Of a stretch of 64,000 nt of DNA, positions 1 through 64,000 are shown piece by piece. The notes below the pieces were generated by a model. That model was not told the DNA's origin. It saw only the letters and a list, made by a program, of their open reading frames with translations, and did not search any database. Made by a program: the position numbers and the translations under genes. The DNA lies in assembly GCF_008084145.1 (NCBI RefSeq), contig NZ_VSDO01000001.1, positions 1,130,840-1,194,839 of the forward strand. Direction: 5' to 3'. The stretch is from Paenibacillus faecis. Its GTDB lineage: Bacteria > Bacillota > Bacilli > Paenibacillales > Paenibacillaceae. Each line of letters opens with the position of its first letter. Position 1 is the first letter of the stretch.

Positions 1-498
1 CAGCGGGTTCCGGATTTCGTGAGCGATCGCCGCCGATATTTTCCCCAGCATCGCAAGTTTGTCATTTTGATAAGCCGTCTGTTCTATAAGTTTGAAGTCG
101 GAAACATCCTTGACGCTGAGCAAAAAATCGCCGTCCATCTGGTCTCCGTATGTCACCGTGGTAAGCCAGTATCTTCCGTATTCATCAACCAGTTCATGAT
201 TTTTCTTGCGGTAAAAGATGGTTTCACGATAAAGTCTAAGGATCTTCTTCTTCTTAAACCGGCTAAGATGAGGGTGGCGGAGCAGTTGAAGCAAATTGCA
301 GCCGATAAGCGAATGGCGAGGAATTTCAAGCAGCCTGGCCATTTGAACATTGACAAAGGTTAAAACTCCATCGCTGTCAAATAGCATAATGCCGCTGTCA
401 AGATGCTGGAGTACATTCTCGTACTTGTTCTTCACAAGCTGGGTCGATTGATACGCTTTCACAGACTGAAGCAGTGTCTCCTGGAATTCGCTCAACAA
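1..498 (-). CDS. PAS-domain sensor histidine kinase, N-terminal part (cut by window edge)
   Basis: This frame runs off the left edge, so only about 166 N-terminal residues are present. They include a PAS-like domain (around residues 25-120, with 'DSGIMLFDSDG') followed by the start of a HisKA domain with the H-box 'AAIAHEIRNPL', which holds the phospho-accepting histidine. The catalytic ATPase domain lies outside the window. No membrane segment is visible, so the kinase is probably cytosolic or reads a signal through PAS. I chose the TTG start at 498 because AAAGGGGG lies about 7 bases upstream; an ATG at 564 or 573 in the same open frame has no comparable site. The reading frame has no stop inside the window. 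An alternative is an AtoS- or Kin-type sporulation kinase; the family is clear, the signal is not. Confidence 0.85.
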   Translation of the reverse strand, partial: MLSEFQETLLQSVKAYQSTQLVKNKYENVLQHLDSGIMLFDSDGVLTFVNVQMARLLEIPRHSLIGCNLLQLLRHPHLSRFKKKKILRLYRETIFYRKKNHELVDEYGRYWLTTVTYGDQMDGDFLLSVKDVSDFKLIEQTAYQNDKLAMLGKISAAIAHEIRNPL

Positions 499-565
499 GT
501 CGGTTCCCCCTTTTCTCCGAATGATCTTTCTGCCTCTGCAACAACGAACGATCACTATGCGGATG

Positions 566-589
566 TTCATACCTGTCATACAGTATGAA
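566..589. promoter_or_regulatory. Inverted repeat in the leader of the PAS kinase gene
   Basis: TTCATAC (566-572) and GTATGAA (583-589) are perfect 7-base arms separated by 10 bases. They lie between the proposed promoter (681-710) and the TTG start at 498. This may be an operator; no regulator can be named. Confidence 0.4.
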
Positions 590-655
590 TCTACAACTAT
601 CCACCTTGTTTCCTATTCCATGAGCTCGTCCTGTATGTAATTTCGAACTGCGGCC

Positions 656-710
656 GCCGTATGTAATACGGCCTAAATCAATCATAGTAAAGACTTCCAA
701 ATATCGTCAA
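656..710 (-). promoter_or_regulatory. Promoter with overlapping dyad, upstream of the PAS kinase
   Basis: Read on the minus strand, TTGACG (710-705) and TATGAT (686-681) are spaced by 18 bases. Immediately downstream, at the expected transcription start, is the dyad GCCGTA-N5-TACGGC (656-672). That position suits a repressor operator. Confidence 0.5.
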
Positions 711-764
711 TCAGAGATCCTGTCGAAAAAAGGGGATTTTAGGTTAAGTCGTACTTCTTAATAG

Positions 765-793
765 AAACAGCTCCCCGAATTGGAGAGCTGTTT
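765..793 (-). terminator. Intrinsic terminator of the zinc-finger gene
   Basis: Arms AAACAGCTC and GAGCTGTTT are followed on the minus strand by a T-rich tail, just after the stop codon at 800. Confidence 0.7.
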
Positions 794-799
794 CATGGC

Positions 800-1210
800 C
801 TAGCTATTTTGTTGGAGTAATCTCGCCCTGCGCCTGCTCATGACCGCAAGGCGCTTTTTCAGTTCATCCTCCCACTTGTCATCACCGATTTGCTTGGCCA
901 CGGAGAGCAGATCGAGCGCCATGTCGATCTGGTTCTGCACGAGATCCATCGGTTCTTCATCCTCCCGATTAACGCAATTTCCAAAAATGGAGTCCTCGTC
1001 TTCCATAATAAAATCCTGGAAATCAATCTCGGAAAGACCGTCCCCGTGAGCATACTCCGCCAGCACTTCATATTCGTTCTCCACTTTGTAGTGGACTTCA
1101 ACTCTATGGCAAACCGGGCAAAAAAGAAGCGGAACATTATGAACCTGGGTGCGGTAGTGCTTCAATGTTCCTTTGGTCCCGACCATACTTGCGCCACAGC
1201 AAAAACTCAT
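800..1210 (-). CDS. Small cysteine-motif (YgiT-like zinc-finger) protein
   Basis: A 136-residue soluble protein. The N-terminal part carries two cysteine pairs, Cys4-Cys5 ('SFCCGAS') and Cys31-Cys34 ('FCPVCH'), which together look like a treble or ribbon zinc site similar to YgiT-type zinc fingers. The C-terminal half is acidic and then helical, ending in a basic stretch (RRRARLL). The open frame extends upstream, but the start at ATG 1210 is preferred: AAAGGGTG sits upstream, homology-like sequence begins there, and the upstream extension is hydrophobic and unlike the rest. I do not recognise a specific function. The gene stands alone, with its own terminator, between a kinase and a peroxiredoxin. 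Confidence 0.75.
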   Translation of the reverse strand: MSFCCGASMVGTKGTLKHYRTQVHNVPLLFCPVCHRVEVHYKVENEYEVLAEYAHGDGLSEIDFQDFIMEDEDSIFGNCVNREDEEPMDLVQNQIDMALDLLSVAKQIGDDKWEDELKKRLAVMSRRRARLLQQNS

Positions 1211-1416
1211 TTCCCGACACCCTTTCCCGTTCAAGTTTCCGAACTGTCCCATGGATATAATTTGTGATTGCCTATATCTATTCTCGACAACGGCCGCAAA
1301 TTCCTTTACAGCTAACAGGATGAACCCGTTGATTATAAAAAATACGAAAAATGACCTAGATCTATAAATCCTGCCTAAGGCGAATTTGCTTTTGCCTAAA
1401 TGCAAATTACGAGGGC

Positions 1417-1456
1417 AAAAGGCCCCCTGTTGCGGACACTTGCCAACAGGGGGCCT
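1417..1456 (-). terminator. Strong intrinsic terminator of the peroxiredoxin gene
   Basis: AAGGCCCCCTGTTG pairs with CAACAGGGGGCCTT across an 11-base loop. It is GC-rich, followed by TTTTGCC on the minus strand, and begins 17 bases past the stop codon. Confidence 0.85.
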
Positions 1457-1472
1457 TACGGCTATTTACTTA

Positions 1473-2018
1473 TTAAACTTGAAGCGTTTTGTCACCCGGT
1501 TTCCAGTTCATCGGGCACAATCCGCCGGATTGCAAGGCTTGCAGCACGCGCAGCGTTTCTTCAACGCTGCGGCCTACGTCATTGTGGTTCACTACTTGAT
1601 ATTTCAGTTCGCCTTCCGGATCGATGATGAACAATCCGCGCAGAGCTACGCCCTCTTCTTCAATCAGAACGCCGTAGTCGCGGGCCACGCTCTTTGTGAT
1701 ATCCGAAGCGAGCGGGAAATTCAATCTTCCCAAACCGTTATTTTCCTTCGGTGTGTTGATCCAAGCCTTATGGCTGTGTTCGGAGTCAATGCTCACACCC
1801 AAAATTTCCGTATCCAGCTCCTTAAACTGAGCGTAAGCTTCGCTGAGAGCGGTAATTTCCGTCGGGCATACAAAGGTAAAGTCGAGCGGATAAAAGAAGA
1901 ATACCAGCCACTTGCCGCGATAATCGGACAGTCTTCTGCGCCCAAACTCCTGACCGTCGCCCGTTACAATCGCCATGTCAAAATCCGGAGCAGGTCTTCC
2001 CACCAATCGTTCTGCCAT
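1473..2018 (-). CDS. 2-Cys peroxiredoxin (AhpC/TSA family, YkuU-like)
   Basis: A 181-residue thioredoxin-fold peroxidase that reduces hydrogen peroxide and organic hydroperoxides in the cytosol. The peroxidatic cysteine is Cys51 in 'FTFVCPTE', and the resolving cysteine is Cys168 in 'GGLCPMNWKPGD', so this is a typical 2-Cys enzyme. The length matches B. subtilis YkuU (180 residues). The start at 2018 has a clear GGAGGAT site 6-8 bases upstream. A PerR-type box and a good promoter lie upstream (2105-2167), suggesting induction by peroxide. No ahpF-like reductase is adjacent, so electrons probably come from thioredoxin or a similar donor (inference). Confidence 0.93.
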   Translation of the reverse strand: MAERLVGRPAPDFDMAIVTGDGQEFGRRRLSDYRGKWLVFFFYPLDFTFVCPTEITALSEAYAQFKELDTEILGVSIDSEHSHKAWINTPKENNGLGRLNFPLASDITKSVARDYGVLIEEEGVALRGLFIIDPEGELKYQVVNHNDVGRSVEETLRVLQALQSGGLCPMNWKPGDKTLQV

Positions 2019-2104
2019 TTGAAATATCCTCCTTTATAATATGTAAGAAACCCGAAAGGCCTCTCTATCACAGGATTATTTTGCGGCTTTTGGCCACATT
2101 TCAA

Positions 2105-2133
2105 ATGGTATCATTCGGAATTTTCAAAGTCAA
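2105..2133 (-). promoter_or_regulatory. Promoter of the peroxiredoxin gene
   Basis: On the minus strand, TTGACT (2133-2128) and TACCAT (2110-2105) are separated by 17 bases. The -35 box lies 19 bases downstream of the PerR-type box. Confidence 0.6.
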
Positions 2134-2152
2134 GATTGTAATCATTTCTTAT

Positions 2153-2167
2153 TTATAATTATTATAA
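2153..2167. promoter_or_regulatory. PerR box
   Basis: TTATAATTATTATAA is a perfect 7-1-7 palindrome and matches the known Bacillus PerR consensus (TTATAATNATTATAA) at every position. It begins one base past the leuB stop codon and lies about 135 bases upstream of the peroxiredoxin start. Fur and Zur boxes are related, but this sequence fits PerR best. Confidence 0.8.
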
Positions 2168-2168
2168 A

Positions 2169-3248
2169 CTATTTCTTCATTGCGGCGACAATGAGGTCTC
2201 CCATGGCGGTCGTGCCGATCGCTTTGCTCTTGTCCACCGCGATGTCTCCGGTACGATGACCGGCATTCAGCACATCGGCAACGGCCCGTTCGATCGCATC
2301 CGCGGCATCCGCATAGCCGAATGTCATCCGGAACATGAGCGCAACCGATAGAATCGTGGCGATCGGGTTGGCGAGGTTCTGTCCGGCGATGTCCGGAGCC
2401 GAACCGTGTACCGGCTCGTACAAACCGAAGCTGCCTTCTCCGAGGGAAGCCGAGGACAGCATCCCGATCGACCCGGTCAGCATCGCCGCTTCATCGCTCA
2501 GAATGTCGCCGAACATGTTTTCCGTTACGATAACGTCGAAACTTGCAGGGCGGCGCAGCAACTGCATCGCGCAGTTGTCGACCAGCACGTGTTCCAGCTC
2601 TACATCCGGATATTCCGGCGCGATCCGGTTCACAACTTCGCGCCACAATCGGGAAGTTTCCAGCACGTTGGCTTTATCCACGGACGCCAGCTTTTTGCGG
2701 CGTTTTTGCGCAATTTCGAAAGCCTGGCGCACAATGCGCTCCACTTCGCTCACATTGTAGGCGCAGGTGTCGACCGCTTCCTGGCCATGCTCGGTATCGC
2801 GGCGGTATTTTTCGCCGAAGTAGATGCCGCCCGTCAGCTCGCGGACAACGATCAAGTCGGTCCCTTCAAGCACTTCCGGTTTCAACGTGGACGCGTCCTT
2901 CAGGCAATCGAATACCACGGCCGGACGCAGGTTCGAGAACAAGCCCAGCGCTTTGCGGATGCCAAGCAATCCGGTTTCGGGCCGAAGCTCCTTCGGATTG
3001 TTGTCCCATTTCGGTCCGCCGACCGCACCCAAAAGCACCGCGTCGGCCTTTTGGCAAATGTCCAGCGTTTCCTGCGGAAGGGGCGTTCCCTTCTGGTCGA
3101 TGGCGATGCCGCCGAACAAAGCATGTTCCGTTTCGAAGCTATATCCAAACAGTTCTTCCGTCCGCTTAAGCACTTTTTCCGCTTCCGCGACCACCTCCGG
3201 GCCGATTCCGTCCCCGGCGATCACTGCGATTTTTTTAACTTCTGCCAT
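2169..3248 (-). CDS. leuB: 3-isopropylmalate dehydrogenase
   Basis: The 359-residue enzyme oxidatively decarboxylates 3-isopropylmalate with NAD+ in leucine synthesis, in the cytosol. Family signatures are visible: '[13 protein letters not shown]' in the middle and '[20 protein letters not shown]' near the C-terminus, which forms the cofactor site and distinguishes LeuB from isocitrate dehydrogenase. The start has AAAGGGAG upstream. It lies downstream of ilvBNC but is separated from ilvC by a terminator and 265 bases, so it is probably transcribed in part from its own promoter. leuA, usually between ilvC and leuB in Bacilli, is absent here, and leuCD does not follow. Confidence 0.96.
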
Positions 3249-3425
3249 GGTTGATTACTCCCTTTCTTCGGTAACTCACTCGAATAAACTCCTGTTTTAG
3301 TTGTATCATAGGTTGATTACGCTTAGCCAAGATATAGAATCTATTAGAGTTATAGGTTTTAACTATAAAAGGGAGATGATAAGCGCAACCACGTCCGTCT
3401 GCTTAAGAATAACGCCTCTAGAAAA

Positions 3426-3457
3426 AACCTCCAATGCGGCGTACCACAATGGAGGTT
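3426..3457 (-). terminator. Intrinsic terminator after ilvC
   Basis: AACCTCCA and TGGAGGTT arms are followed by TTTTTTC on the minus strand, 57 bases past the ilvC stop. It separates the ilv genes from leuB. Confidence 0.75.
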
Positions 3458-3513
3458 CTGATTCATTTCTTTAATTCCGCAATGCTCTAAAGCAATGGCT
3501 TGCGAAAAAGTTA

Positions 3514-4701
<1,188 letters not shown>

Positions 4702-5187
4702 TTATGCGTTTCCTCGTATCATAGCCGTAACCCCGGTTCGGGAAAGCTCGCGGATCCCGTAAGGATGCAGCAGCTCGATCATCGCATCGATTTTCTCCGT
4801 ATCGCCCACAACCTGAACCATCATACTGTTGGTTCCGATATCCACGACCGCGGCGCGGAACGTTTCCACAACGCCCATAATCTCCGGGCGCTCCGCCGGT
4901 TCCGACTTTACCTTGATCAGCGCCAGCTCCCTGGCGACCATCGGCTTGGAACTTAGATTTACAACCTTGATGACATCGATCAGTTTATAAAGCTGTTTCT
5001 CGATTTGTTCCAAGGTTTTGTCGTCCCCCTGGGTGACGATAATCATCCGGGACAATCCTTCTTCCTCCGACTGCCCGACCGTAATGCTCTCGATATTGAA
5101 GCCGCGCCGGCCGAACAGGCCGGACACGCGCTGCAGAACACCTGGCTGGTCATTGACCAAAACGGAAATTGCATGGCTCTTTATCAT
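4702..5187 (-). CDS. ilvN: Acetolactate synthase small (regulatory) subunit
   Basis: The 161-residue regulatory subunit binds the IlvB catalytic subunit and confers valine feedback control. An N-terminal ACT domain (residues about 4-80, 'HAISVLVNDQPGVLQRVSGLFGRRG') is followed by the C-terminal ALS small-subunit domain. The ATG overlaps the ilvB stop by four bases (ATGA), indicating translational coupling and matched subunit synthesis. The gene is called ilvH in some Bacillus annotations. Confidence 0.95.
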   Translation of the reverse strand: MIKSHAISVLVNDQPGVLQRVSGLFGRRGFNIESITVGQSEEEGLSRMIIVTQGDDKTLEQIEKQLYKLIDVIKVVNLSSKPMVARELALIKVKSEPAERPEIMGVVETFRAAVVDIGTNSMMVQVVGDTEKIDAMIELLHPYGIRELSRTGVTAMIRGNA

Positions 5188-6932
5188 GATTCATCGTCCC
5201 CCATCAGCATTTGATCAATGGTGGAACCTTGAGGTACCATCGGATACACGTTTTCTCCCTTTTCAACCACAAATTCCACCAATACCGGGCCCGGCGTTTC
5301 CATCGCTTCTTTCCACGCCTGTTTGGCTTCCTCTTTGTTGGTGGCGCGCAGGCCTTTCACGCCGTAAGCGTCCGCCAATTTCACGAAATCCGGGCTGCCG
5401 GCCAAATCGATATGACTGTACCGGTTGTCGTAGATCAATTCCTGCCACTGCCTTACCATTCCGAGTACCTGATTGTTGATAACGACGATTTTGACCGGAA
5501 TGTTATTGATCGCGCAGATGGCCAACTCCTGGGCGCACATCTGCATCCCGCCGTCCCCGTTGATTGAGATAACCAACCGGTCGGGATGGGCCATTTGCGC
5601 ACCGATCGCCGACGGGAATCCGAAGCCCATCGTCCCCAACCCTCCGGAAGTAATCCAGGAGCGCGGCTGATTGAACTTGTAATACTGGGCCGTCCACATT
5701 TGATGCTGACCAACGTCCGTCGTTACGATCGCTTCCCCGCGGGTCGTTTCATTCAGATGCTCAATAACCCATTGCGGTTTTAATACCGTATCGGAATCCT
5801 TGTAGCGGAACGGGTACTTCGCTTTGGATTCCTGGACATTCGCTCTCCAGGCATCCGCTTTTGCCGCCCGTCCGACCAAAGGATTCAGCATTTCCAGCAC
5901 CGTCTTCACATCGCCGACAATCGGAATGTCGGTGGCTATGTTCTTGCCGATTTCCGCCGGATCGATATCGATATGGGCGATTTTCGCATGTGGGGCGAAG
6001 CCGTCCAGCCGTCCGGTTACCCGGTCGTCGAATCTCGCTCCGATGCTGATCAGCAGATCGGCCTGCTGAATCGACTGGTTTGCCGTATAAGTCCCGTGCA
6101 TCCCCGGCATGCCCATCCACAGCTCATGTCCGCTCGGGAATCCGCCGAGGCCGAGCAATGTCGTCGTAATCGGAATTTCCGTTCGGTTTACAAATTCCAA
6201 CAGCGCCTCGTGACCGCCCGAGTAAACCACGCCCCCGCCGGCCAAAATGACCGGACGCTCCGCTTCCTGAATCGCTGCGGCAAGCTTGTCGAGCTGCAGA
6301 CGATTCGGAACAACGGTGGGATGGTAGCCCCGAAGGTTCACGGATTGTACCGGTTCGAACAAGGCTTTATTGGCCGAAACATCCTTCGGAATGTCGATCA
6401 GCACCGGGCCTTTTCTTCCGGTATTCGCGATGTGGAACGCCTCGTGGATAATCCGCGGCAGCTCCTCCACACTTCTTACCAGGTAACTGTGCTTCGTAAT
6501 CGGCATCGTTATGCCGGTGATGTCCGCTTCCTGGAATGCGTCGGTCCCAATCAGGCTGGAAACGACATTGCCTGTAATGACGACGAGCGGAACCGAGTCC
6601 ATGTAGGCCGTCGCGATCCCCGTCACCGTATTCGTCGCTCCCGGACCGGAGGTGGCGATGCAAACGCCAACCTTACCGCTGGCGCGGGCATAACCGTCTG
6701 CCGCATGAATCGCGCCCTGCTCATGTCTCGTCAGCAGGTGATGAAAATCGGTAAAACCGTACAAGGCGTCGTAAATGTACAACACCGCGCCTCCCGGGTA
6801 ACCGAAGACGCACTCGACACCTTCCAAAAGCAAACTGCGAAGCAAGATTTCCGACCCGGAAATGACTTCCGGTTTCATCCATTTCTCACGTAATTGTTCT
6901 GTAGACCGCACTGCTGGAATTTGCGCGCTCAT
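5184..6932 (-). CDS. ilvB: Acetolactate synthase large (catalytic) subunit
   Basis: The 582-residue thiamine-diphosphate enzyme condenses pyruvate with pyruvate or 2-ketobutyrate, the first common step of valine, isoleucine and leucine synthesis. The TPP-activating glutamate is in 'RHEQGAIHAADGYAR', and the pyrophosphate/Mg2+ site is 'GDGGMQMCAQEL'. The FAD-linked middle domain and C-terminal 'EKGENVYPMVPQG' fit the anabolic AHAS rather than the catabolic AlsS. The start is preceded by AAGGAGGATGACTG. Transcription is controlled by the T-box leader immediately upstream. Confidence 0.96.
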   Translation of the reverse strand: MSAQIPAVRSTEQLREKWMKPEVISGSEILLRSLLLEGVECVFGYPGGAVLYIYDALYGFTDFHHLLTRHEQGAIHAADGYARASGKVGVCIATSGPGATNTVTGIATAYMDSVPLVVITGNVVSSLIGTDAFQEADITGITMPITKHSYLVRSVEELPRIIHEAFHIANTGRKGPVLIDIPKDVSANKALFEPVQSVNLRGYHPTVVPNRLQLDKLAAAIQEAERPVILAGGGVVYSGGHEALLEFVNRTEIPITTTLLGLGGFPSGHELWMGMPGMHGTYTANQSIQQADLLISIGARFDDRVTGRLDGFAPHAKIAHIDIDPAEIGKNIATDIPIVGDVKTVLEMLNPLVGRAAKADAWRANVQESKAKYPFRYKDSDTVLKPQWVIEHLNETTRGEAIVTTDVGQHQMWTAQYYKFNQPRSWITSGGLGTMGFGFPSAIGAQMAHPDRLVISINGDGGMQMCAQELAICAINNIPVKIVVINNQVLGMVRQWQELIYDNRYSHIDLAGSPDFVKLADAYGVKGLRATNKEEAKQAWKEAMETPGPVLVEFVVEKGENVYPMVPQGSTIDQMLMGDDES

Positions 6933-6984
6933 CAGTCATCCTCCTTCCAAGAATGGGTAATTCGATTTTTTTTGATTTGTATGC

Positions 6985-7330
6985 AACAAAAAAACCTTCC
7001 GTCCGCCGGAATAGTCTCCTATTCCGAGGGACGAAAGGTTTAGCTTCCGTGGTACCACCCATGTTCACCCGGTTCTTCGCAGTACCGGACCTTGACGAGT
7101 ACAGGCCCAATAAACCCATACCCGCGGTCTTTAACGCAGACCTGACGATTTCCCCTAATACGCCGTTCGCAAGCTTTACCTAGGATCGCTTGCAGCTTTT
7201 CAGGGAAACAGCTCCGAGGTGAGCTCGCATTTAAGGGAATAATGCAGGATGGTCTCAGCAAATCCATCCATTCTCTGAGCAAAGAGCCCTTAAACCTTCG
7301 TCCTCATCATCGCCGATTGCCGATTGAAGT
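6985..7330 (-). ncRNA. T-box leader of the ilv operon, probably leucine-specific
   Basis: On the minus strand, the leader contains the conserved T-box core (AACATGGGTGGTACCACGG, around 7044-7062), a distal stem I around 7240-7275 with an AGAGAA motif, and a specifier-loop region around 7208-7226. There GAGCTCACCTCGGAGC offers CUC, a leucine codon. Uncharged tRNA would stabilise the antiterminator and let transcription enter ilvB. The specifier assignment is by analogy with Bacillus ilv-leu leaders; covariance folding was not possible here. Confidence 0.88.
6993..7040 (-). terminator. T-box-controlled intrinsic terminator
   Basis: A stem of about 20 base pairs closed by AACCTTTC and GGAAGGTT, with CGGAATAG/CTATTCCG near the loop, is followed by TTTTTTTG on the minus strand. 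The 5' arm lies just downstream of the T-box sequence, as needed for mutually exclusive pairing. Confidence 0.88.
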
Positions 7331-7352
7331 AATCGTTAAAATGTTTAGGAAC

Positions 7353-7382
7353 ATTATATGATTAGTTTACATCCCGAGTCAA
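7353..7382 (-). promoter_or_regulatory. Promoter of the ilv T-box transcript
   Basis: TTGACT (7382-7377) and a perfect TATAAT (7358-7353), spaced by 18 bases on the minus strand, lie just upstream of the leader. Confidence 0.75.
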
Positions 7383-7586
7383 TACCCATTTGGAGCCAGT
7401 TTTTTAATGACCCCTGGCGTCGGTGGCGGACAACGAATAACGTCCGGCTCTTGAGGTCGCTTGAAATCCGGTTGGTTTTACCGGAACGCTTTGCCCTCCT
7501 TACGTCATATGATAGAGTAAAGCGCCCAATTTTATTCGGGTTCGCGTCTTTCATTCACAAATACTTAGGAGGAGGTAAAAGAGCGG

Positions 7587-8042
7587 ATGATACGCTACAG
7601 AAGGCCCAAACAGGATGATCCGGTCATTTTCGAATTAATCCATAAGGAGCTTGTCCCGTTTTCCAACCTGCCTCCGCAAGAATTAAACGCCGTACTGAAA
7701 GACCTGCCCAAGCGGCTGGCGAGAGGCGTGACGCTGGTAGTATCCCCCTGTTACGAATCCGATCCCGTAGCCTTCATCCACTTTATGGTGCACGGCGATC
7801 TTTTATATATCGATATGATGGCGGTATCTCCCGCGCACCGGCGCAAACGGCATGGGAAAGCGCTGCTGGCCCATGCCGAAAATTTCGCCGGTTCGCGCGG
7901 ATGTTCCCGGGCCAAAGTCTTGGTGGACCGCGACAACACCCGGGCTCATCAGTTTTACCGGAAACTTGGATACCGTACGGTTCGCTTTATCCAGCCTTCG
8001 GCGTGCTTTGAGCTGGAGAAAAGACTGCTTGTTCGGCGCTAG
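7587..8042 (+). CDS. GNAT-family N-acetyltransferase
   Basis: A 151-residue single-domain acetyltransferase. The acetyl-CoA pyrophosphate loop (motif A) is visible as 'MAVSPAHRRKRHGKALL', and the C-terminal 'NTRAHQFYRKLGYR' is the usual GNAT end strand and helix. The substrate cannot be told from sequence. An AGGAGGAGG site sits 11-18 bases ahead of ATG 7587. It is convergent with the small gene on the minus strand, leaving four bases between them. Confidence 0.85.
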   Translation: MIRYRRPKQDDPVIFELIHKELVPFSNLPPQELNAVLKDLPKRLARGVTLVVSPCYESDPVAFIHFMVHGDLLYIDMMAVSPAHRRKRHGKALLAHAENFAGSRGCSRAKVLVDRDNTRAHQFYRKLGYRTVRFIQPSACFELEKRLLVRR

Positions 8043-8046
8043 CCGT

Positions 8047-8358
8047 TTACCAAAAATAAGGGTTTACACCGTAAGGATATCCGTAAGGTCCCGCCCCGTA
8101 CGGGCCCGGTCCGTATGGGCCGTAACCTCCATATCCGCCGTAGTTATAAGGGGACGCTCCGATGGCGAGCAAATCGAACAAAACCAGCGGGATAATCGCT
8201 TTGGTTTTGACTTTTTTTCCGGAGTTTTGCGTCACGATCAAACGGTTGCCGCTGATTTTGACCAGCTTGCCCGTTACGATTCCACCGTCCTTTTTATAGG
8301 CGATAATCGACTTGCCGAGCCACTTTTCGGCGTCCTTTCTTGTTACCTTTTTGCTCAT
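8047..8358 (-). CDS. Hypothetical protein with Gly/Tyr/Pro-rich tail
   Basis: 103 residues. The first 70 form a compact basic segment ('GGIVTGKLVKISGNRLIVTQ') that reads like a small beta-barrel similar in pattern to Sm-like or KOW folds, followed by a hydrophobic stretch 'AIIPLVLFDLLAIGA'. The last 35 residues are low complexity, with repeated GYGGYGPYGPGPYG units ending in PYFW. Such tails occur in spore-coat and other Bacillus surface-layer proteins, but function is unknown. The start has GGAGGGTTACC directly upstream. Confidence 0.75.
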   Translation of the reverse strand: MSKKVTRKDAEKWLGKSIIAYKKDGGIVTGKLVKISGNRLIVTQNSGKKVKTKAIIPLVLFDLLAIGASPYNYGGYGGYGPYGPGPYGAGPYGYPYGVNPYFW

Positions 8359-8493
8359 GGTAACCCTCCTCCAGTGTGGGATCCCTAGCCATAATTCCGG
8401 CTATTCGTCTTCACACCACTATATTCGGCCCGCCTTGTTTCCGCCTGCGCCATCGCCTTCTCCACCATAAGAAATAGGCCCGTTAACAAAAAA

Positions 8494-8534
8494 AGCGCGG
8501 GCCGTAGGAGAGAAATCCCCCTACCGGCTCGCAC
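8494..8534 (-). terminator. Terminator of the nucleoside transporter operon
   Basis: GCGAGCCGGTAGG pairs imperfectly with CCTACGGCCCGCGC and is followed by TTTTTTTG on the minus strand, 23 bases past the nupQ-like stop. Confidence 0.85.
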
Positions 8535-8556
8535 TTTTTCGTTATTCTTTCAAGTT

Positions 8557-9516
8557 CTATCGTTTGGACGGATCGTAAGGTGTCCCCAATGCCGCCGGCG
8601 CCGAAGAACGGCCCACCGCACTCACCAGGACGATGATCGTCAGCACGTATGGAATCATGAAAATAAATTCCTGCGGAATGCTTCTGGACCATTCGAACAA
8701 CTGCACATAGTTGCGGATCGCTTGCGAGAATCCGAAAAACATGGCGGCCCCCAAAGCGCCGACCGGATTCCACTTCCCGAAAATCATCGCGGCGATCGCG
8801 ATAAAGCCTTGGCCCGAGATCGTGTTATGCGCAAACGTACTTGTCGTGGTGAGCGTGATCGTCGCGCCCCCGATCCCCGCCAACGCACCGCTGATCATAA
8901 CGCCGATATAGCGCATCCGCGAGACGTTTACCCCTAGCGTATCCGCTGCTCCAGGATATTCGCCGACGGAGCGCAGGCGAAGGCCGAATGGCGTTTTGAA
9001 CAGCAAATAGTAGGCGATACCGACTAGGATAAGCGCCAGATAGGTCGTCGGATACGAGTTAAAAAAACCTTCCCCGATAATCGGAATGTCCCTAAGCACC
9101 GGGATCGCTTTTTTCTCGAACACGTCAATAAGCGGGGTTTCGGCCGAGCCGTTAAAAATCAGCTTGACGATGTAAACCGTTAATCCGGCCGCCAAAAAGT
9201 TGATGACGACCCCGCTGATCGTTTGATCGGCTTTAAACGTAATGGTCGCGACCGCGTGAATGAGGGATCCAAGAATCCCCACTACGACTGCGGCGATTAC
9301 ACCGACCCAAGGGGCCATACCGCCGAGTCCGGCTTCCTGGGCATAATAAGTGCCTACGCCTGCCGCGAACGCCCCGAAAATCATCAAGCCCTCCAGGCCG
9401 ATGTTTACTACGCCCGACCGTTCCGAGAAAATACCTCCGAGCGCGGCGAATATGAGCGCTGTTGAAAATACAAGGGTTGAATTCAACAACTGGCCAAGCA
9501 GCGTAAGAATGTCCAT
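8557..9516 (-). CDS. Nucleoside ABC transporter permease (NupQ/YufQ type)
   Basis: A 319-residue polytopic membrane protein with about 8-9 hydrophobic segments, of the BPD_transp_2 (branched-chain amino acid/sugar/nucleoside) permease family. The conserved 'GLRLRSVGEYPGAADTLGVNV' cytoplasmic loop, which contacts the ATPase, is present. It forms the transmembrane channel with the permease encoded one base upstream. Gene order SBP-ATPase-permease-permease matches B. subtilis nupNOPQ, a guanosine importer. It ends the operon. Confidence 0.9.
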   Translation of the reverse strand: MDILTLLGQLLNSTLVFSTALIFAALGGIFSERSGVVNIGLEGLMIFGAFAAGVGTYYAQEAGLGGMAPWVGVIAAVVVGILGSLIHAVATITFKADQTISGVVINFLAAGLTVYIVKLIFNGSAETPLIDVFEKKAIPVLRDIPIIGEGFFNSYPTTYLALILVGIAYYLLFKTPFGLRLRSVGEYPGAADTLGVNVSRMRYIGVMISGALAGIGGATITLTTTSTFAHNTISGQGFIAIAAMIFGKWNPVGALGAAMFFGFSQAIRNYVQLFEWSRSIPQEFIFMIPYVLTIIVLVSAVGRSSAPAALGTPYDPSKR

Positions 9517-9517
9517 A

Positions 9518-10591
9518 TTACAACACCTTCTCTTTCTTGCGCTTGAGGTAGAATGGTTTCAACACAAACCTTACAATCCCCTGGGCCGCGATGAAGAAAA
9601 TGATCGAGCCGATAATGATCTTGATCAATTCCGGCGGAACCCCCGCGGCAAAGCTCATGCCGGCGGAACCATAGGTAAGCACGCCGTAAAGCGAACCTGC
9701 CAGGACAACCCCGAACGGATGATTCATCCCCAATAGCGCAACGGCTATGCCGTCAAAACCGTAGCCCGGGGATGCCGCGAACACGGATTGATAATGGAAT
9801 ACCCCAAGCACCTCAAAAGTTCCGGCCAAACCGGCAAACACACCGCTGATGAACATCGCCTTTACGACATTCCGGCCCACATTCATCCCGGCATAATCCG
9901 CTGCGTTCGCATTGAAGCCGACCGCACGCATTTCATAACCTTGTTTGGTTTTCCACAAATAAACATAGAAGAACACAGCCGCCAGCAGGGCTATGACCGT
10001 TCCCCAGTGAACGCGCGCATTGTTGAAAATGCCTCCCAAAAATGTCATAGCCGCCGAAGCGCCGATATCTTCGGAGCGATTCTGACCTTTCATCAGGAAG
10101 AAATGGCGAATCACGTAATTGGAAAGATATAAAGCCGTCCAGTTCAGCATAATCGTCGTGATGACCTCGTTAATGCCGCGCTTGGCCTTCAGATAACCGG
10201 CGATCGCCGCCCAAAGTCCGCCCGCGATCCCGCCGGCAATGACGGCCAGCGGCACGACGATATTAGAGGATACGCCCGTCATTAAGAGGGATACGGAGGT
10301 GGCGGTCGTCATCCCGATCAAAACCTGCCCGTCCGCACCGATATTAAACATCCCGGAGCGAAACGCAAAGGCGACCGCAAGACCGGTAAAGATCAGCGGA
10401 GTAATTTGACGAATCGTCTCCCCGAAATCATACGGATTACCCACAACGCGCTGAATCAATGCGCTGTAGGCCACCAGGGGATTGTAACCGCCGAGAAGCA
10501 TGACTACCGCGCCGACCAGCAGGCCGAGCAAAATGGCCACAAGCGGAACGATCAGGCTGTCCAGCGAAAATATTTTGCGCAATTTATCCAT
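9518..10591 (-). CDS. Nucleoside ABC transporter permease (NupP/YufP type)
   Basis: 357 residues with an N-terminal membrane helix and about eight more, in the same permease family as its downstream partner. The coupling loop is 'TKQGYEMRAVGFNANAADYAGMNV', and 'FNIGADGQVLIG' near the N-terminus is typical of BMP-type nucleoside transporters. The start codon overlaps the ATPase gene by eight bases, so translation is coupled. Substrate assignment to nucleosides rests on the family and the neighbouring BMP lipoprotein. Confidence 0.9.
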   Translation of the reverse strand: MDKLRKIFSLDSLIVPLVAILLGLLVGAVVMLLGGYNPLVAYSALIQRVVGNPYDFGETIRQITPLIFTGLAVAFAFRSGMFNIGADGQVLIGMTTATSVSLLMTGVSSNIVVPLAVIAGGIAGGLWAAIAGYLKAKRGINEVITTIMLNWTALYLSNYVIRHFFLMKGQNRSEDIGASAAMTFLGGIFNNARVHWGTVIALLAAVFFYVYLWKTKQGYEMRAVGFNANAADYAGMNVGRNVVKAMFISGVFAGLAGTFEVLGVFHYQSVFAASPGYGFDGIAVALLGMNHPFGVVLAGSLYGVLTYGSAGMSFAAGVPPELIKIIIGSIIFFIAAQGIVRFVLKPFYLKRKKEKVL

Positions 10592-12122
10592 GCGATTGAC
10601 CTCCCTGTTCCATGAAACCGGCCATCATCAGTCCGAGCTCCTGATCGTTCGTGTCCTGCGGACGCACCTCACCGACAATTCTGCCTTCGTAAATAACGGC
10701 GATGCGATCCGATACATTCATAATTTCATCAAGCTCGAAAGAAATTAGCAGTACGGCTTTCCCTTTGTCCCGCTGTTCGATCAATTGCCGGTGAACGAAC
10801 TCGATCGCGCCCACGTCCAGTCCACGGGTCGGTTGAGCGGCGATCAGCAGATCCGGGTTCTTGTCTATTTCCCGAGCAATAATCGCTTTCTGCTGATTCC
10901 CCCCCGACAGAGAACGAGCTTTCGTATAAATGCTGGGGGTTCGCACATCGAACTGCTCCACCAGCTCTTCGGCATGGCGGTCTACTGTCTTCTGATCGAT
11001 AAATCCGCTTTTGCTGTACGGATGCTTATAGTACGTTTCGAGCACCATGTTCTCGCTGATGGAGAAATCGAGCACCAGTCCGTGCTTGTGCCGGTCCTCC
11101 GGGATATGGGACAACCCGCTTTCGATTATTTTGCGTACGGGCAGATTAGCGATTTCCTTGCCCGATAACTTGATGGAACCGGAGTTGATTTTGCGGAGCC
11201 CCGTAATCGCTTCGATCAATTCCGTTTGTCCGTTACCGTCCACCCCGGCGATCCCGACGATTTCTCCGGCTCTCACCTGCAGGTTCAGACCGTTCAACAC
11301 CGGAATTCCGTCCTTGTTTTGCATCTTGACCTCGTTCAACTGCAGAACAGGTTCTCCGGCAGCCGGCTCCTGTTTGTCAATTTGGAACGTAACATCCCGT
11401 CCCACCATCTTGGCGGCCAATTCGTTCGGGTTCGTGTTGTTCGTGTCGACCGTATCGATGACTTTTCCCCGGCGAATAATCGTCACCCTGTCGGAGATCT
11501 CCATGATTTCCTTCAGTTTGTGCGTGATGAGAATGATCGATTTGCCTTCCTCAACCAGCCTTTTCATAATCGCCATTAACTCTACAATTTCTTGCGGCGT
11601 AAGTACCGCTGTCGGTTCGTCAAATATAAGAATATCCGCGCCGCGAAACAAGGTCTTCATAATTTCGACCCGTTGCTGCATGCCAACCGAGATATCCTGA
11701 ATTTTGGCATTCGGATCGACCTGAAGACCGTATTGTTCCGACAATTTCGCCACTTGGGCGGACGCCGATTTATAGTCGATATTCAATCCCTTTTTCGGTT
11801 CCATCCCGAGAATAATGTTCTCGGTGACCGTAAAAGGCTGTACGAGCTTAAAGTGCTGATGCACCATGCCGATGCCCAGTTTGATCGCTTTGTTCGGGTT
11901 ATCGATCGTGACCTGCTTCCCATTGATCTCGATCGTGCCGTGATCGGGTTGGTAGAGCCCGAACAGGATGTTCATTAACGTGGATTTGCCCGCCCCGTTT
12001 TCGCCAAGCAGCGCATGGATTTCACCTTTACGCAAGGTCAGGCTGATTGAATCATTGGCTACAACACCGGGAAAAGATTTTGTGATTTGCTTCAACTCGA
12101 CTACGGTAGCCGCAGTGCTCAT
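10584..12122 (-). CDS. Nucleoside ABC transporter ATPase, duplicated domains (NupO/YufO type)
   Basis: 512 residues with two ABC domains. The first has Walker A 'GENGAGKST'; the second has the degenerate 'GVDGNGQTE' and the signature 'LSGGNQQK', as in sugar and nucleoside importers (RbsA-like). It energises uptake through the two permeases. The start at 12122 is chosen over an in-frame codon 33 bases upstream because GAGGGTGATTTC precedes it and the family aligns from 'VVELKQITKSFPG'. A hairpin separates it from the upstream lipoprotein gene. Confidence 0.93.
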   Translation of the reverse strand: MSTAATVVELKQITKSFPGVVANDSISLTLRKGEIHALLGENGAGKSTLMNILFGLYQPDHGTIEINGKQVTIDNPNKAIKLGIGMVHQHFKLVQPFTVTENIILGMEPKKGLNIDYKSASAQVAKLSEQYGLQVDPNAKIQDISVGMQQRVEIMKTLFRGADILIFDEPTAVLTPQEIVELMAIMKRLVEEGKSIILITHKLKEIMEISDRVTIIRRGKVIDTVDTNNTNPNELAAKMVGRDVTFQIDKQEPAAGEPVLQLNEVKMQNKDGIPVLNGLNLQVRAGEIVGIAGVDGNGQTELIEAITGLRKINSGSIKLSGKEIANLPVRKIIESGLSHIPEDRHKHGLVLDFSISENMVLETYYKHPYSKSGFIDQKTVDRHAEELVEQFDVRTPSIYTKARSLSGGNQQKAIIAREIDKNPDLLIAAQPTRGLDVGAIEFVHRQLIEQRDKGKAVLLISFELDEIMNVSDRIAVIYEGRIVGEVRPQDTNDQELGLMMAGFMEQGGQSHG

Positions 12123-12160
12123 GAAATCACCCTCACCATCATGGGATTTACGCAAACAAC

Positions 12161-12187
12161 AAGGCCAGCTAAGATAACACTGGCCTT
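12161..12187 (-). terminator. Intra-operon attenuating hairpin after the lipoprotein gene
   Basis: CAAGGCCAG and CTGGCCTTG arms are followed by TTGTTTG, a weak T-tract. The position between binding protein and ATPase fits partial termination, giving excess binding protein. Confidence 0.65.
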
Positions 12188-12244
12188 GCCTGCTTGTACA
12201 TATTAAACTATCGGCCGTATTGCAGCTTCCGTTACAGAGCTTGA

Positions 12245-13315
12245 TTACTCTGCGGGAACCGTAATTTCGCCGCTGATGATCTTTTGCTTGTATTCTTCGA
12301 CTTTGTCGAGAATTTCCTGGCTCACATTTTTCTTGGAAGTCTCAGGCAGACCTACGCCGTCATCTTTCAGAGTCAGATTAGTTACCGTACCGCCCTTGAA
12401 AGTTCCGTCGATGACTTGTTGAGTTACGTTCTTAACCGCAACGTCCACCCGTTTGATCATGGAAGTCAAAGTAACGTCGTCGCCGAATTCCAGCGATTGG
12501 TCCTTGTCAACGCCGATAACCCAAACTTTGGTGCCGCCAGCGTTATTGCGAGCTTTCGCTTCGTTAAATACGCCGTTACCGGTTTGTCCGGCCGCCGGGA
12601 AGATAATGTCTGCGCCGTCGTTATAGAGCTGGCTCGCCAGCGATTTCCCTACATCCGGTTTGTCATATGCGCCGGCGTAAGTAGGGATTACTTCCGCGTT
12701 AGGGTTAACTGCCTTTACACCCGCTTGGAAGCCGACTTCAAAGCGTTTGATTACCGGACTTTCGGCCCCGCCGATAAACCCGACTTTGTTAGTTTTTGTC
12801 GTCATCCCTGCGACTACGCCGACCAGAAAGGCCCCTTCGTTTTCGGCAAACGTAATGGATTCCACGTTAGGAGCATCAACCACGCTGTCGATGATCGCCA
12901 GGTTCGCGTTTGGATTCGCGTCCGCCACTTGTTTCAAAGCGTCGCCAAGGTCAAAGCCGATTGCCCATGTCAGATTATAACCGCCTTGCACGAACTGGTT
13001 CAAGTTAGGAATGTAGTCCGCGCTGCTGTTACTTTGCAGGTATTTGTGTTGAATCCCTTGCTCTTTGCTCAGCGCCTCAAGAGCTTCCCAAGACGATTGG
13101 TTGAAAGACTTGTCGTTTACGCCGCCAATGTCCGTAACAAGACCTACCTTGATATCGGCCCCTTTCTTCGCCTCATCGCTCGTTTGGGTATTGCCGGCTC
13201 CCGTATTCGACGCTGCGCCGTTGCCGCCCGCGTTCTCCTTTTTGTTGCCGCATCCCGCCAGAATCATCATCAGCGCGAGGACCATGACTAAAGAAAATTT
13301 GAAGGCTCTGTTCAT
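12245..13315 (-). CDS. BMP-family nucleoside-binding lipoprotein (NupN/BmpA type)
   Basis: A 356-residue extracytoplasmic receptor. The signal peptide ends in the lipobox 'LAGC', so Cys22 is lipidated and anchors the protein to the outer face of the membrane. A Ser/Gly/Asn-rich linker is followed by the BMP domain ('KVGLVTDIGGVNDKSFNQSSWEAL', 'VGFIGGAESPVIKRFEVGFQAG'). It captures purine nucleosides for the permeases and ATPase encoded downstream. GGGGG lies 11 bases ahead of the ATG. A TATAAT-like -10 box is seen at 13372-13377, without a clear -35. Confidence 0.93.
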   Translation of the reverse strand: MNRAFKFSLVMVLALMMILAGCGNKKENAGGNGAASNTGAGNTQTSDEAKKGADIKVGLVTDIGGVNDKSFNQSSWEALEALSKEQGIQHKYLQSNSSADYIPNLNQFVQGGYNLTWAIGFDLGDALKQVADANPNANLAIIDSVVDAPNVESITFAENEGAFLVGVVAGMTTKTNKVGFIGGAESPVIKRFEVGFQAGVKAVNPNAEVIPTYAGAYDKPDVGKSLASQLYNDGADIIFPAAGQTGNGVFNEAKARNNAGGTKVWVIGVDKDQSLEFGDDVTLTSMIKRVDVAVKNVTQQVIDGTFKGGTVTNLTLKDDGVGLPETSKKNVSQEILDKVEEYKQKIISGEITVPAE

Positions 13316-13508
13316 TGACGTTAAATCCCCCTTATGATTTTTAACCTTGTCTAGGCTTCATGTACAGACCGATTATACCTTTAAATTAGTGTAAAATCCA
13401 TACTTTTAATGACCGAAGGTTAAATAAGTTTCGCCTTTTTGTGAAATGAAGCGCTTACCTTTGCCATAACTGCCACAGAACGTTCGCTATGTGTAAATAT
13501 CAAAGATT

Positions 13509-13532
13509 ACCGGCCTCGGTCAGGCCGTTTTT
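13509..13532 (+). terminator. Plus-strand terminator-like hairpin without an upstream plus-strand gene
   Basis: CGGCCT-cggt-AGGCCG type stem (13511-13527) followed by TTTTTAT on the plus strand. All flanking genes are on the minus strand, so it may stop antisense transcription or only look like a terminator. Confidence 0.4.
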
Positions 13533-13575
13533 ATCTATGTATAGCTTTTCCCCAAATGCTGTTTCTTAACACAAA

Positions 13576-13620
13576 ACGGCCGTCGTCTCCGGTAATTTCT
13601 CAACCAGTTACGACGGCCGT
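13576..13620 (-). terminator. Terminator of the infC-rpmI-rplT operon
   Basis: Perfect 11-base arms ACGGCCGTCGT/ACGACGGCCGT are followed by TTTTGTG on the minus strand, 13 bases after the rplT stop. Confidence 0.85.
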
Positions 13621-13633
13621 CTCAACATCTTAA

Positions 13634-13993
13634 TTAGGCGTTGATTTTCTCTTTGGCCACACTAGCCAACGAGTTAAATGCATTGATATCGTTAACAGCC
13701 AGGTCCGCAAGCATCTTGCGGTTGATGTTCACTTCAGCCAGCTTCAAACCGTGCATCAATTTGCTATAGGACAATCCGTTCATGCGGGCAGCGGCGTTGA
13801 TCCGCACGATCCACAGTCTGCGGAAGTCGCGTTTTTTCGTGCGACGGTCGCGGTATGCGTAAAGCAAGGATTTCATCACTTGCTCGTTAGCGGTTTTGAA
13901 GATGCGGTGTTTCGAACCAAAATAACCTTTAGCCAGTTTCAATACTTTTTTATGACGACGACGAACGACGAATCCGCCTTTTACTCTTGCCAT
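13634..13993 (-). CDS. rplT: Ribosomal protein L20
   Basis: The 119-residue basic large-subunit protein is needed early in 50S assembly and binds 23S rRNA. Its sequence begins '[26 protein letters not shown]' in segments typical of L20 and contains '[18 protein letters not shown]'. It is the last gene of the operon. In Bacillus, L20 represses its own operon by binding the leader RNA, and a matching terminator lies upstream of infC here. Confidence 0.97.
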
Positions 13994-14026
13994 ATTAATA
14001 AACCTCCCAATAAGTTGTGTTAAAAA

Positions 14027-14227
14027 TTACTTCAAGTTTGCAAGTTGTTGCTTCAAACGGCTAACGTCACCGGAATAAGCCACAGGGCTGTTTGCCAATA
14101 CACGTTTAGCGCGTTTGGACTTATGGGACAGCAAGTGATTGCGGTTCGCTTTGTAACGTCTTACTTTACCGGATCCGGTAATTTTGAAGCGGTCCTTCAG
14201 ACTGCTGTGGGTTTTCATTTTAGGCAT
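14027..14227 (-). CDS. rpmI: Ribosomal protein L35
   Basis: 66 residues, the standard L35 length, very basic, with the family start 'MPKMKTHSSLKDRFKITGSG' and 'HLLSHKSKRAKR'. It is a component of the large ribosomal subunit. It sits between infC and rplT in the conserved order, 33 bases before rplT, with an AGGGGGAAGTACA ribosome site. Confidence 0.97.
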   Translation of the reverse strand: MPKMKTHSSLKDRFKITGSGKVRRYKANRNHLLSHKSKRAKRVLANSPVAYSGDVSRLKQQLANLK

Positions 14228-14288
14228 TGTACTTCCCCCTCAAAGTTTGTGAGCTGCGCGGCTCACCGGTCAAGCCCGGGATTCGCGC

Positions 14289-14801
14289 TTAGTTTTTAGG
14301 TGCCAAAATCATGATCATGCTGCGGCCTTCCAATTTCGGATGGCGCTCAATCGTGGAAAGTTCCGCAACCTCGTCTTTGACGCGATCGAGAATTTTCTTA
14401 CCGATGTCAGCATGGGTAATTTCACGTCCGCGGAAACGGACCGAACATTTTACCTTGTCTCCATCTTTTAAAAATTTGATCACATTGCGAAGCTTCGTCT
14501 GGAAGTCGTGTTCTTCGATATTCGCACGGAACCATACTTCCTTGATGTCCACTATCTTCTGATTCTTACGGGCTTCCTTCTCTTTCTTCTGTTGCTCGTA
14601 ACGGAATTTGCCATAGTCCATGATCCGGCATACCGGAGGCTTGGCCGTCGGCGCCACGTTAACCAGATCCAGATTCAGGTCGATGGCCATTTGAAGTGCC
14701 TCGCGGATCGGTTTGATACCGATCTGTTCCCCGTTGGCTCCCACCAAACGTACCTCTTTGGCCCGTATCTCATCGTTGATCAAATGTTCCTTACTGATAA
14801 T
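14289..14801 (-). CDS. infC: Translation initiation factor IF-3, with AUU start codon
   Basis: IF-3 binds the 30S subunit, prevents premature 50S joining and proofreads initiator tRNA and the start codon. The protein has the linker and two domains ('AKPPVCRIMDYGKFRYEQQKK', 'KCSVRFRGREITH'). The first conventional codon is TTG at 14783, but GGAGGT (14812-14807) points to an ATT at 14801 five to six bases downstream, giving an N-terminus M-I-S-K-E-H-L-I-N-D-E-I as in Geobacillus IF-3 and a 170-residue protein. AUU starts are known for infC and let IF-3 limit its own synthesis by discriminating against non-AUG starts. ATC at 14798 is a less likely alternative. Confidence 0.93.
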   Translation of the reverse strand: MISKEHLINDEIRAKEVRLVGANGEQIGIKPIREALQMAIDLNLDLVNVAPTAKPPVCRIMDYGKFRYEQQKKEKEARKNQKIVDIKEVWFRANIEEHDFQTKLRNVIKFLKDGDKVKCSVRFRGREITHADIGKKILDRVKDEVAELSTIERHPKLEGRSMIMILAPKN

Positions 14802-14860
14802 TCTCCACCTCCAAATAATTCTATTGTCCCTTTAATGAGGGTTATGGCTCAAAATAAAAA

Positions 14861-14886
14861 GGGATGCAGGTCCACGCCCGCATCCC
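14861..14886 (-). terminator. L20-type leader terminator upstream of infC
   Basis: GGGATGC-N12-GCATCCC followed by TTTTTATTTT lies inside the 5' leader, about 60 bases ahead of infC. Bacillus infC operons carry such a terminator in the L20-responsive leader; the leader here runs from about 15,015 to 14,802. Confidence 0.75.
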
Positions 14887-15022
14887 AAATTGATCGTCAA
14901 TTCTTCATGAATAAGTCTATTCATAAATCATTGGATCAAAACCAGCCAACACGATCGTTGGACAGGTGAGAAGCCATGGCCTCTGCTTGCAATCCAAAAC
15001 AGTTATTGCAACACACTTGAAT

Positions 15023-15052
15023 ACTTTAACATATTCCTCAAATCATTGTCAA
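15023..15052 (-). promoter_or_regulatory. Promoter of the infC operon
   Basis: A perfect TTGACA (15052-15047) and TAAAGT (15028-15023), spaced by 18 bases with an extended TG motif, lie on the minus strand directly next to the repeat array. Confidence 0.75.
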
Positions 15053-15148
15053 GCGATATAAAGCCGGATTTTGAGCACCGGAAGGGCCGGTTGAATTCAA
15101 GATTCGACGCCGACTTGACTTCGCAAGTAACCACTTCGTGATCAAAAG

Positions 15149-15196
15149 CCGGATTTTGAGCTACCCATTCAATAAAAAGCTCAAAATCCGGTTTTT
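15149..15196. terminator. Bidirectional terminator-like hairpin in repeat copy 1
   Basis: CCGGATTTTGAGCT and AGCTCAAAATCCGG are perfect 14-base arms around a 15-base loop. TTTTT follows on the plus strand and CTTTTG on the minus strand. It probably ends glycosyltransferase transcription. Confidence 0.7.
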
Positions 15197-15333
15197 CAGC
15201 ACCGAGAAGCTTGGATGAAACCGGACCTGAGGAGCGGAGCGTAGGAGGAGCCTACGTGAGCACCGGAAGGGCCGGTTGAATTCAAGATTCGATGCCGACT
15301 TGACTTCGCAAGTAACCACTTCGTGATCAAAAG

Positions 15334-15381
15334 CCGGATTTTGAGCTACCCATTCAATAAAAAGCTCAAAATCCGGTTTTT
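15334..15381. terminator. Bidirectional terminator-like hairpin in repeat copy 2
   Basis: The same 14-base arms and tails as in copy 1, displaced by 185 bases. Confidence 0.7.
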
Positions 15382-15539
15382 CAGCACCGAGAAGCTTGGA
15401 TGAAACCGGACCTGAGGAGCGGAGCGTAGGAGAAGCCTACGTGAGCACCGGAAGGGCCGGTTGAATTCAAGATTCGACGCCGACTTGACTTCGCAAGAAT
15501 CACTTCGTGATCAAAAGCCGGATTTTGAGCTACCTTAGA

Positions 15540-16778
15540 TTAGCCTTGTTTGCTTTGTACTTCTTCTAGGCGTACCACCCGCGTATGCTGCGTATGGCTC
15601 CACTGCTTGTTGTTCTGCGTAAAGAAAGCGTAAAACGTGATCGGCCACCACGATACCAAGTAAATCGGGAACAGCACCAGGTAGGCGTATACTTTCTTCG
15701 ATTTGACCTTCTCCAGAATCATCGCCGTCAGGAAGATAAACACGTTGGCCCCGATCGCTACAAAAGAGAGCCATAACGGAAGATGGGCATACAGCGTTTC
15801 GAAATTTGGACCGCCGAACAGCGATTGGTCCGCCCAGATAAACGCGGTCAGCAGGAAGGTCAGGAGCACGATGTAGACGTTAACCCCATACAAGGCCATA
15901 TCCAGTTTGACCAAATTCCGTTCCTTGATGCTCTTCCAGAGAAGCGGAAAGAAATACCGGCGAGCCACCGTGAAATGCCCCTGCATCCAGCGCAGGCGCT
16001 GACGCGCGGAAGCTTTGAATGTGAGCGGCTTTTCGTCAAAAAGTTTCGCGTCGTAGTTAAACACCGGATAAATCCCGCGTTCCACGCAGCGCATCGTAAA
16101 TTCCAAATCCTCAACCAGACTGGTGGCTCCCCATCCGATTTCTTTCAAGAGCTCGGTTTCGAAGCACATCCCCGTCCCTCCGAGGAAGTTAGCCATTTTC
16201 AAATTATGGCGGGACAGCTGCCACAACCGGTTGCAGTACCAATAGGAAATCCCGTAGGAAGCCGTAATCCAAGAGTCCTCAGGGTTTTTCGTGTCGATGT
16301 AGCCTTGAATGACCCGTGCTCCGGAACAGAGATCGTTATTCATCTCATTCAGGAAGTCCGGATGCGCCAAGTTATCGGCGTCAAACATCACGACCGCGTC
16401 ATACTGCCTCGGCATTTTCCACAGCTGCTTCAGCATCCATTCGATGGCGTATCCCTTACCGCGAAGGTTGGGATTCGTACGAACGCAGGCGTTCATGCCG
16501 TGGCTTCTGACAATGTCGGCGGTCCCGTCCGTGCAGTTGTCGCAGATGACAAATACATCGTACAGTTCCTTCGGGTAATTCAGTTCTTTCAGGTTTTCCA
16601 TCAAAGCGCCGACGACCTTTTCCTCGTTATGCGCCGCCACGAGAACGGCAAAGGATTTCGCCGGAGCAAAGGTTTTCTTGTTCTTTTTCTTGTACAAACC
16701 AAACAGCGCCAGACCGAACTGGTACACCCCTACCACCGCAAGCACAACCTGCAGCGATATCATAATGGCGTCCAACAT
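15540..16778 (-). CDS. Membrane-bound family 2 glycosyltransferase
   Basis: 412 residues. An N-terminal membrane helix (about 6-28) precedes a GT2 catalytic domain with 'VLVAAHNEEKVVGAL', the nucleotide-binding 'CDNCTDGTAD', the DxD-type 'FDADN' and the acceptor/processivity motif 'QRLRWMQGH' (QxxRW). Three to four C-terminal membrane helices follow (about 290-385). This layout is that of processive, cellulose-synthase-like enzymes making exopolysaccharide or extending lipid-linked glycans; the sugar cannot be predicted. GGGGG lies 11 bases ahead of the start, and GAGATCA is nearer. It ends five bases from the repeat array. Confidence 0.9.
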   Translation of the reverse strand: MLDAIMISLQVVLAVVGVYQFGLALFGLYKKKNKKTFAPAKSFAVLVAAHNEEKVVGALMENLKELNYPKELYDVFVICDNCTDGTADIVRSHGMNACVRTNPNLRGKGYAIEWMLKQLWKMPRQYDAVVMFDADNLAHPDFLNEMNNDLCSGARVIQGYIDTKNPEDSWITASYGISYWYCNRLWQLSRHNLKMANFLGGTGMCFETELLKEIGWGATSLVEDLEFTMRCVERGIYPVFNYDAKLFDEKPLTFKASARQRLRWMQGHFTVARRYFFPLLWKSIKERNLVKLDMALYGVNVYIVLLTFLLTAFIWADQSLFGGPNFETLYAHLPLWLSFVAIGANVFIFLTAMILEKVKSKKVYAYLVLFPIYLVSWWPITFYAFFTQNNKQWSHTQHTRVVRLEEVQSKQG

Positions 16779-17339
16779 TGATCTCTGTACCCCCTTTTAA
16801 CTCCTTTAAATTTTCATGTCTTTTTTCTCTAAATCTGGTACGGAGTTTTTCATGACCCTTATTGCTTTTCTTTTTTGAAAATCTAAAATCTTTTCAACGC
16901 TTTTTCGATTTTCCATGACTTTGCACCATTTGTCAAACCGGTGTAAGACCTGATGGCCGCAAAATCCGGCAGTAGTGACTCTATATTCCCTCAAGACACC
17001 GTCGCTTCCCGCATTCGGTGCGTTTTGTTCTTATTTTCATCCGTTTTTGCGGTTTTTATTTCTTTAGTCCCCCCTTTTTCTCATATGTAAACGTTTATAT
17101 AAAAAAAGGCAGCTAATATACAAACGAAAAAAGCAAAGAAAAGTTTACTCAATAACTCATTTTTCTTTAAACTTTTTTGCTATCATTTGAATCAACGGCA
17201 CAGCTTCGTTCACATTAATTTAAAAAAAGGGTATATTAACACAAAACGTCGCCTGTCCATAAAGAGCGAGGATTATGTAAAATATGTAGCAAACAACTTG
17301 ACCGGTTTCTTGCAGCAAACCATGCGCGGAGGGATCTTT
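16779..17339. other. AT-rich divergent intergenic region
   Basis: It separates the divergent glycosyltransferase and PAP2 genes and must carry both promoters, though no -35/-10 pair stands out. A run of 62 sense codons on the minus strand (16806-16994, TTG start) lacks a ribosome site and family resemblance, and I do not call it a gene. Confidence 0.6.
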
Positions 17340-17867
17340 ATGACTCGATTGCTTCAAAAACTGATACGACTGGACCAGAAACTGTTCGTGGGAATCAACG
17401 GACGGCTGCACCGAAGTTTTCTGAATTTCTGGCTGTACTATCTGACCCACCTGGGCGGAGCCACCTTTACGATCCTGGCCACCTTGCTGATCTGGCTGGC
17501 AGCCCCGGAACCTTGGAACAAAACGGGACTTCAGGCGGGTGTCGCCTTGGCCATCAGTCACCTCCCGGTCGCTCTTGCCAAAAAAACATACCCGCGTGTC
17601 CGTCCCTACCTGACCCTCCCGGGGACGAACACCTTTCGGAATCCGCTGACGGACCACTCTTTTCCTTCCGGCCATACGACCGCCATATTTTCGGTAACCA
17701 TGCCGTTTATCGCGGCGATGCCGGCGCTTGCGTTCGTTCTCGGGCCCGTGGCTTTAATCGTGGCCATATCGCGCATTTATCTGGGGCTGCACTATCCTTC
17801 CGACGTGCTTGCGGGGGCCGTCATCGGGACTTCCGTAGCCCTCGGGACGGTTGCATTATGGACGTAA
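17340..17867 (+). CDS. PAP2-family membrane phosphatase
   Basis: 175 residues with five or so membrane helices. All three PAP2 motifs are present: 'KKTYPRVRP' (KxxxxxxRP), 'PSGHT', and 'SRIYLGLHYPSDV' (SRxxxxxHxxxD), with the catalytic histidines. Such enzymes dephosphorylate undecaprenyl pyrophosphate, phosphatidate or phosphatidylglycerophosphate on the outer leaflet. The frame is open from 17187, but ATG 17340 is right after GGAGGGATCTTT and the membrane protein begins there. It lies 51 bases ahead of a glycolipid-synthase-like gene, suggesting a shared lipid or envelope role (inference). Confidence 0.9.
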   Translation: MTRLLQKLIRLDQKLFVGINGRLHRSFLNFWLYYLTHLGGATFTILATLLIWLAAPEPWNKTGLQAGVALAISHLPVALAKKTYPRVRPYLTLPGTNTFRNPLTDHSFPSGHTTAIFSVTMPFIAAMPALAFVLGPVALIVAISRIYLGLHYPSDVLAGAVIGTSVALGTVALWT

Positions 17868-17918
17868 AGGGGATATTGTAGTTGGTAGAAAAACCTTGCA
17901 GGAAAAGGTGAAACTAAA

Positions 17919-19058
17919 GTGCAAAAACAAAGGGTCTTGCTTTTGTCTGAGGGGTTTGGAGCCGGTCACACCCAGGCGGCATATGCGCTCTCGAGCAGTT
18001 TACGAAAAGTAGCGCCGCATGTGCAGACCAGAGTACTGGAACTGGGAAGCTTTTTAAATCCTAGAGTGGCGCCAATCATCATTACCGCCTATAAGAAAAC
18101 GGTGTCCACCCAGCCGCGGCTCGTCCGCATGATGTACCGCAGCAATTATAAGAAATCCTTAAACCGATTAACGACGCTTGCCTTACATCGGATATTTTAT
18201 ACGCGTACAATTCAGATTATCCGTCAATTGCATCCGGATGTGATTGTGTGTACCCATCCCATTCCCAGCGCGATCATATCGCGGATCAAGCGCCTTGAAC
18301 TGCTGGATGTGCCGCTCTGCACCGTCATTACTGATTATGACGCCCACGGAACCTGGGTCAGCCGGGAAGTGAACAGCTACCTCGTCTCCACCGATCAGGT
18401 CAAGCAAAAGCTGCTGGAACGGGGCGTGGAAGAGGAGAAAATAAGAATCACAGGCATCCCGGTTCATCCGAATTTTTGGGAACGCCATCGGAAAGAGGAT
18501 ATCCGGAGCCAATTCAACCTGAAAAATATGCCCACCGTGCTCGTTATGGGCGGTGGCTGGGGTTTTATGAAGGATGAAGCGGTCAACTCCCTGTTGGCCT
18601 CGTATCGTGAGCAGATTCAGATCATCTTCTGCTTCGGCAGCAATACGAAATCTCTGGAGAAGATGAAGAAGGACCCGCGCTTTATTCATCCGCATATCCA
18701 TCTGCTAGGCTTTACAAGGGAGATCGACAAGCTGATGGAGGTCTCCGACCTGCTGATCACGAAACCGGGAGGCATGACCTGCACGGAAGGATTAGCCAAA
18801 GGAATTCCGATGCTGTTTCACAAGCCCCTTCCCGGTCAGGAGGAAGAAAATTCGCAGTACTTCGCCTCCCAAGGCTGGGGTACCCCGATCGGCTCGCTCG
18901 ACGACATCACCGCCTGGATCAAACGGCTCACCAACAACTATGAAGAAGTGGTCCGTACCCGTGAGGAAGTGCTCGACCATATCGCCAGCTATTATCCGTT
19001 GCAAAGCGCACAAGCTATCATGGACCTGATCGAGGACAAAAAGGTTTTGGCGGAATAA
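17919..19058 (+). CDS. MGDG synthase / UgtP-like family 28 glycosyltransferase
   Basis: 379 residues. The N-terminal MGDG-synthase domain ('LLLSEGFGAGHTQAAYALSSSL', 'IVCTHPIPSAIISR', 'VITDYDAHGTWV') is followed by a C-terminal GT-B domain with 'VMGGGWGF' and 'LITKPGGMTCTEGLAKGIPML', the nucleotide-sugar site. Family members transfer glucose or galactose from UDP-sugar to diacylglycerol, at the inner membrane face, making glycolipids and lipoteichoic acid anchors. The start is GTG at 17919 with AAAGGTG seven bases upstream. It may be cotranscribed with the PAP2 gene, and ends at a strong terminator. Confidence 0.9.
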   Translation: MQKQRVLLLSEGFGAGHTQAAYALSSSLRKVAPHVQTRVLELGSFLNPRVAPIIITAYKKTVSTQPRLVRMMYRSNYKKSLNRLTTLALHRIFYTRTIQIIRQLHPDVIVCTHPIPSAIISRIKRLELLDVPLCTVITDYDAHGTWVSREVNSYLVSTDQVKQKLLERGVEEEKIRITGIPVHPNFWERHRKEDIRSQFNLKNMPTVLVMGGGWGFMKDEAVNSLLASYREQIQIIFCFGSNTKSLEKMKKDPRFIHPHIHLLGFTREIDKLMEVSDLLITKPGGMTCTEGLAKGIPMLFHKPLPGQEEENSQYFASQGWGTPIGSLDDITAWIKRLTNNYEEVVRTREEVLDHIASYYPLQSAQAIMDLIEDKKVLAE

Positions 19059-19083
19059 TCAATCAACATCATGCAGAAAAGCA

Positions 19084-19112
19084 AAAGGCCTCCGGAATTT
19101 CCGGAGGCCTTC
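19084..19112. terminator. Bidirectional terminator between the glycosyltransferase and trmB
   Basis: AAGGCCTCCGGAA and TTCCGGAGGCCTT are perfect arms, with TCTTT on one side and TTTTGCTT on the other, between two convergent genes. Confidence 0.88.
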
Positions 19113-19126
19113 TTTGCGGACGGCGA

Positions 19127-19834
19127 TTAAAACTCGTCCATTTTATGTGCGTGATAACGTTCTAGAGCCGCTTCCCCTATCTTGACTTCGCAGCGGTAGA
19201 TCGGCATCCCTTGTCCCACAAACTTGCTTTCGTACTCGGTCATCACGTGCTCCTCATTGATCCCTTCCCCGTGCAGGTTAAGCGATATGTTGCTCAACTG
19301 CAGCCCGCAAGCCGCAAAGGCATTAAGCGAAAACTGAAACAGCTCCCGGGAATCGGTTTTAAAGTGGATTTCCCCGTCCTCATTCAATAAGGAGCGGTAT
19401 TTGTCCAGGAAGCGCGGATGGGTCAGCCTACGCCGAGCATGCTTTTTCTTCGGCCACGGGTCGCTGAAATTCAAATAAATACGCGAGACCTCGCCCGGTG
19501 CAAAAAATTCTTCAATCGACTCTATGTTGCCGAGAGCCAGTCTGACATTGTGCGGATTGGCCCCGCTTTCGCCGCTCCAAATGTTGCGCACCTTTTCGCT
19601 GGCCCTGCGGATCAATTCATCATACATATCCATGCCCACAAAGTTGCAGTCCGGATGCTTGAAGCTCATCCCGCTGACAAATTGGCCTTTGCCCATACCC
19701 AATTCAATATGGAGAGGCCTGTCATCGCCGAACAACTGCGACCATTTTCCTTTATGCTCCCGGGGATTTAGAACTACCAGATCCTGCTGCTGCTCCAGAT
19801 TCTCCCGGATTCCCTTTCTGCCGCGTAAACGCAT
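19127..19834 (-). CDS. trmB: tRNA (guanine-46-N7)-methyltransferase
   Basis: A 235-residue SAM-dependent methyltransferase that makes m7G46 in the tRNA variable loop. Motifs are 'LHIELGMGKGQF' (SAM binding), 'NFVGMDMY', and the family signature 'YLNFSDPWPKKKHARRRL' with the catalytic Asp and tRNA-contacting basic residues. The start is preceded by GGCGGAGGAATGAG. The gene stands alone on the minus strand; a hairpin 115-155 bases upstream may lie in its leader. Confidence 0.96.
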   Translation of the reverse strand: MRLRGRKGIRENLEQQQDLVVLNPREHKGKWSQLFGDDRPLHIELGMGKGQFVSGMSFKHPDCNFVGMDMYDELIRRASEKVRNIWSGESGANPHNVRLALGNIESIEEFFAPGEVSRIYLNFSDPWPKKKHARRRLTHPRFLDKYRSLLNEDGEIHFKTDSRELFQFSLNAFAACGLQLSNISLNLHGEGINEEHVMTEYESKFVGQGMPIYRCEVKIGEAALERYHAHKMDEF

Positions 19835-20217
19835 CTCATTCCTCCGCCTTTATGTTTTGCCATAGCTTTATAACCATTACTGAAATATTGTGCCGAAGAT
19901 CAATCTAAAAGTAAAGGGATTATGACGAAGCACTGCAAAAAAATGAAAAAGGAATCCGGCACCGCCGGGGAGACGGTTCGCGAATTCCTTCTTCGATATA
20001 TTTTGGAATTGGGGTCCAAACGTAGTTTAGGTACAATTAAAATAACATAATCTGTAATTCATCGCAAGAAAACAAGGCGGGCCGGATGCCTTTTTTTCAT
20101 GATTTTTGATACAATGAGTGCTAGGGAAGCCGCTAAATTCAAGGATTTTGGGCATTTAACGGCATAAAACATATTTTTTTGACAACGTTATGACTTTATA
20201 GGATTAAAGGAGCAAAG
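19835..20217. other. Intergenic region with opposed terminator-like hairpins
   Basis: A minus-strand hairpin (19949-19990, AAGGAAT/ATTCCTT arms with an internal CCGGC/GCCGG stem, then TTTTTC) and a plus-strand hairpin (20074-20092, AAGGC/GCCTT, then TTTTTTT) lie back to back. A plus-strand promoter-like pair TTGGGG-17-TACAAT (20009-20037) would give a 54-base transcript ending at the second hairpin. No gene of usual size is present. Confidence 0.5.
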
Positions 20218-21168
20218 ATGATTAACACCCCATTAACGCCCCCCATGCTTTGGGGCGACAAACGATTTCATACCTGGAACACCGAGATGCGCAAACAGTT
20301 CGGGGAAAAGGTCTTTAAAGTCATGCTGGATGCCGGATTCACTTGTCCGAACCGGGACGGTTCGATCGCCAAAGGCGGATGCACGTTCTGCAGCGCACGG
20401 GGATCGGGCGACTTTGCGGGAAGCCGGCGAGACGACCTGGTGACCCAATTCAACAAAATTCGGGACCGCCAGCATTTGAAGTGGCCGAACGCGAAATATA
20501 TCGGCTATTTCCAGGCCTATACGAACACGTACGCCCCCGTCGAGGAGCTGAGGGAATATTACGAAGCGATTCTGGAGCAGCCGGGGGTTGTAGGCTTGTC
20601 GATCGCGACGCGCCCCGACTGTCTTCCCGATGATGTGGTCGATTATTTGGCCGAGTTGAACGAACGGACCTATCTTTGGGTGGAAATGGGCCTGCAAACG
20701 GTGCATGAATCCACGTCCGAACTGATTAACCGCGCGCACGATACGCAATGCTATCTGGAGGCCGTGGAGAAGCTCCGCAGGCGCAATATCCGGGTCTGCA
20801 CCCACATTATTTACGGGCTGCCGCAGGAAACGCACGAAATGATGCTTGAGACCGGACGCGCCGTGGCGAATATGGATGTGCAAGGCATCAAAATTCACCT
20901 GCTTCATCTGATGCGCAAAACCCCGATGGTCAAACAGTATGAAGCCGGGTTGCTGCGCTTTTTGGAAAAGGACGAGTATATCAAGCTTATCGTCGATACG
21001 CTCGAATTCTTGCCTCCCGAGATGATCGTGCACCGCCTTACCGGCGATGCCCCGCGCGATTTGCTGATCGGGCCGATGTGGAGCCTTAACAAGTGGGAAG
21101 TCCTGAACGGAATCGACGATGAACTGAAACGCCGGGACACCTGGCAGGGAAAATACTGGAGGGGATAG
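20218..21168 (+). CDS. mnmL: Radical SAM protein MnmL (YtqA), tRNA wobble-uridine modification
   Basis: 316 residues, TIGR01212/YtqA family. The 4Fe-4S ligands are in 'CPNRDGSIAKGGCTFC', followed by 'SARGSGDFAGS', a family hallmark. B. subtilis YtqA (MnmL) acts on cmnm5(s2)U at tRNA position 34 to give the aminomethyl form, which YtqB (MnmM) then methylates. The next gene here is that YtqB homologue, with start and stop only two bases apart, so the pair is translationally coupled. The start has AAAGGAGCAAAG. Confidence 0.92.
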   Translation: MINTPLTPPMLWGDKRFHTWNTEMRKQFGEKVFKVMLDAGFTCPNRDGSIAKGGCTFCSARGSGDFAGSRRDDLVTQFNKIRDRQHLKWPNAKYIGYFQAYTNTYAPVEELREYYEAILEQPGVVGLSIATRPDCLPDDVVDYLAELNERTYLWVEMGLQTVHESTSELINRAHDTQCYLEAVEKLRRRNIRVCTHIIYGLPQETHEMMLETGRAVANMDVQGIKIHLLHLMRKTPMVKQYEAGLLRFLEKDEYIKLIVDTLEFLPPEMIVHRLTGDAPRDLLIGPMWSLNKWEVLNGIDDELKRRDTWQGKYWRG

Positions 21169-21170
21169 TC

Positions 21171-21761
21171 ATGGGATTTCTCTCGGTGCTGAGTTTTGCG
21201 CATAAACTCGTCGGCGAGCGGCTGCAGCCCGGCGACGCCGCCGTGGACGCCACGGCCGGAACGGGGGCGGATACGCTGTTTCTCGCCAGGGTCTGCGGCC
21301 CGCGCGGGCGGATATTCGCCTTCGATATCCAGGCCGAGGCCCTGGCCCTGACGCAAGCCAGGCTGCTCAAGGAAGAGCCGGCCTTGCTTCCGGCGGTGAC
21401 CTTGCTCCAGCAAAGTCACGCGGAGATGGCCCAGGCGCTGCCCGGCGATATTTGCGGCAAGCTGGGCGCCGTCATGTTCAACTTGGGCTTTCTGCCCGCC
21501 GCGGGGGCGGATCCGTCCCTCATTACCCAGACGAGCAGCACTTTGCATGCTCTGGATGCGGCACTCCGGCTGCTGCGGCCGCGAGGCATTCTGACCGCCG
21601 TGTTATATCCGGGACATGCGGGAGGCGATGAGGAAGCGGCGGCGGTGGAATCCTGGGCGGCCGCCCTGCCGCAGGCGGCGGCGCAAGCGATCGTGTACCG
21701 GCAGCCGCAGAAGCCGGCCGCTCCGTATTTGATCGCCGTCGAAAAAAAACAACAACAATAG
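21171..21761 (+). CDS. mnmM: tRNA aminomethyl-uridine methyltransferase MnmM (YtqB)
   Basis: A 196-residue class I methyltransferase. SAM binding is by 'VDATAGTGADTLFLA' and 'FAFDIQ', and the family-specific 'FNLGFLPAAGADPSLITQTSST' follows. YtqB converts nm5(s2)U34 to mnm5(s2)U34 in Bacillus tRNA, replacing the C-terminal half of the E. coli MnmC protein. It directly follows mnmL. The DNA here is noticeably richer in GC than the upstream genes, but codon pattern and context look native. Confidence 0.9.
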   Translation: MGFLSVLSFAHKLVGERLQPGDAAVDATAGTGADTLFLARVCGPRGRIFAFDIQAEALALTQARLLKEEPALLPAVTLLQQSHAEMAQALPGDICGKLGAVMFNLGFLPAAGADPSLITQTSSTLHALDAALRLLRPRGILTAVLYPGHAGGDEEAAAVESWAAALPQAAAQAIVYRQPQKPAAPYLIAVEKKQQQ

Positions 21762-21771
21762 GGGGATTCCG

Positions 21772-22167
21772 ATGTCAGTAAAAAAAATCGAGCATGTTGG
21801 GATTCGGGTTACGGCCCTGGAAGATTCCATTGAATTTTACGTCCGCGTGATCGGCCTCAGGCACCTGCATACTGTCGGCGAGGTCGGAGAAGCGCTGAGG
21901 CTGGCCTTTCTGACCTTTCCGGGGCAGGAATCGGTGGAGTTGGAGCTGATTTATGTCCGTGACGGGGAAGAGCTTCCACGGGAAGGCAGAGTCCATCATA
22001 TCGCCTTTACGGTGGCGAACATCGAAGAGGAATACGCCCGGATTTCACGCCTCGGCTTGTCCGGGCTGGACCCGGAAATCCGCTCTCTGCCTAACGGCAG
22101 CCGGTTCTTCTTTTTCAACGGGCCGGACGGGGAACGAATCGAGTTTTTTGAGCCATCACTCCATTAA
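21772..22167 (+). CDS. VOC-family protein (glyoxalase / methylmalonyl-CoA epimerase-like)
   Basis: 131 residues in two beta-alpha-beta-beta-beta modules. Likely metal ligands are His in 'KIEHVGIRV', the acidic residue in 'SVELELIYVRDGE', His in 'RVHHIAFTV' and Glu in 'GERIEFFEP', a pattern shared with methylmalonyl-CoA epimerases and lactoylglutathione lyases. The exact substrate is unclear. GGGGGATTCCG precedes the ATG, and the gene follows mnmM by 10 bases in the same operon. Confidence 0.85.
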   Translation: MSVKKIEHVGIRVTALEDSIEFYVRVIGLRHLHTVGEVGEALRLAFLTFPGQESVELELIYVRDGEELPREGRVHHIAFTVANIEEEYARISRLGLSGLDPEIRSLPNGSRFFFFNGPDGERIEFFEPSLH

Positions 22168-22182
22168 AGGAAGTGCTACCCA

Positions 22183-23115
22183 ATGCAACAGCAAACCTTT
22201 ACCTTCGGCAATGACGCGGGGCATCAGGTGTTCGTCTACCTTTGGACCCCTGCCCCCTCCGTTCGCCTCCGGGGCGTGCTGCAGATCGCTCACGGCATGA
22301 GCGAGACGGCGGAACGGTACCGTCGGTTTGCCGAGGCGCTGACCCAAGCGGGCTTTGCCGTGTACGCCAACGACCACAGGGGACACGGGCGGACGGCGGC
22401 GAACCCGGGGCAGCTCGGCTGGCCGGGACCCGACGGCCTGAACGGAATGGTCCGGGATATGATCGAGGTCGGCAGAGGCGCCAGGAACGATCATCCCGAT
22501 CTTCCCCTGTTTCTGATGGGGCACAGCATGGGCTCTTTTTTGACGCAAAAGACGATGTACACCGCCCCGGAACTTTACAGCGGCTTCATCCTCTCGGGAA
22601 CCAACGGGCCGCGGGGAATGCTCTCCTTCGGCCAGCAACTGGCCCGGTGGCAGGCGGTCTTCCAGGGACAGGAGCACCCGAGTCTGCTGCTCAACGCGCT
22701 CTCGTTCGGTAGCTTTAATCGCGCTTTCCTGCCGATGCGCACGCCATTCGATTGGCTTTCCCGCGACCAGCGGGAGGTCGACCGGTTCATCGAAAATCCG
22801 CTCTGCGGATTTATCTGCAGCGCCGGATTCTTCCAAGGACTGTTCGGATTGCTTCGCGAGATTCATCGGCCGGAGCTCATGCGGAAAATCCCCAGGGACA
22901 AACCCGTATACGTGTTCGGAGGCGACCGCGATCCGGTCGGCTTGAACGGAAAAGGCGTCGGCCGTCTTATCGCCCTGTACAAGAAACTGGGGATCGAAGA
23001 TCTCGAAGTCAAATTGTACCCGGAAGGCCGGCATGAAATGCTTAACGAAATCAACCGGGACGAGGTGACCGCGGATGCGCTCGCTTGGCTTGAAAGGCAC
23101 TTGCCTTCGGCATAA
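22183..23115 (+). CDS. Alpha/beta hydrolase (monoacylglycerol lipase / lysophospholipase-like)
   Basis: A 310-residue cytosolic hydrolase of the Hydrolase_4 group. The nucleophile elbow 'LMGHSMGSF' holds the catalytic serine, Asp lies in 'YVFGGDRDPVG' and His in 'EGRHEMLNE'. 'VLQIAHGMSETAERY' forms the oxyanion region. Length and motifs fit monoacylglycerol lipases. It is the last gene of the mnmL operon, 15 bases after the VOC gene, with AAAGGAAG as ribosome site. No clear terminator follows. Confidence 0.88.
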   Translation: MQQQTFTFGNDAGHQVFVYLWTPAPSVRLRGVLQIAHGMSETAERYRRFAEALTQAGFAVYANDHRGHGRTAANPGQLGWPGPDGLNGMVRDMIEVGRGARNDHPDLPLFLMGHSMGSFLTQKTMYTAPELYSGFILSGTNGPRGMLSFGQQLARWQAVFQGQEHPSLLLNALSFGSFNRAFLPMRTPFDWLSRDQREVDRFIENPLCGFICSAGFFQGLFGLLREIHRPELMRKIPRDKPVYVFGGDRDPVGLNGKGVGRLIALYKKLGIEDLEVKLYPEGRHEMLNEINRDEVTADALAWLERHLPSA

Positions 23116-23329
23116 TTTAGCCGGCTCGGCTTGACTCGTCAATCGACCGGTTTCGCCACCACAGCGGCGACAAATGGCGACAAATAACGGATGAACTTTC
23201 CCTGTTGTTTGTCGCTTTGTTTTGTTTGTGCGCGATGGCGATCCGACCGGATTGTAGTCACCTAATCCCGACTGACAGGGGGCACCAGGAAGCGGCGCGG
23301 CGAGTTGGATCTAACCCCCCGCAAGCCAC

Positions 23330-23545
23330 CCACCGCATAGCGGCCATTTGGGGCGCTATTTGCGCCCGATTCGTCTCCCGGGGCAAAATAGCGGCCAAAA
23401 AGGGCCTTATTACTCTGATGCGGGCCCCAAAATCAGGTTTTGACCCGCTTTTCTAAAAAATAAGGGCCCAAAAGTCCGCTATTTCATACCGATGAGCCAA
23501 ATTCGACAAAATAGCGCCTCTAAAGACGCTTATTCCTCGGTACTT
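23330..23545. repeat. Family B hairpin repeats (ATAGCGGCC type)
   Basis: A chain of small hairpins built from AATAGCGGCC...GGxCGCTATT arms: around 23338-23368, 23396-23425, 23459-23492 and 23509-23533, the last preceded by CAAATTCGACAAAATAGCG. The same AATTCGAxAAAATAG linker is found in the copy at 42131-42245. Confidence 0.7.
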
Positions 23546-23597
23546 TAAAGTGGAGCTGGCCGCTGACAAATTTCTGCGTGATTCAATGGCATATGCC

Positions 23598-23643
23598 ACG
23601 CCAACGCATACGCCATGCCAGGGCACACGCCAACGCATACGCC
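23598..23643. repeat. Short direct repeat ACGCCAACGCATACGCC
   Basis: The 17-base sequence occurs at 23598-23614 and 23627-23643, within an irregular run of GC/ATACGCC words that extends to about 23685. No function is evident. Confidence 0.7.
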
Positions 23644-23815
23644 GTGTAAACGCGTACGGCATGCCGACGTATACGCCACGCTGGAGAAATCATGCGGCCG
23701 GATTCAGCGCCAACGATTGCAGTAGCGTACCCCCTTACCCTTTAAATCATCCCCCACTTGCTTCCAACCCGCTAGTAAGGCGCTCGCTCCAACCGTCCCA
23801 CTCAACAACACACGT

Positions 23816-24007
23816 AAATTCCTGCAAATCTGCAGGTTTTTTTCCCGATTTGAACCCCATTTCATAAATACCTGCAAATCTGCAGGCATTTTGGGCAGCA
23901 AACGCCCGTTTCTCAGAATCGTCCGGAAATTCCTGCATTTTTGCATCCTTTTGCTTTTTGTTAAAGAGAATGAGCGGAAATTCCTGCACTTTTGCATCTT
24001 TTTTTGT
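23816..24007 (+). repeat. Family A element, four phased units (copy 1)
   Basis: Units of the form AAATTCCTGCA-N4-TGCA(GG/TC)TTTT begin at 23816, 23866, 23927 and 23978, giving spacings of 50, 61 and 51 bases. Unit 1 is a hairpin CCTGCA/TGCAGG followed by seven T. The second copy at 40181-40370 keeps almost the same spacing although the sequence between units has diverged. Confidence 0.85.
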
Positions 24008-24036
24008 TTGCCCGGGCTAAATCCACACTTAAAAAA

Positions 24037-24073
24037 GCTGCCCCGTTCGTCTTCACAAGACAAACGGGACAGC
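24037..24073 (-). terminator. Terminator of the HAMP hybrid kinase gene
   Basis: GCTGTCCCGTTTGTC pairs with GACGAACGGGGCAGC (two mismatches) and is followed by TTTTTTAAG on the minus strand. Confidence 0.85.
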
Positions 24074-24090
24074 CGTACTCACGAGCCAAC

Positions 24091-24121
24091 CTCTTCCTCT
24101 TCCTCTTCCTCTTCCTCTTCC
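24091..24121. repeat. Hexanucleotide simple repeat (CTCTTC)5
   Basis: Five tandem CTCTTC units, GAAGAG on the minus strand, lie two bases past the kinase stop codon. In frame they would read Glu-Glu if the stop were bypassed. Confidence 0.85.
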
Positions 24122-24123
24122 CC

Positions 24124-27100
24124 TTACTCCCCTTCCGCATCCTCCGGTGCGGCGTTGCCTTCTTCCTCCTGAGGCTGGTCCAGCCAGCTCCGGATCATCG
24201 AAAGCAGTTGAGCGCTGTTCACCGGCTTCGTGATGTAGTCGGATGCCCCGGCTTCCAGGCAGGCCTCCCGGTCCCCGCTCATCGCCTTGGCCGTCAGCGC
24301 GATAATCGGCAGATCCCGGAACTCCGGCTTTTGCCGGATGGCCCGTGTCGTTTCGTAGCCGTCCATGATCGGCATCATAATATCCATCAGCACGATTTCG
24401 ATCGAAGGGGTATTCTCCAGAATCTGAATGGCCTCCTGCCCGTTCTCGGCCGGAATCACCTTCATATTGTGCCGTTCCAGAATCGTGGTCAGCGCAAAAA
24501 TATTCCGGATATCGTCATCGACGACAAGAACCTGCTTCGACTTGATCATCTCGTCCGATTCATGCAGCTTCACCAGCGTTTGCCGCGATTCGTCCGGCAG
24601 ATTCTCCGCCTTCCGGTGCAGGTACAAGCTGGTTTCGTCCATCATCTGCACCGGAGTCTTGACCTCCTTGATCACGGAGGACTTCATCAGATCCTCGAGC
24701 TGGTTTTCCTGCTCCGGCGTCCACTTCCGCTGCCGGTTCAGGATGATCGGCACGGCTTTGTTCTGCATATTTTTGTGAATATCGTAAATCAAGCCGAACA
24801 CATCCGTGCCGCCCAGGTCGTTGTCGATCAAGATGACGTCGAACCTCTTCGCTTTCAACTGATTTAGCGCCTTGCGGCCGGTGTCGCAAGCTACAATTTC
24901 AAGGTCGTTGTTATCCAGCAGCTCCACCGATTCCTTCCGGCGCGCCTCGTCGCTCATGACGATCAACAGCCGGTGGGTGTCCCGGTTTGAGAACTCCCGC
25001 AGTTGATCCAGCTTCGACTCCAGCTCTTCATTGGAAACCGGTTTGCGGATGTATTCGTAGACGCCTTTCTGCCGCAGCTCGATCTCATCGTCCTCTACCG
25101 TAATAACGCAAATCGGGATATGCCGTACGCTGAGATCGTTTTTCAACTGGTCGATGATGAGCCAGCCATCCATATCCTTCAACCGCAAATCCAGCGTGAT
25201 GGCATCCGGCCGATACTTCTGGGCAAGCTCCAAAGCCCCGGTTCCCCGGGTGGTGATAATTCCCTTGATCCCTTTTTTATGCAGCACATCGAGAAGAATT
25301 TCGTTAAACTTCACATCATCTTCCACGATCAAAAATACGGAATCCCCCGGCTGAATCGAATCCCGGTCATCCCGGATCACCCGTTCTTCCTTCGTCACGC
25401 CGGACCGCTTCGGTTCTCGCGGCGAGACGTCGATGACTTCCGGGACATAACGCGCGGCCGAAGCGGGCTCCGAGACCGTCTCGGCGTCTTCCTCGGGCTC
25501 ATGGCCCGGAATGTCCGTATACAGCGGCAGATACAAGTTAAAGACACTGCCTTTGTTCACGACGCTGTACAGCGTAATTTCTCCGCCGAGCAGGGTCGCG
25601 ATCTCCCGGGAGATCGCGAGACCCAGGCCGGTTCCTCCGTATTCCCGGCTCGTGCTGCCGTCGGCCTGCTGAAACGCCTCGAAAATAATCGCCTGTTTGT
25701 CGACAGGGATACCGATCCCCGTATCGCTGACGGAGAAGCAAATGACTTCCTTCGCCCGGTTCAGTTTCTCGTTTCCGGCGCTCCAACCGTCCTCGGCTTT
25801 GCGGACGTGCAGTAAAACCTGGCCTTTCTCCGTAAATTTGAACGCGTTGGAGAGCAAGTTCTTCAGCACTTGCTGCAGCCGTTTCGGATCGGTCACCAGG
25901 CTTTCCGGAAGATTCCGGTCCAGCTTGACCGCGAAGTCCAGCTGCTTCTGTTCCGCCATATGGAGGAAGGTTCGCTCCAGGCTTCCTTTGATTTCCTTCA
26001 GCTTAATCTCGTTGTAATCCGCGGTCACCGTGCCCGACTCGATCTTCGACAGGTCGAGAATGTCATTGATGAGCTCCAGCAGCTCCGTCCCCGCGTCCTG
26101 GATCGTCTGGGCGAATTTCACTTGGGAATCCGTCAGATTCCGGTCGGGATTTTCCGCCAGTTGCTCGGCCAGGAGAAGAAGGGAGTTCAGCGGCGTGCGC
26201 AGTTCATGGGACATATTGGCCAAAAATTCGGATTTATAGCGGGATGTTAAGGCCAACTGCTCCGCCTTCTCCTCCAGCACGCGTTTCGCGATTTCGACCT
26301 CGTTGTTTTTGCTTTCGACCTCGGCTTTCTGCAGTACGAGCAGCCGGGCTTTTTCCTCCAGCTCCTCGTTCGTTTTCTGCAGTTCCAACTGCTGGTTCTG
26401 CAGTTCCTCCGTCAAGGATTGGGATTGCATAAGCAGTTCTTCGGTCCGGCGGTTCGCCTGCATCGTGTTGATCACGATGCCGATCGATTCCGTCAACTGG
26501 TCAAGGAAGTCGAGGTCGATCGCGGTAAACCGGCGGAAACTGGCAAGCTCCAGGACCGCAAGCACCTGATCCTCAAAAATGATCGGGAGCAGCACGATAT
26601 TCAACGGAGCCGCCTCGCCGAGACCCGACGAGATCACGACGTAATCCTCGGGCACATTCGTCAGCAGGATGCGCTGCTTCTCGATCAGGCATTGGCCGAC
26701 AAGCCCTTCGCCCGCCTTGAATTGATTGGACAAATGCTTCCGCTGCTGGTAAGCGTAGCTGGCGAACAGCACCAAGGTCGGCTCGCCGCCGATCTGCTCG
26801 TTGATGTACATCACTCCATGCTGCATGGAAACAAGCGGAGCCAGCTCCGACAAAATCATGCGGGAGACCGCGTACAAATCACGCTGGCCCTGCAGCAGAC
26901 GGGAGAACTTGGCCAAATTCGTCTTGAGCCAATCCTGCTCGGTGTTGATCCGGGTCGTCTCTTTGAGATTACGGATCATTTCATTTACGTTATCCTTCAA
27001 TACGGCCACTTCGCCGGCCGCGGCGACATCGATGCTGCGGGACAAATCTCCCTTTGTCACCGCGGTGGCGACGGTGGTGATGGCGCGGACCTGCGAGGTC

Positions 27101-29640
27101 AGCGTGCTCGCCATGTAGTTAACGTTATCCGTCAGATCCCGCCACGTCCCGGCCGCTCCCGGAACGTTCGCCTGGCCGCCGAGCTTGCCTTCCGCTCCCA
27201 CCTCGCGGGCCACCGTGGTGACCTGATCGGCGAAAGTCGCCAGCGTATCGATCATGTTGTTGATCGTGTCCGTCAATTCCGCGATTTCACCCTTCGCTTC
27301 CACCGTCAGCTTCTTCTCCAGATTGCCGTTCGCCACCGCCGTGACGACCTTCGCGATGCCGCGGACCTGATCCGTCAGGTTGGCGGCCATAATATTCACG
27401 TTGTCGGTCAGATCCTTCCATATCCCGCCGACGCCGTTAACCTGCGCTTGTCCGCCGAGCTTGCCGTCCGTGCCGACTTCGCGGGCCACCCGCGTCACTT
27501 CGGAGGCGAAGGAGTTCAGTTGATCCACCATCGTGTTGATCGTGTTCTTCAGTTCCAACAATTCGCCTTTGACATCGACGGTGATCTTCTTCGACAAGTC
27601 GCCATTCGCGACCGCCGTCGTGACACCGGCGATATTGCGCATCTGGATCGTCAGGTTGCTGGTCATCGTGTTTACGGTATCGGTTAGGTCTTTCCAGGTC
27701 CCGGACACATCCTTCACGTCCGCTTGGGCCCCGAGCTTGCCTTCCGTTCCCACCTCGCGGGCGACGCGCGTCACCTCGGAAGCGAACAGGCTGAGCTGAT
27801 CCACCATCGTGTTCATGGTGTTCTTCAGCTCCAAGATCTCGCCTTTCGCATCGACGGTAATCTTCTTCGACAGATCGCCCTTCGCCACCGCGGTCGTAAC
27901 CTCCGCGATGCCGCGCACCTGATCGGTCAAATTTCGCGCCATATTGTTGACGCCCTCGGTCAAATCCTTCCACGTGCCGCCTACGCCCTTCACCTCGGCC
28001 TGGCCGCCGAGCCGGCCTTCGGTCCCGACCTCCAGCGCCACGCGGGTCACTTCGGAGGCAAAGGTCGACAGTTGATCCACCATCGTGTTGATCGTATTTT
28101 TCAGCTCCAAAATTTCTCCCTGCACGTCGGCCGTGATCTTCTTCGACAGATCCCCGTTGGCGACCGCCGTCGTCACGACGGCGATGTTCCGTACCTGGTT
28201 CGTTAAATTGGAGGCCATGTAATTGACGCTTTCCGTCAAATCCCGCCACGTCCCGGCCACGCCGCGAACCTGGGCCTGTCCGCCGAGAATGCCGAGCGTT
28301 CCCACCTCGCGGGCCACCCGCGTGACCTCGGAAGCAAAGGTAGACAACTGATCCACCATGGTGTTGATCGTATTTTTCAGCTCCAGGATCTCGCCCTTCG
28401 CATTCACCGTAATATGCTTGGATAAGTCGCCTTTGGCGACGGCGGTCGTGACTTCCGCGATATTCCGTACCTGATTCGTCAAATTGGACGCCATATAATT
28501 GACGCTTTCCGTCAAATCCCGCCACGTCCCGGCCACCCCGGTCACCTCGGCCTGCCCGCCGAGAATCCCTTCGGTCCCGACCTCCAGCGCCACCCGCGTG
28601 ACCTCGGAGGCAAAGGTGGACAACTGATCCACCATCGTGTTGATCGTGTTTTTCAGTTCCAGAATCTCGCCCTGAACGTTGGCCGTAATCTTCTTCGACA
28701 GGTCCCCGTTGGCCACGGCGGTCGTCACGACGGCGATGTTGCGCACCTGATCGGTCAGGTTCGAAGCCATGTCGTTGACGCTTTCCGTCAAATCCTTCCA
28801 CGTTCCCGAGACGCCCTTCACTTCGGCCTGGCCGCCCAGCTTGCCCTCGGTTCCGACCTCCCGGGCCACCCGGGTCACCTCCGAAGCAAACATGGAGAGC
28901 TGGTCCACCATCGTGTTGATCGTATCCTTGAGCTCCAGAATTTCGCCCTTCGCGTTGACCGTAATCTGCTTCGTCAAATCGCCGTTGGCGACGGCGGTCG
29001 TCACCGCGGCGATATTGCGCACCTGGTCGGTCAGATTCGCGGCCATATTATTAACGCTGTCAGTCAAGTCTTTCCAAGTGCCCGAGACGCCTTTCACATC
29101 GGCCTGGCCGCCCAGCTTGCCCTCGGTACCGACCTCCCGGGCGACCCGGGTCACCTCCGAAGCGAACGTACCGAGCTGATTGACCATCATATTGATATTG
29201 TTGGCCATCCGCAAATACTCGCCGGTCAAAGGTCTGCCCTCGAATTCGACTTCGACTTTCTGGGTCAAATCCCCCTGGGCGACCGCGTTGATCACCCGGG
29301 CGACTTCCGTCGTGGGCTGGACAAGATCGCTGACCAGACCGTTCAACGACTCTACGATAACTTCCCAGCCGCCGCCGGTATTTTTATGTTGGAATCTTCG
29401 GGAAAGCTTGCCTTCCTTGCCGACGACCTGGGCGACCGTTCGAATTTCGCCCGCAAGGTTCTCCTGCATGTCCATAATTTCGTTAAAGGTGTCCGCCACT
29501 TTTCCGGCGATACCGGTTTTGTCGTAAGGCATCCGGAAGGTAAAGTCTCCCTTTTTCATCGCTACCAATGCATTCAGCAATTCGCCGGCGTCGATCCCGT
29601 CGCGGGGCGGCGGAGATTGCTGCTGATCCTGATTCGACAT
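24124..29640 (-). CDS. Soluble multi-HAMP hybrid histidine kinase with three receiver domains
   Basis: About 1,838 residues with no membrane segment. Roughly residues 25-890 are HAMP units in a 92-residue double repeat, alternating '[11 protein letters not shown]' and '[11 protein letters not shown]' types (10 and 9, about 19 in all). A GAF domain follows (about 900-1045), a coiled coil, HisKA with 'SHELRTPLN' (about 1150), a HATPase domain with '[19 protein letters not shown]', and three receiver domains; the first and last keep the phospho-Asp ('[11 protein letters not shown]', '[13 protein letters not shown]'), while the middle one has 'IDNDLGG'. The layout recalls fungal group III (Nik1/Os-1) osmosensor kinases and related bacterial proteins. 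Start ATG 29640 has GAGAGGATCGAGG upstream. No transmitter partner is adjacent. Confidence 0.95.
27000..29556. repeat. 276-bp coding repeats of the HAMP kinase
   Basis: The DNA for the HAMP units is itself a tandem repeat of 276 bases, with long nearly identical stretches, such as the codons for '[15 protein letters not shown]' and '[11 protein letters not shown]'. Unequal recombination could change HAMP number in steps of two. Confidence 0.85.
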
Positions 29641-29783
29641 CCTCGATCCTCTCCCGACATCTTGTTTATAGACATATATATACAACCTATGACAAAATCT
29701 TAACCTTTAAATAGTTTACTACGCAAATCAACGCGCTGTCATTAACCGTAAAGACATCCGGCACAAAGACCCAGAAAAGAGGA

Positions 29784-29815
29784 AATCCCGCCATGCCTGA
29801 CGGCAAAGCGGGATT
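29784..29815 (-). terminator. Hairpin after the YjcZ-like gene
   Basis: AATCCCGC and GCGGGATT arms are followed by TTCCTCTTTT on the minus strand, 12 bases past the stop. Confidence 0.6.
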
Positions 29816-29827
29816 ATTCAACTTAGC

Positions 29828-29956
29828 TTATACTACGAAAGCTCTGGATACGATGACGAGCAGAATGAACAATACCAAAATCACACCGGTAGATGTCCAA
29901 ATGCCCCCCGGATATCCGCCGCCGTATCCTCCAACATTACCGCCAACACCGCTCAC
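29828..29956 (-). CDS. YjcZ-family small membrane peptide (sporulation-associated)
   Basis: A 42-residue peptide. A Gly/Tyr-rich N-terminus (VGGYGGGYPGG) is followed by one membrane helix 'GVILVLFILLVIVSRAFV'. That is the pattern of YjcZ-type mini-proteins found in many copies in spore-forming Bacilli, often expressed in sporulation. Translation begins at GTG 29956, seven bases after AAAGGAGGAATC; the overlapping ATG is followed at once by a stop in its own frame. It is too short for usual gene-length cut-offs. It has its own hairpin terminator. Confidence 0.85.
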   Translation of the reverse strand: MSGVGGNVGGYGGGYPGGIWTSTGVILVLFILLVIVSRAFVV

Positions 29957-30061
29957 ATGGATTCCTCCTTTGGTTTAAAGTACACCCTATTCTATTCGGT
30001 ATCCCGGCGCTTGACTGGGCCTTCCCTCCAAGTTGGGCACAGGCCCTGATTTTTCAAAAAA

Positions 30062-32017
30062 CTAAACCATCACACGCTTGAGTTGAATCATGTACCGGGA
30101 CCGGACCACCGCGTAATAGAGGGCTTGAGCCGCCAGGAAGGTACCGGTCGACACCAGCACGGGAACGGTGACTTCGCCTAAATTAAAGGCGCTGCCGAGC
30201 AGCGACAGAACCACCATCGTCTGGATGCCCGAAATCAGAATCGGCACAAAAAACAGCAGAGCGATCTGCAAACCGGACGCGAACTTCATTTCGCGGTCGG
30301 CCAGCCCGATTTTCGAAAGGGAATGATACATCCGGCGGTCCTGATTCAGTTCGCTGTACAGCTTGAAATACAGGAAACTGGCCGACGAGATGGAGAAAAT
30401 GGCCGCGATAAACACGCCGACGAAAATGAACATGGACAACCCTTGTTTGGTGTTCGCGTACGAGTCTCCCCGGGCGGACAGATAGTTTTTCGTCTCTCCG
30501 TCATCCAATCTCTCCCTGTTCTCCGCCACCAAGCGGACCGTCATGGCGACCTCCGGATCCTGCAGGGAGGGTACGCCCTGGCGATCCCATGCCTTAATCA
30601 GGAAGCGGACGTCGGAAGAGAGCCACCCGCTCTCATCCTCAGGGATTTGCCGTTTTAATTTATCATAAGCCGCATCGTTCAGCACAATCAGCGATTTGCC
30701 GCCGCCTGCGCCAAAGAGCCGTGCCGGCCGTTTTTCCGAAATCTTAAACGTATGGGACAGCGGCGATTCCAGGGAGACGGTCTCCCCTTCCAGCCCCAAT
30801 AAATCCTTCGGAGGATCGTCCGCCGAATACAGCAGCACGCCTTGATCTTGCGGAATTTCCTGATCCAGCGGGGCTGCGCCGGCTTTCTCGGCCAACTTGT
30901 TGTAATTCGTCAAGGAAGCCAGCTCTACGTACACCCAATTTCCGCCCGAAACAGAGGATTGAATCGTCTCCGTGCGAACCGTTTCATACGGGATGTCCTC
31001 TTTGTTCAGTTGACCTTCAATCCATCCCAGGTCTTTCTTCAGATCGGATTCGTTGTATACGCTAAGATTTATCGCAAAGGGATCGCCGGCGTACAATTTG
31101 GCAATCTGGGTATTGATCGATAAAATGACCCCGACGCTCATACAGGCCAAGGAAGTGGCGACGGTGACCATGAACAGCATCCTCGCGTTATCCTTGATTT
31201 TATACGCCATCTCCGAAACCCAGATGAGATTCGTGCCCCGCCATAGCATCCGTTTGCTTCGTTTAGCCACCTTAATCAGAAACACCGCAACTTGCGTGTA
31301 GAAAAAATAAGTCCCTCCGACTCCCGTCACCGCGGCGAGCATCACCTCCTTCTCGCCGATTTTGGATCCGCGCTGCAGCAGCATTACGGAAGCCGCAAGC
31401 AGGCCGACGCCCAACAATGCGAGCAGCCAGGAAGTTTTGGGCTCTTTTTTCGGTTTACTGCTTCCGCTCAGGAGCTCGAGCACCCGATTTTTACGTATAA
31501 ATATCAGCGTAAACACCGATAAAAACAGAAACAGCAGCAGGAACGCCACCGTCGTAAAGATCATCGCTTTCCAGGGCATATAAAAGGGAAGGCCGTTCAT
31601 CCCCGTCACGCTGGCGCCCAGCAGCAGAAACAGCTTGGACAACAGCATGCCGCTGGCAAGCCCGACAATAACGGACAACAAACCGATGATCATGTTCTCC
31701 AGAAAAATCAGCCGGTTAATCGTTCCCGAAGTCGCTCCCAGGATCGTCAAAATGCCGAATTCCTTGCTCCGCGCCTTCAAAAAGCTGCTGATCGAGTAAA
31801 GCACGAACAAAAAAGAGAAGACGAAAATGATATATTCGGCGACCTGCATGCCGACCCGCGTCATCCTCCCCATTTCCGAGCCGGTGATGCCGGGGTGGAA
31901 GATGAACATCGCGTATGTGAAAAAAATCATCACCATAAAGGCGCTGCTCAAAAAATAAGCGATATAGGCCCGCGCATTTCGCCCTACATTGTTAAACGCG
32001 AATTGAAGAAAGCTCAT
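30062..32017 (-). CDS. BceB-like FtsX-family ABC permease
   Basis: 651 residues with about ten membrane helices and a large extracytoplasmic domain between helices seven and eight (about residues 310-530), the hallmark of BceB permeases that sense and remove peptide antibiotics such as bacitracin. 'FLKARSKEFGILTILGAT' is the cytoplasmic FtsX segment contacting the ATPase. The start is ATG 32017 with GGGAGG 6-12 bases upstream, inside the end of the ATPase gene (26-base overlap). Together with the ATPase, kinase and regulator upstream it forms a Bce-type detoxification module (inference from family and context). Confidence 0.9.
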   Translation of the reverse strand: MSFLQFAFNNVGRNARAYIAYFLSSAFMVMIFFTYAMFIFHPGITGSEMGRMTRVGMQVAEYIIFVFSFLFVLYSISSFLKARSKEFGILTILGATSGTINRLIFLENMIIGLLSVIVGLASGMLLSKLFLLLGASVTGMNGLPFYMPWKAMIFTTVAFLLLFLFLSVFTLIFIRKNRVLELLSGSSKPKKEPKTSWLLALLGVGLLAASVMLLQRGSKIGEKEVMLAAVTGVGGTYFFYTQVAVFLIKVAKRSKRMLWRGTNLIWVSEMAYKIKDNARMLFMVTVATSLACMSVGVILSINTQIAKLYAGDPFAINLSVYNESDLKKDLGWIEGQLNKEDIPYETVRTETIQSSVSGGNWVYVELASLTNYNKLAEKAGAAPLDQEIPQDQGVLLYSADDPPKDLLGLEGETVSLESPLSHTFKISEKRPARLFGAGGGKSLIVLNDAAYDKLKRQIPEDESGWLSSDVRFLIKAWDRQGVPSLQDPEVAMTVRLVAENRERLDDGETKNYLSARGDSYANTKQGLSMFIFVGVFIAAIFSISSASFLYFKLYSELNQDRRMYHSLSKIGLADREMKFASGLQIALLFFVPILISGIQTMVVLSLLGSAFNLGEVTVPVLVSTGTFLAAQALYYAVVRSRYMIQLKRVMV

Positions 32018-32762
32018 GGGCGTTCCCTCCCAAAAAGGACAACATTTCAATGATCTTCTGGAAGAAAGCCTGCCTGCTGTCCCCCCGGTGAATCTCGCTC
32101 GACAGCATGCCGTCCTTTATAAATACCACCCGGTCACAGTAGCTTGCGGCCAAAGGATCATGGCTCACCAGCATCATGGTCGTGCCCTCGCTCCGGTTGA
32201 TGCCTTCAAGCAGCTCCATAACGGCCCGCGAGGCATTGGAATCGAGCGAGCCGGTCGGTTCGTCCGCGAGCAGCAGCGAGGGGCCGGGGATCATAGCCCG
32301 GGCGATCGCGGCCCGCTGCCGCTGGCCTCCGGAAATCTCATAAATTCTTTTGCCGAGAATATCCCGAATCCCCAGCTTGTCCGCGATTCTTTCCAGCTTC
32401 TTCTCCATCTCCCGGAGCGGCCTCCGGTCAAGCGTCAGCGGCAACACGATATTTTCCGCCACCGTCAACGTATCCAGCAGATTAAAATCCTGAAACACAA
32501 ACCCCAGCTCCCTGCGCCGGAAGGCTGCGAGTTCTTTTCTTTTTAACGCAAACGGATTTTTGCCGTTGATCAGCACCTCTCCCGTACTGGGCGCGTCGAT
32601 CGTCGAAACCAGATTCAGCAACGTGGTTTTTCCGCTGCCGGAGGGCCCCATAATTCCGACAAACTCCCCTTGTTCAATCGTCAAATGGATGTCGTGCAGG
32701 GCCCGCGTTACGATTTTGCCCGGATACACCTTGCCGAGGCCCCGTACTTGCAATAAATCCAT
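31992..32762 (-). CDS. BceA-like ABC transporter ATPase
   Basis: 256 residues, a single ABC domain: Walker A 'GPSGSGKTTLL', Q-loop 'FVFQDFNLLDTLTVAENI', signature 'SGGQRQRAAIARAM', Walker B 'LLLADEPTGSLDS', H-loop 'VSHDP'. It powers the permease whose gene overlaps its 3' end. ATG 32762 is chosen with AAAGGAGAGAG upstream. It is separated from the kinase gene by a terminator and about 150 bases, so the transporter probably has its own inducible promoter, as in bceAB. Confidence 0.93.
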   Translation of the reverse strand: MDLLQVRGLGKVYPGKIVTRALHDIHLTIEQGEFVGIMGPSGSGKTTLLNLVSTIDAPSTGEVLINGKNPFALKRKELAAFRRRELGFVFQDFNLLDTLTVAENIVLPLTLDRRPLREMEKKLERIADKLGIRDILGKRIYEISGGQRQRAAIARAMIPGPSLLLADEPTGSLDSNASRAVMELLEGINRSEGTTMMLVSHDPLAASYCDRVVFIKDGMLSSEIHRGDSRQAFFQKIIEMLSFLGGNAHELSSIRV

Positions 32763-32911
32763 AGTACTCTCTCCTTTCACTCACCCCCAACGCGTACGGG
32801 GGGCGGCATTTCATCTAGCCTTGTTTTTACTTTATCCAATCCCTCCGGCTCGGGCCATCGATTTTTCTTAACCCTGTCTTAACGATTTGTAAGGTTCTGT
32901 TCGCAAAAAAA

Positions 32912-32940
32912 AGATGCCCCGTTTCTCAACGGCAGCATCT
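32912..32940 (-). terminator. Terminator after the BceS-like kinase gene
   Basis: AGATGCTGCCGTT and AACGGGGCATCT arms, one internal mismatch, are followed by TTTTTTTTG on the minus strand, five bases past the stop. Confidence 0.85.
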
Positions 32941-32944
32941 GCAG

Positions 32945-33946
32945 CTACAACTTCCGATCCGCGGTAAAGATCAACCTGACCGTAGTCCCTTCTCCCCATG
33001 TGGACTCCAGCTCCACTTTGTGGTCCAAACGGCGGCAAACCTCCCGGACGAGGTAAAGCCCCATCCCGGTCGATTCCCGGTACTGTCTGCCCTGTTCTCC
33101 CGTAAAATAAGGGTCGAAGACGCGGCGCAGATCTTCCTTTCGGATCCCCACGCCATGATCGGCAATTTCCAACACCACTTTTTTGCCCCGCCGCATGGCG
33201 GTAAATTCCACCTTGTTCCCTTTGCCGGCCGAATAGTTAACGGCGTTGACCGCAATCTGCCCCAGGATGAATTCCAGCCACTTCTCGTCGGAATACACCT
33301 GGACCTCTTCCCCGATTTCGATCACCGGATAGACCCCTTTCCGGATAAACAGCCTCCGATGGGCCGCCACCGTACGGTTAACGGCATCCCGCAAAGAGAC
33401 GCGATCCACCCGGAAGTCGCTTTCGAACCGTTCCAGCCGGGACGTGTACAGCGCCATCTCCAGTCCGCCGCGCAGCCGGTCCAGCTCTTCCTGAATGCTT
33501 TCGCGCACGCTTTCGGGCAGCGCTTCTTTTTCATTTTCCAAGGTGAGTTGAATGACGGATAAGGGCGTTTTCATCTGATGGACCCAACGGTTGGTGAACG
33601 CCGTATTGGTCTCCATCTGGCTGCGGTACTTGTACAATTCCTCCTGGAACAGGCGGTAACCGGCCTCCATCCGGGAATCCAGCGCCAGGGCCAGCGGCGT
33701 TTCGCCGGAAGGGTCTATCAGCTCCTCCAGTTTCCCGGGCGGAATCGTAAGCTTGCGGTATACTTCGCGGCGGCTAAAGTATTGGTATCCCAAGTACAAC
33801 AGAAGACAAGTAACGCTTAGCAGGAGCGCGTACACCGCGATGTCGAGTTCCCGGCTCCCGGCAAGCCAATACAGAAAAGGAACCAGAACCATCTGCGGGA
33901 TCAAAAAGAGCAGAAGCGGAATCTGTTCTTTCCAGAAAAGCCTCAT
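32945..33946 (-). CDS. BceS-like intramembrane-sensing histidine kinase
   Basis: 333 residues. Two N-terminal membrane helices (about 9-29 and 36-56) have almost no extracellular loop, typical of intramembrane-sensing kinases that read the flux state of a BceAB-type transporter. The H-box is 'RWVHQMKTPLSVIQL', N-box 'GQIAVNAVNYSAG', and 'DHGVGI', 'GMGLYLVRE' form the ATP lid. The ATG overlaps the stop of the response regulator gene by four bases. Confidence 0.92.
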   Translation of the reverse strand: MRLFWKEQIPLLLFLIPQMVLVPFLYWLAGSRELDIAVYALLLSVTCLLLYLGYQYFSRREVYRKLTIPPGKLEELIDPSGETPLALALDSRMEAGYRLFQEELYKYRSQMETNTAFTNRWVHQMKTPLSVIQLTLENEKEALPESVRESIQEELDRLRGGLEMALYTSRLERFESDFRVDRVSLRDAVNRTVAAHRRLFIRKGVYPVIEIGEEVQVYSDEKWLEFILGQIAVNAVNYSAGKGNKVEFTAMRRGKKVVLEIADHGVGIRKEDLRRVFDPYFTGEQGRQYRESTGMGLYLVREVCRRLDHKVELESTWGEGTTVRLIFTADRKL

Positions 33947-34644
33947 GCTTCTCCCGCCACGGAAGGCAGCAGCATGTATCCCGCTCCCCTGACCGTCTCG
34001 ACGGCATCCTCCAGCCCCAGCTCTTTCAGCTTCTTCCGGATCCGCGTCACATACACGTTCAGCGTGTTGTCATCGATAAAATGATGGTCCTGCCACATCA
34101 GATCGAGCAGTTTTTCCCGGGTGACGACCCGTCCCACCCGCTCCATCAACGCTTCAAGCAGGACCGCTTCCTTCTGGGTGAGCACGACCGCCTGATCTCC
34201 CCGCGTGACCGTAAACCGTTCGGGGTACAGCAGCAGCCCGGCGCCGCCCACGGTTCGTTCCTCTTGTTTTGCGGCATAAGTGCCGTAGGCTCTCCGCAGG
34301 TGGCTGCGGATTTTAGCCATCACCACTTCATATGAAAAGGGCTTGGTGATGTAGTCATCCGCCCCGTTCTCAAGCGCCATGATCTGGTCCATCCCGCTGT
34401 CCCGGGCGGAGATGAACAGAATCGGACAGGTCGATACGGAGCGGATTTGCCGGCACCAATAAAATCCGTCGAAGTTCGGCAAATTCACATCCAGCATGAC
34501 CAGATCCGCCCCGCTTTCCGTAAACCGTTCCAGCACCCGGCTGAAATCGGATACCTGTTCGGCGCGATACCCGTACTTCTCGATTTGAGCGGAAAGCATC
34601 GCGGTAATTTTCGGATCGTCTTCCACAATCAAAATGGTGAACAT
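33943..34644 (-). CDS. OmpR-family response regulator (BceR-like)
   Basis: 233 residues: receiver domain with phospho-acceptor Asp52 in 'LVMLDVNLPNFDG', Lys in 'YITKPFSYEV', and a C-terminal winged helix ('LLDLMWQDHHFIDDNTLNVYVTRIRKKL'). It should bind the promoter of the adjacent ABC transporter when phosphorylated by the kinase encoded next to it. It starts 16 bases after a radical SAM gene, with AAGGAGCG as ribosome site, so it may be read from the recQ promoter as well as its own. Confidence 0.93.
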   Translation of the reverse strand: MFTILIVEDDPKITAMLSAQIEKYGYRAEQVSDFSRVLERFTESGADLVMLDVNLPNFDGFYWCRQIRSVSTCPILFISARDSGMDQIMALENGADDYITKPFSYEVVMAKIRSHLRRAYGTYAAKQEERTVGGAGLLLYPERFTVTRGDQAVVLTQKEAVLLEALMERVGRVVTREKLLDLMWQDHHFIDDNTLNVYVTRIRKKLKELGLEDAVETVRGAGYMLLPSVAGEA

Positions 34645-34660
34645 GGGACTATCGCTCCTT

Positions 34661-36436
34661 TCAACGTTGAGCCGGGGACAGCTGTAACGGCGCTGTGTAA
34701 AACAGCGGTTTGTCCGCTGCCGGCTCCTGCTGGTAGACCACGATCAGCAGGGAACCGCCCTGTCCCTCCGGGGAATCTTGCGTCCCGTCCAGTACGGCCT
34801 GCAGTGAAAAAGGCAGCTCGTCCACGACCGCGTTCTTCTGAAGTTCCCGTTCGTTAAACCCGTGAGCGGCAAACGCGGCGGAAACGCTCTGCGGACGTTC
34901 GGCGAGCCGTTTGAAAATCGCGGTCCGGCGGTCCTTGTCCAGCCGGTCTTCCCACCAGATTTTCCGCGGTTTGTATTTATGCTGCAAATAATAATCCAGC
35001 TTCATCAAGCCCAGCACGATTTCCGGCTCCTTCATCCCCCGGCAGCCCAAAAATTCATGCAGCCGCGTAAACAGGTCCTCCAGTTGATGGCCGATGCGCT
35101 GCCATCCCCGGCTTTCCCAGAAGTCGCCGAACTCCTGGAAAAAATCGAACGGAGAGTCAAACTCCGAGGTAATCAGATACTCCATCGTATGGTCCATCCG
35201 GTGATCGTTCCAGTATTTCTCCAGCACATCCTCGAGCCGCTTCAACCGGACGATATCGGAAAAGGGCAAAATGTCGTTGCCCAAAATTTCGTAAGGCGCA
35301 TGGTCCATATAAATGTAATTGTACTTGACGGCGTCGTTCCGCAGCCCCGTGCCGCGCAGCATCTTGAGAAAACCGAGCTGCAGCTCCTCCGGCCGCATGG
35401 CGAAGACGTCATTGAACGTTTTGCGGAACGTCGCGTAATCTTCTTCCGGGAGTCCGGCGATCAGATCGAGATGCTGGTCGATTTTGCCGCTCTCTTTGAT
35501 TTTTGTCACCGTACGCTTCAGTTTGGTGAAATTTTGACGGCGTTTAACGAGCTCGTTCGTCGGATCGTTCGTCGATTGGACCCCGATTTCAAAGCGGAAA
35601 ATCCCCGGCGGGGCGTTTTCGGCCAAATAATCCAGGACCTCTGGCCGCATAATGTCCGCCGTGATTTCGAACTGAAAGACGCATCCGCCGTGGTTTTGAA
35701 TAAGAAACTCGAACATCTCCATCGCATAGCTGCGGTTAATGTTAAATGTACGGTCCAGAAACTTGATCGTCTTCGCTCCGTGGGAAATCAGATACAAAAT
35801 GTCCGACTTGACGCGCTCGATATCATAATAGCGAACCCCCACCTCAATGCTGGACAGGCAAAATTGACAGCTGAACGGACAGCCCCGGCTGGTCTCGAAA
35901 TACACGATCCGCTTGCCCAGATGCGGAATGTCCTCGGGAAAGCGGTGCGGGGACGGCAGCGTGTTCAGATCCGATTTCGGCCGCGGCGGATTGAGCCGGA
36001 TTTCCCCGTCCTTCCGGTAAGCCGCGCCGAACACGAAGTGGAACTTCCGGTCGCCCGCCAGCTCCTCCAGGAGATGGTGGAACGTCTCCTCGCCGTCGCC
36101 CATTACGATAAAATCGACGCTGGGGATCCGCCGCATCCAATATTCCGTATCATAGGACACTTCCGGTCCGCCGAGCACGATCGCGGTATCCGGCAGCACT
36201 TTGCGGAGCAGCTCCACCACCTTGATCGTCTCTTCGATATTCCAAATGTAACACGAGAATCCGACCACGTCCGGGCGCTTCTGGTACAAATCCGATACGA
36301 TATTCAGGACCGGATCCTTAATCGTGTACTCGGCCAGGTCGATATCGAACCGGTTACCGCTGTAGGCCTTCAGGAGCCGGATCGCCAGCGAGGTGTGAAT
36401 ATATTTGGCGTTTAACGTAGCTAAGATGACTTTCAT
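34661..36436 (-). CDS. B12-binding-domain radical SAM protein (DUF4080 family)
   Basis: 591 residues. The N-terminal Rossmann-like cobalamin domain ('PDVVGFSCYIWN', 'VLGGPEVSYD') lacks the strict DxHxxG base-off motif. A radical SAM domain follows with the cluster 'CPFSCQFC' at about residue 190, and a C-terminal DUF4080 region. The reaction is unknown for this family. It begins 11 bases downstream of recQ and probably shares its transcript. The start at 36436 fits the family N-terminus 'MKVILATLNAKYIHTSLA'. Confidence 0.88.
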   Translation of the reverse strand: MKVILATLNAKYIHTSLAIRLLKAYSGNRFDIDLAEYTIKDPVLNIVSDLYQKRPDVVGFSCYIWNIEETIKVVELLRKVLPDTAIVLGGPEVSYDTEYWMRRIPSVDFIVMGDGEETFHHLLEELAGDRKFHFVFGAAYRKDGEIRLNPPRPKSDLNTLPSPHRFPEDIPHLGKRIVYFETSRGCPFSCQFCLSSIEVGVRYYDIERVKSDILYLISHGAKTIKFLDRTFNINRSYAMEMFEFLIQNHGGCVFQFEITADIMRPEVLDYLAENAPPGIFRFEIGVQSTNDPTNELVKRRQNFTKLKRTVTKIKESGKIDQHLDLIAGLPEEDYATFRKTFNDVFAMRPEELQLGFLKMLRGTGLRNDAVKYNYIYMDHAPYEILGNDILPFSDIVRLKRLEDVLEKYWNDHRMDHTMEYLITSEFDSPFDFFQEFGDFWESRGWQRIGHQLEDLFTRLHEFLGCRGMKEPEIVLGLMKLDYYLQHKYKPRKIWWEDRLDKDRRTAIFKRLAERPQSVSAAFAAHGFNERELQKNAVVDELPFSLQAVLDGTQDSPEGQGGSLLIVVYQQEPAADKPLFYTAPLQLSPAQR

Positions 36437-36447
36437 CGCTCACAACC

Positions 36448-38289
36448 CTATTCCATATTTTGAAAAAATTCCAGAAACGGCGCGCCGTATTTACGAAATT
36501 TCACTTCACCGACACCCTTGATTTTCAGCATCTCCTCTTCCCTAGTCGGGCAAACCAGGCTCATTTCACGCAAAGTCGCATCGTTGAAAATAATGTAGGA
36601 GGGCACCCGCTCCTTCTCCGCCAAATCCCGGCGGATCAGGCGCAACTGCTCAAAGACCGTTTCATTGACGGCCGACGGCCCGTCGTCGTAACCCGAACCG
36701 CGGCGCCGGGAGCCGCCCGTCTTCTGGCCCTTCGCCGCAGTCGGCTCCGGCGCGCGCATCATCACCTGGTGCTGACCGCGGAGCACGTCGGCGGCCAGGG
36801 GCTGAAGCCGGACCACCGGGTACTGCCCTTCCGACAGCGCCAAATACCCCTCGGCGATAAACAGGTTGATCAGCTCGGAGATCTCCCGCTCCGTTTTGCG
36901 GCGCATCATGCCGTAAGTGGGCAATTGATCAAACCGATATTGCAGCACCTTTTTGTTCTGCGAACCTTTCAGCACCGACGATACGAGCGAAACGCCGAAG
37001 CGCTCCCGCATCCGGTGAATGCAGGAAAATACGATCTGCGCGTCCACTGTAAGGTCGACCAGCTCGCGCTCGTCCCGGCAGGAGCTGCAGATGCCGCAAG
37101 GCTTGCGGTCGTGAACTTCGCCGAAATAATCGAGCATGGCAAAACGCAGACAGCTGGTGGAATAACAGTACTCCACCATTTGCTGGAGCTTGCGGTACTC
37201 GTTGCGTTTCCGGTCCTCGTCCTGCGGATTTTGCTCGATCAAAAACTTCTGCGTCATGATGTCTTGCGGGCTGAACAGCAGAATGCATTCGCTCGGCTCG
37301 CCGTCCCGGCCGGCACGCCCCGCTTCCTGGACATAGGCCTCCATATTCTTCGGCATATTGTAATGGATGACCCAACGGACATTCGACTTGTCGATCCCCA
37401 TGCCGAAAGCGTTGGTGGCGACCATGACCCGGATATCGTCGTAAAGGAACGCCTCCTGGCTTTCCTCGCGTTCCCGGTCGGACAGGCCGGCATGGTAGCG
37501 TCCCGCGGGAATTCCGTTCTCCCGCAGACGGTTGTATAGATCGTCGACCTCTTTGCGGGTCGCCGCATAAATGATGCCTGGCTGATGCCCGTGAGTTTCC
37601 GCGTAATTCATAATGAATTCGCGCTTGTTCTCGCCGCGCAGCACCGACATGGCCAGATTGTCCCGGCCGAGCCCCGTCACGAACACGGACGGTTGATCCA
37701 GCTTCAGAAGGCGGATCATATCGTCCATGACTTGGGGCGTTGCGGTCGCCGTGAAGGCGGCGAGAATCGGCCGCCGCGGCAGGCCGTTGACAAATGGCGA
37801 TACCGCGAGATAGCTCGTCCGGAAGTCATGCCCCCACTGCGAGACGCAGTGCGCCTCATCGACGGCGACGCAGGAGATCGTCAGGGCGCTCATTTCCTCG
37901 CGGAACCAATCGAGCTCGAGGCGTTCCGGCGCCACGTACAGCAGCTTTATTTCGCCGCGTTTGGCCGCGCGAATGCGGTCGTTCACTTCTTTCCCGGACA
38001 AGGAACTGTTGATGTAAGCGGCCGGGATCCCCATCGTGACCAGCGCGTCCACCTGGTCCTTCATCAGCGAGATCAGCGGGGACACCACCAGGGTCAGCCC
38101 CGGCAGCAGCAAAGCGGGGATCTGGTAACAGATCGATTTCCCGCCTCCGGTCGGCATAATTCCCAGCGTGTCGGTCCCTTCCAGGACACTGGCGACGATT
38201 TTCCGCTGGCCTTCGCGAAAATCGGGGTACCCGTAATATTTTTGCAGCAGCTGCTGCGCTTGTTCCAAACGGGAGGTTTGCGTATTCAT
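36448..38289 (-). CDS. recQ: ATP-dependent DNA helicase RecQ
   Basis: A 613-residue 3'-5' helicase used in recombinational repair and stalled-fork processing. Walker A 'GIMPTGGGKSICYQ', DEVH-type 'AVDEAHCVSQWGHDFR', helicase C domain 'QEAGRAGRDGEPSE', the RQC zinc site with four cysteines ('CRFAMLDYFGE' preceded by C, and 'CGICSSC'), a winged helix, and an HRDC domain at the C-terminus ('GVGEVKFRKYG'). AAGGAG lies eight bases ahead of the ATG. It heads a run of closely spaced minus-strand genes down to the BceS-like kinase. Confidence 0.95.
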   Translation of the reverse strand: MNTQTSRLEQAQQLLQKYYGYPDFREGQRKIVASVLEGTDTLGIMPTGGGKSICYQIPALLLPGLTLVVSPLISLMKDQVDALVTMGIPAAYINSSLSGKEVNDRIRAAKRGEIKLLYVAPERLELDWFREEMSALTISCVAVDEAHCVSQWGHDFRTSYLAVSPFVNGLPRRPILAAFTATATPQVMDDMIRLLKLDQPSVFVTGLGRDNLAMSVLRGENKREFIMNYAETHGHQPGIIYAATRKEVDDLYNRLRENGIPAGRYHAGLSDREREESQEAFLYDDIRVMVATNAFGMGIDKSNVRWVIHYNMPKNMEAYVQEAGRAGRDGEPSECILLFSPQDIMTQKFLIEQNPQDEDRKRNEYRKLQQMVEYCYSTSCLRFAMLDYFGEVHDRKPCGICSSCRDERELVDLTVDAQIVFSCIHRMRERFGVSLVSSVLKGSQNKKVLQYRFDQLPTYGMMRRKTEREISELINLFIAEGYLALSEGQYPVVRLQPLAADVLRGQHQVMMRAPEPTAAKGQKTGGSRRRGSGYDDGPSAVNETVFEQLRLIRRDLAEKERVPSYIIFNDATLREMSLVCPTREEEMLKIKGVGEVKFRKYGAPFLEFFQNME

Positions 38290-38608
38290 AACATAAACTC
38301 CTTGATCCTTTGAACAGGACGTATTTCTTCCATAAGTTTAGTTTACCGGGCCGAGCCGCAATGGGCAACACGCCGGCCCGCATCCGGACTGGCAATCCTT
38401 ACATGATGCGCTCCGTTCCGGTCCATACTTACCATTATAACGCCATGCGCAAAAAAGAGGGGTATAGCATGATGCGGAGGCAACTCTAGAAGTCGGGAGA
38501 ACGTATTAGTTAGCTAAGGTCTCAGGGCGCTGCTTGCTTGTACTCGACCCCAATCTCCGTGGTATAGTAGAGTCGGATTATAATAACGGATGGAGAAGCG
38601 GCTATTTT
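38290..38608. other. Divergent intergenic region between recQ and rlmCD
   Basis: It must hold promoters for both genes; a TATAGT-like -10 (38562-38567, plus strand) is the only fair match. No gene or repeat was recognised. Confidence 0.5.
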
Positions 38609-40120
38609 ATGAAAAATCAAAATCAAACCAAGCACGAAAAAACGTTTAAGCATACAAAGAAAGCGGGCTCCAAGGGACCCGGTTCGGGAAAAGCGGGCTC
38701 GCGCGGCGGTCCAGGCGGTCCCGGTCAAAAGATGGCCCCCCGGGTAGCGAACCGCGAATCCGCGGAAGAGCTCAAGGCCGGCGACCGGATCGTCGTGACC
38801 GTCAAACGGCTCGGGATCAACGGCGAAGGCGTCGGGTATTACCGGCGGAAAGCGGTATTTATCGGGGGCGCGCTGCCGGATGAGGTGATTAAGGCCGAGG
38901 TGACCCGGGTGGAACCCAAGTTCATCACCGCCCAAATCCTGGAGATCGAGAAGCGCTCCCCGTACCGGGTCGAGGCTCCTTGCCCGGTATTCGGCATCTG
39001 CGGCGGCTGCCAGATTCAGCATCTTTCTTATGAAGGACAGCTTAAGGGCAAGGAGGATCTCGTTCGCGAAGCTTTTTCGCGGTACGCGGGGATGGAGCAG
39101 GTGAAGATGAAGCCGATCCTCGGCATGGACCACCCGTGGGGGTATCGCAACAAAGCCCAGCTTCAGTTGGGGATGCAGGAGGAAGGGATGATCGCGGGGC
39201 TGTACGGCCTGGACTCGCATCGTCTGGTCGATATCACCGGCTGTCCCATCCAGCATCCAAAGATCAATGAAGCGGTCGACCGGGCGCGGAACGTGCTGGA
39301 ACGGCTGAAGATTCCCGTTTACCGGGAAAAAGGCGGGCAAGGCCTGGTACGGACCCTCGTCGTCCGCTGGGGCTTCCAGTCCGGCCAGCTGCAAATCACG
39401 CTGGTGACCGCAAGCGACAAGCTGCCGCAGCGCGAGCAGCTGATCAAGGAGCTCCGGCTGGCCATCCCGGAGCTGACCAGCATCGCGATGAACGTCAATC
39501 CGAAGAACACGTCGCTCGTGTTCGGCAGCAAAACGTTCATCCTCTGGGGCGAGGACCATATCCAGGAGTCGCTCGGCGACCTGGATTTCACATTGTCGCC
39601 CCGCGCGTTTTTTCAGCTGAACCCGTTGCAAACGGTGAAGCTGTACGAGTCGGTGCGCGCGGCAGCCGGACTGACCGGCCGCGAGACGGTCGTCGACGCC
39701 TATTGCGGCACCGGCACGATCGGCCTCTGGCTCGCCCCGTACGCGCGCGAGGTGCGCGGGATCGAGGCGATCCCCGAGGCCGTCGCGGACGCCAAGGCGA
39801 ACGCCGAGCGGAACGGGCGCGGCAATGCGGCCTTCCATGAAGGCTTGGCGGAAGAGCTCCTTCCGCGCTGGGTGAAGGCCGGCTTCTCGCCCGACGTCAT
39901 CGTCGCCGATCCGCCGCGGACCGGGCTCGATCCTCGCTTCCTTGAAGCCGTGCTCCGTACGAAACCGAAGCGTTTCGTCTACGTTTCCTGCAATCCGTCC
40001 ACGCTGGCAAAGGACTGCAAGGTGCTGACGGACGGCGGCTACAAGCTCGAATGGGTGCAGCCGGTCGATATGTTCCCGCAGACGAGCCATGTGGAGAGCG
40101 TGTCGTTGTTGGTTAGATAA
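38609..40120 (+). CDS. rlmCD: 23S rRNA (uracil-5-)-methyltransferase RlmCD
   Basis: 503 residues. After a Lys/Gly/Pro-rich N-terminal tail (about residues 1-45) comes a TRAM domain ('VVTVKRLGINGEGVGYYRRKAVFIGGALPDE' region), the 4Fe-4S cysteines 'CPVFGICGGC' plus 'TGCPIQHP', and a RumA-type methyltransferase domain with 'VDAYCGTGTIGLWLA' and the catalytic 'YVSCNPSTLAKD'. B. subtilis RlmCD methylates U747 and U1939 of 23S rRNA. ATG 38609 is preferred to the longer frame from 38534, with GGAGAAG ten bases upstream. The last 17 bases are duplicated at 41544-41560. Confidence 0.94.
   Translation: MKNQNQTKHEKTFKHTKKAGSKGPGSGKAGSRGGPGGPGQKMAPRVANRESAEELKAGDRIVVTVKRLGINGEGVGYYRRKAVFIGGALPDEVIKAEVTRVEPKFITAQILEIEKRSPYRVEAPCPVFGICGGCQIQHLSYEGQLKGKEDLVREAFSRYAGMEQVKMKPILGMDHPWGYRNKAQLQLGMQEEGMIAGLYGLDSHRLVDITGCPIQHPKINEAVDRARNVLERLKIPVYREKGGQGLVRTLVVRWGFQSGQLQITLVTASDKLPQREQLIKELRLAIPELTSIAMNVNPKNTSLVFGSKTFILWGEDHIQESLGDLDFTLSPRAFFQLNPLQTVKLYESVRAAAGLTGRETVVDAYCGTGTIGLWLAPYAREVRGIEAIPEAVADAKANAERNGRGNAAFHEGLAEELLPRWVKAGFSPDVIVADPPRTGLDPRFLEAVLRTKPKRFVYVSCNPSTLAKDCKVLTDGGYKLEWVQPVDMFPQTSHVESVSLLVR
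40101..40117. repeat. Left 17-bp direct repeat, 3' end of rlmCD
   Basis: TGTCGTTGTTGGTTAGA ends the rlmCD coding sequence just before its TAA. An identical copy lies at 41544-41560. The two bound 1,426 bases containing repeats, a zinc-ribbon remnant and a nucleotidyltransferase gene. Confidence 0.85.
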
Positions 40121-40180
40121 TAAAAGAGAAGTTACTATTGGTTGCCGGCTAGGGCAGCGTCAGGCAAATTTGACTAACAA

Positions 40181-40370
40181 GAATTCCTGCATATCTGCAT
40201 GTTTTTTTCCTGTTCAGAGCAAAAATTTTAAAATTCCTGCGATTCTGCAGGAATTTTCGGCGAAAGCGGCTTGATTCTCTAAAATCGCTAGAAATACCTG
40301 CAGATTTGCATCTTTTTTCGCATACCCTCGTGGATCGGTCTAAATTCTTGCAGATTTGCATCTTTTCGCA
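40181..40370 (+). repeat. Family A element, four phased units (copy 2)
   Basis: Units begin at 40181, 40231, 40292 and 40342: spacings 50, 61 and 50 bases, against 50, 61 and 51 in the copy at 23816. The linker between units 2 and 3 is also alike (TTTTCGGC...GCGGC...TTCTCTAAAATCG). All units have a T-rich end on the plus strand. Confidence 0.85.
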
Positions 40371-40388
40371 CTCTTCACCTGCAGCTCA

Positions 40389-40590
40389 TTTGAATTAAAA
40401 GGAAATATACCCGTTAATTTGGCGCGTATGCTGCTGCAGAGGCGAATTAGCTGGAGAACCTCCCGTTAATTCGCCTGAAAATGGGTATATCGACAAAAAG
40501 GCCGCGAAATAGATGGAGTTTTTCCAGCTAAATCCGATAGAAGCGCCAGGAGCGGTACATTAACGGGAGATTTTCCCGTTAAAGATGTAA
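40389..40590. repeat. Family C repeat block (TTAACGGGA type)
   Basis: CCCGTTAAT words alternate with AGCTGGA/TCCAGCT words, ending in a hairpin of TTAACGGGA and TCCCGTTAA arms (40559-40582). The same hairpin, with one change, is at 58369-58382 onward in the block at 58250-58440. Confidence 0.75.
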
Positions 40591-40672
40591 ACTCTGATAT
40601 ATATACAATTGTGGACGTCGGTAACGTATCTCCGAAACCATCTCATATCCCTCCCTCACGCCAATTTTTTAG

Positions 40673-40936
40673 TTCAACCAATATAGATATCTTGATGAGG
40701 AAAACATTATCTATTACGACAAGTACGATAACGAGTTCTGTCCCTCCTGTAATAAATGGTTGACTGCTCCGTGTAGAGACTCTTCTTGTATTTACTGTAA
40801 AGTTCGACCTATAAAGCCTTTGGAGACCAAATCTCTTGCTGATATGTCATCAAGAGAATTAGAGTTGAAAATGACATGGTGTTGGCGTTGTAAATGTGAA
40901 AGACATCGGATGACGTATAGGAGGTGTTTTCAATAG
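40673..40936 (+). pseudogene. Cys-rich zinc-ribbon protein without a start codon (remnant)
   Basis: An open frame of 87 codons has no ATG, GTG or TTG between the preceding stop (40670-40672) and its first cysteines. It encodes two zinc-ribbon-like modules, 'CPSCNKWLTAPC...CIYC' and 'CWRCKCERHRM', too ordered to be chance. Either the start was lost or translation begins unconventionally (ATT at 40706 has AGGAAAAC upstream, weak). The stop TAG overlaps the start region of the next gene. Base composition is AT-rich compared with the core genes around. No family was recognised. Confidence 0.55.
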
Positions 40937-41496
40937 AACCTTATGCTTCCGTATTTACAACCATGAAGGGGTTTAATAAGCCTTGGGCAATTGCTGGAGG
41001 TTGGGCGATAGACCTCTTTCTTGGCAAAACTACAAGAGAGCATAGTGACATTGAAATTGTTGTGTTTAGAAACGACCAAATAAGTATTCTTGAATACTTG
41101 TCTGGATGGGAATTCAAGAAGGTTGTCGGTGGGAAAATTGAACCCTGGGGAGTAGATGAAAGGTTAGAATTACCTGTACATGAAACGTATGCAGAACGAT
41201 TAAACGAAAAGATAGAGATTCTTCTTAATGAGCTTGAAGGTAAAGAATGGGTTTATCGCAGAGATCCTAGAATTCGAAGAGAATTGTCTAAAGCTATCAT
41301 GAAAACAACTAATGGAATTCCTTACCTTCGTCCGGAAATAACATTGCTTTACAAATCAAAAGGTGCGAGACCGAAAGATGACGTTGATTTTGAGAATACT
41401 TTCTCCCGGTTGGATTTTGAACAAAGGCGGTGGCTTCAAGGTTCGTTAAGGATCGTTTATGGCGAGCATCCTTGGATTAAGTTTCTGAAAAAATAA
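40924..41496 (+). CDS. Nucleotidyltransferase (aminoglycoside 2''-adenylyltransferase-like)
   Basis: About 180-190 residues. 'WAIAGGWAIDLFLGKTTREHSDIEI' carries the GG-W-D and HxDIE motifs of the small aminoglycoside and lincosamide nucleotidyltransferases, which adenylylate a drug hydroxyl. The start is problematic: AGGAGG (40919-40924) is followed eight bases later by ATA (40933), exactly where ATG is expected; the GTG at 40924 overlaps the ribosome site, and the first ATG (40963) has none. Translation may be coupled to the upstream remnant, whose TAG overlaps the ATA. AT-rich codon use and flanking direct repeats suggest acquisition. Resistance itself is not shown by sequence. Confidence 0.75.
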   Translation: MFSIEPYASVFTTMKGFNKPWAIAGGWAIDLFLGKTTREHSDIEIVVFRNDQISILEYLSGWEFKKVVGGKIEPWGVDERLELPVHETYAERLNEKIEILLNELEGKEWVYRRDPRIRRELSKAIMKTTNGIPYLRPEITLLYKSKGARPKDDVDFENTFSRLDFEQRRWLQGSLRIVYGEHPWIKFLKK

Positions 41497-41543
41497 TGAT
41501 TGGCAGGACCCGTATTGGCAGTAAGGAAATGATCGAGCCCCCT

Positions 41544-41560
41544 TGTCGTTGTTGGTTAGA
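41544..41560. repeat. Right 17-bp direct repeat, copy of rlmCD 3' end
   Basis: TGTCGTTGTTGGTTAGA, identical to 40101-40117, now in non-coding sequence 47 bases after the nucleotidyltransferase stop. Confidence 0.85.
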
Positions 41561-41678
41561 AAAACTAATTGCGGGTTAGGAAAGACTAATAGTTGAAGAT
41601 GTCTTAGCGGACATAAAGTGTAGAGGGGGATTAACCCCTATTTTGTTATATTATTATTCAGGAGAGTACATCATATCT

Positions 41679-42140
41679 ATGGAAATCAGAAAAGCAAACA
41701 TTGTGGAGCTTGAAAGCATTTTGAAACTCTCGCCACAAGCCTTATTTGAAGGGACACTGGGCAGAGTTAGACCAACAGACGAAAGGATCAAGCGACTCGT
41801 TGAGCCACTTTTGGAGAGGGGCTGCTACTACTTAATAGCTGCAGAAAAAGATAATTTGATGGGATGGATTCTAATAGGTTCAATCAAAGACCAATTCACC
41901 GATGAGATGATTGGCTTTATATACGAATTATATGTAACTCAAGAGTATAGAGGAAAAGGCATCTCTAAACACTTAATGAAAAGTGCCATTGAGCACCTGC
42001 AGTCCGAAGGATATCCTGAGATTCGTCTGGGAGTTTTTGCAGATAATCATGCTGTTCGACTTTATAAACAAATGGGATTCTCTGAAAGAAACATTACTAT
42101 GAGTCTAAGGATGCCCTGCATTTCTCAAGCCGCCCGCTGA
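41679..42140 (+). CDS. GNAT-family N-acetyltransferase ending in repeat sequence
   Basis: 153 residues. The acetyl-CoA site is 'LYVTQEYRGKGISKHLM' and the C-terminal 'NHAVRLYKQMGFSERNITMSLRM' is typical. AGGAGAG lies 12 bases ahead of ATG 41679; the frame is open from 41643. The last residues (after 'MSLRM') come from a family B intergenic repeat that supplies the stop codon, so the original C-terminus may have been replaced. The gene is AT-rich like the neighbouring nucleotidyltransferase. The substrate is unknown. Confidence 0.82.
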   Translation: MEIRKANIVELESILKLSPQALFEGTLGRVRPTDERIKRLVEPLLERGCYYLIAAEKDNLMGWILIGSIKDQFTDEMIGFIYELYVTQEYRGKGISKHLMKSAIEHLQSEGYPEIRLGVFADNHAVRLYKQMGFSERNITMSLRMPCISQAAR

Positions 42141-42245
42141 AATAGCGGCCTTTGGGGCTGCTACTTCACCCCGCCCAGTCGAATTCGATAAAATAGGCGC
42201 CAAAAACGCCTCTATTTATCTGCCCCGCTGTCAAAGCGGTAACGG
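42131..42245. repeat. Family B hairpin repeat (copy 2)
   Basis: GAAATAGCGGCC...GGGGCTGCTACTTC is followed by GTCGAATTCGATAAAATAG and a second hairpin GGCGCC...GGCGCT-like with AAAACGCCT. The order and the AATTCGATAAAATAG linker match 23497-23533. It overlaps the end of the acetyltransferase gene. Confidence 0.7.
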
Positions 42246-42354
42246 GCGCTCGTCCCAACCTCTTTATTTACATAATCTTAACGTATAACGCAACGTATCA
42301 AAATCCTCGACGTGTAAACTCTCCTTATAAAAAATCAGCTTAAAGGAGAGAGTT

Positions 42355-44451
42355 ATGTTGAAAAGAAACTTGCTTGGGCTTGGTTTAGCTGCTATGATGC
42401 TCGCTTCATTAAGCAGCCCTGCAACGGCTCGTGCCTCGGAACCTTTTGATTTGACGATTTTGCACGTGAATGACCATCATTCGCATCTGGATCCCCAAAC
42501 CTTTGATCTGAACTTAAACTATGACGACGCCCAAGAAGGAGAAAAGGTGCGCCTGCAATTGGGCGGAATGTCTTACATATCTTCGTTAATCCGTGAACAT
42601 AGAAACGATCATTCCTTGCTATTGCAGAGCGGGGAATTAAACGGAACCCTCTATTACAGCCTGTACAAGGGCGAAACCGACATGAAGGTAATCAACGCCT
42701 TACGGCCTGATGCTTATATGGTCGGCAATCACGAGTTTGACGAGGGCGACCAACATTTTGCCGATTTGTATCAGACGGCGCGGTTCCCGATTCTGGCAGG
42801 CAACATAAAGCCGACCAAACGATCGCCTCTCTACGGAAACCTGGACCAGCCCTATCTGATCAAAGAAGTCGACGGTGAAAAGATCGCCATCATCGGCGTT
42901 ATCAAAATTGAAAAAACGAAGGAATCTTCTCTGATTAGCGAGGATGTCGAATTTATTGACGAAATCGAGTTCGTTAAGTCTACGGTGGAAGAGGTAAAGA
43001 GACAAGGCATCAATAAAATCATCGTGCTGAGCCACTTAGGATACGATTTCGACCAAGTGTTGGCAGCCGAAACGAGCGACGTTGACCTGATCGTTGGCGG
43101 AGACACGCACAACTTGCTCGATTCTTCGGGAGAAGCAAAGGCTTTAGGCTTGCCGGTAACCGGCGAATATCCGACGATGGTTCAGAACGCAGACGGCAAG
43201 AGCACTTATATTGTTCAAGCATGGGAATATGCTAAAGCTTTGGGCAGGATCGATTTGAAATTTGACGCACAGGGCGAAATCATCAGCGCGGCAGGGAGTC
43301 CGATTCTACCTGTCGGCGGACCGTATCAAGTGAATGTGGACGATCAATGGGTTGATGCGAACGAGACAGCTTTAACCCATATTAAAAAGGCTATTGCAAA
43401 CAACAGCGTTCTAGTGGAGGGTCAAATCGATCCGACTATGGAGGAAACTATTACGCCTTACCGAAAAGCACTAGAAGCCCAAATGGAAACCGTCATCGGT
43501 TCTATCCAGGAAAATCTGTCTAACGAACGAATTCCGAAACCTTTCACGGATCCTAAAGACACGAACGGCAGCTTTGCGGCGCAGGTGGTTGCCGACTCGT
43601 TTTTGTACGGCCTGCCCCATGCCGACGTGGCTATCCAAAACGCGGGCGGCGTAAGAGAAACTTTTAGGCAAGGCGATTTTACGATGGCCGATGCCTATAC
43701 GATGCTGCCGTTTTCGAATACGATAACGACTCTTGAATTAACCGGCGAAGAAATACGCGATGTGTTGGACGAAGCCATTCGTTATTCGCAAGGGATTACG
43801 CAGTCGACAGGCGCATTCCCCTATTCGTCACACTTGAGATATGACGTTTATTTAAACGCCGACGAAGGAATGAAGAGCGCGTACAATCTTGAAGTCAAAG
43901 ATCGCAAGACAGGGGTATGGTCCCCCATCGACATGAACAAAACCTATGTTGTAGCCACGAATTCGTTCACGGCTCTTGGTAAAGATGGATATGCCACTTT
44001 TGAAAAGGCCATCGAAAAAGACCCTGACGTAAAAGTGGAAACTTATATTCAATATGCGGTACCGCTTGTCGAGTTATTTACGGAGCATTTGAATGGCGGA
44101 GTGGTTGTAAAACCGGACGCGGATAGCTATTCTTTAAAGTCGGTCAAAGAGTGGCAGGCCGAACCGTCAGAAGGAAGCAATGCTCCCGTCAAAGAATCTC
44201 CTGTCAATGAAGCTCCTGTAAGCAAAGCACCCGCAAGCAAGGCTTCTGCAACCGAAGCGTCTGACCGCGAATCCTCCGCTCAAGGGAATGCCGCAAAAAC
44301 GTATACCGTAGTTAAGGGGGATAATCTCTTCCGAATTGCTCAGAAAACGCTAAACGACGGAACGCGTTGGAGAGAAATTTATGAATTGAACAAAGACAAG
44401 ATTACAAACCCCCGCGTGATTTATCCGGGACAAAGGATTGTGCTGCCGTAA
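42355..44451 (+). CDS. Secreted 5'-nucleotidase-family metallophosphoesterase with LysM domain
   Basis: 698 residues: signal peptide (cleavage near 'ATARAS'), a calcineurin-like metallophosphoesterase domain with 'VNDHHSHL', 'GNHEFDEG', 'LSHLGYD' and 'GGDTH', a 5'-nucleotidase C-terminal domain ('QNAGGVRETFRQGDFT', 'GKDGYATF'), a Ser/Ala/Pro linker, and a C-terminal LysM (about 650-697) for wall binding. It probably hydrolyses extracellular nucleotides. Where most family members have GD-xxx-GT with the metal-bridging Asp, this one has 'SGELNGT': Glu, and one residue shorter. GGAGAGAGTT precedes the ATG. A terminator follows. Confidence 0.92.
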   Translation: MLKRNLLGLGLAAMMLASLSSPATARASEPFDLTILHVNDHHSHLDPQTFDLNLNYDDAQEGEKVRLQLGGMSYISSLIREHRNDHSLLLQSGELNGTLYYSLYKGETDMKVINALRPDAYMVGNHEFDEGDQHFADLYQTARFPILAGNIKPTKRSPLYGNLDQPYLIKEVDGEKIAIIGVIKIEKTKESSLISEDVEFIDEIEFVKSTVEEVKRQGINKIIVLSHLGYDFDQVLAAETSDVDLIVGGDTHNLLDSSGEAKALGLPVTGEYPTMVQNADGKSTYIVQAWEYAKALGRIDLKFDAQGEIISAAGSPILPVGGPYQVNVDDQWVDANETALTHIKKAIANNSVLVEGQIDPTMEETITPYRKALEAQMETVIGSIQENLSNERIPKPFTDPKDTNGSFAAQVVADSFLYGLPHADVAIQNAGGVRETFRQGDFTMADAYTMLPFSNTITTLELTGEEIRDVLDEAIRYSQGITQSTGAFPYSSHLRYDVYLNADEGMKSAYNLEVKDRKTGVWSPIDMNKTYVVATNSFTALGKDGYATFEKAIEKDPDVKVETYIQYAVPLVELFTEHLNGGVVVKPDADSYSLKSVKEWQAEPSEGSNAPVKESPVNEAPVSKAPASKASATEASDRESSAQGNAAKTYTVVKGDNLFRIAQKTLNDGTRWREIYELNKDKITNPRVIYPGQRIVLP

Positions 44452-44476
44452 GTGAATCGTTCTACTAAAATCAAGT

Positions 44477-44506
44477 GAGAGCCACCCTTGCAGGCGGCTC
44501 TTTTTT
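44477..44506 (+). terminator. Terminator of the 5'-nucleotidase gene
   Basis: GAGAGCC...GGCTC arms (44477-44500) are followed by TTTTTT, 25 bases past the stop codon. Confidence 0.8.
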
Positions 44507-44514
44507 CTGCACCC

Positions 44515-45075
44515 TTACTTTGCAGACAATTCATCCTCCGTAACCCATTGATGATTTTTAACGGTTTCTCCGCCAGTGGTCGGTGTATAGTCCACCATAT
44601 AGACGTTCATGGCTTGGGCGGTATCCACGGTAGCGTTCGCTCCGCGCATTCCCGGCATGTGGTCCGCATTTAAGATCACTTTGGCACCCGGCTCAAAAGG
44701 TTTGTCCCCTGCGTCTTTTATTTCCTGGTGGATAACCCACTTGTGTTTATTAATCGGATCGCCACCGGTTGTAGGGATGTACGATACCGAATAGACGGTG
44801 GTTTCATAAGCCCCGACAATCGTTGCCGTTGCCCCGTTCATTCCCGGCATATGGTCCGCGTGAATAACCGCTTGACTTCCCACTCTGAATTTCGGGTTTG
44901 TCGATTCCTTTAAACCTGACGGAATTTCACCCGATCCCGAATGGCTCATCTCGGAATGACTCGCATCTCCCGCGGTGGGGGCGCTGCCTTCTGTAGTGCT
45001 TTGGCTGGAGTTATTGCGGCATCCACTCAAAGAAATCAGCGCGGCAATACCGAGTAAAATTAGCTGCTTCTTCAT
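44515..45075 (-). CDS. DUF1541 (YdhK-like) lipoprotein, probably copper-responsive
   Basis: 186 residues. A lipobox 'LSGC' gives an N-terminal lipid anchor, followed by a His/Met/Ser-rich linker ('HSEMSHSG') and two DUF1541 repeats (about residues 60-115 and 125-182). Each has 'HADHMPGM' or 'NADHMPGM', a His/Met cluster suited to copper. ATG 45075 is chosen; GTG 45087 lies inside the ribosome site region. Its promoter holds a CsoR-type operator, supporting a role in envelope copper handling (inference). Known members are poorly characterised. Confidence 0.85.
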   Translation of the reverse strand: MKKQLILLGIAALISLSGCRNNSSQSTTEGSAPTAGDASHSEMSHSGSGEIPSGLKESTNPKFRVGSQAVIHADHMPGMNGATATIVGAYETTVYSVSYIPTTGGDPINKHKWVIHQEIKDAGDKPFEPGAKVILNADHMPGMRGANATVDTAQAMNVYMVDYTPTTGGETVKNHQWVTEDELSAK

Positions 45076-45112
45076 CCCCTGCTTCACTCCTTGTTTTTAT
45101 CGCTACAAACAC

Positions 45113-45133
45113 AATATACCCCATTGGGGTATA
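45113..45133 (-). promoter_or_regulatory. CsoR-type copper operator over the DUF1541 promoter
   Basis: TATACCCCATTGGGGTATA (45115-45133) is a perfect 8-3-8 palindrome with the TACCCC/GGGGTA core of CsoR operators at copZA in Bacillus. It covers the space between TTTGAG and TATATT (45118-45113) promoter boxes, so repressor binding would block polymerase. Confidence 0.78.
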
Positions 45134-45222
45134 CCTCAAACCTGTCACCCCCCTGATTTCATCCATTTGTAAAATTTATCCCGCTATCTTGACTTTGCGA
45201 TGGAGGATCATGTTAGAATATA

Positions 45223-45239
45223 ACCGACAGACAGTCGGT
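45223..45239. promoter_or_regulatory. TetR-type operator
   Basis: ACCGACAGACAGTCGGT is a 6-5-6 palindrome 35 bases upstream of the TetR gene, next to a TATAAC-like -10 box (45218-45223). It is probably the autoregulatory site. Confidence 0.72.
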
Positions 45240-45273
45240 CCAATGGGAAGAGCATAAAGGTGAGGTGAATGAA

Positions 45274-45921
45274 ATGAGAGTCGTAAAAAACGCCGAGGAG
45301 CGAAAGAATGAAATTCTGGACGCGGCGGATGAGCTGTTCGGGCAAAAAGGCTTCGAGGGCACCAGTACGAACGATATTCTCGAAAAGGTCGGAATCGCCC
45401 GGGGCACGCTGTATCATCACTTCAAGTCGAAGGAGGATATCATGGACGCGCTGATCGAACGCTACAGCGCCCGGCTGTTAAGCGCGGCACGGGAAGTGGC
45501 CGCGGATCGGAGCGTCCCCGTCGTCGAACGCATTGTCCGCGTCGTTATGGCTCTGAACTTAAGCGGAGGAAGCAGCGAGGAAATTATGGAGCAGATTCAT
45601 AAGCCGGAAAACGCGCTGATGCATCGAAAAATACAAAAGTTCATCATCGGCGGCGTCCCCCCGATCTTGACGGAAATTATCCGTGAAGGTATCGGGCAAG
45701 GAGTGTTCAACACCCCGTTTCCGTATGAATGCATGGAAATGGTCGTGGTTTATGCGAACACCATTTTTGATGACGATATTGTTCTTTTGACGGACGAAGA
45801 ACTCGCCTCACGCCTACAGGCATTCGTCTTTAATACGGAGCGACTTCTGGGTGCGGAGAGCGGAAGTTTAATGTCCGTGATGCCCATGTTCGGCGGTGAA
45901 AATCGGGGCGATCATGCGTAG
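45274..45921 (+). CDS. TetR/AcrR-family transcriptional regulator
   Basis: 215 residues. The N-terminal TetR helix-turn-helix is 'ILDAADELFGQKGFEGTSTNDILEKVGIARGTLYHHFKSKEDIM', described here in its parts: helix 'LFGQKGFEGTS' and recognition helix 'RGTLYHHF'. The C-terminal domain binds an unknown ligand. It is first in an operon with MFS and ABC efflux genes and probably represses it. ATG 45274 with GAGGTG upstream is chosen over GTG 45265. Confidence 0.92.
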   Translation: MRVVKNAEERKNEILDAADELFGQKGFEGTSTNDILEKVGIARGTLYHHFKSKEDIMDALIERYSARLLSAAREVAADRSVPVVERIVRVVMALNLSGGSSEEIMEQIHKPENALMHRKIQKFIIGGVPPILTEIIREGIGQGVFNTPFPYECMEMVVVYANTIFDDDIVLLTDEELASRLQAFVFNTERLLGAESGSLMSVMPMFGGENRGDHA

Positions 45922-47197
45922 TCCAAACCAAATGTTCGGGAAATTTCTTCTGTTGTGGTCCGGTCAGTTTGTTTCCGCCGTGGGAAGCGGACTTACGTCA
46001 TTCGGGCTCGGAGTCTATGTTTTTCAGCAATCGGGCAAAGCTTCGGCTGCGGCGCTTGTGACTTTGTTGGCGTTTCTGCCTTCACTGCTGTTAACGCCCT
46101 TGGCGGGAGTGCTGGCGGACCGCTATGATCGGAGGCTTCTCATGGTGGCGGGTGACAGTCTGTCCGCGGCGGGCCTTGTGTATATTCTGGTCTGTATGCT
46201 TCAAGGCGGCGCTCAGCTGTGGCAGATTTGCGTGGGAATTACGATCAGCTCGGTGTTCTCCTCACTGATGGACCCCGCTTACAAAGCAACGGTTTCGGAC
46301 TTGCTTTCCAAGGAACAGTACACCAAAGCTAGCGGCCTGGTTCAGGCGGCGGGTTCGGCAAAATATTTGATTTCGCCGATCTTAGCCGGATTTCTGCTCC
46401 AGATTTCGGATATTAAGCTGCTGCTGGCGATCGACATATGCACTTTTTGGGTTACCGTTGCCGCGACGGTCGCCGTACGCAGAGGCCTTGCTTCCAAAAA
46501 CCACGAAACAAAACAACCGTTTGTCCGCGAATTTAAAGACGGATGGGGTGCCGTTTCCGAAAATAAAGGCGTGCTCGTGCTCGTGCTTATGACCTCGGTG
46601 ATCGTGTTTTTCCTCGGATTTATCCAAACGCTGGCCACGCCGATGATTCTTTCCTTTACGGACAGTTCCAAATTAGGAACAGTCATTACGATCGCCGCTT
46701 CGGGAATGCTCGTGACCAGTGTAATGATCGGGATGATCCCCATCAAGCGGGGGCATGTGAACATCCTCTCGGTCTCGCTGTGTTGTGCCGGTATTTTTAT
46801 GGGGGCGTTCGGACTGCGCGAGAATCTGGTTCTCATCAGCGTGTCGGGGTTTCTGTTTTTTGGCATGCTTCCGTTTGCCAACACAAGCTTGGATTATTTG
46901 ATTCGAACCCATATCGGAAATTCGGTTCAAGGCAGAGCTTGGGGACTGATCGGCCTGATTTCCCAACTGGGATATGTAGCCGCTTATTCGATCTCGGGCG
47001 TGCTGGCGGACGTTGCGTTCACGCCCTTGCTGCTTGACGGCGGGACGCTTGCCGGCAGTGTGGGACGGATCATCGGGACGGGAAGCGGAAGAGGCGCGGG
47101 GCTTCTCATTATACTTGGAGGGGCACTGCTCTGCGTGACTTCAGGTATTCTGTACCGGATCAAATCAGTGAGACAGCTTGAAACAAGAGGTGGCTAA
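45914..47197 (+). CDS. MFS transporter (EntS/DHA3-like)
   Basis: About 427 residues, twelve predicted membrane helices, with 'GVLADRYDRRLLMVAGDSLSAAG' as the MFS loop 2-3 motif. The family exports siderophores, macrolides and other drugs. The start overlaps the TetR stop by eight bases; GTG 45896 is an alternative six codons upstream. It belongs to a TetR-controlled efflux operon with an FtsX permease and ABC ATPase, an unusual pairing of two transporter types. Confidence 0.9.
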   Translation: MRSPNQMFGKFLLLWSGQFVSAVGSGLTSFGLGVYVFQQSGKASAAALVTLLAFLPSLLLTPLAGVLADRYDRRLLMVAGDSLSAAGLVYILVCMLQGGAQLWQICVGITISSVFSSLMDPAYKATVSDLLSKEQYTKASGLVQAAGSAKYLISPILAGFLLQISDIKLLLAIDICTFWVTVAATVAVRRGLASKNHETKQPFVREFKDGWGAVSENKGVLVLVLMTSVIVFFLGFIQTLATPMILSFTDSSKLGTVITIAASGMLVTSVMIGMIPIKRGHVNILSVSLCCAGIFMGAFGLRENLVLISVSGFLFFGMLPFANTSLDYLIRTHIGNSVQGRAWGLIGLISQLGYVAAYSISGVLADVAFTPLLLDGGTLAGSVGRIIGTGSGRGAGLLIILGGALLCVTSGILYRIKSVRQLETRGG

Positions 47198-49521
47198 TGC
47201 ACTTATATTTTAAAATTATGCAAAAAGATATTCTCCGAAGCAAAGCCGTTACGCTCACAACCCTGATCTTCGTCGCTGCCGCCGGTATGCTCCTTTCGCT
47301 TGCATGCATCCTCGCCATCCATCTTACCGGAGCGCTGGATACGCTGATGAAGACGGCGAAAACACCGCATTTCATGCAGATGCATTCCGGCGGGATCGAC
47401 ACGGCCCGGCTTAACGCCTTTGCGGAGCGGAACGGGAACGTCGATGAATTTCAGGTGCTTGAATTTCTCAATATCGACGGGTCGAAGATTGTTTTGGGCG
47501 ATCGGACGCTTATGAACAGCGTTCAGGACAACGGGTTCAGCGTACAGAGCGAGAGGTTTGACTACTTGCTTGATCTCGACGGGAACATGATCCGGCCGGC
47601 TAAAGGTGAACTCTATGTACCCATTCACTTTATGCGGGACAACGCCGTCAAGGTCGGCGACAAGGCCGTAATCAGCGGGAAAGCGTTGACCGTAGCGGGG
47701 TTCCTCCGGGATTCCCAGATGAACTCCACCCTCTCCGCCTCAAAGCGATTTCTAGTAAGCAAGCAGGACTATGCCGAACTCAAAAGGCGCGGTAGCCTGG
47801 AGTATCTGATCGAGTTCAGATTGAAAGATGCATCCAAACTAGGCGCGTTCGAAACCGCGTACGCTTCCGCGGGTCTCGAAGCGAACGGCCCTACGGTCAC
47901 CTATCCGCTTTTTAAAATGCTGAACGCCCTTTCCGACGGAATGATGATCGGCGTTATTTTACTGATCAGCCTGCTTGTCGTCGCCATCGCCCTGCTATGC
48001 ATCCGGTTTACCCTCCTGGCGAAAATGGAAGACGATTACCGTGAAATCGGCGTTTTGAAGGCCATTGGACTCCGCCTGTCCGACATCAAAAAAATGGTTT
48101 TGGCGAAGTACGCGGCGACGGCGGCGGCCGGCGGCTTACTCGGTTTTGTCCTATCCCTTATGTTCAAAGGCATGCTGCTTGAAAATATCCGGCTGTTTAT
48201 GGGGGAAAGCGGAAACTCTTCTTACGCGCTACTTTGGGGCGGGATCGGCGTGATGCTCGTCTCCCTCGCCATCGTGGCGTATGTTGACCGGGTCCTGAAT
48301 CGCTTCAGAGATATTTCCGCAGCGGAAGCCATTCGTTTCGGCGTTTCACAGGAAAAGACCACGGCCGGCCGGCGCTTTCATTTAAGCGAGAATCGTTTGC
48401 TGGGTACAAATCTGTTTCTGGGGATAAAGGAAGTCCTGTCGCGAAAAAAACTGTACGCCACCATGCTCGCGGTTCTGGTCATCTCCGCATTTATTCTGAT
48501 CGTTCCGCAAAACTTGCATCATACCATCTCTTCGAACAGCTTTATCAAATATATGGGAATCGGGAGCTACGACCTGCGCATCGACATTCAACAGACCGAC
48601 CGGATTTCCGAGAAAACCGGCGAAATTACCGACATGATGGACGGTGACCAAGACATTGCCAAATACGCCGTCCTCACCACCAAAACTTTTCGGGCCAAGC
48701 TGGAGAACGGCTTGGAGGAGAATATGAAGGTCGAGCTCGGCGACCATTCGGTCTTTCCTATTGCTTATTCCGCAGGCAGAGCGCCCGCTGCGGATGACGA
48801 AATCGCCCTCTCGGTCATCTATGCCGATGATCTGGGCAAAAAGGTCGGCGACCCCCTTACCCTACTTCTTCACGAGGAGGAGAAAACGCTCAAGGTGGTC
48901 GGAGTCTATTCCGACGTGACAAACGGCGGCAAAACCGCCAAGGCTGTATTTGCCGACGATTCGGCGGCTCCAATGCGGAGCATTGTGTGCGCCGAGCTCG
49001 CGAACCCGGCTCTTGCCGGTGAAAAGGTATCGGCATATGCCAACCGGTTTGGGTTTGCCAAGGTTTCGGACATTGCGGAATTCGTCCGGCAGACGTTCGG
49101 GTCAACGATCAGCGCCGTGAAAAAGGCCTCCAACGCCGCCATCGCGGTTAGCCTGCTGATCGCAGCCCTCGTTACGCTGCTGTTTACGAAGCTGCTTGTG
49201 GCCAAGGACCGCTATTCTATCGCCGTCATGAAGGCGTTCGGTTTCACGGACTCGGATATAACGGCACAGTATGTTTCGCGTTCGATTTTCGTTCTGTTGA
49301 TCGGAATCGTTCTCGGCACCCTGCTGGCCAACACGCTCGGACAGATGCTTGCCGGTGCGGTGATCTCCTCGTTCGGAGCGTCAACGTTTCATTTCTCGGT
49401 CCATTCGCTTTCCGCGTATTTTCTCAGTCCGCTCATGATGATGTGCACGGTACTTGCCGCCACCTTAATCGGTACAGCGAACGCGGGTCGAATCAAAATA
49501 TCCGAAAATGTAAAGGAGTAA
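47197..49521 (+). CDS. FtsX-family ABC transporter permease
   Basis: 774 residues. An N-terminal membrane anchor and extracellular domain are followed by two FtsX modules (three helices about 245-360, and C-terminal helices about 645-765) around a second extracellular domain. 'DYREIGVLKAIGLRLSDIKKMVLAKY' and 'DRYSIAVMKAFGFTDSDITAQYVSR' are the paired cytoplasmic segments. Its start shares a base with the MFS stop (TAATG). With the ATPase gene it makes a MacB/LolCDE-like exporter acting on envelope substrates. Confidence 0.9.
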   Translation: MHLYFKIMQKDILRSKAVTLTTLIFVAAAGMLLSLACILAIHLTGALDTLMKTAKTPHFMQMHSGGIDTARLNAFAERNGNVDEFQVLEFLNIDGSKIVLGDRTLMNSVQDNGFSVQSERFDYLLDLDGNMIRPAKGELYVPIHFMRDNAVKVGDKAVISGKALTVAGFLRDSQMNSTLSASKRFLVSKQDYAELKRRGSLEYLIEFRLKDASKLGAFETAYASAGLEANGPTVTYPLFKMLNALSDGMMIGVILLISLLVVAIALLCIRFTLLAKMEDDYREIGVLKAIGLRLSDIKKMVLAKYAATAAAGGLLGFVLSLMFKGMLLENIRLFMGESGNSSYALLWGGIGVMLVSLAIVAYVDRVLNRFRDISAAEAIRFGVSQEKTTAGRRFHLSENRLLGTNLFLGIKEVLSRKKLYATMLAVLVISAFILIVPQNLHHTISSNSFIKYMGIGSYDLRIDIQQTDRISEKTGEITDMMDGDQDIAKYAVLTTKTFRAKLENGLEENMKVELGDHSVFPIAYSAGRAPAADDEIALSVIYADDLGKKVGDPLTLLLHEEEKTLKVVGVYSDVTNGGKTAKAVFADDSAAPMRSIVCAELANPALAGEKVSAYANRFGFAKVSDIAEFVRQTFGSTISAVKKASNAAIAVSLLIAALVTLLFTKLLVAKDRYSIAVMKAFGFTDSDITAQYVSRSIFVLLIGIVLGTLLANTLGQMLAGAVISSFGASTFHFSVHSLSAYFLSPLMMMCTVLAATLIGTANAGRIKISENVKE

Positions 49522-49529
49522 ACCTACCA

Positions 49530-50288
49530 ATGGAAAAAGTGCTGATCGGGGATCGGATGGTAAAATCTTTTGGCGAGGGTAATGAAAAACGCATCGTTTT
49601 GGACGGAATCTCCCTCGAAATCCACGCAGGAGAGTTCGCCGCGGTGATGGGCCCCTCGGGCTCGGGAAAATCTACACTGATGTTTGCCCTAAGCGGAACG
49701 GATCGCATTGACGGCGGTAAAGTGGTGTTTGATGGCAGCGATCTGACGAAGGTCGGAGAGAACGAACTTTCAGACCTGCGCAGAACGAAAATGGGGTTTG
49801 TGTTTCAACAGCCGACCCTGCTGAAAAATCTGAATATTCTTGACAACATTATTCTGCCGTCCATGCGCGGAAACCGAAGAAACGCCGCAGAAATTTTGGA
49901 GAGGGCAAGAGTCCTGATGAAAAGAACGGGCATCGCGGACCTGGAAAAGCGCGACATTACGCAGGTTTCGGGAGGTCAGCTGCAGCGCGCCGGCATATGC
50001 CGGGCACTGATGAACAACCCGAAAATCATTTTCGGCGACGAGCCTACAGGCGCACTGAACTCCCGGTCGGGCGAGGAGGTCATGGCCTTGTTTGCCGAAG
50101 TCAACGCGGACGGGACGGCGATCCTGCTCGTTACCCACGACGCCAAGGTTGCGGCGCGGTCGGAGCGGATCCTGTTTATGCGCGACGGAAATATCGCAAG
50201 CGAATTGAAGCTTCCGAAATTCCGCGGTACGGATCTGGACGGAAGAATGGAAGAAGTGACGATAAAAATGCGGGAGATCGGGATTTGA
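49530..50288 (+). CDS. ABC transporter ATPase (partner of the FtsX permease)
   Basis: 252 residues, MacB/LolD-type: Walker A 'GPSGSGKSTLMFAL', 'GFVFQQPTLLKNLNILDNI', signature 'VSGGQLQRAGICRAL', Walker B 'IIFGDEPTGALNS', H-loop 'VTHDAKV'. ATG 49530 follows AAAGGAG by 11 bases; it starts eight bases after the permease gene. It is the last gene of the TetR-MFS-FtsX-ABC operon. Confidence 0.93.
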   Translation: MEKVLIGDRMVKSFGEGNEKRIVLDGISLEIHAGEFAAVMGPSGSGKSTLMFALSGTDRIDGGKVVFDGSDLTKVGENELSDLRRTKMGFVFQQPTLLKNLNILDNIILPSMRGNRRNAAEILERARVLMKRTGIADLEKRDITQVSGGQLQRAGICRALMNNPKIIFGDEPTGALNSRSGEEVMALFAEVNADGTAILLVTHDAKVAARSERILFMRDGNIASELKLPKFRGTDLDGRMEEVTIKMREIGI

Positions 50289-50335
50289 CTTGCGGAGACA
50301 ATCATAACCACCCGTCAAACAACCTTGATAACATA

Positions 50336-50366
50336 AAATTCCTGCAGATTTGCATCTTTTTGGAGT
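50336..50366 (+). repeat. Single family A repeat unit
   Basis: AAATTCCTGCAGATTTGCAT followed by CTTTTTGG has the same core as units of the four-unit elements at 23816 and 40181, but stands alone 47 bases after the ABC ATPase stop. Confidence 0.75.
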
Positions 50367-50544
50367 TGGAAGTTTGGAAGCACGCTAGGCGTCTTTTTGG
50401 GTGTGACATTTCACTTCGATTAGCCATTAAGCCACCTTTTCCATTTGTTAAACATCGTAGCTTGAACACTCCTATGATAACGAACGCATCAGGTGTTTTT
50501 TGTTTCGTACGCTTCGCGAGCTCAACCGCCTAAAACCCCAAATA

Positions 50545-50593
50545 AAGAAGACAGGACCGCTCATTACTCACTTCGGCAGTCCTGTCTTCTTTG
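50545..50593 (-). terminator. Terminator of the SLH protein gene
   Basis: AAAGAAGACAGGAC and GTCCTGTCTTCTTT are perfect 14-base arms with a T-rich tail on the minus strand, two bases past the stop codon. Confidence 0.85.
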
Positions 50594-50594
50594 G

Positions 50595-53500
50595 TTATTG
50601 CCGCTGCTCCAACCGTTCAATCAGATTCAGCAGCATCTGTGCGCTTTCGGCGCGGGTGCCGTTGGCGGACGGAAGGAATTGCCCTTGTCCCCGCCCTTTC
50701 ATCAGACCCAGTCCGCCGGCTTGATCGGCGGCGCTGCGAGCCCAGGCCGGCGAGCCGTCCAGGTCGGAGAACAGGCTTGCCGGCGCTACGGAAATCGCGC
50801 CGCCTCCCGCCGCCTTGGCATAAGCTCTCACCAGCATGGCGGCCATTTCCTGACGGGTGATGGCCCGATCCGGATGGAAGTTCGCTTCGCCCGTTCCCTG
50901 AATCAGTCCAGCCTGGCTGGCGAACGCCAAAGCTTCGGCATACCAACTGCCCGCCTCCACATCGGCGAAAACAGGTGTACCCCCCTCACTCTGGCTGCCC
51001 TCAAGCCCCAAAGCCCGGACGAGCATCGCGGTAAATTCGGCCCGGGTGACCTGTCTGTCCGGTTCAAACCGGTCGGCGGACACGCCTTCCACGAGCAGCC
51101 TGGCCGCGAGTTTCTTCACCGTCCGCTCCGCCCAATGGCCGGAAGGCAGATCAGAAAACGATTTGTCGTATTTCACGACGGCCAACGTTCCGAATTGATG
51201 AATTTGGGCCGTAATCCGGTCTCCGTCCCATTTCCCGCCGGCATACCGTAAGGATCCGTCCTCACCGACGAGATAAATACCGGTTAGATCGCGATCCGTT
51301 TCGGCGGATACCGGGAAAGAGACCGTTACGGGTTCGGTCAGTGCGCCAGTGGAAGCCATCGTCCGATTCGCTGAATCTTTCAGTTCCATCGACAATGTCA
51401 ACATCGCGCCGACCGCCGAGAGAGTCGCCCCCGAACGGGCACTTGCTCCGTTCAGCCAATTCCGTGCATTCCCCGCCGGTTCCGCCGACAGGATGATCGA
51501 AGAACCTGCCGTCGTACCCGCCGGCCGCTGCGCCGCAAGCTGGCCGAATACCGCTGCCGGAATGTCCAGCTGCAACTCCTCCGAGCGAATCCGCAGCGGC
51601 GCCTCTTTGAGCAGTTCGGCGGCGTTGCCCGGCAGAACAATCTTCCGGATTTCACCCTTCGTTTCCACCGACACGCTTCCATCGGCCCCGCGGTTAAGCA
51701 GCTCCCGTTCTCCGATGATAAGCTCGCCCGGCGTTTGGACCGCTGCTGGCGGTGTAACCGGTTGTGGCGTCGTATCTACCGGATCCGAATCCTCCGAATC
51801 ATCGGAATCCCGGTCCGGATCCGGGGTCGGCGTCGGTCTTGGGCCCCCGGTGACCGTCAGCTCGTACGCGTCCGACCAGTCCTCATACACCGCGCTGATG
51901 ACGGAAACCCCTTCTCCCACGGCCTTCAATCTGCCCTCGGCATCGATCGTGGCCACGTTATGGTTCGAGGAGTTGTAAAGAACTCCCTCTTTCAAAGGAT
52001 AGCTTGAGCCGTCGCTGTAAACCGCCTCGGTCACAGCCGTACCGGTTTCTCCCCGCTTGAGTTCTTTCGGACCGCGAAGGGCCACTCCGCTCATGGTAGG
52101 TGCATCCAAGGTAACCTTCAGGTTATAGGAATTGGTCAATCCCTCATAGGTTGCGGAAATAACCGTCATCCCTTCCGCCAGCGCCTTAATCGTTCCGTCC
52201 GCATCGATGGAAGCGACCGATTCTTCGCTGCTGTTATACGCGATATCTTCATGGAGGATCGTCCGCGCTCCCGAAGAATATACGCCTTCCACTACGGGAC
52301 GATCGCTGTCGCCCGGAGCGAGCTGCAGCTTACCTTGAATTTCAATCGATTGAAGCGTTGGCTCGGTCTTGCCCAAGGTCAACACGTCGATCACCGTACC
52401 GTCCACCGTTTTGGCCGTTAGCGTAAGCGTGTCGCCGACAATCTCGACACCCGTAAAGACGTGGATGTCCTCGTCGTATATTTTCTCCTGCCAGAACCGC
52501 TCCGTCAGCGAGTAAAACTTCGGTCCCGAAGAACCGCCGATCACGTATCGGGTTCCTTGGCCTTCCGGAACGATCTTTCCGCCTTTCATCGGGAAGCTGC
52601 GCATATAAATATGATCATGCCCGTTCAATACAAGATCCACTTGGTGCTTGTCGATAACCGGAACCCAGATCTTTTGCGCCCGCTCATTGGCATAAATGCT
52701 TCCGTAAGGACCCTGGTGGAAGAACAGCACCTTCCACTTACGGTCCGTGCCCGCCAAGTCTTTGTCCAGCCACTCGGCCTGTTCCTTAAAACTTTCCTCC
52801 GAACCTTCCGTGTTCAGAACGACAAAATGCGTATTATTGATATCGAACGAGAAGCTTGAGCCCTTCGTACCGGCTGACCCGTTCTGGGGATTATGGAATT
52901 GGGCGAGATAATCGCCGTTTCCATTGTTGCCCATGACCTCGTGGTTTCCGATAATCGGTACGAGGGTCGTCTGCATCAGCTCTTGCTGGGCGGCCTCAAA
53001 CCACCAATCCCACTGCTCCTGTTCAAAGCCTTTGTCGACCATATCGCCGGCATGGACCAGCATGTCGGCATCCGGCATATCCTGCACCGCTTGGTCCAGC
53101 GTGTTCCCCCATTGGGCAAAACCGCTCTTGTTTTCGGCTTGGGAATCGCCGATAAACAGGAATTTTACGGCGTCTCCCGTAAGTCCGCTTGTACGGAATG
53201 TTCCGACCGCGCTCATGTTGGCGCCGCCGTCTCCAACGCGGTACACGTACTCCGTATCCGGCTCCAGGCCCTGAACCTCCGCCTTGTGCACGCGGATCGT
53301 ACCGTCGTTGTTCGTGTTATAGAGGGAGCTTCCGCCGGTGATGCGAATGACGTTCCCAGCCGAGAAATCGGTAAATTCCGAACGTTTCGCCAACTCCACC
53401 ACCGTTCCCTCCGTTGCCGGATCCGTATGCCAGGTCATGTGCCGGGACGTCGCGGCGTCCGAGCCCATCGTCACGTTGATGTTTCGCGGTTCGGCGGAAC

Positions 53501-56500
53501 CCGCATGCTCGGCAACTTTAAATATCATTAATGGACTGTAACTGTCCCCTTTGACCGCCTGAATGTGGAAAGTCCCCGTATTTTGCGTCACCTTGTCCGA
53601 CTTGACCACACCGGCCGCATCCGCGACCGCATCAGGTACTTCCACCCCGTTCAGAAGCAGCTTTGCACCTGCCGCGCCGGCTCCACTCGCCTCTTTTACC
53701 GTGAAAGAAGCCTCATAGCCCTTGGCAACCTCGTAAGTGTTCCATGTCAGCCCGAGCTCCGTCAGCACGGTAGCTTCCACGTCCGCGCTTAAATAAGTAA
53801 CCGGCTGCCCCGTTCCCTTGGTGGAAGTGACCGAGCCTTCATGGAAGCCGATCTTCAGCGGCTTGGCCAGTTGTCCGGCCGCCTCCTCCAACGTATGCGG
53901 TCCGACGTAGTCGCCCCGTACGGTGTAGCGGATTTGACCGATAAGATCCCGGTCCCCCAGCTTCGCTTCATGGAGATGATGCAGCTCCAGTTTGACGACG
54001 CCCTGTTCGTCCACGTTGGAGCTTAATTGCCCTTCACTTACTTTTGCGCCGCGTACCACTTCCAAATTTTTAACGGCGGCCGGGTCAAATTTGAAGGCAA
54101 CAACCCCCTCCTTCAACTCCGCAGCCCTTTCCGCATAGATGTCCAGCGTATAGGTTTTGCCCGCATACAACGAATCCGGCGTATCGTACACATAGAACGG
54201 AGAACCCAGGTTTACGGTAAAATACCACTCCTTGATGGTCTGGTTTCCGCTCAAATCGCGAACGGCCACTTTCACCTTATGCCTTCCTTCCGCCAGCGGT
54301 GTTTTCGGCTGATAGGAAATCTGCCCTTTCGGCGGATAGAACCCGTACTCCACCTGCTGATCGTCCACATAGACGCGGATCGTCGCCGGGTCGATCAGAG
54401 TCGTGCCCGGGTGCTGCACGGGATCGTAGCCCGCATCTTCCGCGGTAATGGAAATGGTCGGAGTTCCCGTCTTCACCACTTCATTGTCCCCGGGGGAGCT
54501 TTGTTTGAAAACCGGTGGGGTCCGGTCTTCGTCCAGTGGTCCGTATACCGCACGAATGTCGTCGATATACAGCGCCCCCGCGGTTTTGTTGGTGTTCTTG
54601 GTCTCCATATATCTTACCGGCAGATCCATCGTTAGCGGCGTTGTCTTCCCCTTAGGCACAGCCGCCTCGACATATTTCCACCCGGTCCAATCGACGCCCG
54701 TCGTTTGATCGGTAAAATCCACCGCAATGGCGGCATTGTTTCCGTCCCGAAGCTGGCCGCGCAGCCAGTGCTTCTGCCCGTCGCCGTAGACCCACATGCC
54801 GATTTTTTCCGGGTATCCCGGAATCTGGATCGACTTCCCATCGAGCGCGGTTAAATAAGCGCCGGAGGTTCCGGTTGTACCGGTGAAATCGTACTCCAAT
54901 TTAACCGCTTTGCTCCCTCCGCGCACATAATCCAGATCGGTGATTTCGGAAATGGAGGCGGAGTTAGCCTTCACGGAAGTCGCTTTATAGTTTCCGACGC
55001 CATTTTCAAAATCCTCCAGCATAACCGGAGGGAGACCGACGTTGACTTCAAACGAGGCCTCTACATCCCCGTAGGCGGCATATATTTTGCCATGCGCCCC
55101 GTTCTCGTTCGTCGCCGTAAAGACGCCGTGTTCGTCGATCGTGCCGATGTTGCCTTCGACCCGCCATGTAAAATTCTCGTTGCCGGCCTGAATCGTTTGC
55201 CCGTTTCGCAGCGCTTTGACGGACAAAACGACCTTTTCGCCGTTGCTATACGTTTTGATCGAATCCGGGAACGCCAAGGCGGTCAGTTGATCCACCACTT
55301 CGATTTCCGCGCTGCCCTCGGCTGACCCTAGGGTCGCCTCCACCCGGCCCGTTCCCGCAGCCGCTCCGGCCGTAAACAAACCGTTCGCATCGATGGTCCC
55401 AAGCGCGGGATCAACCTGCCAGGACACCTGCCCCAAAGCCGGAGCGGGATGCCCGTTGGCATCTACACCCGCTGCCTGAAAAGGGACCGAAGCTCCCGCA
55501 AGAATCCGCTCGGCGTTGGGCTGAATCGCCAAACTTGCGGTGGTGGACAGCTCGGGAGCGGTATTGACCAGCAGCAGGCCGTTCCCGACTTTTCGCTCAT
55601 AGCCGTCGGATCCCCGGTTCATCATCTTGACGCCCGTAGTCCCCGGCATCCGGGCAACCAGTGTGGAGGACCCCCCGCCGTCCAGGTTCATGGCATTGAC
55701 GATACCCATGGATTGCATGGCCGCGGCCAGCTCTTCGGTCTCCATCCCTTCGCTAAACCCGGGAGCGCGACCGTCCACTTCAAAAAGCACGACACTGCCG
55801 TCGGTCTTGGTGCCGATCGCCGTTCTCGGATGTACGCCGGCTGGTCCTATGCCGGTTCTAACAACCCCGTCCTTCACGAGCGGCCCCTGTCCGCTGATGA
55901 TCAGCTCCGCCTCATTCCATTCTCCGTCCAGCGCAAAGCTCGCCGTCAGTTCATCCCCGATTTTCAGATCCTGCGTCACCGCACGGGACGTCCCGGACGC
56001 CGACAATACGACTTGCCCTTCTGCCAGGGGCGCATCCCCCTGGTTCAAGCGGACTTCGGCTACCTTCAGCTTCAGGGTTTGCCCGCTTTTTACTTCACCC
56101 TCCAACACATCTAAAATAAACTCATCACCTGTAGCCGGTGTTTTCGTGGAATTCGCATAATCCGGCGTAAACAGAACGAGCTGATTCTCGTTCCGGTAAC
56201 GGTTGATGCTGGTCAAATTCGTCTTTTGCCCGCCGATCGTCACGGTTTTCTCCAGGACCGGCTTTCCGTATAACGAGCGCCCTTCTTCCGTAAGTCCAAA
56301 TGCGTAGGAAGAGCTGCCGCTGTTTAGAATGATGCCGTCATCCACAAACAGGCCGTTCGGAACACCGGTAGCCATCCCTGAAATTTCATAAAAATCGCCG
56401 TTGATTCCCGCAATGACCCGGTTTCCCGGTCTGTCCGCGTAAGCGGCCATCTCTGTCAAAGGTTTCATCCCGTAGACCTTGCCGTCTTTGGTCCCGGCCT

Positions 56501-56753
56501 GCAGTTCAAGACCCGGATGGGCCGGATTAAACTCGATCGCATGAATCTTCTGCCGGCCGCGGTTATCCTGGATGTCCATCCAGGCATAAACGGCTTCCGG
56601 CCCGACTTCCGTCCGTCTTGTATCGATAACCTGGCCGTAACCGCCCGCCTGCGGCTCGCCGAAAGCCGCGTTTACGCTGCTTAACGGCTGCAACAACGAT
56701 AAAAACAATACAAATGCTACAACTGCGTTGATCTGTCGCCTAAACCTTCTCAT
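50595..56753 (-). CDS. Giant SLH-domain surface protein: phosphodiester glycosidase plus metallophosphatase
   Basis: 2,052 residues with a signal peptide (about 1-33). In order: an NAGPA-type phosphodiester glycosidase domain (about 60-410; 'NAMNLDGGGSSTLV'), Big-type domains, a galactose-binding-like beta-sandwich, an Ig-like segment, a cohesin-like domain ('VAFKFDPAAVKNLEVV'), a fibronectin-III/purple acid phosphatase N-domain, a metallophosphatase ('FIGDSQ', 'HAGDMVDKG', 'GNHEVMG', 'NGHDHIYMRS'), two more Big domains, a Pro/Asp-rich linker, and three C-terminal SLH domains that bind pyruvylated wall polymer. It is a wall-anchored enzyme, possibly removing phosphodiester-linked sugars and then phosphate. 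ATG 56753 has GGGAGG upstream. Confidence 0.92.
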   Translation of the reverse strand: MRRFRRQINAVVAFVLFLSLLQPLSSVNAAFGEPQAGGYGQVIDTRRTEVGPEAVYAWMDIQDNRGRQKIHAIEFNPAHPGLELQAGTKDGKVYGMKPLTEMAAYADRPGNRVIAGINGDFYEISGMATGVPNGLFVDDGIILNSGSSSYAFGLTEEGRSLYGKPVLEKTVTIGGQKTNLTSINRYRNENQLVLFTPDYANSTKTPATGDEFILDVLEGEVKSGQTLKLKVAEVRLNQGDAPLAEGQVVLSASGTSRAVTQDLKIGDELTASFALDGEWNEAELIISGQGPLVKDGVVRTGIGPAGVHPRTAIGTKTDGSVVLFEVDGRAPGFSEGMETEELAAAMQSMGIVNAMNLDGGGSSTLVARMPGTTGVKMMNRGSDGYERKVGNGLLLVNTAPELSTTASLAIQPNAERILAGASVPFQAAGVDANGHPAPALGQVSWQVDPALGTIDANGLFTAGAAAGTGRVEATLGSAEGSAEIEVVDQLTALAFPDSIKTYSNGEKVVLSVKALRNGQTIQAGNENFTWRVEGNIGTIDEHGVFTATNENGAHGKIYAAYGDVEASFEVNVGLPPVMLEDFENGVGNYKATSVKANSASISEITDLDYVRGGSKAVKLEYDFTGTTGTSGAYLTALDGKSIQIPGYPEKIGMWVYGDGQKHWLRGQLRDGNNAAIAVDFTDQTTGVDWTGWKYVEAAVPKGKTTPLTMDLPVRYMETKNTNKTAGALYIDDIRAVYGPLDEDRTPPVFKQSSPGDNEVVKTGTPTISITAEDAGYDPVQHPGTTLIDPATIRVYVDDQQVEYGFYPPKGQISYQPKTPLAEGRHKVKVAVRDLSGNQTIKEWYFTVNLGSPFYVYDTPDSLYAGKTYTLDIYAERAAELKEGVVAFKFDPAAVKNLEVVRGAKVSEGQLSSNVDEQGVVKLELHHLHEAKLGDRDLIGQIRYTVRGDYVGPHTLEEAAGQLAKPLKIGFHEGSVTSTKGTGQPVTYLSADVEATVLTELGLTWNTYEVAKGYEASFTVKEASGAGAAGAKLLLNGVEVPDAVADAAGVVKSDKVTQNTGTFHIQAVKGDSYSPLMIFKVAEHAGSAEPRNINVTMGSDAATSRHMTWHTDPATEGTVVELAKRSEFTDFSAGNVIRITGGSSLYNTNNDGTIRVHKAEVQGLEPDTEYVYRVGDGGANMSAVGTFRTSGLTGDAVKFLFIGDSQAENKSGFAQWGNTLDQAVQDMPDADMLVHAGDMVDKGFEQEQWDWWFEAAQQELMQTTLVPIIGNHEVMGNNGNGDYLAQFHNPQNGSAGTKGSSFSFDINNTHFVVLNTEGSEESFKEQAEWLDKDLAGTDRKWKVLFFHQGPYGSIYANERAQKIWVPVIDKHQVDLVLNGHDHIYMRSFPMKGGKIVPEGQGTRYVIGGSSGPKFYSLTERFWQEKIYDEDIHVFTGVEIVGDTLTLTAKTVDGTVIDVLTLGKTEPTLQSIEIQGKLQLAPGDSDRPVVEGVYSSGARTILHEDIAYNSSEESVASIDADGTIKALAEGMTVISATYEGLTNSYNLKVTLDAPTMSGVALRGPKELKRGETGTAVTEAVYSDGSSYPLKEGVLYNSSNHNVATIDAEGRLKAVGEGVSVISAVYEDWSDAYELTVTGGPRPTPTPDPDRDSDDSEDSDPVDTTPQPVTPPAAVQTPGELIIGERELLNRGADGSVSVETKGEIRKIVLPGNAAELLKEAPLRIRSEELQLDIPAAVFGQLAAQRPAGTTAGSSIILSAEPAGNARNWLNGASARSGATLSAVGAMLTLSMELKDSANRTMASTGALTEPVTVSFPVSAETDRDLTGIYLVGEDGSLRYAGGKWDGDRITAQIHQFGTLAVVKYDKSFSDLPSGHWAERTVKKLAARLLVEGVSADRFEPDRQVTRAEFTAMLVRALGLEGSQSEGGTPVFADVEAGSWYAEALAFASQAGLIQGTGEANFHPDRAITRQEMAAMLVRAYAKAAGGGAISVAPASLFSDLDGSPAWARSAADQAGGLGLMKGRGQGQFLPSANGTRAESAQMLLNLIERLEQRQ

Positions 56754-56887
56754 TTTGCCCGATATCCTCCCTGTCGGTTTTTCCGCTCCCAAAATCAACT
56801 TAAGAACGATGACATAAAGAACATCTTACTGTCGAAACGTAAACAAGAGATTAAATGGAATCGCAAACTATGTTAAGAGATTTCGCA

Positions 56888-56918
56888 TTGACTCTCACAA
56901 TATGGGAGGGTCTATGAT
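56888..56918 (+). promoter_or_regulatory. MerR-type promoter/operator
   Basis: TTGACT (56888-56893) and TATGAT (56913-56918) are separated by 19 bases, the over-long spacer of MerR-activated promoters. The spacer carries the dyad GACTCTC...GAGGGTC (56890-56912), like BmrR/Mta operators. Confidence 0.78.
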
Positions 56919-56955
56919 AATTACGATCCGGATCAACGAAATATGAGGAGGCCTT

Positions 56956-57771
56956 ATGTTTAAAATCGGTGATTTTTCCAAACTGGTCAGAGTATCAATA
57001 AGGATGCTGCGGCATTACGACGAAATTGGACTGTTAGAGCCAATGTCCACGGACGAGTTTACGGGTTACCGCTACTACTCTGTGGAGCAGATTCCCCGGG
57101 CTAACCGAATCCAGGTTTTGAAAGAGATGGGATTTTCCCTGGCGGAAATATCGGGCGTAATGAATCAGGATCTGGATGCCACACAACTGCTCAGCCTGTT
57201 GGAAAACCGGAAGCGTCAAATTGCGGAAGTCATCGAGAGTGAACACACGAAACTGCGGCGCGTCGAGTTTCTGATCGGCCAACTTAACAAGGAGGATATG
57301 TATATGAACTATGAAGTAACTGTTAAGCAGATTCCCACCTATAAAGTTCTGGCGCTGAGAGATACCCTACACGCTTATAACGCGGAGGGGTCGTTGTGGA
57401 AGGAGTTAGGGGATTTTGTCCAGGAGCACCATGTTAAGGTGACCGCACCATGCTACGCGATATATTACGATGAGGGTTATAAAGAAGGGGATGTCGACGC
57501 GGAAGTCACGATGTGCTTCCAGGGCCAAGCGGCCGAATCTGACCGTATCAAGGTGAGGGAACTCGAAGCCGTTCCCGAAATGGCCTGCATCTTTCATCAT
57601 GGTCCGTTCGAGGAAATGTCGGCGGCCTATCATGCCCTGGGCGTTTGGCTGGAATCCAACGGTTACCGCTGGAACGGCCCGCATCGGGCTATCTACCATA
57701 AAGGGCCGTGGACCGGGGAAGATCCGGCCGACTATCTGACCGAAATTCAAGCTCCCGTCACGAAAAAATAA
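56956..57771 (+). CDS. MerR-family regulator with GyrI-like effector domain
   Basis: 271 residues. The N-terminal MerR winged helix ('MFKIGDFSKLVRVSIRMLRHYDEIGLL' in its first two helices, 'TGYRYYSVEQ') is followed by a long dimerising helix and a C-terminal GyrI-like/BmrR-type ligand domain (about 118-265). Such proteins bind hydrophobic cationic compounds and untwist 19-base-spaced promoters. The only promoter of that kind seen nearby is its own, so it is autoregulated; an efflux target is not evident. GAGGAGGCCTT precedes the ATG. Confidence 0.92.
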   Translation: MFKIGDFSKLVRVSIRMLRHYDEIGLLEPMSTDEFTGYRYYSVEQIPRANRIQVLKEMGFSLAEISGVMNQDLDATQLLSLLENRKRQIAEVIESEHTKLRRVEFLIGQLNKEDMYMNYEVTVKQIPTYKVLALRDTLHAYNAEGSLWKELGDFVQEHHVKVTAPCYAIYYDEGYKEGDVDAEVTMCFQGQAAESDRIKVRELEAVPEMACIFHHGPFEEMSAAYHALGVWLESNGYRWNGPHRAIYHKGPWTGEDPADYLTEIQAPVTKK

Positions 57772-57794
57772 ACCGTATTTCCGTATAACTTTTA

Positions 57795-57820
57795 GGTCTG
57801 GATCGCCATCCAGACCTTTT
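57795..57820 (+). terminator. Terminator of the MerR gene
   Basis: GGTCTGGAT and ATCCAGACC arms with a four-base loop, then TTTT, 23 bases past the stop. Confidence 0.85.
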
Positions 57821-57840
57821 CTCTTTGGTAAAGAACAATT

Positions 57841-58269
57841 CTAACCAAAGTAGGATATTCTTCCAGTAAAAAGGAATTTTCCGTTGTTATCGCGGATACC
57901 GACACGGAGTTTCAAGATATTGCCGCGGACCTCGGTTATTTTGCCTCGGAACATAAGGAGACCGACTCCGTTTTCTGTCCGGACAAAACACCAACGCGCT
58001 ATGAGCTGCCCGCAGGGTTCTCCATCACGAGCATGGAGGATGGCCTGGACTTGTACCAGTACGGGCGCGTCTTATGGAGGGGCTTCGATCATGAGGCCAA
58101 CGGGGAAGGCTCATTCCGGTTTACCCCGGAAACCGAACAGGCTTTAAGTGCGGAAATGCTACGTCCTCACGTGGATTTGAGCCTGAAGGTGGCCGTTCTC
58201 ACTCCGGAAGGGAACTACGCTTCCTACTGCGGCATGTGGTACGAAAATAGAGGGAAAATTTCCCGTTAA
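57841..58269 (+). pseudogene. GNAT acetyltransferase fragment, truncated at both ends
   Basis: The frame from about 57841 reads 'VVIADTDTEFQDIAADLGYF...', 'GFSITSMEDGLDLYQYGRVLWRGFDHE', 'LKVAVLTPEGNYASYCGMWYENR' and then stops within a family C repeat at 58267-58269. This is the N-terminal and central part of a larger GNAT protein: the acetyl-CoA motif A, which should follow 'YCGMWY', is missing, and there is no good start codon or ribosome site at the 5' end. The junction with the repeat is exact to within a few codons. Confidence 0.72.
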
Positions 58270-58440
58270 TTCCCCGCTTTTTGCCCATGGATCAAATTTA
58301 GCAGGAAAACCTCCAGCTATTTCGCGGCCGGGCCGCCGATATCCGCCATTTCGGACGAATTAACGGGAGATTTTCCCGGTAATTCATCTCTGCCGCCGCA
58401 TAGGCACCAAATTAACGGGCAAAATTCCCGTTAATTTTTC
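58250..58440. repeat. Family C repeat block (copy 2)
   Basis: CCCGTTAAT words at 58268, 58380 and 58427 alternate with AGCAGGA/CCTCCAGCT; hairpins TTAACGGGA...TCCCGGTAA (58369-58382) and TTAACGGG...CCCGTTAA (58415-58436) match the block at 40389-40590. It truncates the GNAT fragment. Confidence 0.75.
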
Positions 58441-58501
58441 ACCAGTGGAATGAGATGGAGGCAGCTATCATTTGCATAAAAAAGCAGCCGCCCCCTTTTC
58501 G

Positions 58502-59401
58502 TTACTCCAAATCCACGCCGTACCGTCTCTCCTCTTTCGTTGCCCTGAAGCCTAACGATTCGTAAAGGGATAGCGCGGAAGCGTTTGCGGTATGCACCAT
58601 CAGATTGGCGCGCGAAAGACCGTGAGCTTTAAGGTAAAGCAAACCCTGTGCCAGCAAAACCTTGGCCAAACCCCGTTTTCTCCAAGGCTCCCTGACAAAA
58701 ACGTCCTCGATCGTCCCTTCGTCCCCCTCCCGCCAGGCCATTAATCCGGCGACGATCCGGTCTTCTTGCCGGATCACCAGGGAGGTCCACAGGTCTTTTC
58801 CCTTGTATTCCCTCAGCCTTTCAAGCCCTAGCGGCGTATCCGGCCAAATTTCCGCTTCTATCTGCAAATACTCGCGCTCCTCCCGGGCGGACTCCATCCT
58901 CCAGCAGGAATAATCAAATTCCGGGACCGGCGCTGGTTCCGGGATCGGTTCATGCAAGTCGCGGCTCATGCAGAACAGACTGTGTAAGGGACGATATCCT
59001 TTGTCGGTAAAATAACGGGTGTTGACTTCCTCCCCGGCATCATTTCCCATACAAAGCAAAGTGCCGTATTCGGTAGACAGCGACTTTTTCAATGCCAGCG
59101 ACCTAGCGAACAAATGCGAATAAACCCGATCCAGCAGGACCGTATCGCCCTCCCTTTCCGGAACGGTCTTCAAGTTGAGATAAATGGAGTGCTTGCATGC
59201 CGTAGACCGGCCCGGCGGAACGACATTAATGACGGCGACCTGACCTTTGGCGATCATTCTGCCGTGCTCGAAAGCGCAGTATACATTCTCCCAATTGTCC
59301 TCATCGCCGACCCACCAAAACAAGGCGTCCTTGTTTCTCATGACGGCTTGATACAGTTCGCCCAGCATGGGCATATCTTCTTTATCAAAATGGCGGATCA
59401 T
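58502..59401 (-). CDS. Two-domain GNAT acetyltransferase
   Basis: 299 residues. The N-terminal half ('WWVGDEDNWENVYCAFEHGRMIAKGQV') resembles a degenerate GNAT fold; the C-terminal half has motif A 'DVFVREPWRKRGLAKVLLAQGL' and the end signature 'ANASALSLYESLGF'. The substrate is unknown. The start is ATG 59401, five bases after GAGAGG, although the frame is open to 59503. It lies near the other GNAT fragment, but they are not copies of one another. Confidence 0.85.
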   Translation of the reverse strand: MIRHFDKEDMPMLGELYQAVMRNKDALFWWVGDEDNWENVYCAFEHGRMIAKGQVAVINVVPPGRSTACKHSIYLNLKTVPEREGDTVLLDRVYSHLFARSLALKKSLSTEYGTLLCMGNDAGEEVNTRYFTDKGYRPLHSLFCMSRDLHEPIPEPAPVPEFDYSCWRMESAREEREYLQIEAEIWPDTPLGLERLREYKGKDLWTSLVIRQEDRIVAGLMAWREGDEGTIEDVFVREPWRKRGLAKVLLAQGLLYLKAHGLSRANLMVHTANASALSLYESLGFRATKEERRYGVDLE

Positions 59402-59539
59402 TGTCTCCTCTCCCGCGGGAGATGGAATCGTGCTAATGGCAAACGCCTCCTTCGGCTCTATTATCTCGACCTTAACACGGGCCTCCCGGGGTATCCAGGC
59501 CAAACTCGGCTATACTTGAAAATGACACGCCACGCAAAA

Positions 59540-59571
59540 GCAGCCGGAACAGGAACGCCCTGCCCGGCTGC
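59540..59571 (-). terminator. Terminator of the butanediol dehydrogenase gene
   Basis: GCAGCCGG and CCGGCTGC arms are followed by TTTTGCG on the minus strand, 15 bases past the stop. Confidence 0.78.
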
Positions 59572-59585
59572 GATATTTTCAACAA

Positions 59586-60638
59586 TTAGAGATTTGGAGA
59601 AACGAGGATCTTGACCTGATTTTTCTCTTTCAGCAAAGCTTCAAAGCCCTGCTCCACGATTTCGTTCAGCCCGATCCGTTTGGTAACCAGCTTCTCCGCG
59701 GAGAAGTAGCCTTGATTCATCAAGCTGATGACGGCCGGGAACACATCCCGGTAGCCGATGATACCGGCAATATTGCGCTCATGCATCACGATCCGGTTCG
59801 GATGGATGGAAGCTTCCTTCTCGAAGATGCTGACGATCATAATCTGGCCGCTCAGCTTGGTGGATTCGATCGCCTGGGTCAGTACAACCGGTACCCCGGT
59901 TACCTCATAAGCAACATCCGCTCCGCCATCCGTCAGCCGGTGAATTTCTTGGACGACATCCACATCCGCCGGATTCAAACCGATGGCTCCCAGTTCTTCC
60001 GCTTTGTTTCTCCGCTCGGCCGACAGCTCCACCGCATAAATTTCCGATGCGCCGGAAGCTTTGAGCGCTTCGATGACAAGCAGCCCGATCGGTCCCGCGC
60101 CGAACACCACCGCACGGTCGCCGACTTTGAACTGGCTTTGGCGTACGGCATACAGCGCCACAGCGGATGGCTCGACAAGAGCGCCCTGCTCGTAAGATAC
60201 GCTGTCTGGAATTTTATGAACCATGTGCTCATCCGCTGCGACATATTCGGAGAAACCGCCTCCGCCCCCGGCCAGTCCGAGGAAGCCCATTTGTTCGCAA
60301 AGATTATATTTGCCCTGTCTGCAGGCCGTACATTTGCCGCAGGCGAAAATCGGCTCGACCACAACGCGATCGCCCGCTTTGAATTTCGTCACGCCCTCGC
60401 CGACTTCAACAACCTGACCGGAAAACTCATGTCCCATGACGACAGGCGCCTTCTCATTAGTGAGCGGGTGCGGGCTATTTTGTGAAATGAAAATCGGTCC
60501 TGCCGCATATTCGTGCAAATCGCTGCCGCAGATCCCGCACCATTCCACTTTTATTTTAACTTTCCCTTTAAGGGAAGTCGGTTCTTCAATGTTATCAACC
60601 CTCAAGTCTTTTACTCCGTGCCATCTCAATGCCTTCAT
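59586..60638 (-). CDS. bdhA: 2,3-butanediol dehydrogenase (zinc-dependent MDR family)
   Basis: 350 residues. Catalytic zinc ligands are Cys in 'CGICGSDLHEY', His in 'GHEFSG' and Glu in 'VEPSAVALYA'; structural zinc is bound by 'CGKCTACRQGKYNLC'. The NAD+ site is 'GAGPIGLL'. Sequence and length agree with (R,R)-butanediol dehydrogenase (BdhA), which interconverts acetoin and 2,3-butanediol in overflow metabolism and NADH balance. A LacI-type operator lies 84 bases upstream, and a LacI regulator is encoded divergently. Confidence 0.92.
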   Translation of the reverse strand: MKALRWHGVKDLRVDNIEEPTSLKGKVKIKVEWCGICGSDLHEYAAGPIFISQNSPHPLTNEKAPVVMGHEFSGQVVEVGEGVTKFKAGDRVVVEPIFACGKCTACRQGKYNLCEQMGFLGLAGGGGGFSEYVAADEHMVHKIPDSVSYEQGALVEPSAVALYAVRQSQFKVGDRAVVFGAGPIGLLVIEALKASGASEIYAVELSAERRNKAEELGAIGLNPADVDVVQEIHRLTDGGADVAYEVTGVPVVLTQAIESTKLSGQIMIVSIFEKEASIHPNRIVMHERNIAGIIGYRDVFPAVISLMNQGYFSAEKLVTKRIGLNEIVEQGFEALLKEKNQVKILVSPNL

Positions 60639-60721
60639 TAAAGCTCATCTCCCTGTCTTGAAGAAAAAGTGAAAAAGTCACAAATTAAAAAGCTTAAACA
60701 GTCAAAATATAAAATAATTTA

Positions 60722-60733
60722 GGAAACGTTTCC
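60722..60733. promoter_or_regulatory. LacI-family operator upstream of bdhA
   Basis: GGAAACGTTTCC is a perfect 12-base palindrome with the central CG typical of LacI/GalR operators. It is 150 bases from a near-copy next to the lacI-type gene. Confidence 0.75.
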
Positions 60734-60882
60734 GATGTCTATATTGTCACATATCCGACATATTGTCAAATGATTTTACCTGTTGCATGTGATTAATGTA
60801 ATTTGATTCCATAGTAACTATAAAGTCAAAGCCTGTTACATGATATAATATAAACAAAGAGTGAAAATTTTCGTTATTTTTC

Positions 60883-60894
60883 GGAAACGATTCC
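60883..60894. promoter_or_regulatory. LacI-family operator at the regulator gene
   Basis: GGAAACGATTCC differs from the 60722 site at one position. It lies downstream of a TATAAT box (60845-60850) and 22 bases ahead of the regulator's ATG, fitting autorepression. Confidence 0.72.
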
Positions 60895-60915
60895 TATAAG
60901 AAAGGGTAAAATCGA

Positions 60916-61947
60916 ATGGCCAACAGGAGAAAGGTGACGATTGAAGATGTAGCGAAGCAAGCGGGCGTCGGCATAGCGACCGTGTCCCGGGCGCTGAATG
61001 ACAGCGGCGGCATCAGCGCGAAGACCAAGGCGCGCATCATGCAGGTCATTGAAGAGATGGGGTTTGTTCCGAATACCTCGGCGCAGAGCCTGAAAATTCG
61101 CCAAACCCGCCAGATTGCGCTGGCGGTTCCCGATATCCGCAACGCGATCATTCCCGACATAGCCTGGTCCGTAGAACAGGCGGCCAAGCAGCATGGATAC
61201 CGGGTAGTGCAGATTAATACGCTGGGCAATGCCCGGCTTGAGCTTGAGATTTTGCGGGAGGTTAAGAAGCTGCATGTGGACGGCCTCGTTCTGTTTCCGC
61301 TGGCTTACCCGAAGACGCTGGAAAGCCTGATCAATCAGTGCGGCATTCCCGTCTCCGTTATCAATTACGGAAAAAAACTCAGCACCGACCTCAAGGCCGA
61401 TATCGTCGGATTGGCCCGCCAGGAAGGAAAGCTGGTGATGGAGCATCTGCTGCAGATCGGGAGAACAAGGATCGCCTATGCCGGCGCTCCCAAGGACAAG
61501 ATCGAGGAGCGTTATCTCGCTTACGAGCAGTCCTTGAGACAGGTGGAGGCTTCGCTCGTGTTTTTCGGTGAAGATTTCTCGTTCGAAACGGGGCGGCAGG
61601 CGGCCGATTATTTCTATAGCCTGAAACATATGCCGGATGCCATCTATGCGGTGAACGACATGGTGGCGATCGGAATTGTGAACCGGTTCAAGGAACTGGG
61701 GGTCCGGGTTCCGGAGGATGTGGCCGTCGCCGGAATCGACAACAATTTATGGACGACCGTCACGACTCCGCAGATCACCTCGGTATCGATTATGGGCAAT
61801 GAGGTGGGGCGCCTGGCCGCGGAGCTGCTGCTGAAGCGCATCCAGTCCGCGCAGCCTTTGGATTATGAACGGGTGGAATTCGAGCCGCGGCTGATCGTTA
61901 GGGAATCCAGCGTCAGCATGAAACATTACTCGCGCAACGAGGCCTAA
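60916..61947 (+). CDS. LacI-family transcriptional regulator
   Basis: 343 residues. The helix-turn-helix and hinge are at the N-terminus ('TIEDVAKQAGVGIATVSRALN'), followed by a periplasmic-binding-protein-like effector domain ('IALAVPDIRNAIIPDIAWSVEQAA', 'AVNDMVAIGIVNRFKELGVRVPEDVAVAGIDNN'). Two similar palindromes in the divergent bdhA intergenic region suggest that it controls both genes. Whether the ligand is acetoin, a sugar or a phospho-protein such as HPr cannot be told. AAAGGG lies nine bases ahead of ATG. Confidence 0.92.
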   Translation: MANRRKVTIEDVAKQAGVGIATVSRALNDSGGISAKTKARIMQVIEEMGFVPNTSAQSLKIRQTRQIALAVPDIRNAIIPDIAWSVEQAAKQHGYRVVQINTLGNARLELEILREVKKLHVDGLVLFPLAYPKTLESLINQCGIPVSVINYGKKLSTDLKADIVGLARQEGKLVMEHLLQIGRTRIAYAGAPKDKIEERYLAYEQSLRQVEASLVFFGEDFSFETGRQAADYFYSLKHMPDAIYAVNDMVAIGIVNRFKELGVRVPEDVAVAGIDNNLWTTVTTPQITSVSIMGNEVGRLAAELLLKRIQSAQPLDYERVEFEPRLIVRESSVSMKHYSRNEA

Positions 61948-62003
61948 AAGCGCATTTTCCGGCCCATCATTTTTGTCATAGCATGCTGGTGTGGAATGCC
62001 CGA

Positions 62004-62771
62004 CTAATGACAATCGAACACGACCTCGGCGCTTTCGACGAACAGCCAGTCATGATAATGGCCGAGCAGCTCACCGGAACGCCAGGGGTAAGCATGGGGC
62101 TCTTTTTCGGGCGGGGGCGCTATGAACGGTTTGTTCACGAAGACGTTAAAAACGTGGAGTCCGTCGGGCCTGGTAAATTGCTTATAGTTGGCAAATATCT
62201 CGTTTCGAAGCTCCGGTTTGATATAATGCAGCACTCCGCTGGAATATAAAATGTCAAAATCGGTATCGAGCCGGAAATCGGAAATATCGGCTTTAAAGGC
62301 ATGAACGTGAACGCCGGTCTGTTCGGCCAGTCTTTTCGTCTTCTCGATCCCCGCGTCCGTTACATCGAATGCGCTCACCTCATACCCGTTGCGGGCGAAG
62401 AAGACCGCATCCTTCCCCTCGCCGCAGCCGATATCCAGCAGTTTGAGCGGCCGGGTGGGCGGCATGCATTTTAAAACTTCATAGCACGCCTGATTCGGTT
62501 CGATTCCCCAGTAATAGGACTGCTTATTGCGGTATTCCTCCTCATAGATCGTGATCGGGCTCTCCTGCGGCACATACCCCAACAGCTTGTCGACGCTGAT
62601 CCGCAAATTTTTCGACAATTCGGGCAGCAAGACAAGGTCCGGCATCGTCTGAGCATTCTCCCATTTGGATACCGCCTGGAACGAGATGCCTAATCTTTGG
62701 GCGAGTTCCTCCTGTGTGAACCCCCTCTCTTTCCGGTAGTGACTAATCGTTCTCGCCAGCTTTTCTTTCAT
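62004..62771 (-). CDS. XRE-family HTH domain fused to a SAM methyltransferase, C-terminus cut by a stop codon
   Basis: 255 residues. Residues 1-65 are an XRE helix-turn-helix ('TQEELAQRLGISFQAVSKWE'); residues about 85-255 are a TehB-like class I methyltransferase ('LLDIGCGEGKDAVFFA', 'ILYSSGVLHYI'). It ends at 'VFDCH' with TAG at 62004-62006. The same frame continues after the stop with 'SGIPHQHAM' and 15 or so further residues to a TAG at 61944; Ser-Gly-x-Pro-His-x-His is what usually follows FDC in this family. So the stop looks like a late nonsense change that removes about 19 residues. Confidence 0.85.
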   Translation of the reverse strand: MKEKLARTISHYRKERGFTQEELAQRLGISFQAVSKWENAQTMPDLVLLPELSKNLRISVDKLLGYVPQESPITIYEEEYRNKQSYYWGIEPNQACYEVLKCMPPTRPLKLLDIGCGEGKDAVFFARNGYEVSAFDVTDAGIEKTKRLAEQTGVHVHAFKADISDFRLDTDFDILYSSGVLHYIKPELRNEIFANYKQFTRPDGLHVFNVFVNKPFIAPPPEKEPHAYPWRSGELLGHYHDWLFVESAEVVFDCH

Positions 62772-62992
62772 AACGAATCACGCTCCTCTTCGTAAGCCCA
62801 TTGTAGGGGACATCGGCGAGCAAGCACAATAACCGGGCATTTGAATTTTCCGGTTCTCTCAACCGGGGGTTGAGGCCAAAAGAAGCAGCCCGACTATCGC
62901 TTACGCGATTTCCTCCACTCTGCTCCGTAATTTAAACAGAGATGACATTGTCATGTTATAATTTGGTATGATCATAAACTGGAGGCGATGGG

Positions 62993-63577
62993 ATGAAAAA
63001 AATAGCCGTGTTTTGCGGATCGAGCTTCGGGGCAAAAGACGTGTACAAAGAAGGAGCCATCGCTTTGGGCAAGGAATTGGCCGCCCGGGGACTTTCCCTG
63101 GTTTACGGCGGTTCAAGCGTGGGGCTGATGGGGGCCGTGGCCGATGCCGTTCTGGAAGAAGGCGGTCAGGTGATTGGGGTTCTCCCCGTGTTTTTGCAGG
63201 ATCGGGAGATCGCCCACCGCAACCTGTCCGAATTGATCATCGTCGATACGATGCATGAACGCAAAGCCAAGATGGCCGAAATTGCCGACGGCTTCATCGT
63301 CCTTCCCGGCGGTGCGGGAACGATGGACGAATTTTTTGAGATTTTCACCTGGGGCCAGTTGGGCCTCCACCGCAAGCCCTGCGGCCTGCTGAACCTCGGG
63401 GGATATTACGATCTCCTGATCGAACTCTTCAACCATATGACCGATGAACAGTTTATTCAGGAGAAGTTCCGGTCCATGGTTTTATCCGACGGCACGCCGG
63501 AAGGTTTGCTTGATCAATTCCGCACGTATGAGCCGCCGACGGTTAAAACTTTTTTAAAGTCGGAAAAACAGCTGTAA
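62993..63577 (+). CDS. LOG-family protein (nucleoside 5'-monophosphate phosphoribohydrolase, YvdD-like)
   Basis: 194 residues, Rossmann-like fold. The signature 'PGGAGTMDEFFE' (PGGxGTxxE) and 'MHERKAKM' match the LOG proteins, which cleave AMP or cytokinin ribotides to base and ribose 5-phosphate. 'VYGGSSVGLMGAVADA' forms the nucleotide-binding loop. GGAGGCGATGGG precedes the ATG. It stands alone and ends at a bidirectional terminator. Confidence 0.92.
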   Translation: MKKIAVFCGSSFGAKDVYKEGAIALGKELAARGLSLVYGGSSVGLMGAVADAVLEEGGQVIGVLPVFLQDREIAHRNLSELIIVDTMHERKAKMAEIADGFIVLPGGAGTMDEFFEIFTWGQLGLHRKPCGLLNLGGYYDLLIELFNHMTDEQFIQEKFRSMVLSDGTPEGLLDQFRTYEPPTVKTFLKSEKQL

Positions 63578-63581
63578 AAGC

Positions 63582-63611
63582 AAAAATAGCGGGCGACGGC
63601 CCGCTATTTTT
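63582..63611. terminator. Bidirectional terminator between the LOG gene and sdaAA
   Basis: AAAATAGCGGGC and GCCCGCTATTTT are perfect arms with T-runs on both strands. The sdaAA stop codon lies inside the hairpin. Confidence 0.88.
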
Positions 63612-64000
63612 TTCTTGCCCGCAGCTCTTTCATGATTTTGCGGCCGGTCGGTGTCTGGGCCAATCCGCCTTGGGCCGTCTCCCGGTGGCGGCTCGGCATC
63701 GAAGAACCGACCTCGAGCATCACGTCGATCACCTCGTCGGAAGGAATGGCGCTCTTGACGCCGGCTAGAGCCATATCTGAGGCGGCCAAGGCATTAACCG
63801 CTCCGAAGCCGTTGCGGACGATGCAGGGAATCTCCACCAGGCCGCCCACCGGGTCGCAGATCAGGCCCAGCGTGTTTTTGAGGGCCAGGCCCACCGCGTG
63901 CACCGCCTGCTCCGGACTGCCGCCGCGCAGCTCCGTCATCGCCCCGGCCGCCATCCCGATCGCCGAGCCGATCTCCGCTTGGCAGCCGCCTTCCGCGCCG
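63604..64000 (-). CDS. sdaAA: L-serine dehydratase, iron-sulfur-dependent, alpha subunit (5' part outside the window)
   Basis: The C-terminal 132 residues are present; the frame is open to the window edge. L-serine dehydratase converts serine to pyruvate and ammonia. Cluster-binding cysteines are visible in '[19 protein letters not shown]' and '[12 protein letters not shown]', the family hallmark. The C-terminus '[12 protein letters not shown]' is typical of the alpha chain. In Bacilli the beta subunit gene normally lies just upstream, outside this window. Confidence 0.93.

What the first reader, a model, noticed from the sequence alone, without database searches (positions are those of the whole stretch)
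23816..24007. Family A: four-unit element with conserved unit spacing, copies 16 kb apart
Two elements (23816-24007 and 40181-40370) each have four AAATTCCTGCA-N4-TGCA-T-run units, at spacings 50/61/51 and 50/61/50. The linkers have diverged, but geometry, orientation of T-runs and the TTCTC-x-AATCG motif before unit 3 remain. The spacings are not multiples of three, so coding is unlikely. Selection on a folded RNA or a phased protein-binding array is a better explanation. A lone unit lies at 50336.
Basis: seen in the sequence. Interest (0 to 1): 0.72.

Follow-up and report, generated by a model that had tools for sequence, protein, structure and literature searches.

The report
Phased DNA arrays paired with nuclease genes
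Bacteria of the Paenibacillus group scatter short four-site DNA arrays with strictly fixed spacing through their genomes, and the array types go with particular nuclease-plus-DNA-binding genes, which looks like an undescribed kind of repeat-and-enzyme system.

Summary
The window genome holds 94+95 matches (both strands) of the three-unit geometry, reversed control 0. The same geometry (about 51/61/51 bp, dyad-symmetric, palindromic TGCA-N4-TGCA units) occurs in 14 of 40 genus and 28 of 296 order genomes sampled, with linkers that look unrelated. Substitutions avoid the TGCA cores (9/861 against 171/2420 in linkers of 27 recent copies). A linked gene was found: an unnamed ~223-aa protein with a DUF559/Vsr-like nuclease domain and a winged helix. 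Of 97 gene loci, 75 have a geometry-fitting array within about 0.7 kb, mostly downstream; where an array is found, its palindrome follows the protein clade. A terminator-like leader precedes 75 of 97. The window carries arrays of three types, matching three of its genome's four paralogues. Best reading: phased multi-dimer binding platforms of a nuclease-wHTH family, dispersed like REP/RAYT elements but with another enzyme and geometry. Binding is inferred, not shown; what the complex does and how arrays spread are unknown. A folded-RNA reading is disfavoured by the geometry. Nine searches of an open-access library found no description.

The parts
23816..24007 (+). Family A array 1: four TGCA-N4-TGCA units at 23816/23866/23927/23978; between a hydrolase gene (22183-23115 +) and a hybrid histidine kinase gene (24124-29685 -), a convergent position
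40181..40370 (+). Family A array 2: four units at 40181/40231/40292/40342, downstream of a tRNA_U5-meth_tr-type methyltransferase gene (38534-40120 +)
50336..50354 (+). Lone family A unit: remnant with the left flank of unit 1 and the right flank of unit 4
23343..23527 (.). Family C array (unit like GCC.TTTGGGGCGCTATTT), spacing 51/63/51, about 290 bp from family A array 1; same unit type as beside paralogue gene L344 (G000:C3:61788-62426)
   Evidence: score 97, equal to the cut used for the window; 193 shuffled 0.7-kb regions reached at most 94.5
40397..40580 (.). Family B array (unit like AACGGGAAAATCTCCCGTTA), spacing 52/61/51, immediately beside family A array 2; same unit type as beside paralogue gene L343 (G000:C3:461029-461682)
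58248..58433 (.). Family B array, spacing 51/63/52, between a MerR-type gene (56956-57771 +) and a GNAT gene (58502-59503 -)

Best explanation
Each array is the DNA platform of a cognate protein: a DUF559/Vsr-like PD-(D/E)XK nuclease domain joined to a MarR-like winged helix. Dimers are taken to bind the palindromic units, two pairs facing each other, spaced about 51, 61-62 and 51 bp. That is 5, 6 and 5 turns at about 10.2 bp per turn, so the four sites would face one side of wrapped or looped DNA and close into one complex. The gene, usually with a terminator-like leader, mostly sits next to an array; further arrays of the same type are dispersed between genes, as REP sequences are around a RAYT gene. 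Shown: geometry, dyad symmetry, gene-array linkage, unit sequence going with protein clade, conservation of unit cores above linkers. Inferred: binding, stoichiometry, wrapping. Not known: whether the nuclease cuts, what the assembled complex does, and whether the protein or another enzyme moves the arrays.
For: Geometry across species with unrelated-looking linkers. A scan that fixes geometry but not sequence finds 18 arrays in 800 kb of the window genome against 0 in a Markov-shuffled control; 17 are of types A (9), B (5), C (3), the unit types found beside three resident paralogues, and one is a GC-rich stretch inside an ORF. Gene linkage: array score above the maximum of 193 shuffled regions in 66 of 96 downstream and 18 of 97 upstream regions, both in 9, either in 75. 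With the first spacing left free from 30 to 80 bp, 49 of the 50 regions that beat the best of 96 random segments chose 50-52 bp. Unit sequence goes with clade. All 14 array-bearing genus genomes and all 28 array-bearing order genomes carry the gene family; 31 of 40 and 219 of 296 carry it overall (P 0.011 and 0.00013, not corrected for relatedness; the two samples share genomes). Unit cores conserved: 9/861 against 171/2420 substitutions in 27 recent copies; 7/192 against 71/757 in six orthologous pairs.
Against: No binding or cleavage was measured. A structure prediction from three sequences failed (mean pLDDT 41.9), so fold evidence is only Pfam DUF559 (28 of 39 members at E<=0.01, best 2e-6) and weak MarR-like winged-helix matches. 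22 of 97 gene loci show no adjacent array above threshold, and 2 or so of the 18 upstream hits look like simple repeats. No clean empty site was found, so movement of single arrays is not demonstrated. In this genome the recent burst of family A copies lies largely inside IS200/IS605-like ends, so another enzyme may have moved them.
Confidence: 0.72

Rival explanations
1. Host-domesticated regulator or nucleoid organiser: the protein binds the arrays to shape or insulate chromosome segments or to regulate neighbours, and mobility is only historical.
For: Unit cores are conserved at resident arrays while linkers evolve like flanks, with 1 gap position in linkers against 76 in flanks over six orthologous pairs. 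Arrays from many species lie at convergent gene ends more than at divergent ones: 42 against 15 of 127 with both neighbours called, compared with 22 and 38 of 161 gaps of 200 bp or more in part of the window genome.
Against: Patchy distribution, many paralogues with different specificities per genome (up to 9 matches in the genus, 10 or more in the order, where scoring stopped at 10), gene copies with stops, and strongly varying array number look more like selfish or conflict-driven DNA. The convergent count contains repeated loci and a null from one genome; in C1 of the window genome itself the 15 arrays outside ORFs are 3 convergent, 2 divergent, 10 tandem.
Confidence: 0.3
2. Ordinary MITE: the repeat is simply the inside of an IS200/IS605-derived miniature element and the spacing is inherited.
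For: Of 47 G000 copies examined, 27 carry the right hairpin end and 23 the left hairpin or its neighbour; 16 carry neither. Orientation is uneven along contigs: C2 11 of 11 minus, C1 11 of 12 plus, among the 40 long matches listed.
Against: Both complete window arrays and other older copies lack those ends; spacing is kept where linkers look unrelated; arrays stand beside the nuclease gene in several genera with clade-dependent sequence. The ends were not searched for systematically in other species.
Confidence: 0.08
3. Folded RNA or bidirectional terminator made of four hairpins.
For: Units are short hairpins next to T-runs, and many arrays lie at 3' ends of genes. All six flank positions pair above shuffles, by about 3 to 17 sd.
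Against: Spacing kept to about 1 bp, mirror symmetry and free drift of linkers are not needed for hairpins; palindromic protein sites give the same flank pairing; no Rfam match in the window; unit sequence goes with a DNA-binding protein clade.
Confidence: 0.05
4. Defence or addiction device: the arrays hold a potentially toxic nuclease in an inactive, self-marking state, and release or absence of arrays triggers cutting of foreign DNA.
For: Putative catalytic D, D, E are kept in the 94 of 95 copies where the region is complete, followed by K in 72; the terminator-like leader suggests tightly held expression; several specificities per genome.
Against: No PADLOC match worth the name for three proteins tried, no partner gene searched for or noticed, no evidence of toxicity; K is replaced by D, M, Q or H in 22 copies.
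Confidence: 0.12

Closest known systems
REP/BIME/REPIN repeats with RAYT (TnpA-REP) genes
   Same: Short palindromic repeats dispersed between genes, inverted pairs with preferred spacing, a dedicated gene flanked by its own repeat type, several types in one genome (search listing and passages of PMC2817692, PMC3116915, PMC3733652 seen)
   Different: RAYTs are tyrosine (HUH) transposases with GTAG-tagged single or double palindromes; here a DUF559/Vsr-like nuclease with a winged helix, four sites at fixed 51/61/51 bp, no GTAG or CGTC tag in the TGCA-type unit, array mostly on the downstream side, and a terminator-like leader
Tn7-family ends with TnsA (recalled, from no call)
   Same: TnsA also joins a PD-(D/E)XK nuclease to a winged helix, and Tn7 ends carry several protein sites in series
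   Different: TnsB/TnsC genes were not looked for; the array is one four-site block rather than two transposon ends
DUF559 / Vsr-type and AbiEi-related proteins
   Same: Nuclease domain matches Pfam DUF559 (28 of 39) and MTES_1575 (8 of 39); 3 of 39 touch AbiEi_4
   Different: Winged helix follows the nuclease domain; no description of linked arrays or leader turned up in the searches made

Membership tests
REP/RAYT (REPtron) | Palindromic repeats dispersed in extragenic DNA in many copies | tested here: met
   (3 of 18 arrays in C1 overlapped a called ORF, one of them the GC-rich artefact)
REP/RAYT (REPtron) | Gene flanked by two copies of the repeat in inverted orientation | tested here: inconclusive
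   Array on at least one side in 75 of 97 loci, on both sides in 9
REP/RAYT (REPtron) | Gene product is a Y1/HUH transposase (PF01797) | tested here: not met
   Pfam gives DUF559 plus winged-helix matches, PF01797 not among the families listed
REP/RAYT (REPtron) | GTAG or CGTC tag at one end of the palindrome | tested here: not met
   Base profile of 708 TGCA-type units shows no such tag within 6 bp of the core; other unit types not profiled
REP/RAYT (REPtron) | Mobilisation by the linked enzyme | not testable with these tools
   No clean empty site found
PD-(D/E)XK nuclease, DUF559/Vsr-like | Conserved D...E-x-(K/D) catalytic pattern | tested here: met
   DDEK 72, DDED 15, DDEM 5, DDEQ 1, DDEH 1, one incomplete, of 95
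PD-(D/E)XK nuclease, DUF559/Vsr-like | Fold confirmed by structure | tested here: inconclusive
   AlphaFold2 model unusable, mean pLDDT 41.9; no structure search was run on it; sequence profiles hit only winged helices in the PDB
IS200/IS605-derived MITE | Subterminal hairpin ends on the repeat | tested here: not met
   Right end on 27 of 47 G000 copies, absent from both complete window arrays; not looked for systematically in other species
Rfam RNA family | Match to a curated covariance model | tested here: not met
   Window 0 matches at gathering; 16 gene loci gave two AdoCbl riboswitches and three sub-threshold matches

The most novel reading that the evidence does not exclude
A class of self-spreading nuclease systems in which a single nuclease-winged-helix protein assembles as four dimers on a phased array, becomes active only in that closed complex, and thereby copies or inserts arrays (for the TGCA clade possibly at CTAG), with new specificities arising by joint change of winged helix and palindrome.
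Probability: 0.15. Interest if true: 0.95.

Novelty: categorically new. Interest (0 to 1): 0.85.

Why it matters
It links many unexplained intergenic repeats in Paenibacillaceae to one unnamed nuclease family, gives a natural series of matched protein-DNA specificities for learning winged-helix recognition, and offers a second, enzymatically different case beside REP/RAYT for asking how repeat populations persist in bacterial genomes. The strict 5/6/5-turn geometry makes the assembly model directly testable in vitro.

Tried and rejected
Folded RNA: flank pairing exceeds shuffles but does not discriminate; disfavoured on geometry. Replication-polar motif: the first listing suggested all-plus on C1, but copies on both strands exist and the arrays are mirror-symmetric; the uneven orientation of the long matches I attribute to the IS605-like copies, without a test against replication direction. 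CTAG as a universal insertion site: CTAG is 29/kb at 20-40 bp outside family A arrays against 0.40/kb background in the window genome (44 arrays, many of them related copies), and 2.3-4.0/kb in the first 40 bp against 1.15/kb in 193 other TGCA arrays, where CATG also rises (6.4 against 4.0/kb in one bin); 12 per 2280 bases beside TGCA-type gene arrays, but 1 per 1320 and 0 per 1260 bases beside family B/C and other non-TGCA arrays. So it is at most a TGCA-clade feature. Empty sites between two close species: 180 kb against 220 kb compared; two candidates inspected, neither clean. Viral contigs: the eight hits carry a different TGCAATCTTGCA-like repeat, spacing about 49/63, similar among themselves. 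NCBIfam, PADLOC and PHROGs gave only weak matches, mostly to winged helices. The reversed-window control was invalid, because reversal keeps geometry and palindromy; shuffles were used instead. One search failed with a script error; its table was made. Structure model unusable.

Limits of counts: the 97 gene loci include one gene twice (L292 and L342). The random-segment nulls come from C1, which itself holds arrays. One search used 80 of the 97 stretches, and its finder allowed outer spacings of 49-52 only; the unconstrained histogram of distances between exact sites in the same loci peaks at 50-52, 61-62, 111-114 and 161-166, beside an 8-bp ladder that some tandem repeat must cause. One search's 145 array contexts include the same contigs under two names and both strands of one array, and 46 of 145 overlapped a called ORF of 90 aa or more (greedy ORF calls, not checked one by one). 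Orthologue counts rest on 6 of 15 arrays of one species; 9 had no orthologue above the cut in the fetched set.

Full report
OBSERVATION. Shuffles of the window give 2.0 unit matches on average and at most 7 in 100 shuffles, against 16 observed, both strands counted. The window genome (6.34 Mb, 9 contigs) has 446+424 single-unit matches at two mismatches or fewer, against 3+2 for the reversed pattern. A 244-base consensus finds 40 long copies at 91-96% identity, 40 of 215 candidates being scored. The lone unit at 50336 matches the element's left flank up to unit 1 and its right part from unit 4 on.

GEOMETRY ACROSS SPECIES. Copies in other species of the genus share the units and the spacing but not, to the eye, the linkers. 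A pattern that fixes only TGCA-N4-TGCA and two spacing windows matches 14 of 40 genus genomes and 28 of 296 order genomes (15 of 48 genera), with 0 matches for the reversed pattern in every genome listed; the two samples share genomes. In 80 of its 97 stretches I found 74 four-unit arrays in 69 loci; the commonest spacings are 51/62/51 (20) and 51/61/51 (16). Units 1-2 and 3-4 are mirror images: read in dyad orientation the central four bases are most often AAAG in both halves, 104 of 354 each, in 177 arrays not from the window genome. Spacings of 51, 112 and 163 bp are 5, 11 and 16 turns at 10.2 bp per turn (arithmetic; the wrapping it suggests is inference).

THE LINKED GENE. Among genes beside arrays one family recurred: a protein of about 223 aa in five loci, each with the array about 90-400 bp downstream of its stop. 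It matches Pfam DUF559 (28 of 39 diverse members at E<=0.01, best 2e-6) and has a MarR-like winged helix at its C-terminus. NCBIfam, PADLOC and PHROGs gave no convincing family for the proteins tried. The pattern D, D, E, K is kept in 72 of 95 copies, with D, M, Q or H for K in 22 and one copy incomplete. In the genus 31 of 40 genomes have the family and all 14 array-bearing ones do; in the order 219 of 296 have it and all 28 array-bearing ones do (hypergeometric P 0.011 and 0.00013, relatedness not corrected). The family is thus present in many genomes without TGCA-type arrays, as expected if other clades use other units.

GENE AND ARRAY ARE LINKED, AND THE PALINDROME GOES WITH THE PROTEIN. 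Scanning beside gene copies for any four mirror-arranged, self-similar, palindromic units gave 69 of 96 downstream regions above a score exceeded by 3 of 200 random C1 segments. With shuffled controls 66 of 96 downstream and 18 of 97 upstream regions exceed the maximum of 193 shuffled regions, 9 loci on both sides, 75 in all. When the first spacing was left free between 30 and 80 bp, 49 of the 50 regions above the best of 96 random segments chose 50-52 bp; the middle spacing then scattered (46-79), which off-centre windows would cause. The unit differs by clade: TGCA-N4-TGCA; CGGGA-N4/5-TCCCG; GTAAAACCTAC; TAGTGAAA..TTTC.CTTA; CTGGATTTC.TGTA; TTGGA-N5-TCCAA; GGC..TATT and others, following the protein tree and the residues around the putative recognition helix. 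This was read from the tree; no formal covariation test was run, and genes and their arrays share descent. Where both sides have an array, the two usually show the same unit type, for example L294, L306, L313, L343.

THE WINDOW HOLDS THREE TYPES. The window genome has four matches of the gene family (fetched). L342 (G000:C3:305046-305699) has family A units at +30, +81, +132, a weak one near +194 and one at +245 after its stop, that is the 51/62/51 array with one extra unit; L343 has family B units downstream and upstream; L344 family C, score 94; L345 a fourth type. A scan of the window finds family C at 23343-23527, family A at 23819-24000 and 40184-40364, family B at 40397-40580 and 58248-58433. 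In 800 kb of contig C1 the same scan finds 18 arrays against 0 in a Markov-shuffled control: 9 A, 5 B, 3 C and one GC-rich artefact inside an ORF. Three close pairs of different types were seen (window 23343/23819 and 40184/40397; C1 316743/317147).

SELECTION. In 27 recent family A copies substitutions are 9/861 in the TGCA cores, 15/432 in the central four bases, 48/1287 in the six bases on either side, 171/2420 in linkers and 144/1556 outside (core against linker P 4e-14, copies treated as independent although they share ancestry). In six orthologous pairs between two close species (about 95% local identity): 7/192 core, 15/96 centre, 71/757 linker, 273/2924 flank, with 1 gap position in linkers and 76 in flanks (core against linker P 0.008). 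Both arrays had to be recognisable to enter that count, which favours intact cores and spacing.

LEADER. 75 of 97 gene loci have upstream a stretch like GACGAAG(A/C)ACGTCC, a hairpin and a T-run, often shortly after a TATAAT-like box. In 60 of the 70 distinct leaders the main form was recognised: the lower stem is nearly fixed in sequence and the upper stem varies with pairing kept, for example CG, AT, TA and GC at one pair (pairs taken from individual folds). A pattern for it matches 34 places in 24 of 40 genus genomes and 0 for the reversed control; the 16 genomes without a match comprise the 9 without the gene family and 7 with it. Of the 34 places 33 lie within about 230 bp upstream of a family gene listed (compared by hand). 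It looks like an intrinsic terminator in the leader, that is, attenuation; this is inference.

HOW FAMILY A SPREAD HERE. Of 47 copies examined, 27 carry a right end and 23 a left end like those of IS200/IS605 elements (the likeness is recalled; no IS library was searched), 16 neither, and orientation is uneven by contig. So in this genome such a miniature element probably carried family A. Both complete window arrays lack those ends. CTAG is enriched just outside TGCA-type arrays but not beside other types.

COMPARISON. REP/RAYT and REPIN systems (PMC2817692, PMC3116915, PMC3733652: listing and passages seen) are the nearest in behaviour. The enzyme test fails: no HUH transposase, a DUF559-type nuclease instead; the GTAG/CGTC tag is absent from the TGCA-type unit. 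It may work like them; it is not one of them. No report of DUF559-linked arrays or of these repeats was found in nine searches of an open-access library that lacks most subscription papers and all preprints. I call it categorically new for the combination of enzyme and phased four-site architecture; a reader who takes dispersed repeats plus cognate enzyme as one kind would call it a new variant.

On rereading the calls I corrected the wording on RNA pairing (all six flank positions exceed shuffles), the paralogue maximum (scoring cap), the null (3 of 200), the scatter of the middle spacing, the extra unit beside L342, and the list of scripts that joined stretches.

Noticed in passing
L071-L100 and window genome contigs: Many family A copies are nested in a roughly 600-bp IS200/IS605-like miniature element with uneven strand orientation by contig (C2 11 of 11 minus, C1 11 of 12 plus among 40 listed).
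   Followed up: partly
L342-L345 and 71 further gene loci, upstream of the nuclease gene: Leader like GACGAAG(A/C)ACGTCC plus terminator-like hairpin, no Rfam match in the 16 loci searched, tied to this gene family.
   Followed up: partly
flanks of TGCA-type arrays, e.g. L001, L161, window 40149-40152: The rare tetranucleotide CTAG is enriched 10-40 bp outside TGCA-type arrays, not outside other types.
   Followed up: partly
L227 2362-3193 (P. nanensis): Array extended in tandem to five overlapping four-unit blocks with the 51/62/51 phasing kept.
   Followed up: no
L152-L159: Eight viral contigs share a different TGCAATCTTGCA-like triple repeat with about 49/63 spacing.
   Followed up: partly
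L315 2579-2730, L316 1015-1166: AdoCbl riboswitch near the nuclease gene and its array in two genomes.
   Followed up: no
window 40924-41496: Small ORF matching Pfam Aminoglyc_resit (E 3e-9); family name only.
   Followed up: no
window 24090-24125: CTTCCT simple repeat beside the end of the hybrid histidine kinase gene.
   Followed up: no
L182, L196, L197, L199: MAG records of other groups (Flavobacteriales, Alteromonadaceae, unnamed bacterium) also matched the three-unit pattern in the named scan.
   Followed up: no
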